33,203 nt of DNA, taken from positions 1 to 33,203 of the forward strand of contig JAHIOW010000037.1 of assembly GCA_018895075.1 (NCBI GenBank), given 5' to 3'. This document shows positions 1 to 33,203 of this stretch, in pieces. The notes beneath the pieces were generated by a model that did not search any database, had not been told where the DNA came from, and saw only the letters and a list, made by a program, of their open reading frames with translations. The number at the start of each line of letters is the position of its first letter. The first letter of the stretch is position 1. Both the position numbers and the translations under genes were made by a program. The stretch is from Candidatus Omnitrophota bacterium. Lineage in GTDB: Bacteria; Omnitrophota; Gorgyraeia; Gygaellales; Profunditerraquicolaceae.

Positions 1-753
1 CATATCCTGGTGGTGGCTGACCTTTTAAAGGTAGATGAGATTTATCGGGCAGGGGGGGCGCAGGCAATCGCTGCCTTGGCATATGGGACAAAGACCATCC
101 CCCGGGTCGATAAAATCGTTGGGCCAGGTAATATCTATGTAAATGAGGCAAAAAGACAGGTCTTTGGGAATGTGGATATTGACATGATGGCCGGCCCTAC
201 GGAACTGGTCATTATCGCCAACCGTCATAGCGACCCTAAATTTATTATTGCCGATCTTAAGGCGCAGGCTGAGCATAAGCAGGGGATAAGTATCTTGATT
301 ACGAATTCTAAGAATTTAGCCAAAGAGATAAAATCTCAAAGTGATCATATGAAGGGGTTTATTATTTTAACTAAGAATCTCCGGCAGGCAGTTGAGATTA
401 CTAATGAAATTGCCCCCGAGCATCTGGAGATCCTGGTAAAAAATCCACAAAGGTTAATCAAAGGGATAAAAAATGCAGGGGCAATATTCTTAGGGCCTTT
501 TAGTCCTACTGCTGTAGGGGATTATGTTGCCGGTCCAAGTCATGTTTTGCCCACAGGAGGGACGGCAAGATTTTTCTCCGGTTTATCCGTATTTGATTTT
601 GTTAAAAGCAGCCACATAATCAGTTATTCAAAAAAGGCGCTGGAGAAGGTAAGGGAACCGTTAGAGAAAATTGCCAGCATTGAAGGATTAAACAAGCATC
701 TGGATTCGGTTCAGATAAGATTTGACCAACAAAAAGAAGGTAAGTCGCAATGA
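1..753 (+). CDS. hisD: Histidinol dehydrogenase, 3' part (5' end outside window)
   Basis: HisD catalyses the last two steps of histidine synthesis, the NAD-dependent oxidation of histidinol to histidine. The reading frame is open from base 1, so the ORF-track start at 10 is only the first GTG in a truncated frame. About 250 C-terminal residues remain of a family usually near 430. Visible family motifs are GGAQAIAALAYGT, VDKIVGPGN, the Zn-site segment KAQAEH, the catalytic APEHLEI, GDYVAGPSHVLPT, and the late GLNKHLDSVQIR that supplies the last metal and substrate residues. The stop overlaps the hisB start by four bases (ATGA), so translation is probably coupled. Any upstream his genes lie outside the window. 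Confidence 0.97.
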   Translation, partial: HILVVADLLKVDEIYRAGGAQAIAALAYGTKTIPRVDKIVGPGNIYVNEAKRQVFGNVDIDMMAGPTELVIIANRHSDPKFIIADLKAQAEHKQGISILITNSKNLAKEIKSQSDHMKGFIILTKNLRQAVEITNEIAPEHLEILVKNPQRLIKGIKNAGAIFLGPFSPTAVGDYVAGPSHVLPTGGTARFFSGLSVFDFVKSSHIISYSKKALEKVREPLEKIASIEGLNKHLDSVQIRFDQQKEGKSQ

Positions 754-1361
754 AAAAAAGAAGTAAAACCATAAAAAGAAAGACCAGGGAAACGAATATA
801 ACTGTCAGATTGAATATCGACGGTAGCGGAAAATCAAAGATAAGCACAGGTATTGGCATTCTAGATCATATGTTAGAATTATTCGCCTTTCACGGGTTAT
901 TTGATCTGGAAATTAAAGCCCTGGGTGATTTAAAAATAGATATACATCATACAAATGAAGATATCGGCATTGTATTGGGAGATGCCTTTAAAGAAGCCTT
1001 AGGAGATAAGGAAGGTATTAAAAGATCCGGTTATTTTTCTTGGCCAATGGAAGACGTAGTGGCTAATGTAGCCGTGGATATTAGCGGAAGAGGATTTTTT
1101 AAGGGAATAATTAGAGAACCTGCGGGATATCCCGAACCCCAAGATGAAACAGGATATTCTTTTGCCTATGCTAATCATTTTTTTGAGGCATTTGCTAAGA
1201 AAACGGGGATGAATTTAAGCATTAAGCTTTTAAACTCAACAACCGATTTACATACTAACTTAGAGCCTATCTTTAAGGCCTTAGGTAAAACTTTGGATGA
1301 GGCCACTACCGTAGACCCTCGCAGAAAAGGTGTGCCTTCCACAAAAGGTATAATTGATTAG
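750..1361 (+). CDS. hisB: Imidazoleglycerol-phosphate dehydratase (monofunctional)
   Basis: HisB dehydrates imidazoleglycerol phosphate to imidazole-acetol phosphate in the cytoplasm. The protein has 203 residues, the length of the single-domain enzyme, with no histidinol-phosphatase domain. Family motifs include GIGILDHMLE, the first metal-binding motif HHTNEDIG, HFFEAFA, and the C-terminal VPSTKGIID. The second metal-binding motif, normally HHxxE, reads LHTNLE, so the second histidine appears replaced by threonine (see findings). The start lies in the ATGA overlap with hisD, and the next gene, hisH, begins at the base after the stop. The family assignment is secure; full activity is not. 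Confidence 0.95.
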   Translation: MKKRSKTIKRKTRETNITVRLNIDGSGKSKISTGIGILDHMLELFAFHGLFDLEIKALGDLKIDIHHTNEDIGIVLGDAFKEALGDKEGIKRSGYFSWPMEDVVANVAVDISGRGFFKGIIREPAGYPEPQDETGYSFAYANHFFEAFAKKTGMNLSIKLLNSTTDLHTNLEPIFKALGKTLDEATTVDPRRKGVPSTKGIID

Positions 1362-1970
1362 ATGATTGCAATTATTGACTATGGAATGGGCAATATTCAT
1401 AGCGTACAGAAGGCATTAGAGTCTTTTGGGGCAGAAACTGTGGTTACTAACCAGCCCCAGGCTATCAAGGCCTGCGATAAAGTAATTTTACCTGGTGTGG
1501 GCGCATTTGAGGATGCATTGGCGGAATTAAAAAAATATAATTTAATATCCGCATTGTGCGGCCATATAAAAAGCAAGAAGACTTTTCTGGGTATCTGCTT
1601 AGGGTTGCAGCTTTTATTTAGCCAGAGCCAAGAGGCAAACCATTCTAAAGGGTTAGCAATCCTTAAGGGTAGAGTCGTAAAATTTCCGGATACAAATGGA
1701 CTTAAGGTTCCCCATATAGGTTGGAATCAATTGAAAAAGGCGGCAGAAGATTGTCCTTTGCTCAAAGATATCCCTGATAAATCTTATGTTTATTTTTGCC
1801 ATTCATATTACGCTGTGCCTGATGATGATATCGTTGCTGCAACCTGCGATTATGGAGTTGAGTTTGCCGCCGTTGTCTGCAGGGATAATATATACGGCGT
1901 ACAATTTCATCCTGAGAAAAGCCAGGCTCTCGGCCTTAAGGTGATAGAAAATTTTATCAATCTATGTTAA
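1362..1970 (+). CDS. hisH: Imidazole glycerol phosphate synthase, glutaminase subunit
   Basis: HisH is the class I glutamine amidotransferase that feeds ammonia to HisF for formation of imidazoleglycerol phosphate and AICAR. The protein has 202 residues, normal for the family. It opens with IIDYGMGNIHSV, carries the oxyanion segment ILPGVGAFEDA, the nucleophile cysteine in GICLGLQLLF, and the catalytic His-Glu in GVQFHPEKS. It starts directly after the hisB stop and its last seven bases overlap the start of hisA, which suggests one coupled operon. Its partner hisF lies two genes downstream. Confidence 0.97.
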   Translation: MIAIIDYGMGNIHSVQKALESFGAETVVTNQPQAIKACDKVILPGVGAFEDALAELKKYNLISALCGHIKSKKTFLGICLGLQLLFSQSQEANHSKGLAILKGRVVKFPDTNGLKVPHIGWNQLKKAAEDCPLLKDIPDKSYVYFCHSYYAVPDDDIVAATCDYGVEFAAVVCRDNIYGVQFHPEKSQALGLKVIENFINLC

Positions 1971-2683
1971 TAATTCCTGCTATAGATATAAAAGATGGTA
2001 ATGTAGTAAGGTTCACGCAGGGTAGGTTAAATAAGAAGATATATTCAAGATCCCCTGTAAAGACAGCTACTCATTGGGTGAGGCAGGGTGCAAAACTTAT
2101 ACATGTAGTAGACTTAGACGGCGCAATCAGCGGTGCCCCTAAGAATTTAGATATAGTAAGAGAGATTGCCAGTAGCCAGAAAGTGCCCATACAATTCGGC
2201 GGAGGGGTCAGGAAAATAGAGACTGTAAGAAAATTACTTGATTATGGTATATCCCGCGTAATTATTGGCACAAAGGCAATAGAAGATAAGTTTTTTTTAA
2301 AAAGGGCCTTTAGGGAGTTTAAGCAAAAGGTTATCGTAAGCGTAGATGTTAACAATAGTCAGTTATTAATCAGAGGGTGGCGGGTAAGTTCCAGAGATAC
2401 AGATATATCGGCATTTGCCAGGGCATTGAAAGAAATCGGTTTTAAACAGTTAATTTATACTGATATTTCTAAAGACGGTACACTTAAGGGGCCTAATATA
2501 AGAGGGGTAAAGAAATTATTAAAAGAAAGCGGAATAGAAATTATTGCTTCAGGGGGCATATCTTCCTTGGCAGATATAAACAAGCTAAAAATCCTGGAAA
2601 AGGAAGGGTTAGCGGGAGTAATTGTAGGTAAGGCTTTATATGAGGGCAGGTTTACTTTAACAGCAGCTTTAAAGCTGGCATAA
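1964..2683 (+). CDS. hisA: ProFAR isomerase (phosphoribosylformimino-AICAR-P isomerase)
   Basis: HisA performs the Amadori rearrangement of ProFAR to PRFAR, the substrate of HisHF. It is a (beta/alpha)8 barrel of 239 residues, the usual length. Half-barrel signatures are visible: [15 protein letters not shown] with the N-terminal catalytic Asp, the phosphate-binding QFGGGVRK, the second catalytic Asp in [10 protein letters not shown], and the second phosphate site ASGGISS. The start overlaps hisH by seven bases; ten bases separate it from hisF. The barrel resembles HisF, but it lacks the HisF-type [15 protein letters not shown] motif. Confidence 0.97.
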
Positions 2684-2693
2684 GCGAGGGCAA

Positions 2694-3509
2694 ATGTTAG
2701 CCAAGCGTATCATTCCTTGTTTAGATATTAAAGAAGGCCGCGTAGTAAAAGGTATAAAATTTTTAGGCCTCAGGGATGCCGGAGATCCGGTAGAGGTGGC
2801 TAAGATTTATGACCGTCATCAAGCAGATGAACTTGTATTTCTGGATATCACTGCCAGTTTTGAAGAGAGAAAGACCTTGATGGGGTTAGTAGAAGATATA
2901 GCAAAGAATATATTTATGCCTTTTACGGTAGGGGGAGGCATTAGAGATATTGATGATATAAGAGGCCTCTTAAATGCCGGAGCAGATAAGGTATCTATAA
3001 ATACTCAAGCGGTAAAGTCGCCTGACTTAATCGCTCAATCTTCCAGAAGATTTGGCAGTCAGTGTATCGTAGTTGCCATAGACGCCAAATTGCATATTGC
3101 AAATGGCAAATCGCATATCGAAAAAAAAACGATAAGCGATAAGCCAGAAGCGATAAGCAAAAAGTGGCTGGTCTATATAAACGGAGGAAGAACCCCTGCT
3201 GAATTGGATGCTATAGAGTGGGCAGGTGAGGTAGCTAAGTTAGGCGCTGGTGAGATCCTATTGACGAGCATGGATTACGATGGTACAAAAGACGGTTATG
3301 ATATAGACTTAACCAAGGCAATTACCAGTACGGTAAATATTCCTGTTATTGCTTCAGGTGGAGCGGGCAGGTTGCAACATTTTTATGATGTCCTAACCAC
3401 TGCAGACGCCTCTGCTTGTCTAGCCGCTTCAGTTTTTCATTTTCAGGAATATTCAATAAGGCAGGTAAAAGAGTATTTAAATGAAAGGGGCGTTAGAGTC
3501 AGATTATGA
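2694..3509 (+). CDS. hisF: Imidazole glycerol phosphate synthase, cyclase subunit, with an in-frame insert
   Basis: HisF uses ammonia from HisH to convert PRFAR to imidazoleglycerol phosphate and AICAR. Typical motifs are [18 protein letters not shown] (catalytic Asp), [30 protein letters not shown] (second catalytic Asp) and IASGGAG. At 271 residues it is some 15-20 longer than usual. The excess lies between VVAIDAK and WLVYINGG, where family members have only a few residues; here it is a lysine-rich stretch ([20 protein letters not shown] and onward) encoded by a 7-nt-period inverted repeat. The frame is preserved and all catalytic motifs remain, so function is plausible. The 3' end overlaps hisI by four bases. 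Confidence 0.96.
3088..3164. repeat. Period-7 inverted-repeat element inside hisF
   Basis: The left arm reads AATTGCA, TATTGCA, AATGGCA, AATCGCA, TATCGAA; a poly-A centre follows; the right arm reads CGATAAG, CGATAAG, CCAGAAG, CGATAAG, CAAAAAG. All are in a strict 7-nt register. By hand alignment, about 31 bases of the left arm match the reverse complement of the right arm at 23 positions, so the region can fold into an imperfect hairpin. It coincides with the extra residues in HisF. Confidence 0.8.
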
Positions 3510-3838
3510 AGAGAGACAAATTTAATCTTGAGGCGTTAAGGTTTGATAAAAAAGGATTGATGCCGGCAATAATTCAGGATTATAAGTCAGGTAAAGTCCT
3601 GATGCTTGCCTACATGAATCTGAAATCACTTAAACGGACATTAAAATTAAGAAAGACATGTTTCTGGTCGAGGAGCAGGTCGGAGTATTGGATAAAGGGT
3701 AAGACTTCAGGTAATTATCAGTTTGTAAAATCGATAGCCTATGACTGCGACATGGATACCCTGCTGATCAAAGTGCGTCAGATCGGCGTTGCCTGTCATA
3801 CGGGGAATAAATCATGTTTTTACAAAACGATAGTTTAA
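3506..3838 (+). CDS. hisI: Phosphoribosyl-AMP cyclohydrolase
   Basis: HisI opens the purine ring of PR-AMP to give ProFAR, a Zn- and Mg-dependent cytoplasmic step. The protein has 110 residues, which fits a cyclohydrolase alone; no PR-ATP pyrophosphatase (HisE) domain is fused, so that enzyme must be encoded elsewhere. Family motifs are [23 protein letters not shown], the metal-binding DCDMDTL, and [11 protein letters not shown] with the zinc cysteines. It overlaps hisF by four bases and is the last recognisable his gene in the run. Its stop codon lies in the first heptamer of the repeat that precedes trpE. Confidence 0.97.
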
Positions 3839-3901
3839 TGTTTAAAGTTTAATGTCTAATGTAAAACATTAAACATAGTACATTAAACATAAAACAATAA
3901 A
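3834..3901. repeat. Period-7 inverted-repeat element between hisI and trpE
   Basis: The left arm is TTTAATG, TTTAAAG, TTTAATG, TCTAATG; after the 5-base TAAAA the right arm is CATTAAA, CATAGTA, CATTAAA, CATAAAA, CAATAAA, all in 7-nt register. GTTTAATGT at 3833-3841 pairs with ACATTAAAC at 3880-3888, and the copy at 3847-3855 pairs with 3866-3874, giving a nested hairpin. It fills the whole hisI-trpE spacer and contains the hisI stop. No T-tract follows, so I do not call a terminator. Confidence 0.85.
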
Positions 3902-3903
3902 AT

Positions 3904-5409
3904 ATGTATTATCCTTCATTACAAGAGTTCCTAAAATTATCTAAGAAGGCCAACGTTATTCCTGTGTATAAAGAGATTAGCGCGGATCTAGACACCCCGG
4001 TATCCGCGTTTTTGAAGATGCCAAAAGATGACTATGCGTTTTTACTGGAGTCGGTGGTGGGGCAAGAGAAGATTGCCAGATTCTCTTTCTTGGGGTCTCA
4101 TCCCTCTTTGGTTTTTAGAAGTAAAGGCAGAAATATAGAGATAAAATATCCCCATAAAAACTCATCCAAAAAGTTTGTTACTTCCAGCAATCCGCTTAAT
4201 GAAATTAGAAATATTATGAAGGATTTTAAGTCCGCCAGAATTAAAGGACTCCCCCGTTTTTATGGAGGGCTGGTGGGGTATATCGGTTATGATATGGTAA
4301 GATTTTTTGAAAATATACCAGATAAAAATCCTGACGATTTAAGATTGCCGGATTCTACCTTTATCTTGACTGATACTATACTTTGCTTTGATCATATTAA
4401 TCATACTATAAAGATTATCTACAATATTATATTAAGGCCAAGGGCGGGTAAGCTTTCTAAAATCAAAAAGACAAATATTTATTATAACGCTATCAAAAAA
4501 ATAGAATCCATACACCAAGAATTGAAAAAGCCGCTTCTAGGCAAAGCAAAAAAAGATCTTAAAGGGATTTACCAGCATAAAAAACAAGATCTCAAGCTAG
4601 CTTCTAATTTTAAAAAACCCGAATTCTGCAGTATTGTCAATAAAGTCAAGAACCATATTAAAAAAGGGGATATTATTCAGGCGGTTTTATCTCAGAGGTT
4701 TAAGATAAAGATAAAGAAAGACTCCCTTGATATTTATCGTGACTTAAGAAGCCTCAACCCTTCGCCTTATATGTTCTTTTTAAAATTACAAGATGTGACA
4801 TTAATAGGGGCTTCGCCTGAGATGTTGGTACGTTGCGAAGACGGCGTAGTTGAAACTAGGCCTATTGCCGGCACACGGCCGCGCGGAAAGACGGAAGGAG
4901 AAGATAATAAATTAGAGCAGGAATTACTCAATGATGCTAAAGAAAAGGCAGAACATATTATGCTGGTAGACCTGGGAAGGAATGATCTGGGCAGGGTATG
5001 CAAGTCAGGCGAGGTAGGGATTAATGAGTTTATGGTTGTAGAAAAATACTCCCATGTTATGCACCTGGTTACGGAGATAAGCGGTATCCTTGATAAAAGA
5101 TATAATATTTATGATGCCTTAAAGGCTTGTTTTCCTGCCGGCACAGTATCCGGAAGCCCTAAAATCCGCGCCATGGGGATAATCGATGAATTAGAAAATT
5201 TACGGCGTGGTCCCTATGCAGGATGTGTGGGGTATTTTAGTTTTTCACATAATATGGATACCTGTATAACGATTAGGACAATAATTATTAAGGACAATAT
5301 TGCCTATATCCAGGCAGGCGCAGGTATTGTGGCGGATTCAAGGCCACAGAAAGAATATTATGAATCAGTTAATAAGGCTAAGGCGTTGATCGAGGCAATT
5401 AAAAGATAA
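3904..5409 (+). CDS. trpE: Anthranilate synthase component I
   Basis: TrpE converts chorismate plus ammonia to anthranilate, the first committed step of tryptophan synthesis. The protein has 501 residues, normal for the family. The N-terminal half has LLES followed by ARFSFLG, the tryptophan feedback-binding region that separates TrpE from most PabB proteins. The chorismate-binding domain shows [52 protein letters not shown] and [13 protein letters not shown]. No trpG or other trp gene follows; rpsP starts 14 bases downstream, so the glutaminase partner must be elsewhere. PabB is a less likely alternative. Confidence 0.93.
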
Positions 5410-5423
5410 GGAGGTTAGAAAAG

Positions 5424-5693
5424 ATGGCAGTACATATACGATTGAAAAGGATCGGCAAAAACCCCAAAAAGAGGCCCTATTTTCGGATTGCGGTTTTTGA
5501 CGCACAAAAGGCACGCGATGGCAGATCTGTTGAAGAAATAGGTTCTTACAATCCGTTAACGAAAGTGATAAAGTTAAATCAAGAACGGTTTGATTATTGG
5601 ACAAAAAATGGCGCACAGCCTACTGAGGCGGTAAAAAAACTGGCCAAGAAAATAAAAAAGGAGGTTAGAAATGCCACAGGCACCAGCAGCTAA
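5424..5693 (+). CDS. rpsP: 30S ribosomal protein S16
   Basis: S16 binds 16S rRNA early in assembly of the 30S body. The 89-residue protein begins [21 protein letters not shown] and has the family motif [13 protein letters not shown] strong Shine-Dalgarno, AAGGAGG at 5408-5414, lies ten bases before the ATG. The usual partners rimM, trmD and rplS are absent; trpE lies upstream and yajC downstream. The last 23 bases overlap the start of yajC, and the C-terminal residues NATGTSS are encoded within that overlap. Confidence 0.97.
5658..5670 (+). promoter_or_regulatory. Shine-Dalgarno leader that fixes the yajC start inside rpsP
   Basis: AAGGAGGTTAGAA immediately precedes the ATG at 5671, with six bases between GGAGG and the start. 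The same 13 bases occur before rpsP at 5408-5420. This strong site supports a genuine 23-base rpsP/yajC overlap rather than a later yajC start. Confidence 0.8.
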
Positions 5694-5949
5694 TCCTATT
5701 GTAAATTTATTTCCTTTAATTCTTATATTTATTATTTTTTATTTTTTACTTATTCGTCCGCAGAAGACGAAAGAGAAAGAACACCGGCAGATGCTCACAG
5801 GCCTGAATAAAAATGATGAGGTGGTTACTTCCAGCGGTATACACGGTACTATAGTAAATATCAAAGATAAAACTGTAACTTTAAGAATAGATGATAATGT
5901 TAAAATAGAAATAGATAAGAACTCTATTGCCTACAAAAAACAAGCCTAA
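5671..5949 (+). CDS. yajC: Preprotein translocase accessory subunit YajC
   Basis: YajC is a small inner-membrane protein that associates with SecDF and SecYEG. The 92-residue protein has one transmembrane segment near residues 9-28 ([20 protein letters not shown], ending in the signature [11 protein letters not shown]), then a cytoplasmic domain with [18 protein letters not shown]. It is followed 24 bases later by secDF, the standard yajC-secDF arrangement. Its start overlaps rpsP and is supported by a strong ribosome-binding site. Confidence 0.95.
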
Positions 5950-5973
5950 CCTAAAAGACGGCCTAAGCCAGAT

Positions 5974-8181
5974 ATGAAAAAAAGGCTCCTTTACAAGATA
6001 ATTCTTATTTTGGGAATCCTTGGTATTTGCGTCTATTTCGCCTTCCCTTTAAATAAAAGGATAAATTTAGGTTTAGATTTAAAAGGCGGGATGCATCTTG
6101 TGCTTAAGGTTGATACTACCCATTTAAGCGATGAGGCTAAAAAGGATGTTGCAGACAGGGCATTGGAGGTAATCAGGAACAGGATTGATGAGTTTGGCGT
6201 AAGAGAACCCTCTATACAAAAACAAGGAATAGATGAGATTGTAATACAATTGCCCGGTATAACTGATAGAGAACGCGCAATAGAATTAATCGGTAAAACT
6301 GCCCTCCTGGAGTTTAAACTCCTGACAACCGATAAGGAGAAACTAAGTCAGGCATTGGCAGGTAATGTCCCTGAAGGGTATGAGTTGAAATATAGCCAGG
6401 AGGACAAGGAACCGTTACTTTTAGAAAAACAAGCGGTTTTAACCGGTGATGCCCTTAAGGATGCCTCTGTCCGTTTTAACCAAAGCGAATTTAATGAACC
6501 TCTTGTGGGCATAGAATTTAATCCCGAAGGCGCAAAACAGTTCGCAGAGATCACCGTTAATAATATAGGTAGAAGATTAGCCATTCTTTTAGACGGTAAG
6601 GTTCAATCTGCGCCACGTATCAAAGAGGCAATTCCTTCTGGTCAGGCAGTAATCCAGGGCCGTTTTACTATTGAACAGGCCCAGGATTTGGCAATTGTCT
6701 TAAGGGCAGGCGCCTTACCTGCCCCGATGTATATAGAAGAAGAAAGGACTGTTGGCCCATCATTGGGTAGGGATTCCATAAGTAAAGGGGTCAAAGCAAC
6801 TATTATTGGCAGCATACTTGTTTTTATCTTCATGATTTCTTATTATTTATTAGCGGGCCTTGTATCAGTGGTCGCTCTTTTATTTAACTTAATAATGATT
6901 TTAGGGGGATTGGGTATGTTGCCAATCTTATTCCCTGGCATATCTGCAACTTTGACCCTGCCTGGTATTGCCGGCATAATATTGTCTTTGGGTATGGCAG
7001 TAGATGCCAATGTTTTAATAAATGAGCGCATAAGGGAAGAGTTGGCTACCGGCAGGTCCCTGCGTACCGCTATAACAAATGGCTATAGTAAGGCATTCAG
7101 GGCAATCTTTGATTCCAATTTTACCACTTTAATTGCAGCATTTTTATTATTCCAATTCGGGACTGGCCCGATAAGAGGCTTTGCCGTAACTTTAACCATA
7201 GGCCTGTTGGCAAGTATGTTTACCGCTATAGTGGTAACCCGTACTATCTTAGAAGCACTTCTTAATTTGGGAGTTTTAAAGTCTTTGCCCATGTTGCGGT
7301 TAATCGGACAGACCAAGATAGATTTTATTGCTAAAAGAAAAATATTTTATGCTCTATCATTAATAGTTATAGCTGTCGGCTTAACCGCTTTCTTTATGAA
7401 AGGCAGGGATGCCTATGGGATTGATTTTGCGGGCGGCCAACTTCAAGAATACAGTTTTAAAGACGCGGTATCCATAGAAGATACAAGGGCGGTTTTAAGA
7501 GGTATGGGTGAAGGAGATGCCTCTATCCAGCAGTTTAAAGAAAATCCCCGTGTTGTCTTAATCAGAACAGCTATGGATAAAAGCGATACTATCACCAATA
7601 AATTAAAAGAAAGATTTCCTGGTCAGAAAATAGAGATATTAAGGATAGAAAAGGTCGGCCCGGTGGCCGGCAAGCACCTAAAAACCAAGGCATTAAAGGC
7701 AATTATCTGGTCATTGGCCGGGATCCTGCTCTATGTAGGTTTGAGGTTTAAACATCTTAGTTTTGCCCTTGCCGGTGTAATCGCCCTCTTTCATGATGTG
7801 CTGGTAACATTGGGTTTTTTAGCTATTACCGGTAGACAGATAGATATCCTAAGTATTACTGCTTTCCTGACTATTGCCGGTTATTCTATAAATGATACCA
7901 TTGTCATCTATGACCGGGTCAGAGAAAACACCCGCCTCTTACAGCATAAAATGAAACTGCGGGAGCTTATAAACCTGAGCGTCAATCAGACATTGAGCAG
8001 GACGTTTCTTACCTCTGTCGTTACATTATTGGTGGTGGTCTCCATTTTATTCTATGGCGGCCAGGTATTAAGTAATTTCGCCTTTGCCTTATTTGTAGGT
8101 TTTATCTGCGGTACTTATTCCACTATCTATATCGTCTCACCCTTAGTCCTTGCCTGGGAGACTCGCAAATCTCATAGTTAA
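5974..8181 (+). CDS. secDF: Protein translocase SecD-SecF fusion
   Basis: SecDF uses the proton motive force to help pull exported proteins across the inner membrane. The 735-residue protein joins both subunits. The SecD half has an N-terminal membrane segment, the INLGLDLKGGMHLVL motif, a large periplasmic P1 region, and membrane segments including LGMAVDANVLINERIREEL. The SecF half begins near residue 445 with a further membrane helix, then GIDFAGGQ, a small periplasmic region and the conserved AGYSINDTIVIYDRVREN. Fusion of SecD and SecF is known in several bacterial groups. The stop at 8181 is followed after one in-frame codon by the mfd-like start. Confidence 0.97.
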   Translation: MKKRLLYKIILILGILGICVYFAFPLNKRINLGLDLKGGMHLVLKVDTTHLSDEAKKDVADRALEVIRNRIDEFGVREPSIQKQGIDEIVIQLPGITDRERAIELIGKTALLEFKLLTTDKEKLSQALAGNVPEGYELKYSQEDKEPLLLEKQAVLTGDALKDASVRFNQSEFNEPLVGIEFNPEGAKQFAEITVNNIGRRLAILLDGKVQSAPRIKEAIPSGQAVIQGRFTIEQAQDLAIVLRAGALPAPMYIEEERTVGPSLGRDSISKGVKATIIGSILVFIFMISYYLLAGLVSVVALLFNLIMILGGLGMLPILFPGISATLTLPGIAGIILSLGMAVDANVLINERIREELATGRSLRTAITNGYSKAFRAIFDSNFTTLIAAFLLFQFGTGPIRGFAVTLTIGLLASMFTAIVVTRTILEALLNLGVLKSLPMLRLIGQTKIDFIAKRKIFYALSLIVIAVGLTAFFMKGRDAYGIDFAGGQLQEYSFKDAVSIEDTRAVLRGMGEGDASIQQFKENPRVVLIRTAMDKSDTITNKLKERFPGQKIEILRIEKVGPVAGKHLKTKALKAIIWSLAGILLYVGLRFKHLSFALAGVIALFHDVLVTLGFLAITGRQIDILSITAFLTIAGYSINDTIVIYDRVRENTRLLQHKMKLRELINLSVNQTLSRTFLTSVVTLLVVVSILFYGGQVLSNFAFALFVGFICGTYSTIYIVSPLVLAWETRKSHS

Positions 8182-8184
8182 TAC

Positions 8185-10089
8185 GTGATGTTTAAGTCAT
8201 TAAAAATATATATAGACGAAAATATTGATTTAGAGAATATTGTCTTGAGTCTGGTTGACTTTGGATACAAAAGACAGGAGGCCTGTGGCGAAGAAGGGGA
8301 TTTTTCCAGGCGCGGCGCAATTTTAGATATATTTCCTTTTAGTTTTGAAATGCCCATACGTATTGAATTAGAAATAGATAAGGTCATATCCATAAAGACG
8401 TTTAATCCTTCTACTGGCAGCCCCCTCTGGGAACATAAAATGGTGATTATTCTGCCCGTAAAGAAGCCAGGCGCCTTAAAGACCATGGCCTTTAAGGAAG
8501 AGTTTCCTTTAGAAAGTTTTATAGACTTAAATATTGGCGACTATGTTGTACATAATCAGCATGGCTTAGGAAGATTCTTGGGGTTAAATAAAATAAGGAT
8601 CCAGGATAAATACAAAGACCACCTGGTAATTGAATATGACCGCCAGGAGAAGTTATTTGTACCGACAGAACAGATGCATTTGGTGCAGAAATATATCGCC
8701 TTTCAGGTGAGGAAACCAAGGTTAAATAGGTTAGGAACAAAAGAATGGCAGAGGACTAAAGATAGGGCCAAGAAAGGCATACAGAAGTTAGCCTGGGAGA
8801 CTTTATCGCTACAGGCAATGCGCCTGAGTATATCAGGGTTTACCTATTCCCCTGATACCGAATGGCAGAGACAATTTGAGGCAACCTTTCCTTATAAAGA
8901 AACTCCTGATCAGATAAAGGCCACGCTTGATGTAAAAGAAGATATGGAATCAAGCAGGCCTATGGATAGGCTGCTTTGCGGAGATGTCGGATATGGTAAG
9001 ACCGAAGTAGCAATGCGCGCTGCGTTTAAGACAATGATGGATAATAAACAGGTTGCCTATCTTGTACCTACAACAATTTTGGCCGAACAGCATTGTCATA
9101 ACTTTAGTGCGCGCTTGCAAGATTTCCCTATAAATATCCAGATGCTTTGCCGATTTAAATCCAAGAGTCAGCAACGCCAGATTATTGAGGGTTTGGCGGG
9201 TGGCACGGTGGATATAGTAATTGGAACGCACAGGCTATTATCCGAGGATATCAAATTTAAGGATTTGGGTCTGGTAATTATTGATGAGGAACAGCGTTTT
9301 GGAGTAAGGGCTAAAGAGAAATTAAAAACCCTCAGGCTAACCACCGATGTGCTTACCTTGACCGCCACGCCTATACCCAGGACCCTGTATATGAGCCTTA
9401 TGGGTGCCAGGGACTTGTCGGTCATAAACACCCCTCCCCAAAACAGATTGCCTATAAAGACCATTGTGGTAGAATATGATTCAGAATTGATTGTCCAGGC
9501 AATCATCAGGGAGTTAGAGAGAAAAGGGCAGGTTTATTTTGTCCATAACCGTATTCATGATATCGAAAGGGCGAAAGGAAAGATTGCCAGGATTTTGCCT
9601 TCTCATATTAGACTTACTGTAGCCCATGGGCAGATGCCCCCCAGGGCCCTAGAGAAGGTAATGATTGATTTTCTAAATGCCAAGATAGATGTCTTAATCT
9701 GCACGATGATTATAGAATCCGGGATTGATATCCCTAATGTTAATACCATTATTGTAAATAATGCCCATACTTTTGGATTATCAGATCTTCATCAGTTGCG
9801 GGGGAGGGTAGGCAGGTTCGACCGGCCTGCCTATGCTTATTTTATGATTCCTAAAACCAAATTTTTAGATACAGGTGCAAGAAAGAGGCTTCAGGCTATT
9901 GGAGAATACTGCTATCTGGGTTCGGGGTTTAAGATTGCCATGGAGGATCTAGAAATCAGAGGGGCAGGTAATCTTTTGGGTTTAGAACAACACGGATTTA
10001 TTGCCCTCGTAGGATTTGACCTCTATTGTAGATTATTAAAAGAGGCCATCAGTAATTTTAAGAACTTAGGAAAGTATAACAATGGATAA
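8185..10089 (+). CDS. mfd: Shortened Mfd-like transcription-repair coupling translocase
   Basis: Mfd releases RNA polymerase stalled at DNA damage and recruits UvrA. This version has 634 residues, whereas typical Mfd has about 1,100. The N-terminus (to about residue 75) keeps only the end of the UvrB-like module (GDFSRRGAILDIFPFSFE). Next come an RNA-polymerase-interaction domain (NIGDYVVHNQHGLGRFLG, about residue 115 on) and the two RecA-like translocase lobes, with Walker A GDVGYGKT near 266, DEEQ, TATPIPRTL, the ESGIDIPNV segment, QLRGRVGR and the RecG/Mfd-type MEDLEIRGAGNLLG. The C-terminal D7 (TRCF) domain is missing; the protein ends soon after GFDLYCRLL. An in-frame secDF stop immediately upstream prevents a longer N-terminus. 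GTG 8185 or ATG 8188 could be the start; neither has a clear ribosome-binding site. The 3' end overlaps the next gene by eight bases. Confidence 0.88.
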   Translation: MMFKSLKIYIDENIDLENIVLSLVDFGYKRQEACGEEGDFSRRGAILDIFPFSFEMPIRIELEIDKVISIKTFNPSTGSPLWEHKMVIILPVKKPGALKTMAFKEEFPLESFIDLNIGDYVVHNQHGLGRFLGLNKIRIQDKYKDHLVIEYDRQEKLFVPTEQMHLVQKYIAFQVRKPRLNRLGTKEWQRTKDRAKKGIQKLAWETLSLQAMRLSISGFTYSPDTEWQRQFEATFPYKETPDQIKATLDVKEDMESSRPMDRLLCGDVGYGKTEVAMRAAFKTMMDNKQVAYLVPTTILAEQHCHNFSARLQDFPINIQMLCRFKSKSQQRQIIEGLAGGTVDIVIGTHRLLSEDIKFKDLGLVIIDEEQRFGVRAKEKLKTLRLTTDVLTLTATPIPRTLYMSLMGARDLSVINTPPQNRLPIKTIVVEYDSELIVQAIIRELERKGQVYFVHNRIHDIERAKGKIARILPSHIRLTVAHGQMPPRALEKVMIDFLNAKIDVLICTMIIESGIDIPNVNTIIVNNAHTFGLSDLHQLRGRVGRFDRPAYAYFMIPKTKFLDTGARKRLQAIGEYCYLGSGFKIAMEDLEIRGAGNLLGLEQHGFIALVGFDLYCRLLKEAISNFKNLGKYNNG

Positions 10090-11044
10090 AATCAAAAATC
10101 AAGAATCAAAAATCAAAATCACAACTCAAAAACTAAAATTTTTCGTTTTAAGTTGTGGTTTTACGTTTTGCGTTTTGGCTTTTACATTAAGTTGTTTTGC
10201 TCAGGATAAAATCGTGGCCATTGTCAATAACGATATCATTACCCAGAAAGATTTAAATGATTTTATTAATTTTATGCGCATGCAATTGTCAGCAGAATAT
10301 AAAGAAGCAGAGTTAGAAAATAAAGTGGAGTCTATAAAATCGGATTTGCTGGATAGATTGATTGAGGACCGCATTATCCTGCAGGAGGCAAAGAAGGATA
10401 AGCTAGAGATTGATGGGAATAAAGTAAAGGAAAAGATAGACCAGATAAAAAGGCGTTATGTCTCGGATAGAGAGTTTCAAGATGCATTATCCCAACAGGG
10501 CCTGGTGCAGGCAGATTTAGAATCCAGGATAAGAGAGCAGTTGCTTATGTATAATATTATTGATACCAGGATAAGAAGGGAAATTTTAATTAAACCGGGT
10601 GAAGTCACAGATTTTTATCAGCAGAATTTAGAGGAATTCACAATTCCCGAACTAAGGGAGTTTAATTTTATAATTATAGATGATAAAGATCTATCCCGGG
10701 AGGTATTCAATAATTTAAAAGACAACCAAGATTTTGCTGGCGTAGCAAAAAAATACTCTCTGGCGGTAGAAAAATCGAGCGCTAAAAAAGGGCAAGAATT
10801 AAGAGAAGATATCGAGAGGGCAATATTTACGCTAAATCTAGGAGAGTCATCAGAGCCGACTGAGATTGAAGATAGTTTCTATATTTTTAAATTAGTTAAT
10901 ATAATCCCGTCTCGACAACAGGTCTTATCCGAGGCTCAAGATAGAATTTATGCATTTTTATTTGAAATGAAAATGCAAGAGGGATTAACTAGATGGTTAG
11001 GCGGGCTTAAAGAACATTCCTATATTAAAATCTTAGAGGATTAA
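10082..11044 (+). CDS. SurA-like periplasmic chaperone/peptidyl-prolyl isomerase family protein
   Basis: The 320-residue protein looks like an exported SurA/PrsA-family chaperone for envelope proteins. A lysine-rich start is followed by a hydrophobic signal sequence (KFFVLSCGFTFCVLAFTL), with likely cleavage after SCFA (residue 40). The mature part begins DKIVAIVNNDIITQKDL, the typical SurA N-terminal motif, followed by long charged helices and the DLLDRLIEDRIILQEAKKD segment. A parvulin-like region (about residues 165-280) is divergent, so isomerase activity is uncertain. The signal-peptide region is encoded by a period-7 repeat element. The gene overlaps mfd by eight bases and is followed four bases later by pdxA; surA-pdxA-ksgA is also the order in enterobacteria. 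Confidence 0.85.
   Translation: MDKIKNQESKIKITTQKLKFFVLSCGFTFCVLAFTLSCFAQDKIVAIVNNDIITQKDLNDFINFMRMQLSAEYKEAELENKVESIKSDLLDRLIEDRIILQEAKKDKLEIDGNKVKEKIDQIKRRYVSDREFQDALSQQGLVQADLESRIREQLLMYNIIDTRIRREILIKPGEVTDFYQQNLEEFTIPELREFNFIIIDDKDLSREVFNNLKDNQDFAGVAKKYSLAVEKSSAKKGQELREDIERAIFTLNLGESSEPTEIEDSFYIFKLVNIIPSRQQVLSEAQDRIYAFLFEMKMQEGLTRWLGGLKEHSYIKILED
10091..10201. repeat. Period-7 inverted-repeat element encoding the SurA-like signal peptide
   Basis: The A-rich arm reads ATCAAAA, ATCAAGA, ATCAAAA, ATCAAAA, then related units. The T-rich arm reads TTTTAAG, TTGTGGT, TTTACGT, TTTGCGT, TTTGGCT, TTTACAT. Bases 10115-10131 match the reverse complement of 10146-10162 at 15 of 17 positions around an A/T-rich loop. 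The T-rich arm is translated as the hydrophobic core of the signal peptide, and the A-rich arm as its basic N-region. Confidence 0.78.
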
Positions 11045-11048
11045 CCGG

Positions 11049-12035
11049 ATGGGAAACCAGGGATATAGGATAAAAGTGGGAATTACTATGGGTGATCCGT
11101 CTGGTATAGGCCCAGGCATAATTGCAAAGTCTATAGGAAGGCTTAAAAGTCAGGCCGAGTTTATTATTATTGGGGATAAATGGGTATTTGATAAAAATCT
11201 AAAATTTAAAATCCCTGCTTGTCCGGCAGGCAGGCAAAAACCAAAATTTAAGTTTATAGATCTGAATAATGTGCCACATAAAAATTTTTCCTTTGGTAAA
11301 GTCAAAAGAGACTACGGTAGAGCTTCTATGGAATATCTGGAGAAGGCCTTGGAATTAATTAAGGCTAGAGAAATCGACTGTCTGGTAACTTGTCCTATTT
11401 CTAAGGAGGCCGTCAATTTAGCAGGCTTTAATTGGCCCGGTCATACTGAATATTTAGCCAGATATTCACAGAGCAATGATTTTATAATGATGTTATTGAA
11501 TAAACAATTGAAAATTACACTAGTCACTAGACACATACCCCTTAAAAGCGTCTGGTTGCAATTAAACAAAGATAAGATATATAAGGCCATCAGTTTAACT
11601 TATAAGTCCCTAAAAGAAATATTTCTCATCAAGAATCCACGTATCGTAGTCTGTGGTTTAAATCCCCATGCCTCTGATAATGGACTTATAGGCAAAGAAG
11701 AAAATGGGATTATTAAACCAGTGTTAAGAAATTTAAGGAGAAAGATAAGGTATCTGGATGGCCCATTATCCGCTGATGTAGCAATTTCAAAGGCAAACCG
11801 AAAAGAATATGACTGTGTAGTGGCTATGTATCACGACCAGGCGTTAATACCGTTAAAGATGGATGGTGATTCTCCGGGTGTAAATATTACCCTTGGTCTG
11901 GATTTTATCAGGACGTCGCCTTTACATGGCACTGCCTTTGATATCGCAAAAGACCATACCTTGGCTAACCCTCTTTCCTTAATCGAGGCAATTAAACTGG
12001 CTATAAGATGTACCTCAAACCTAAGAAAAGATTAG
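11049..12035 (+). CDS. pdxA: 4-hydroxythreonine-4-phosphate dehydrogenase, with an in-frame insert
   Basis: PdxA oxidises 4-phosphohydroxythreonine in the DXP-dependent route to pyridoxal phosphate. The protein has 328 residues. Family motifs are TMGDPSGIGPGI at the N-terminus and the three metal-ligand histidine regions PGHTEYLA, CGLNPHASDNG and AMYHDQALIPLK, followed by TLGLDFIRTSPLHGTAFDIA. Near residue 55 an unusual PACPAGRQ peptide, encoded by a G/C-rich palindrome, sits between two copies of KFK. The insert lies in a variable region before the catalytic motifs, so activity is probably retained. The 3' end overlaps rsmA by 28 bases. Confidence 0.96.
   Translation: MGNQGYRIKVGITMGDPSGIGPGIIAKSIGRLKSQAEFIIIGDKWVFDKNLKFKIPACPAGRQKPKFKFIDLNNVPHKNFSFGKVKRDYGRASMEYLEKALELIKAREIDCLVTCPISKEAVNLAGFNWPGHTEYLARYSQSNDFIMMLLNKQLKITLVTRHIPLKSVWLQLNKDKIYKAISLTYKSLKEIFLIKNPRIVVCGLNPHASDNGLIGKEENGIIKPVLRNLRRKIRYLDGPLSADVAISKANRKEYDCVVAMYHDQALIPLKMDGDSPGVNITLGLDFIRTSPLHGTAFDIAKDHTLANPLSLIEAIKLAIRCTSNLRKD
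11214..11234. repeat. G/C-rich imperfect palindrome inserted in pdxA
   Basis: CCTGCTTGTCC followed by GGCAGGCAGG forms an imperfect palindrome in an otherwise A/T-rich context. AAAATTTAA occurs on both sides (11201-11209 and 11243-11251), 42 bases apart, a whole number of codons. The right arm is identical to the right arm of the perfect palindrome at 33030-33049. Confidence 0.75.
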
Positions 12036-12793
12036 GACAGAATTTCCTCATCGATAAAAATATTCAAAAAAAAATAATTAATGCCTGTGAGCTTAAAACA
12101 ACCGATATTGTATTAGAAATAGGTGCAGGCAGGGGAGAGTTAACCTATTTCCTCGCTGATAGGGTCTCAAGAGTCTATGCGGTTGAGGTAGATGCGTATT
12201 TATGCAAGACCTTAAAAGATAATCTCGGAGGGCATAAAAATGTAAGAATAATCAATCAGGATATATTAAAGTTTAATTTAAGAAGATATTTTGGAAAATC
12301 AAAAAATAAAATAAAGGTAATTGGAAATATCCCTTACTATATTACCACCCCCATTATCGCGCATCTTCTAAGATACATGGGTCAGATCGAGAGCGTCTTT
12401 ATTACAGTACAAAAAGAATTAGGCAGAAGAATGACTGCTCACCCTGGCTCGAAAGAATACGGATCTCTTAGTTGTTTTGTTCAGTACTATACTAAAGCAA
12501 AGATTCTATTTTTGATAAAAAAGACCTGTTTCAGGCCCATGCCAAAAGTAGATTCTTGTTTCCTAAGATTAAAGATAGCAACAGAACCACAGGTAAAGGT
12601 AAATAATAAAAAGAGATTTTTTAAAATCATTAGAGCGGGTTTTAATAAGAGAAGAAAAACATTAAGAAATAGCCTAAGAGGTATTATTTCACCTTCTAAA
12701 TTACAGACATTTTTTGACAAATATGGTATAGATATCAATATCCGCCCCGAATGTCTCACCTTGGAAGACTTCGCCAATTTAGCGAATATATAA
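12008..12793 (+). CDS. rsmA: 16S rRNA (adenine1518/1519-N6)-dimethyltransferase
   Basis: RsmA (KsgA) dimethylates two adjacent adenines in the 3'-terminal helix of 16S rRNA during late 30S assembly. The 261-residue protein starts MYLKPKKRLGQNFLIDKNI, the family N-terminus, so the 28-base overlap with pdxA is genuine. The SAM-binding motif is VLEIGAGRGELT, the acidic ribose site is YAVEVD, and the catalytic motif is GNIPYYITTPI. The C-terminal segment with RAGFNKRRKTLRNSL is also typical. It closes the surA-pdxA-rsmA run; no terminator hairpin follows. Confidence 0.97.
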   Translation: MYLKPKKRLGQNFLIDKNIQKKIINACELKTTDIVLEIGAGRGELTYFLADRVSRVYAVEVDAYLCKTLKDNLGGHKNVRIINQDILKFNLRRYFGKSKNKIKVIGNIPYYITTPIIAHLLRYMGQIESVFITVQKELGRRMTAHPGSKEYGSLSCFVQYYTKAKILFLIKKTCFRPMPKVDSCFLRLKIATEPQVKVNNKKRFFKIIRAGFNKRRKTLRNSLRGIISPSKLQTFFDKYGIDINIRPECLTLEDFANLANI

Positions 12794-12809
12794 AAAATTA
12801 AAAAAAAGA

Positions 12810-12837
12810 TTGACAAAAGAATTTTATTTAGTAAAAT
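12810..12837 (+). promoter_or_regulatory. Candidate sigma-70-type promoter
   Basis: A perfect TTGACA (12810-12815) and TAAAAT (12832-12837) are separated by 16 bases in the A/T-rich spacer after rsmA. It would serve the endonuclease-like ORF, tRNA-Thr, rpmG, tRNA-Trp and possibly the secE-nusG cluster. A second TTGACA at 12853-12858 has no well-spaced -10 box. Confidence 0.55.
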
Positions 12838-12911
12838 ATAGTTCTATGTATTTTGACAAGTAGACCACGTATGTAGATAGCAATTACTCTACAAACCTAT
12901 ATTATAATTAG

Positions 12912-13571
12912 ATGCTTGAGATTAAAGAAATTAAGCGCCTGTATCAAAAAGGTAAATCTGCTGCTGAGGTAGGCAAAGACTTAGGGGTCTCCTGGCGAAA
13001 GGTAATTTATCTTATGGATAAATACGGGGTTAAACGCCGTTCACGCAGCGAAGCAATCTATTGCAAACATAATCCCGATGGAGATCCATTTAAGATTATA
13101 AAACAATTGACGCCGCAGCAGGGACTTTTGAAAGCTTTGGCATTGGGATTATATTGGTCTGAAGGCTCTAAATACAATCCTATTTCAATACGATTAACTA
13201 ATTCCGATCCGTCTTTATTAAAGATATTTATTAAGTTCCTCAGAGACATATGTGGCGTAAATCATCAAAAAATTAAACTATGGTTGACTGTTCATCCTGA
13301 TACGTTAATCCAAAAGGCTCAAGACTACTGGAGCTATCAGCTGAATATACCCAGTTCGCAATTTAGTAAAACAGTAATTATTAACCATCACGGAAACGGA
13401 ACTTTTAAAAACAAGTCTCTCTATGGTGCAGCTACAGTGTGTGTACATAATATGAAACTAAGGCAAATTATACAGGAATGGTTGAATGACTATGCCCACG
13501 TAGCTCAGTCGGTAGAGCACATGCATGGTAAGCCTGAGGTCACCGGTTCGATTCCGGTCGTGGGCTTTTGA
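12912..13571 (+). CDS. Putative HTH plus LAGLIDADG-like protein whose ORF runs through tRNA-Thr
   Basis: I do not recognise a named gene. Residues 3-45 look like a resolvase/Hin-type helix-turn-helix (KGKSAAEVGKDLGVSWRKV). Residues 77-87, ALGLYWSEGSK, resemble the LAGLIDADG homing-endonuclease motif with Glu in place of the catalytic Asp. The following RLTNSDPSLLKIFIKFL and VCVHNMKLRQII resemble the helical parts of that fold. Residues 195-219 are not ordinary protein sequence: they are the in-frame translation of the tRNA-Thr gene, and the stop lies just past the tRNA 3' end. The functional part may therefore be about 194 residues. A DNA-binding or nuclease role is inference from the motif only. 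Confidence 0.6.
   Translation: MLEIKEIKRLYQKGKSAAEVGKDLGVSWRKVIYLMDKYGVKRRSRSEAIYCKHNPDGDPFKIIKQLTPQQGLLKALALGLYWSEGSKYNPISIRLTNSDPSLLKIFIKFLRDICGVNHQKIKLWLTVHPDTLIQKAQDYWSYQLNIPSSQFSKTVIINHHGNGTFKNKSLYGAATVCVHNMKLRQIIQEWLNDYAHVAQSVEHMHGKPEVTGSIPVVGF
13494..13566 (+). tRNA. tRNA-Thr (anticodon GGT)
   Basis: The 73-base cloverleaf has acceptor arms GCCCACG/CGTGGGC, D-stem GCTC/GAGC, T-stem ACCGG/CCGGT with loop TTCGATT, and anticodon loop ATGGTAA giving GGT. The anticodon stem CATGC/GCCTG contains one T-C mismatch (29-41). The 3' CCA is not encoded. The gene lies wholly inside the 3' end of the preceding ORF. Confidence 0.95.
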
Positions 13572-13598
13572 GAATGGGCTCTTAAAAAGTTTTCTCAT

Positions 13599-13748
13599 AT
13601 GCGCGAGATTATCACATTAGGATGTACTATTTGCAAAAATAGGAATTATACAACCACAAAGAATAAAAAATTGCAACAGGAGAAACTAGAGCTAAGTAAA
13701 TTCTGTAAATTCTGTCGTAGGCATACGATACATAAAGAGATAAAATAG
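13599..13748 (+). CDS. rpmG: 50S ribosomal protein L33 (not in ORF track)
   Basis: L33 is a small 50S protein near the E site. The 49-residue ORF begins [20 protein letters not shown] and contains two cysteine pairs, CTIC and CKFC, as in zinc-ribbon L33 proteins. Its position between a tRNA-Thr and tRNA-Trp, just before secE-nusG, is where rpmG occurs in many bacteria, often preceded by tuf, which here is located downstream instead. No clear Shine-Dalgarno is visible. The TAG stop shares its last two bases with the first two of tRNA-Trp. Confidence 0.94.
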
Positions 13749-13817
13749 GAGCGTCGGTTAATGGCAAACCAACGGTCTCCAAAACCGTGACTGCAGGTTC
13801 GACTCCTGCCGCTCCTG
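13747..13817 (+). tRNA. tRNA-Trp (anticodon CCA)
   Basis: The 71-base cloverleaf has acceptor arms AGGAGCG/CGCTCCT, D-stem GGTT/AACC, anticodon stem ACGGT/ACCGT with loop CTCCAAA giving CCA, and T-stem GCAGG/CCTGC. The discriminator is G and the 3' CCA is not encoded. Its 5' end lies within the rpmG stop codon. Confidence 0.97.
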
Positions 13818-13847
13818 CGGAAAATTAGGAGGCAAAACTGTCGCTAG

Positions 13848-14039
13848 ATGAATATATTCAAAAAGTTTACAAATTTTTTAAGAGAGGTAAAGATAGAATT
13901 AAGTAAGGTATCGTGGTCAACGCGTCAGGAACTGATGGGTTCGACCTTTGTGGTTATTGTAGTCACCTTCATTATGGCATTATTTATAGGCCTATTTGAT
14001 CTTTCTTTTACAAGGATACTAAGTTTGGTATTCAGATGA
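13848..14039 (+). CDS. secE: Preprotein translocase subunit SecE
   Basis: SecE clamps SecY in the inner membrane. The 63-residue protein has the short single-span form: an amphipathic start, the signature REVKIELSKVSWSTRQEL, and one transmembrane helix (STFVVIVVTFIMALFIGLFD). The best Shine-Dalgarno, AGGAGG at 13827-13832, is 15 bases from the ATG, longer than usual, but a stop directly upstream in frame rules out an earlier start. It overlaps nusG by four bases (ATGA). Confidence 0.96.
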   Translation: MNIFKKFTNFLREVKIELSKVSWSTRQELMGSTFVVIVVTFIMALFIGLFDLSFTRILSLVFR

Positions 14040-14563
14040 AGCAATGGTATGTTGTACATACACAGACCGGTTTAGAGAATAAGGTAAAGACGTCTTTAGA
14101 AAATAAAATTACCTCAGGGGGATTACAAGATTTAATTATTAAGGTGATTATACCCATAGAACAGGTTTCTGAAGTTAGGGCAGGCAGGAAGAGAGTATCA
14201 GAAAGAAAGTTTTTTCCTGGTTATATTCTCGTAGAAATGGAATTAAATGAGAATACATATTTCCTGGTTAAAGCTACGCCGGGCGTAACCGGTTTTATAG
14301 GCTTAGGTAAAAGGCCTACGCCTTTACCCCAGGAAGAAGTTGATAGTATCTTAAAAAGATCAGAAGAGACACAGGCTAAACCTATTCCCAAGACTGCTTT
14401 TGAGATAGGTGAGCAGGTCAGGGTTACAGAGGGGCCGTTTGTAAATTTCAATGGCACCATTGAAGAGATCAAACCGGAAAAGGGAAAGTTAAAAGTCAGT
14501 GTTTCGATTTTTGGCAGAGCAACGCCCTTAGAGTTAGAATACTGGCAGGTTGAAAAGATATAA
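14036..14563 (+). CDS. nusG: Transcription termination/antitermination factor NusG
   Basis: NusG binds the RNA polymerase clamp and couples it to Rho or the ribosome. The 175-residue protein has the N-terminal NGN domain (WYVVHTQTGLENKVKTSLE, then RKFFPGYILVEM and VKATPGVTGFIG) and a C-terminal KOW domain (GEQVRVTEGPFVNFNGTIEE). Length and domain order are standard. It is translationally coupled to secE and leads into the ribosomal-protein genes 19 bases later. Confidence 0.98.
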   Translation: MKQWYVVHTQTGLENKVKTSLENKITSGGLQDLIIKVIIPIEQVSEVRAGRKRVSERKFFPGYILVEMELNENTYFLVKATPGVTGFIGLGKRPTPLPQEEVDSILKRSEETQAKPIPKTAFEIGEQVRVTEGPFVNFNGTIEEIKPEKGKLKVSVSIFGRATPLELEYWQVEKI

Positions 14564-14582
14564 GGCTTATTAGAGGTTAATT

Positions 14583-15011
14583 ATGGCGAAGAAAAAGGTA
14601 ACCGTGCAGATTAAATTACACGTTCCTGCAGCCCAGGCAAATCCTGCTCCGCCTGTTGGCCCCGCCTTAGGCCAACACGGTGTAAATATTATGCAGTTCT
14701 GTAAACAGTTTAATGAACAGACCAAAGGCAGAGATGGTTTAATTTTACCAGTAGTAATTAGTGTTTATCAAGATAGGTCATTCAGTTTTATTATTAAAAG
14801 TCCACCTACCTCGGTTCTTCTTAAGCGTGCAGCAAATCTAGCTAAGGCATCAGGCATAAGCGGTAAAGAAGTAATCGGGACAGTGAATAAAAAACAGGTT
14901 GAAGATATCGCCAAACAAAAGTTAAAAGACCTCAATACCTCTGATTTGGCTTCTGCTTTTAAGATCGTAGCAGGCACTGCCAGGAGTATGGGTATTGCCG
15001 TAGAGGAATAA
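14583..15011 (+). CDS. rplK: 50S ribosomal protein L11
   Basis: L11 forms the base of the GTPase-associated centre on 23S rRNA. The 142-residue protein contains [20 protein letters not shown], the conserved proline-rich N-terminal motif, and the C-terminal rRNA-binding domain ending [12 protein letters not shown]. The length is normal. It is the first gene of the rplKAJL set, between nusG and rplA. Confidence 0.98.
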
Positions 15012-15030
15012 TAATTTTTTTAGCAATCCT

Positions 15031-15711
15031 ATGAAAAGAAGCAGTAAAAGATATAAAGAATCTAGGAAAGAAATAGACGCAGCCAAAACTTATCAATTAA
15101 AAGAGGCCATCTCAATTTTAAAAAAAATGTCAATGCCTCATTTTGATACCTCTGTTGATTTACATTTCCGGCTTAATGTTGACCCTAAGAAATCAGACCA
15201 GATGGTACGCGGTACAGTCTTGCTTCCTCATGGAACAGGTAAAAAAATTAAAGTTGCTGTTTTCTGTAAAGGAGAGCAGGAGCAAGTGGCAAAAGGAGCT
15301 AATGCGGATTATGTAGGTAGCGATGATTTGATAAGCAAAGTAGCCGGTGGTTTTTTGGATTTTGATTGTGCTATTGCTACGCCTGAGATGATGAGAGACC
15401 TCTCGCGCTTAGGCAAGATCTTAGGGCCGCGCGGACTTATGCCCAGTCCCAAGACAGGCACAGTAACAACCGATATCGCCAAGGCCATAGAAGACGTGAG
15501 AAAGGGAAAGGTGGAGTTTCGCGTAGACAAACAGAGTGGTATACATATGTCTATAGGAAAGATTTCTTTTGATGAAAATAAGCTGTATGAAAATGCCTTT
15601 AGTGTTATTGAGGCGTTAAATGAGGTAAGGCCAGCATCTATTAAGGGAAAATTTGTAATGAGTCTGTTTATTGCTTCTACGATGAACCCTGCCTTGAGGT
15701 TGGCAATTTAA
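15031..15711 (+). CDS. rplA: 50S ribosomal protein L1
   Basis: L1 forms the mobile L1 stalk at the E site and in many bacteria represses its own operon. The 226-residue protein has the family motifs GTVLLPHGTGK, LGPRGLMPSPKTGTV, VEFRVDKQSGIH and the C-terminal FVMSLFIASTMNP. It lies 19 bases after rplK. I could not identify an L1-binding leader structure in the short intergenic sequence. Confidence 0.98.
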   Translation: MKRSSKRYKESRKEIDAAKTYQLKEAISILKKMSMPHFDTSVDLHFRLNVDPKKSDQMVRGTVLLPHGTGKKIKVAVFCKGEQEQVAKGANADYVGSDDLISKVAGGFLDFDCAIATPEMMRDLSRLGKILGPRGLMPSPKTGTVTTDIAKAIEDVRKGKVEFRVDKQSGIHMSIGKISFDENKLYENAFSVIEALNEVRPASIKGKFVMSLFIASTMNPALRLAI

Positions 15712-15734
15712 TTAGTGCGCAAGCAAAATAAACA

Positions 15735-16262
15735 ATGAAAAAGATAGGCTTGTTAATTAAAGAGACGTCAGAGAATCATATTAAGAGTAATTTAAAAGAA
15801 TCTAGCGCTTTTTTCGTTGTAAAACATTCTGGATTAAGCAGTCCGGATTTAAGTACATTAAGGCAGTCCTTAAGAAGCATAAACGCTACTCTTTTTGTGG
15901 TAAAGAATAGTATTGCAAGACGTGCCCTAAAAAGTTCAGACTTGGAAGATTTCAATAAGTTGATAGAAGGTCCTTGCGGTTTAGTGTTTGTCAAGGAAGG
16001 ACCGGTGGATACCTGTCGTCTATTATACAATTTTTCTCGTGAGCATGTGCAGTTAAAAATAGAAGGTGGATTAGTAAAGAATAGAATTATTGAAAAAAAA
16101 GATATTGAGGCTCTGGCGCAACTTCCTTCCCTGGAAGTTTTAAGGACGCAGCTAGTTGTGGTTTTAAATTCACCAATATTAAGGTTAGCAATTGTATTAA
16201 AACAGGTACTAAGAAAGTTTGTATATTGTTTGGATCAAATAAAACAAAAGAAAACAAGTTAA
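15735..16262 (+). CDS. rplJ: 50S ribosomal protein L10
   Basis: L10 anchors the L7/L12 stalk to 23S rRNA. The 175-residue protein shows the typical features: FFVVKHSGLSSPDLSTLRQSLR, VVKNSIARRAL, the EGPCGLVFVKEGP segment, and a C-terminal helical tail that binds L7/L12 dimers. The spacing from rplA is only 23 bases, too short for the long rplJ leader of enterobacteria. rplL follows 25 bases later. Confidence 0.97.
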   Translation: MKKIGLLIKETSENHIKSNLKESSAFFVVKHSGLSSPDLSTLRQSLRSINATLFVVKNSIARRALKSSDLEDFNKLIEGPCGLVFVKEGPVDTCRLLYNFSREHVQLKIEGGLVKNRIIEKKDIEALAQLPSLEVLRTQLVVVLNSPILRLAIVLKQVLRKFVYCLDQIKQKKTS

Positions 16263-16287
16263 AATAGAGTAAGAAGGAGGTTGCAAA

Positions 16288-16683
16288 ATGGCTGCTGAAA
16301 AAATGGAAGACTTAATTAAATCTATTGAGAAGATGAGTGTTCTTGATCTTTCTGACTTGGTTAAGGCGCTGGAGGAGAAGTTTGACGTGAAGGCAAATAT
16401 GCCGATGATGGCTGCTTCTGTTGCTGGCGTAGCTGCCGCAGGTGCTGGTGCAGCTGTTGGTCAGGAAGAAAAGACCGCTTTTACTGTAGTCTTAGTTAGT
16501 GCCGGACCTAGTAAGATTGCCGTAATAAAAGAGGTAAGGACAATAACAAATTTAGGATTAAAAGAAGCTAAGGATTTAGTAGATGCAGCGCCTAAACCTG
16601 TAAAAGAAGGCTTATCGAAAGAAGAAGCTGAGGAAATGAAGAAGAAACTTGAAGCTACTGGCGCAACTGTTGAATTAAAATAG
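16288..16683 (+). CDS. rplL: 50S ribosomal protein L7/L12
   Basis: L7/L12 is the multicopy stalk protein that recruits translational GTPases. The 131-residue protein has an N-terminal dimerisation domain ([20 protein letters not shown]), an alanine/glycine-rich hinge near residues 45-58, and the conserved C-terminal domain ([20 protein letters not shown], then [20 protein letters not shown]). A strong AGGAGG lies seven bases before the ATG, fitting the high output this protein needs. Confidence 0.98.
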
Positions 16684-16692
16684 CGTTGCCAG

Positions 16693-16746
16693 TAGGGACT
16701 GTCCCCGACTTGTTCCGAGCGAAGTTGAGGAAAGGGGACTGTCCCA
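16693..16746. repeat. Paired GGGACTGTCCC repeat hairpin between rplL and rpoBC
   Basis: GGGACTGTCCC occurs at 16695-16705 and again at 16735-16745. Each is nearly self-complementary, and GGGACTGTCCCC can pair with GGGGACTGTCCC with only a central T-T mismatch. The centre holds CGACTT/AAGTTG as an inner stem. The element fills most of the 99-base spacer. No T-tract follows, so a terminator is not supported. Confidence 0.8.
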
Positions 16747-16782
16747 CGACAAGAAAAGTGTAGCTTGGGAGATAAGCGAGAA

Positions 16783-19700
16783 ATGATTAAACGGAAAAAT
16801 TTTGCGAAGTTTAAAGAAGTTTACGAACTTCCTTATCTTCTTGATGTTCAACTTGTCTCTTACCATGAATTTTTACAACTAGATGTCGATGATCCTATGG
16901 CTAGAAAACATCAAGGCCTCCAGGAGGTGTTTGAGGAAATATTTCCTATAGAGGACCTCAATCGTTCTATAAAATTAGAATTTATCAGTTATTCTCTAGG
17001 CAAGCCTAAATATAGTCTCGCTGAATCTAAAAGACGGGCTTTGACATACGCCGCGCCACTTAAGGTAAAATTTAGACTAATTACGCCTCATGAAACCAAA
17101 GAACAGGATGCCTATTTCGGAGAGTTACCTTTAATGACCGCGACAGGTAGTTTTGTTATTCATGGTGAAGAACGTGTGGTGGTAAGTCAACTTCAACGTT
17201 CTCCGGGTGTGGTTTTTGAAGAGGAACAGCATCCCACGGGTAAAAAGATATTTTATGGACGTATTATTCCTTCTCGGGGCGCGTGGTTGGAGTTTAAATA
17301 TGACCTGTCAGAGACCATACTTGTTTATGTAGATAGACGCAGAAGCTTTCCTGCCACGCAAATTTTAAGGATACTTGGTTTTTCCACGGATCAGGAGATC
17401 ATTTCAGCCTTTAGCAAAGAGCATGTAGAAATAATAAATACCTTAAAGAAAGATTACACTCAGAACAAAGAAGAGGCTTATTTAGATTTCTATCGTAAAT
17501 TCAGACCAACCGAACCAGTTACTAAAGAGACGGCAGGGGCATTATTTTATAGATTATTCTTTGATCCTAATAGGTATGATTTAGAACGGGTAGGTAGGTT
17601 TATCCTTAATAGAAAATTGAAGATGGATGTCTCTTTAGAAAAGAGAATTCTTGATTCAGCTACGGTTATTAAAACAATAGAATACCTTATTGGATTAAAT
17701 ACAGGTGAAGGTAGCATTGATGATATAGACCATTTAGGTAATCGTCGGGTAAAGACAGTAGGAGATCTAGTACAGAATCAAGTAAGGATTGGGATGAGTC
17801 GGATTGAACGCTCTATAAGGGAGAGGTTAAGCATATTAGGTGATTTTGGCAGCCTCAGTGTCCACCACCTTATAAACTCAAAACTACTATCCAATCAGAT
17901 ACGTGATTTCTTTGGCCGCAGTCAACTTTCCCAGTTTATGGATCAGGTAAACCCCTTAGCTGAGATGACTCACCGCAGAAGACTAAGCGCTTTAGGTCCA
18001 GGTGGACTATCGCGTGAAAGGGCGGGTTTTGAGGTTAGAGATATACACTCTTCTCATTATGGAAGGATCTGCCCTATTGAGACGCCCGAAGGCTCAAATG
18101 TTGGCCTGATTTCTTCTTTGAGTACCTATGCTCGGGTTAATTCTTTGGGGCTGCTGGAGACTCCTTATAGAAAAGTAGAGGATGGTCATGTTACGCGTAA
18201 GATTGTGTATCTAACCGCTGATATTGAAGAAGACAAGGTTATTGCCCAGGCAAATGTCCCATTGACTAGTGACGGATATTTTGTAGAACGGGAGGTGTCT
18301 TGCCGCTATAAAGGTGATTTTCCTAAAGTTTCTGCCAAACACGTTGAATATATGGACGTCTCCCCTAAGCAGCTTGTTTCAGTAGCTGCCTCTTTAATCC
18401 CATTCTTAGAACACGATGATGCCAACCGTGCACTTATGGGTTCAAACATGCAAAGGCAAGCAGTGCCATTGATGATTACCGAGGCACCCATTGTAGGAAC
18501 ACAGATGGAGTCCAAGGTAGCTCGTGATTCCGGTGCGGTAGTGGTGGCAGAAGAATCTGGGAAGGTAACCTATGTAGATTCTGCTGCAATTACTATTGGT
18601 AGAAATACTTATCATTTAAAGAAATTTATGCGTACAAACGCCGATACCTGTGTAAATCAGCGGCCTCTGGTAAAATTGGGTGAACATGTTCAAAAGGGTG
18701 ATGTTATTGCTGATGGCATGAGTACTAAAAATGGTGAAATGGCACTGGGAAGGAATTTGTTAGTCGCTTTTATGCCCTGGAGGGGGTATAATTTTGAAGA
18801 TGCAATATTAATCAGTGAAAAAGTAATAAAAGAAGACGCCTTTACTTCTATACATATAGAAGAGTTTGAAATCGAAGCAACTGAGACTCGTTTAGGAAAC
18901 GAGGAAATAAGCCGGGATATACCCAATGTTAGTGAAGAGGCCTTAAAGAATTTAGATGATAACGGTATAATTCGTATCGGTGCCGAGGTTGGTCCCGGAG
19001 ATATTCTTGTGGGTAAACTTACTCCTAAAACAGAATCTGAACTTTCTCCTGAAGAGAGGCTACTGCGTGCTATATTTGGCGAAAAGGCTTCCGACGTACG
19101 TGATACCTCTTTGACTGTTCCTCCCGGTGTAGAAGGGGTAATAGTAGATGCAGATGTATTTGCGCGTAAAGAGCGAGGGAGGAAATCCAAAGAGGATAAA
19201 ACCAAAGAGTTAGCCAAGATCAGAGAACTCAAGAATTATTATAAACAGGAAATAGAATTTATACAGAGTCAAAAGATAAGACGTTTATCCGGACTTTTAG
19301 GTGTGGATAAAACAAAAATAGATAAGGTTGATTTTAGTGATAATGAGGAGGCAAAAATTCTGGCTTCTTCTTTTGATGAGCAAATACATGAATTATTAGC
19401 TGAAGAACAACAGGAGATTGCAAAAGTAAGGCGCGGTGATGAGTTACCGCCCGGTGTCTTAAAAAGGGTGGTTGTGCACGTAGCTACAAAACGTAGACTT
19501 CTAGAGGGTGACAAGCTTGCTGGTAGACATGGCAATAAGGGCGTGGTGGCACGGATATTGCCTGAAGAGGACATGCCTTTTTTACCCGATGGTACTCCCG
19601 TAGAAATCGTCTTAAATCCTTTGGGTGTTCCTTCGCGTATGAATATCGGTCAAATCTTAGAGACCCACCTTGGGTGGGCAACCAAGGTATTAAATCTCTG

Positions 19701-22700
19701 CGTGGACAGTCCGGTATTTGACGGCGCTAATGAAGAAGAGATTAAGGAGATGCTAAAAAAGGCAGGCCTGCCAGATGATGGTAAGATTACGATTTATGAT
19801 GGTTATACTGGCGAACCTTTTGAACAGAAGATAACTGTGGGCTATATTTATATGATGAAGCTAATTCACCTGGTCGCTGAAAAGATCCATGCCCGTTCCA
19901 TCGGCCCCTATTCTTTGGTTACACAGCAACCATTGGGCGGTAAAGCCCAGTTTGGAGGTCAAAGATTAGGCGAGATGGAAGTTTGGGCTTTAGAGGCTTA
20001 TGGCGCAGCATTTACTTTACAAGAGATGCTTACCGTAAAAAGCGATGATGTATTAGGTAGAACACGCATCTATGAAGCAATTGTTAAAGGAGAACAACGG
20101 CTAACGCATGGGACGCCAGAATCATTTAATGTTTTAATAAAAGAATTACAAGGTTTGTGTTTGGATGTACGTACAGAGAATGCAAAGGATAAATCCAGCG
20201 TATTTGATAACATTTCCATAAGGATTGCTTCAGCTAAAGTGATAAGATCTTGGTCACGCGGAGAAGTAAAGAAAGCAGAAACTATAAATTACCGCACCCT
20301 CAAGCCAGAGAAAGATGGTTTATTCTGTGAGAAGATATTTGGTCCGGTGCGTGATTGGGAATGTCATTGTGGTAAATATAAAGGTATAAAGTTTAAAGGT
20401 ATTACCTGTGATCGTTGCGGTGTAACCGTAGATCGTTCTTCTGTAAGACGAGAGCGTATGGGTCAACTGGAGTTGGCTGCACCAGTTACGCATATCTGGT
20501 TTTTTAAAGTAGTACCAGGTAAGATGTCGGCACTATTAGATATCTCTTTAAGAAATTTGGAGAAGATAATCTATTATGAAGAATATGTGGTAATTGATCC
20601 AGCAAGTACGCCCTTAAAGAAAAAAGAGCTTTTGAGTGAAGAAAGATACCAAGAGGCAGTTAATAAGTATGGGCAGAATTCGTTTAAGGCTAAGATTGGA
20701 GCTGAGGCTATAAGAGATTTATTAGCTGAATTAGACCTCGATGATTTCTCTCGGAGGTTACGTCGAGATTTAGAAAAATCAAAAGAGACATTAAACGATC
20801 GCAAGGCATTAAAAACCTTAAAAATCGTTGAGGATTTTAAACAATCGGGTAATAAACCTGAATGGATGATTTTAGAAGTTTTACCTATTATTCCGCCAGA
20901 TTTAAGGCCTCTGGTTCCATTAGACGGGGGAAAGTTTGCTACTTCAGACTTGAATGATTTATATCGAAGGGTAATAAATCGTAACAACCGCCTAAAGAAA
21001 CTTATGGAATTAAATGCTCCGGAGATAATTATCCGTAATGAAAAAAGGATGCTTCAAGAGGCAGTGGATGCCCTTTTAGATAACGGTAGACACGGTAGGC
21101 CTGTAATGGCTGCAAACAATCGGCCCTTGAAATCACTTTCTGATATGCTTAAAGGCAAGCAGGGTAGATTTAGGCAAAATCTTTTAGGTAAACGCGTAGA
21201 TTATTCTGGCCGTTCAGTAATTGTAGTAGGGCCCGAACTTAAATTACATGAATGTGGATTACCCAAACAAATGGCCCTGGAGTTGTTTGAACCATTTATC
21301 ATAAAGAAGCTAAGAGAAAAAGGATTTGTGCATACTATAAAAAGTGCTCGCCGGATGGTTGAACGCGGTAAGATTGAGGTCTGGGATATTTTAGATGAGA
21401 TCATAAAAGACCACCCTGTACTTTTAAACCGCGCACCCACCTTACATCGTTTGAGCATTCAGGCATTTCAGCCCGTATTAGTTGAAGGTAAATCCATAAA
21501 AATTCATCCCTTAGTATGTACTGCCTTTAACGCAGATTTTGATGGTGACCAGATGGCCGTACACGTGCCTCTGTCCTTAGAGTCACAGCTGGAAGCTAAG
21601 ATTCTTATGCTTTCTATAAACAATATATTTTCCCCTTCAAATGGTCATCCCATTGTTAGTCCGACGCAGGACATTATTTTAGGCCTATCTTATATCTCCA
21701 AAGAGAAATCTGGTGTAAAAGGAGAAAATAAAATATTCGCTCATTCTGATGGGGTCCTTATTGCCTATGAAGATAAAGAAGTGGCGCTACACGCCAAGAT
21801 AAAATTAAGGATAGAAGGCATTTTTGATGTGGAGGCAAAAAAATTTATCCCTGAAAAACAGATTATTGATACCACGGTAGGTAGGGTTATTTTTAATCAG
21901 GAATTACCCGCGGGCTTTGGTTTTGTAAATAAAGAACTAAATAAAAATAATGTAAGTATAATTGTAACCGAATGTTATAAGCGCTTTGGCCAGCAGAAAA
22001 CTGTTCAATTACTTGATGATATCAAAAGATTAGGATTTAAGTTTGCAACCCTGGGTGGTATTACTATAGGGATAGATGACTTGGTGATTCCTAAAGCAAA
22101 ACAGGATGTCTTAAAGGAATCCAGACTAGAAGTTGCTAAGGTTGATGAGCAATATTCCAAAGGTATTATTACTAATAGAGAGCGATATAATAAGGTAATT
22201 GATATCTGGACTCACGCTACCGATAGGGTTTCCGATTTATTATTCAAGGGTATGGAAACATTTAACCCCATATTTATGATGGCAGATTCAGGGGCAAGGG
22301 GTTCAAGGATGCAGGTAAGACAATTAGCGGGCATGCGTGGCCTGATGGCAAAACCTTCAGGTGAAATTATCGAGAGCCCTATCACCGCAAATTTCAGAGA
22401 AGGTTTGACTGTCTTAGAGTATTTTATTTCTTCCCATGGCGCACGAAAAGGCCTTGCTGATACAGCACTTAAGACAGCGGATGCCGGCTATCTTACGCGT
22501 AGGCTTGTAGATGTTACTCAAGAGGTTCTTATCATGGAAGAGGACTGCGGAACACTTAACGGGATTACAGTCTCAGCAATTATTGAGGGCGATGAGGTGG
22601 TGGTCAGCCTAAAAGAACGCATAACCGGAAGGGTTGCTTTAGATAATATTGTAGATATTATTACTGATGAGGTTATTGTCGAACAAGGTTGTGAGATTAG

Positions 22701-24243
22701 CGAAGAAAATGCTGAGATAATAGAAAAGTTAGGTATCGAGAGGATACGTATACGCAGTGTCTTAACCTGTGAATCAGCAAGAGGAGTTTGCGCCAGATGC
22801 TATGGCAGAGATCTATCTACAGGAAGACTGGTTGAGAAGGGCGAGGCAGTAGGAGTGATTGCTGCACAGAGTATTGGTGAGCCCGGTACACAGTTAACAA
22901 TGAGGACATTCCATATAGGTGGTACAGCCTCAAGAATCGTTGAACAATCAGTTATAAAATCAAAAAACAAAGGAACGATTAAATACCATAGCCTAAAGGT
23001 TGCTTCAAAGAATAAAGAATTCATTGTTTTAAATAGAAACGGTTTAATAAGTATAAATGATAAACAGGGCAGAGAGATTGAGCGCTATCCTGTACCGCAG
23101 GGTGCATTTATAAGTATTACAGAAGGCGGTGAGATAACCGCAGGTGTTTCATTTGTCCGCTGGGACCCTTATACATTGCCTATCCTCACCGAGGTCAAAG
23201 GATATGTAAAATATGAAGATTTACGAGAAAACCTAACAGTTAGAGAAGAATTAAATCCAGTTACGAAATTAACTGAGAGGGTGGTAGTTGAACATAAACA
23301 GGAATATCACCCCCAGATATTGATTTTAGACGAAAAGAAACAAGTCCTAGGAATATATCCTATTTCGGTAGGGGCACATATATTGGTGAAGGATAATCAA
23401 AAGATAGACGCTGGAGATCTTTTAGCTAAGATACCGCGTTTGGTGGTAAAGACAAGAGATATTACTGGCGGTCTTCCCCGTGTAGCGGAGCTATTTGAGG
23501 CAAGAAGACCAAAAGACCCTGCAGTTATAAGTGAGATAGACGGTTTTGTAGAATTCAGCCAGACCAAAAAAGGCCAACGCGTTATTATTGTAAAGTCTTC
23601 CACTGGTATGCAGAGAGAGTATACTATTCCGCATGGTAAACACCCCAATGTTTATAAAGGCGATAAGGTTATTGCCGGTCAGCAATTAACCGACGGTCCA
23701 GTGGTATTACAGGATATCCTAAGGGTTTGTGGCGATAAAGTCCTACAGGAATATTTAGTTAATGAGGTCCAAGAGGTTTATAGGCTTCAGGGCGTGCGTA
23801 TAAATGACAAACACATTGAGCTGATTATTAGGCAGATGTTAAAAAAGGTCAGGATTGAAGATGCCGGTGATACAGAATTCTTAGCTACCCAACAGGTAGA
23901 TAAATGGAAATTCCAAAAGGAGAATATGCGAGTGATGAAAAAAGGCGGGAAGCCTGCCTTAGCCACACCTTTATTATTAGGCGTTACCAAAGCCTCTTTG
24001 ACTACAGAGAGCTTTATATCAGCCGCCAGTTTCCAGGAGACGACGCGCGTACTTACTAATGCCGCAGCCTCCGGAAAGTATGATGAGCTTTTTGGCTTAA
24101 AGGAGAATGTTATTGTTGGCCATCTTATTCCTGCAGGTACAGGTTTTCCCGAGCATCGGGATATTGAGTTAACTAAGCTTCTGCAAGATAAGAAAGAAGG
24201 CCAGATAGAGCAAGAGCTGGTAACCAAGCAGACAAGAGAGTAA
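16783..24243 (+). CDS. rpoBC: Fused RNA polymerase beta-beta' subunit
   Basis: This single 2,486-residue ORF contains both large RNA polymerase subunits. The beta part (about 1-1129) has the rifampicin-region motif [20 protein letters not shown] near 380-400, [26 protein letters not shown] near 914, and ends [10 protein letters not shown]. After a linker of about 15 residues, the beta' part opens [19 protein letters not shown] and continues with the first zinc site CHCGKY...CDRCG from C1194, the catalytic NADFDGD near 1583, and the second zinc site [11 protein letters not shown]. There is no stop or plausible rpoC start at the junction. The track's TTG at 16765 is less likely than ATG 16783, which matches family N-termini and has GGGAG upstream. 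rpsL follows after four bases. Confidence 0.96.
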
Positions 24244-24247
24244 AATT

Positions 24248-24619
24248 ATGCCGACGATTACTCAGTTAATTAGATTAGGTAGAAGATCTAAAAATAAAAA
24301 AACAAAATCTCCGGCTTTAAAAGGTTGCCCACAGAGAAGAGGTGTTTGTATCCAGGTACGGACAATGACACCCAAGAAGCCCAATTCTGCTTTAAGAAAG
24401 ATTGCACGGGTGAGATTGACCACTGGCATAGAGGTTACTGCTTATATCCCCGGCGAAGGTCATAATCTGCAGGAACACTCTATTGTTCTAGTAAGAGGTG
24501 GCCGTGTAAAAGATTTACCCGGCGTTAGATATCATATTGTAAGGGGCACAATTGACACCGCGGGAGTTAGCCAGCGTAAAAAGTCTAGATCCAAATATGG
24601 GGCAAAAATGCCTAAATAA
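24248..24619 (+). CDS. rpsL: 30S ribosomal protein S12
   Basis: S12 lines the decoding centre. The 123-residue protein has [31 protein letters not shown] with the lysine where streptomycin resistance mutations arise, and [16 protein letters not shown] with the aspartate that is methylthiolated in some bacteria. It starts four bases after rpoBC, without a strong Shine-Dalgarno of its own, so coupling to the polymerase gene is likely. Confidence 0.98.
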
Positions 24620-24625
24620 AATACA

Positions 24626-25096
24626 ATGAGAAGAAGAAGAGTTTCAGAAAGAGAAATATTAGCGGATCCTAAATTTAACAGTAAGTCTGTAGCTATGTTT
24701 ATAAATATGTTAATGCTTGATGGTAAAAAATCTCTTGCTGAAAAGATAATTTATGATGCGCTTGAAATAGTTAAACAACAACTTAACGAGGCAGATGCCC
24801 TCAAGATATTTCATAAGGCAATAGAAAATGCAAGACCACGCTTAGAAGTAAAGCCACGGCGCGTAGGGGGAGCAACTTATCAGATTCCGGTTGAGGTAAG
24901 GCAGGAGAGAAGTGTATCTCTTGCTTTACGCTGGATACGGGATTTTGCCAAGGCAAGAAAAGGTAAGTCTATGAAAGAGAATCTTGCCGAAGAGATACTT
25001 GCAGCCTATAAAGGAGAAGGGGCAGCAATAAAGAAAAGAGATGATACACACAAGATGGCAGAGGCGAACAAGGCCTTTGCTCACTTTCGGTGGTAA
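24626..25096 (+). CDS. rpsG: 30S ribosomal protein S7
   Basis: S7 organises the 30S head and is a regulator of the str operon in E. coli. The 156-residue protein begins MRRRRVSEREILADPKFNS and has MLDGKKSLAEKIIYDAL, ENARPRLEVKPRRVGGATYQ and the C-terminal KMAEANKAFAHFRW. The length is standard. It lies six bases after rpsL and 12 bases before fusA. Confidence 0.98.
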   Translation: MRRRRVSEREILADPKFNSKSVAMFINMLMLDGKKSLAEKIIYDALEIVKQQLNEADALKIFHKAIENARPRLEVKPRRVGGATYQIPVEVRQERSVSLALRWIRDFAKARKGKSMKENLAEEILAAYKGEGAAIKKRDDTHKMAEANKAFAHFRW

Positions 25097-25108
25097 CAGA
25101 GCGCAATT

Positions 25109-27211
25109 ATGAAGCAAAAGATACCCTTAGAGAAAATTAGAAATATCGGAATCATCGCTCATATAGATGCAGGTAAAACTACAACTACTGAACGCATGCT
25201 TTACTATACAGGTAGGACCTATAAGATCGGCGAGGTAGATGAGGGAACCGCTACTATGGACTGGATGATTCAAGAACAGGAAAGGGGTATTACTATAACT
25301 GCAGCCTGCACTACCTGTATTTGGAATGGTTTCCATATTAATATTATTGATACCCCTGGTCATGTAGATTTTACAGTAGAAGTAGAGAGGTCTCTAAAGG
25401 TCTTGGATGGAGCAGTGGTTATATTCTGTGGTGTGGGTGGGGTTGAGCCGCAATCAGAAACTGTATGGCGCCAGGCCGATCGTTATAATGTGCCCAGGAT
25501 AGCCTTTATAAATAAAATGGACAGGACGGGAAGTAATTTTTTTCAGGTGGCAGAACAGATACACAAGAAGCTTGGATTTACTACTGCTGCTGCTGTGCAA
25601 TTGCCTTTTGGAGAAGAAGATAACTTCCAGGGTATAATTGATTTAATAGAGAAGAAATTAATCCTCTATAAAGATGATCTGGGTAAAGAGTTTGAGGCTC
25701 AAGATATCCCTTCTGATTTGGCAGGTAAGGTTGAAAAATACCGCAATATATTGCTGGAAAAACTTGCAGAGGCAGATGAAACTCTGATGGATAAGTTTGT
25801 GCATGGTCAAGAGATAACATCGGTCCAGATAAAAGAGGGGATAAGAAGAGCAACCATAAAGAATAAGTTTGTACCGGTTTTATGCGGAGCAGCTTTTAGG
25901 AATAAAGGCATACAATTGCTCTTGGACGCTATTTGTGAATACTTGCCTTCACCAGAAGATTTACCGCCTATAAAAGGTATAGATCCTCAGACCGGTAATT
26001 TTGAAGAAATTACAACCTCCGATGAAGCACCGTTCTGTGCATTATGTTTTAAAATAGCCACAGACCCGTATGTAGGCAAGATTAACTATGTGCGCGTATA
26101 TTCAGGTAGGTTACATTCGGGTAAATATGTATATAATGCATCGCGAAGAGTAGAAGAGCGCGTTAGTAAGTTAGTTAGGATGCATGCCAATCGTCAGGAG
26201 ATCATTGATGGTATTTCTACCGGTGATATCGCGGCAGTAGCAGGATTAAAGGAGACCAAGACCGGTGATACACTTTGTGATAAAGATAACCCCATTTTAA
26301 TTGAAGCAATACGTTTCCCCGAGCCTGTAATTCAACAAGCGATTGAGTCTAAGGGTAAGCAAGACCAGGAGAAATTAAGTTTAGCTCTACATAAATTAAC
26401 AGAGGAGGATCCTTCTTTTCGAGTAACCTATAATCAAGAGACCGGACAGACAATTATTTCTGGAATGGGTCAACTGCATTTAGAAGTAGCTATTGACCGG
26501 ATTTTGCGAGAGTTTAATGTAGAGGCAGAGGTAGGTGCAGCCCAGGTTGCATATAGGGAAACTATTACCAGAAAGGTTATATCTACGGGAAAATTTATTC
26601 AGCAAAGCGGAGGTCATGGTCAATATGGTCATGTAGTCGTAGAGATGGAACCTCAGGAGATACCCAGTGAGGGGATTGCCTTTGAGGATAAGATAAAAAG
26701 CGGGGCTATACCTCGCCAGTTTATACCCGCGGTAAAACAAGGCATTATGAATGCAGCCAGGAGTGGAGTTCTGGCAGGATATCCTGTTACCGGGATAAAA
26801 GTTAACTTAGTAGACGGTTCATCTCACGATGTAGATTCTTCAGAATTATCTTTTCAGATGGCTGCCTCAATTGCTTTCAACGATGGTCTTAAAAAGGCCC
26901 GTTCTGTCATATTAGAGCCGATTATGGATATGGAGATTGTAGTACCAGAAGAATATATGGGTCAGGTAATTGGAGATTTAAGTTCCAGGCGCGCCAAGGT
27001 GGTTTCATTATCAACACGAGCGAATGTACGCACAATTAGAGTATATGTACCCTTGGCAGAGTTATCTAATTATGCCACGATACTGCGTTCTTTAACTCAA
27101 GGCCGTGCATCCTATACAATGGAGCCCTCATATTATGCTGAGGTGCCTTCACATATAGCAGAGAAAATTGTAGGAAATTTTATTTCATTAGTAGGACCTA
27201 ACAGGAGGTGA
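25109..27211 (+). CDS. fusA: Elongation factor G
   Basis: EF-G is the GTPase that drives translocation and, with RRF, ribosome recycling. The 700-residue protein has the full domain set: G1 [10 protein letters not shown], switch [12 protein letters not shown]3 [10 protein letters not shown]4 NKMDR, then domains II to V with [19 protein letters not shown] in domain IV and the [20 protein letters not shown] start of domain V. All canonical motifs are intact. Its TGA stop lies within the spacer between the tuf Shine-Dalgarno and the tuf ATG. Confidence 0.98.
27203..27208 (+). promoter_or_regulatory. Shine-Dalgarno that decides the tuf start
   Basis: AGGAGG ends seven bases before ATG 27216 but only four before the GTG at 27213 used by the ORF track. 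It favours ATG 27216, giving the standard MAKEKF N-terminus. The motif lies at the very end of fusA. Confidence 0.75.
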
Positions 27212-27215
27212 AGTG

Positions 27216-28421
27216 ATGGCTAAAGAAAAATTTGTCAGGACAAAGCCACACGTAAATATTGGAACAATAGGTCATATCGATCATGGTAAGACAACTTTGA
27301 CTTCAGCGATTACCCTGGTATTGTCAAAGTTGGGAAAGGCTGAATTCAAAGCATATGCGGATATCGCCAAAGGAGGCACAGTTAGAGATGAGACCAAGAT
27401 ATTGACGATTGCTGTTGCCCACGTGGAATATGAAACCGATAATCGTCACTATGCCCATATTGACTGCCCTGGTCATCAAGATTATATTAAGAATATGATC
27501 ACAGGGGCGGCACAGATGGACGGTGCCATCTTAGTAGTTTCTGCTGCTGATGGTCCAATGCCCCAAACCCGGGAACATATACTTTTAGCCAAACAAGTAA
27601 ATGTCCCGGCAATGGTTGTGTTTCTAAATAAAGTGGATACAGTTCAGGATAAGGAACTTATTGATTTGGTTGAGATGGAAGTAAGAGAGCTTCTTACCAA
27701 ATACGGTTATGCCGGCGATAAGGTTCCTATAATCCGTGGTAGCGCGCTCAAGACCATACAAGCAGGAGGAGATGTTAACAATGCTGAATCTAAGACAATT
27801 ATGGATTTAATGAAGGCAGTTGATGAGTTCATACCTACTCCGGTCAGGGATGTAGATAAGCCGCTGCTTATGGCTCTGGAGGATGTGTTTACTATCGAAG
27901 GTAGAGGAACTGTAGGCACAGGAAGAATAGAAAGAGGACGAGTGAAATTAAATACTGAAGTTGAAATAGTTGGTCTTCGTCCTGAACCAAGAAAGACAGT
28001 GGTCACTGGCATTGAGATGTTTAGAAAGCTCCTGGATGAAGGTTTGGCCGGAGATAATGTGGGTTTGCTGCTCAGAGGTGTAGAGAAGGATGATCTAGAG
28101 AGAGGTATGGTTATTGCCGCACCCAAGAGCATCACTCCACATACAAAATTCAAGGCCCAGGTATACGTATTAAGCAAAGATGAAGGAGGAAGACACACTC
28201 CATTCTTTAACGGTTATAGACCTCAATTCTATTTTAGGACCACAGATGTAACCGGCACAGTAAAGCTTGGAGAAGGCGTAGAGATGGTTATGCCAGGCGA
28301 TAATGCCAATTTAGAAATAGAATTAATCGTGCCTATTGCCATGGAAAAAGAATCACGTTTTGCTATCCGCGAAGGTGGCCGGACGGTAGGTGCAGGCGTC
28401 GTTACTGACATTGTAACTTAA
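27216..28421 (+). CDS. tuf: Elongation factor Tu, with variant switch I
   Basis: EF-Tu delivers aminoacyl-tRNA to the ribosome. The protein has 401 residues from ATG 27216. Motifs are G1 [11 protein letters not shown]3 DCPGHQDY (usually DCPGHADY), G4 NKVD, GSALK, and the domain II-III motifs [21 protein letters not shown] and [15 protein letters not shown]. The effector region reads [13 protein letters not shown] where most bacteria have an EKARGITI-type sequence; the key Thr is kept but the Arg-Gly before it is not. From memory, planctomycete EF-Tu has a similar GGTVRDATKTVTI segment, so this looks like a lineage trait. It follows fusA with coupled spacing. Confidence 0.96.
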
Positions 28422-28512
28422 TTGTTGTTTTCCATTAAGACTGTTAATTACGCTTAAGGCCATTCTTAGGGACAATAGCGGCTTAAACGGAGGCAACGAA
28501 CAAAACAAAGAT

Positions 28513-28812
28513 ATGCAAAAGATTCGTCTAAAATTAAAAGCATACGACTACCGTCTTTTGGACCAGTCGGTAGGGGAGATTATGGAGACTCTTCGGCGCA
28601 CCGGAGCCAAGATTGCTGGACCTCTGCCATTGCCTACAAAAAGGGAGATTTATACAGTATTACGTGGTCCGGTTATCGATAAAAAGTCGCGTGAACAATT
28701 CCAACTTTCCACGCATAAGCGACTCATCGATATATATGAACCTACTTCCAAGACAATAGATGCATTAAGAAAACTAAATTTACCCGCAGGCGTAGATGTA
28801 GAAATTAAATAG
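28513..28812 (+). CDS. rpsJ: 30S ribosomal protein S10
   Basis: S10 is a 30S head protein and also the NusE antitermination partner of NusB. The 99-residue protein has [38 protein letters not shown] and [13 protein letters not shown]. It opens the S10 gene set 91 bases after tuf, the longest spacer within the large cluster. GGAGG lies 19 bases before the ATG, an unusually long distance, and no other in-frame start is available. No clear promoter or hairpin was found in this spacer. Confidence 0.98.
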
Positions 28813-28825
28813 AGATGGAATAGAG

Positions 28826-29458
28826 ATGAAAGGGTTATTGGGTAAAAAAATAGGGATGACACAGATTTTTAGCGAAGATGGCCAAAGAATTCCGGTTACG
28901 GTTATTGAGGCAGGACCTTGTCCGGTGTTAGCAGTAAAAGAAAAATCTATCCAGTTAGGGTTTGATTTAGTTGAAAAAGAAAGGCGCCTTAAAAAATCTA
29001 TATCGGGTTATTTTAAGAAATTAAATGTTACTCCCCAGAGATTCATCAGAGAAATTCCTAAAGAACCAAACAAGGAATACAAGGTTGGTGATCAACTAAA
29101 GGTAGATTTATTTGCAACAGGAGAATTTGTAAATGTAAGTGGGACTTCCAGGGGTTTGGGTTTTCAAGGGGGGATGAAACGCTGGGGTTGGAAGGGTCAA
29201 TGCCAAAGCCATGGTTCTATGTCGCATCGGCGCGTTGGCTCTATAGGGTCATCTTCAGATCCCAGCCGGGTCTGGAAGGGGCACCATATGCCAGGCCATA
29301 TGGGAGATCGAAGAGTTAAAACCGAGAATTTACGCATAGTCAAGGTAGATCTGCCGAACAACCTATTGTTGGTAAAGGGAGCAGTGCCAGGACATAGAAA
29401 CGGTTATTTGATTATAGAAAAGGCCAGAAAGAAGAATTTGGTGGCATCAAAATCTTGA
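28826..29458 (+). CDS. rplC: 50S ribosomal protein L3
   Basis: L3 is an early-assembly 50S protein reaching towards the peptidyl-transferase centre. The 210-residue protein begins [19 protein letters not shown] and has the glycine-rich loop [17 protein letters not shown], then the [20 protein letters not shown] segment and [13 protein letters not shown]. Length and motif order are standard. It lies between rpsJ and rplD as in most bacterial S10 clusters. Confidence 0.98.
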
Positions 29459-29471
29459 TAGTGAGATAAAA

Positions 29472-30110
29472 ATGGAAGCCATTACTTTACCTATATATAA
29501 TACCCAGGGCAAAGAAGTAGATACAGTAAAGCTGGATTCCTCTGTGTTTGATGGGATCATCAATACTGCTGTGATATATCAGACAATCTGTATGTATAGG
29601 GCTAATCAGAGAAAAGGGCTTGCCTCCACTAAGACAATGGGTGAAGTTTCTGGCGGCGGTAGGAAGCCCTGGAGACAGAAAGGGACTGGTCGTGCCCGAG
29701 TTGGTTCTATACGTTCGCCCTTATGGCGAGGCGGTGGCGTTACCTTTGGTCCGCACCCTAGGGATTATTCTTATACGATACCAAAGAAAATAAAAAAGTT
29801 GGCATTAAAGTCTGCCCTTTGCGCCAAGATAAAAGCAAATAATTTTATTGTATTAGATGATTTTAAACTAGGGAGCCCAAAGACAAAGGAGGCAGTCAAG
29901 ATATTTTATAGTTTAAAGCTAAAGCCTTTAAGGGGCATACTTTTACTGTTAGATAGGATAGATAATAATTTAAAAATAGCGCTACGCAATATAAATTTTT
30001 TAGACGTTAATTTAGCAAAAGATACACATGCCTACGAAATTTTAGCACATCAGAGATTAATAGTAACCAGTTCCGCCTTAAATGAATTAAGTAAGAGACT
30101 GAAGAAATGA
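29472..30110 (+). CDS. rplD: 50S ribosomal protein L4
   Basis: L4 lines the peptide exit tunnel and, in E. coli, regulates the S10 operon. The 212-residue protein has the extended-loop motif SGGGRKPWRQKGTGRARVGS and RSPLWRGGGVTFGPHPRDY, typical of the family, and a C-terminal half ending in ILAHQRLIVTSSALNEL. The 3' end overlaps rplW by four bases (ATGA). Confidence 0.98.
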   Translation: MEAITLPIYNTQGKEVDTVKLDSSVFDGIINTAVIYQTICMYRANQRKGLASTKTMGEVSGGGRKPWRQKGTGRARVGSIRSPLWRGGGVTFGPHPRDYSYTIPKKIKKLALKSALCAKIKANNFIVLDDFKLGSPKTKEAVKIFYSLKLKPLRGILLLLDRIDNNLKIALRNINFLDVNLAKDTHAYEILAHQRLIVTSSALNELSKRLKK

Positions 30111-30388
30111 TTTCATCTTATAGTATCATCAAGGCTTTAATCAGGACAGAAAAAAGCACTAATCTATACGAGCCTCAAGCCAAGTACCTTTTTCTGGTAG
30201 ATAAGGTTAGTAATAAAATTCAGATAAAACGCGCGGTAGAGGAGATTTATAAAGTAAAGGTTAAAGAGGTAAATACATTGATAGCGCCAGGAAAATTAAA
30301 AAGAGTGAGCTACCAATCTGGAAGGACGCCCGACTTAAAAAAGGCTATAGTTACCTTAAAAGAAGGACAGAAAATAGAGGTATCTTAA
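30107..30388 (+). CDS. rplW: 50S ribosomal protein L23
   Basis: L23 sits at the tunnel exit and docks trigger factor and SRP. The 93-residue protein has the family N-terminus [14 protein letters not shown], the [20 protein letters not shown] strand-helix segment and [16 protein letters not shown]. It overlaps rplD by four bases and is followed one base later by rplB. Confidence 0.97.
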
Positions 30389-30389
30389 G

Positions 30390-31223
30390 ATGGGGATTAA
30401 AAAATTCAAACCTACGACAAGTTCTAGACGCTGGATGGAAGGCTCTGACTTTTCAGAGATTACTAAGGATAGGCCCACGAAGTCCCTGCTCTTACCCTTA
30501 AAAAAGACCGGCGGCAGAAATTCTTACGGCCGCATAACCACCAGACATAAGGGTGGTGGTCATAAGAGGATGTTGAGGATTATCGATTTTAAAAGAGATT
30601 TATTCAATATGCCTGCAAAGGTAATAAGTATTGAATATGATCCAAATCGTTCTGCGCGGATTGCCTTAGTAGAATATCCTACTAAAGAAAGAAGATATAT
30701 CTTAGCGCCAGTGGGTTTAGGGGTGGGAGATGAGGTTGTATCATCCAACCAAAAAGATATAGAAATAAAGATAGGCAATTGTCTTCTTTTAAGATATATT
30801 CCTAACGGAACCCCGATACATAATATAGAATTAAATAAAGGCAGAGGTGGTCAGATTGTAAGATCTGCGGGTGTCTCTGCTCAGATTATGGCAAAAGAGG
30901 ATAAGTATGCCCATGTCAGGCTTCCTTCGACAGAAGTAAGGCTTATAGATTTAGATTGCTATGCTACCATCGGCCAAATTAGTAATATAGAACATGAGGC
31001 GATTACTATTGGTAAGGCAGGCCGGAGTCGTTGGCTGGGTATCAGGCCAACCGTAAGAGGCGCAGCTATGAATCCTGTAGATCATCCCCATGGCGGTGGT
31101 GAAGGAAAAGCAGGACAAGGGAATCCTCACCCTGTGTCACCTTGGGGTCAACCTTCAAAGGGTTTTAAGACGAGAAAAAAAAGGAAATATTCTGATAAGT
31201 TTATTGTCAAGAGAGGAAAATAA
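30390..31223 (+). CDS. rplB: 50S ribosomal protein L2
   Basis: L2 is a core 50S protein needed for subunit joining and peptidyl-transferase assembly. The 277-residue protein has [33 protein letters not shown], the [20 protein letters not shown] segment and the C-terminal [18 protein letters not shown] with the conserved histidine. Length and sequence are standard. The long rpsS ORF in the track is a false extension into this gene. Confidence 0.98.
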
Positions 31224-31224
31224 T

Positions 31225-31512
31225 ATGCCCAGGTCATTAAAAAAGGGTCCATTTGTAGATGAAAAATTATTAAAAAAAGTAGAAAATGTTCGTCGCTTAG
31301 GTGTCCGTCAGGCTATAAAGACTTGGTCAAGGCGTTCAACCGTAATACCGGATTTTGTAGGATTGACTTTTGCAGTCCATGATGGCAGGAAGCATGTTCC
31401 CATTTTTATTACTGAGAATATGGTTGGCCATAAATTAGGTGAATTCGCTCCCACGCGGATATTTAGAAAACACAGCGGAGTGAGAGCTAAAAAGGCTGCA
31501 GAGAAAACTTAA
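31225..31512 (+). CDS. rpsS: 30S ribosomal protein S19
   Basis: S19 is a 30S head protein that contacts A-site tRNA and S13. I place the start at ATG 31225, which gives [20 protein letters not shown], the family N-terminus, and a normal 95 residues; GAGAGGA lies a suitable distance upstream. The track start at 31090 would add 45 residues that merely reread rplB in another frame. Other motifs are [20 protein letters not shown] and [16 protein letters not shown]. Confidence 0.97.
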
Positions 31513-31538
31513 AATGCAGGGTAAAGAGTAAAAATACG

Positions 31539-31871
31539 ATGGTAGTTAAGGCAGAGGGTAAATTTTTACGGATTACACCTACGAAAGTACGGCAGGTGAT
31601 AGATTTAATACGTTACAAGGATGCCCTAGAGGCTCAGGCTATCCTTATCTCGTTAAATAAAAGAGCCAAGGAGTATCTAATAAAAATATTGCGACAGGCA
31701 ATGGCGAACGCCAAGTTAAAGGGATTAAAACCAGAGCAATTATATATATCCAAGATAATTTGTGATGGCGGACCTACATGGAAGAGATTTAAGGCAGCCT
31801 CCTTTGGCAGGGCGGTGCCTATAAAAAAAAGAACTTCGCATATCAGGATAGAGTTGGATTTAAAAACATAG
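31539..31871 (+). CDS. rplV: 50S ribosomal protein L22
   Basis: L22 contributes the beta-hairpin at the tunnel constriction. The 110-residue protein has the FLRITPTKVRQVIDLIRYKD motif, the SLNKRAKEYLIKILRQAMAN helix, and the C-terminal GPTWKRFKAASFGRAVPIKK hairpin followed by RTSHIRIELD. The order rpsS-rplV-rpsC is conserved. The spacing to rpsC is ten bases. Confidence 0.97.
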   Translation: MVVKAEGKFLRITPTKVRQVIDLIRYKDALEAQAILISLNKRAKEYLIKILRQAMANAKLKGLKPEQLYISKIICDGGPTWKRFKAASFGRAVPIKKRTSHIRIELDLKT

Positions 31872-31881
31872 AGGTACAACG

Positions 31882-32586
31882 ATGGGACAAAAAGTTCATC
31901 CTTTTGCATTAAGGCTCGGTTATATAAAAACCTGGCATAGCAGGTGGTTTGCTAAACACACAAGTTATGGTCGGTTTATTGAAGAAGATTATAGGATTAG
32001 AAAATTTATTGAAGAAAGATTTCAGCATGCAGCAATTTCCCTGATTATAATAGAGAGATTAGCAGAACGTGTTAAGATCCGGATATTTACCGCCAGGCCC
32101 GGAGTAATAATCGGCCGTCACGGTGCCGAGATAGAGCATCTACGCGAAGATTTAAATAATATGATTAAAAGGGAAATCTCTATAGATATACAAGAGATAA
32201 AAGAACCCGCATTAGAGGCTCAGTTGGTGGCAAAGAACGTAGCCTTGCAGTTGCAGAAGAGGATTGCTTTCCGTCGGGCAATAAAACGCGCCATAGAACA
32301 ATCTATTTCTGCAGGAGCGCAAGGAATAAAGATAAGTTGTTCAGGTAGATTGGGTGGCGCAGAGATGTCGCGAACCGAGACGTATAAGCAAGGCAAAGTT
32401 CCCCTACAAACCTTGCGGGCTGATATAGACTATGGTTTTACTGCAAGTCTAACCACATATGGCCTGATTGGGATTAAGGTTTGGATTTATAAGGGCGATA
32501 TCCTTACTAAAAAGATTGCTAAGGAAACCATAGAAGAGGGTAATGTTGAGGGTAGAGAGAAAGCATTAAAGAAATCAGAAGAATAA
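31882..32586 (+). CDS. rpsC: 30S ribosomal protein S3
   Basis: S3 lies at the mRNA entry channel and has helicase-assisting residues. The 234-residue protein begins MGQKVHPFALRLGYIKTWHS, has a KH domain with PGVIIGRHGAEIEHLRED, and the C-terminal domain with GIKISCSGRLGGAEMSRTE and YGLIGIKVWIYKGD. The KH loop reads GRHG where many homologues have GKKG or GRKG. The length is normal. Confidence 0.98.
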   Translation: MGQKVHPFALRLGYIKTWHSRWFAKHTSYGRFIEEDYRIRKFIEERFQHAAISLIIIERLAERVKIRIFTARPGVIIGRHGAEIEHLREDLNNMIKREISIDIQEIKEPALEAQLVAKNVALQLQKRIAFRRAIKRAIEQSISAGAQGIKISCSGRLGGAEMSRTETYKQGKVPLQTLRADIDYGFTASLTTYGLIGIKVWIYKGDILTKKIAKETIEEGNVEGREKALKKSEE

Positions 32587-32598
32587 AGTGAGACTGAA

Positions 32599-33015
32599 AT
32601 GGTAATGATGCCTAAAAGAGTAAAGTATCGTAAATCGCAACGCGGAAAGAGACGCGGGGTGGCCACTCGAGGTTCAAATTTAGCTTTTGGTGAATTTGGA
32701 TTAAAGGTTTTAGAGAATGGCTGGCTTAAGAATAGCCAGATAGAAGCGGTTCGTGTTACCTTAGCTCGAAAATTACATAAAGGCGGAAGGCTCTGGATTA
32801 GGGTTTTTCCTCATAAATCAGTAACAAAGAAACCTGCCGAAGTACGCATGGGTAAGGGTAAAGGAGAGCTCGACCACTGGGTTTGCGTAGTAAGGCGGGG
32901 TTGCGTTATGTTTGAAATGGGCGGTGTGCCTGAAGAATTTGCGCGGCAATGCTTTAGATTAGTAGCCTATAAATTACCATTTAGGACAAGATTTGTAACG
33001 CGAATACATAAGTGA
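32599..33015 (+). CDS. rplP: 50S ribosomal protein L16
   Basis: L16 binds near the A site and helps position tRNA on the large subunit. The protein has up to 138 residues, with PKRVKYRKSQRGKRRGVATR, RKLHKGGRLWIRVFPHKSVT and RMGKGKGELDHWVCVVRRG. Three close ATGs (32599, 32605, 32608) are possible starts; GTGAG upstream fits the first. It is the last gene of the S10 set in this window; the expected rpmC and rpsQ do not follow. Confidence 0.97.
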   Translation: MVMMPKRVKYRKSQRGKRRGVATRGSNLAFGEFGLKVLENGWLKNSQIEAVRVTLARKLHKGGRLWIRVFPHKSVTKKPAEVRMGKGKGELDHWVCVVRRGCVMFEMGGVPEEFARQCFRLVAYKLPFRTRFVTRIHK

Positions 33016-33029
33016 GGACATAAGTTATG

Positions 33030-33049
33030 CCTGCCTGCCGGCAGGCAGG
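33030..33049. repeat. 20-bp perfect G/C-rich palindrome after rplP
   Basis: CCTGCCTGCCGGCAGGCAGG is perfectly self-complementary and lies 15 bases after rplP, between convergent genes. Its right arm equals that of the element inside pdxA. No T-tract follows on the + strand, so terminator function is possible but unproven. Confidence 0.88.
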
Positions 33050-33074
33050 GAGCCTTATATTAAACAGGAGTTTG

Positions 33075-33203
33075 TTAGTTTTTCAGCCTTTCTTTGAATC
33101 GTTCTGATTTGATGTTGTATAAGGCAACAGCGAGTTCTTTGTTCTTTGATAGTAAGAAGCTGGAGTCAATGATGATAAGTGAAGCGACAGCGTGTTTGCA
33201 TTC
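33075..33203 (-). CDS. Unidentified protein, C-terminal fragment (rest outside window)
   Basis: The minus strand is open from the window end to TAA at 33077-33075, giving 42 residues ending in a helical, charged tail (ALYNIKSERFKERLKN). It was too short for the ORF track. I do not recognise the family. It is the only supported minus-strand gene and converges on rplP, so the ribosomal cluster is interrupted here. Chance openness over 43 codons is possible, but the tail looks protein-like. Confidence 0.45.
   Translation of the reverse strand, partial: ECKHAVASLIIIDSSFLLSKNKELAVALYNIKSERFKERLKN

Follow-up and report, generated by a model that had tools for sequence, protein, structure and literature searches.

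The window, a stretch of 33,203 nucleotides, contains on its forward strand an ORF of 219 amino acids (12912..13571; ATG start, TGA end), which consists of a helix-turn-helix (HTH), a predicted LAGLIDADG-like domain and a tRNA-encoded tail. The ORF is situated 3' of rsmA and 5' of rpmG, tRNA-Trp, and nusG. By synteny, rpmG (ribosomal protein L33; 13599..13748, forward strand) together with tRNA-Trp(CCA) (a tRNA call at 13747..13818, forward strand) and nusG marks a conserved locus. The 3' end of the ORF coincides with a tRNA-Thr(GGT) gene on the same strand (13494..13566) of a foreign type (GCCCACG...CGTGGGC), which was called by ARAGORN and scored 64.8 bits with the Rfam tRNA model. Codon 195 of the ORF begins at tRNA base 1, so that all 73 nucleotides of the tRNA are in frame as its last codons, and the TGA stop codon (13569..13571, forward strand) ends five bases beyond the tRNA. 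An earlier note had described a frame that passes through the whole tRNA-Thr gene and stops past it, and the coordinates of the ORF and the tRNA calls bear out both statements. The conserved domain of the encoded protein stops at residue ~192, just 5' of the tRNA. At the same site, the related genomes G423 and G415 have orthologues that are 79% and 69% identical in amino-acid sequence, respectively, and comparison with the G423 orthologue gave dN 0.110 and dS 0.631 (ratio ~0.17). Thus, the ORF is a protein under selection and not a chance frame.

A likely sigma-70 promoter (TTGACA-16-TAAAAT; 12810..12837, forward strand) with 11 of 12 matches in a consensus scan precedes the ORF and probably belongs to the tRNA operon. 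By eye, a similar promoter is found 5' of the ORF in G423 and 5' of the tRNA in ORF-less relatives. In a set of such relatives (L226-L245), a common promoter and leader lie ~100-160 nt 5' of tRNA-Thr(GGT), and inspection by eye showed a hairpin-like structure followed by a T-run. This leader may act as an attenuator of the region that comprises the tRNA, rpmG, secE, and nusG. Elsewhere in the window, a forward-strand ORF of 2492 amino acids (16765-24243) matches RpoB in its first half and RpoC in its second half, and represents a fused beta-beta' RNA polymerase gene.

The N-terminal part of the ORF protein (residues 3-48; 12918..13055, forward strand) was assigned as an HTH with an RRSRSEA segment, based on Pfam HTH matches, on helices in the structural model (residues 4-12, 17-24, and 28-37), and on its likeness to an HTH protein encoded in the same genome (L315). 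The Pfam HTH matches are weak and below threshold in the window protein and stronger in its homologues. Residues 68-194 (13113..13493, forward strand) form a mixed alpha/beta domain in an AlphaFold2 model (pLDDT 94), which opens with the LAGLIDADG-like helix ALGLYWSEG (residues 77-85; 13140..13166, forward strand). Y81, E84, and G85 of this motif are invariant across 77 aligned homologues, as are N97, W140, and G172. As expected of a LAGLIDADG helix, the motif thus has an invariant acidic residue, E84 (together with G85), and residues 68-84 are helical in the model. For the pattern search on the family, alignment A1 was too diverse and alignment A2 was usable.

Neither Pfam nor NCBIfam contains a LAGLIDADG or GIY-YIG model that matches the protein. 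In profile-profile comparison, the family scored 25.9 against LAGLIDADG_3 (P 0.001), and 20 column shuffles reached at most 12.6. BLASTP aligned the ORF protein collinearly with L315, an HTH plus LAGLIDADG_3 protein (E 4e-4). A fold search of the PDB returned no strong match; the best homing endonuclease was the intein endonuclease 7qss (prob 0.99, E 0.035, TM 0.33). Several endonucleases and LAGLIDADG proteins, all with low TM, were among the top matches in a fold search of BFVD, while a profile search of the PDB retrieved matches to the HTH only. The C-terminal part folded from the single sequence had a pLDDT of 42. Because the curated models fail and the fold matches are weak, we do not class the ORF as a proven LAGLIDADG member. 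The best reading is a LAGLIDADG-like protein with a single motif and an HTH, predicted to be an endonuclease. The earlier proposal that the N-terminal HTH and ALGLYWSEG denote a homing-type element lodged against a tRNA gene is supported by the profile link to LAGLIDADG_3 and by the tRNA positions of the homologues (see below), although the structure searches gave weak matches.

Protein searches that were blind to tRNA genes covered the same class, with homologues in 92 of 384 genomes, as well as Omnitrophota, Patescibacteria, and Saganbacteria records, and recovered 167 distinct homologues in total. A tRNA gene is located within 100 nt of 162 of these homologues, mostly at the exact tRNA edge. 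Of the five exceptions, two are pieces close to a contig end and a third copy is truncated by a contig end; the other two are the second half of an interrupted frame and the leading copy in a tandem arrangement. For comparison, of the 30 LAGLIDADG_3 loci that scored highest in this class, most of them in long frames of intein size, only one has a tRNA within ~1.5 kb. The lodging against a tRNA gene that was first noted for the window ORF is thus a property of nearly the whole family, whose genes are free-standing: they lie outside introns and inteins and adjoin their presumed target gene. The positions of family members relative to the tRNA vary: some are found upstream in the same orientation, some immediately downstream, and some between two tRNA genes, and others are in antisense orientation at the 3' end of tRNA-Ala. 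In the family tree the tRNA-site label changes 32 times, compared to 113-122 times after shuffling; therefore, each clade keeps one tRNA site. The two homologues from viral contigs likewise adjoin tRNA genes. One of these contigs (L276, from IMG/VR) has tRNA calls for Met, Leu, Leu, Ile, Asn, and Asp, and its family ORF lies between the two tRNA-Leu genes. Phage genome records yielded no match, and literature searches turned up no description of this family. The ORF has no integrase match in Pfam or NCBIfam, and an insert at tRNA-Val(TAC) described below is essentially the ORF alone, unlike an integrative element at a tRNA site. The family, which is unnamed, probably consists of small, selfish DNA-cutting genes of Omnitrophota and candidate-phylum bacteria. 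A nuclease or toxin that acts on RNA and cuts tRNA, not tRNA genes, would also be compatible with the tRNA adjacency and with the linkage to a tRNA allele at Thr(GGT) (see below). However, the HTH and the LAGLIDADG-like motif point to DNA, and PADLOC gave weak matches only, in 3 of 13 family members; we thus regard this as the least credible of the explanations considered here.

In the relatives, tRNA-Thr, rpmG, tRNA-Trp, and nusG are retained at the locus of the window ORF, but the ORF itself is mostly absent, and an orthologue exists in only 3 of the 108 genomes of the window's taxonomic family. Family f14 was rejected for comparing presence and absence of the ORF at Thr(GGT), since it comprises only 8 genomes, nearly all of which have the ORF. 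The earlier note had suggested comparing relatives that lack the ORF; this comparison indeed disclosed empty sites at which the tRNA is kept, and empty and filled alleles occur in close relatives. Within genus g29, the tRNA-Val(TAC) site is empty in G028 and filled in G265, where the ORF is inserted between the tRNA promoter and the first base of the tRNA. The insert ends exactly at this base, and the upstream flank common to both genomes runs close to the end of the tRNA promoter (..ATGAATT; the exact left boundary was placed by eye). The Thr-Tyr gap of the same genus exists in three states: without ORF and intron (G265), with a group I-type intron only (G028), and with both intron and ORF (G433). 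In genus g33, G032 has a native tRNA-Thr alone and no ORF. In its relative G423, the ORF is followed by a ~61-nt piece of foreign tRNA-Thr, which precedes an intact native tRNA.

These distributions also bear on the possibility that the HTH protein is a host factor, which regulates, processes, or helps to fold the neighbouring tRNA or acts as an intron maturase. That each clade is stably tied to one tRNA would agree with such a role, as would the finding that 18 of 39 tRNAs adjoining ORFs in the Tyr/intron set contain a group I intron. The introns (RF00028, 87-107 bits) are located in the anticodon region of tRNA-Tyr beside family ORFs, at L002 (1230-1480, reverse strand), L008, L010, L011, L012, L035, L051, and L072. 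However, the ORF is patchily present and relatives without it keep the tRNA, many neighbouring tRNAs have no intron, and G028 carries the intron without an ORF in its Thr-Tyr gap. A host factor is thus improbable. The window ORF itself does not reside inside a group I intron: it adjoins an uninterrupted tRNA-Thr, and introns were seen only in some of the neighbouring Tyr tRNAs of the family.

ORF-less relatives possess a tRNA-Thr of the GCTGGAG type, whereas the window and G415 have a GCCCACG-type tRNA-Thr whose anticodon arm is unusual (A32 plus a mismatch, by eye). G018 has a GCCCACG-type tRNA-Thr without the ORF, and G423 has a decayed copy. Within the window's taxonomic family, the foreign type is found beside the Thr(GGT) ORF in 3 of 3 ORF-bearing genomes, but in only 1 of 26 genomes without the ORF. 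The ORF and the foreign-type tRNA-Thr of the window stand where relatives have the native tRNA-Thr. No other tRNA-Thr(GGT) was found in the window genome, whose assembly is 88% complete. Horizontal movement of the foreign tRNA-Thr unit within the window's family, judged from three proteins for the four genomes that have this tRNA, was not proven statistically (AU p 0.119), and no convincing ORF remnants were detected beside ORF-type tRNAs that lack the ORF. At Val(GAC), one anticodon-stem type accompanies the ORF in 6 of 7 cases versus 2 of 16 without it, a post hoc count that is uncorrected for kinship; the identity of the whole tRNA showed no effect of the ORF (p 0.23). No ORF-tRNA link was seen at Val(TAC), where the tRNA is almost identical in sister genomes with and without the ORF; a recoded tRNA next to the ORF is therefore not a general rule. 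The tRNA sequence appears to move with the ORF sometimes.

Such linkage might indicate that the native tRNA gene is the target which the protein cuts, and that the adjacent recoded, cut-resistant tRNA serves as the antidote, the pair being selfish as a unit. The association at Thr(GGT), the foreign tRNA as the sole Thr(GGT) detected in the window genome, and the anticodon-stem type at Val(GAC) are in line with this cleave-and-rescue scheme. However, the Val(TAC) sister genomes, the survival of the native tRNA beside the ORF in G423, and the limits of the Val(GAC) association argue against it. Moreover, such a linkage would also be expected from co-conversion in the course of ordinary homing. 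Cleave-and-rescue is therefore an unlikely account of the family, although we take it more seriously than the other alternatives. Only slightly better are the chances that a natural cleave-and-rescue element exists here at all, that is, a tRNA-gene-specific endonuclease with its own recoded, cut-resistant tRNA that would be able to replace an essential host tRNA gene.

An RNase P cut would part the mRNA of the window ORF from its stop codon, and the earlier note had proposed that protein and tRNA outputs compete for this reason. If so, selection could have favoured a stop codon within or past the tRNA as a means of coupling the yield of protein to maturation of the tRNA. Among 123 family ORFs upstream of a tRNA on the same strand, 83 have their stop codon inside or beyond the tRNA, a frequency far above chance, versus 26 of 310 other ORFs 5' of tRNAs, some of these controls being family or LAGLIDADG copies themselves. 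However, the remaining 40 of the 123 stop before the tRNA, and family members that are located downstream or antisense cannot use the overlap. Reading through the whole tRNA was observed in 19 of 105 intronless same-strand family cases, while ~40 would be expected at random phase. Since it is rarer than random phase predicts, full read-through was rejected as a selected feature, and the proposed competition is not supported as a selected device. It looks like a passive side effect of position, because an ORF that ends flush with a tRNA takes whatever stop comes next, which is the simplest account. A selected coupling to RNase P is accordingly very improbable, nearly as much so as a tRNA-cleaving toxin. 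The tRNA-derived protein tails that the earlier note mentioned for candidate-phylum annotations are real, and they follow from the insertion site at the tRNA edge.

Taken together, these data make it quite probable that the ORF represents an unnamed, tRNA-specific family of free-standing homing-endonuclease genes, whose proteins have a single LAGLIDADG-like motif and an HTH and which spread by intronless homing. The protein would bind a target site in an ORF-less copy of its tRNA locus and cut it, and repair of the break from an ORF-bearing copy would transfer the ORF together with a variable stretch of the neighbouring tRNA into the site. As the tRNA edge itself is the boundary of the insert, tRNA function would be kept: RNase P or 3' processing could still free the tRNA. 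The ORF would probably be transcribed from the tRNA promoter and often be terminated by a stop codon inside the tRNA.

If this is true, Omnitrophota, candidate-phylum bacteria, and some viral contigs harbour a class of chromosomal selfish genes that are specialised on tRNA gene edges and have no family model in the libraries searched. Their existence would explain the 'tRNA-tailed' proteins of such genomes and offer a route for the replacement of essential tRNA genes. It would also provide many natural pairs with and without the ORF for studying intronless and collaborative homing outside phages.

Several known systems resemble this family. LAGLIDADG-type homing endonucleases also occur in candidate-phylum bacteria, namely in the rRNA introns of CPR bacteria (PMC11270868). 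Those enzymes are encoded within rRNA insertion sequences, in contrast to the tRNA-edge genes described here, and tRNA is absent from the text of that paper. In collaborative homing, a free-standing endonuclease cooperates with an ORF-less group I intron in a neighbouring gene (PMC3984707). The situation at tRNA-Tyr is similar in that the ORF often adjoins a group I intron of ~200 nt within the tRNA. However, intron and ORF are also found apart, and the tRNA-Thr of the window has no intron. Among HTH proteins of the same bacteria with two LAGLIDADG motifs, L315 has a similar HTH-RSxSEA-LAGLIDADG layout, and no tRNA was found near it. L315 and L388 have two motifs and match Pfam PF14528, whereas the present family has one motif and no match. 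LAGLIDADG_3 ORFs of other families, which Pfam recognises, also reside in the Val(TAC)-Asp gap (L388, L371, and L379). Such convergent occupants of tRNA gaps, which are non-random examples met while following this family, support a niche for homing endonucleases. The window's own genome has a LAGLIDADG_3 ORF of another family between tRNA-Cys and tRNA-Leu (L333, on contig C19), and similar cases are L339, L341, and L343.

The closest mode of working is that of SegB, a GIY-YIG enzyme of a phage. SegB of phages T4/T6 is a free-standing homing endonuclease that is encoded beside a tRNA array and cuts inside tRNA genes (PMC13096335). In our own reading, the SegB motif fits the conserved T-arm. Like SegB, the genes of the present family are free-standing and adjoin tRNA genes. 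They differ in encoding an HTH and a LAGLIDADG-like motif, in being mostly chromosomal, and in the attachment of each clade to one tRNA edge.
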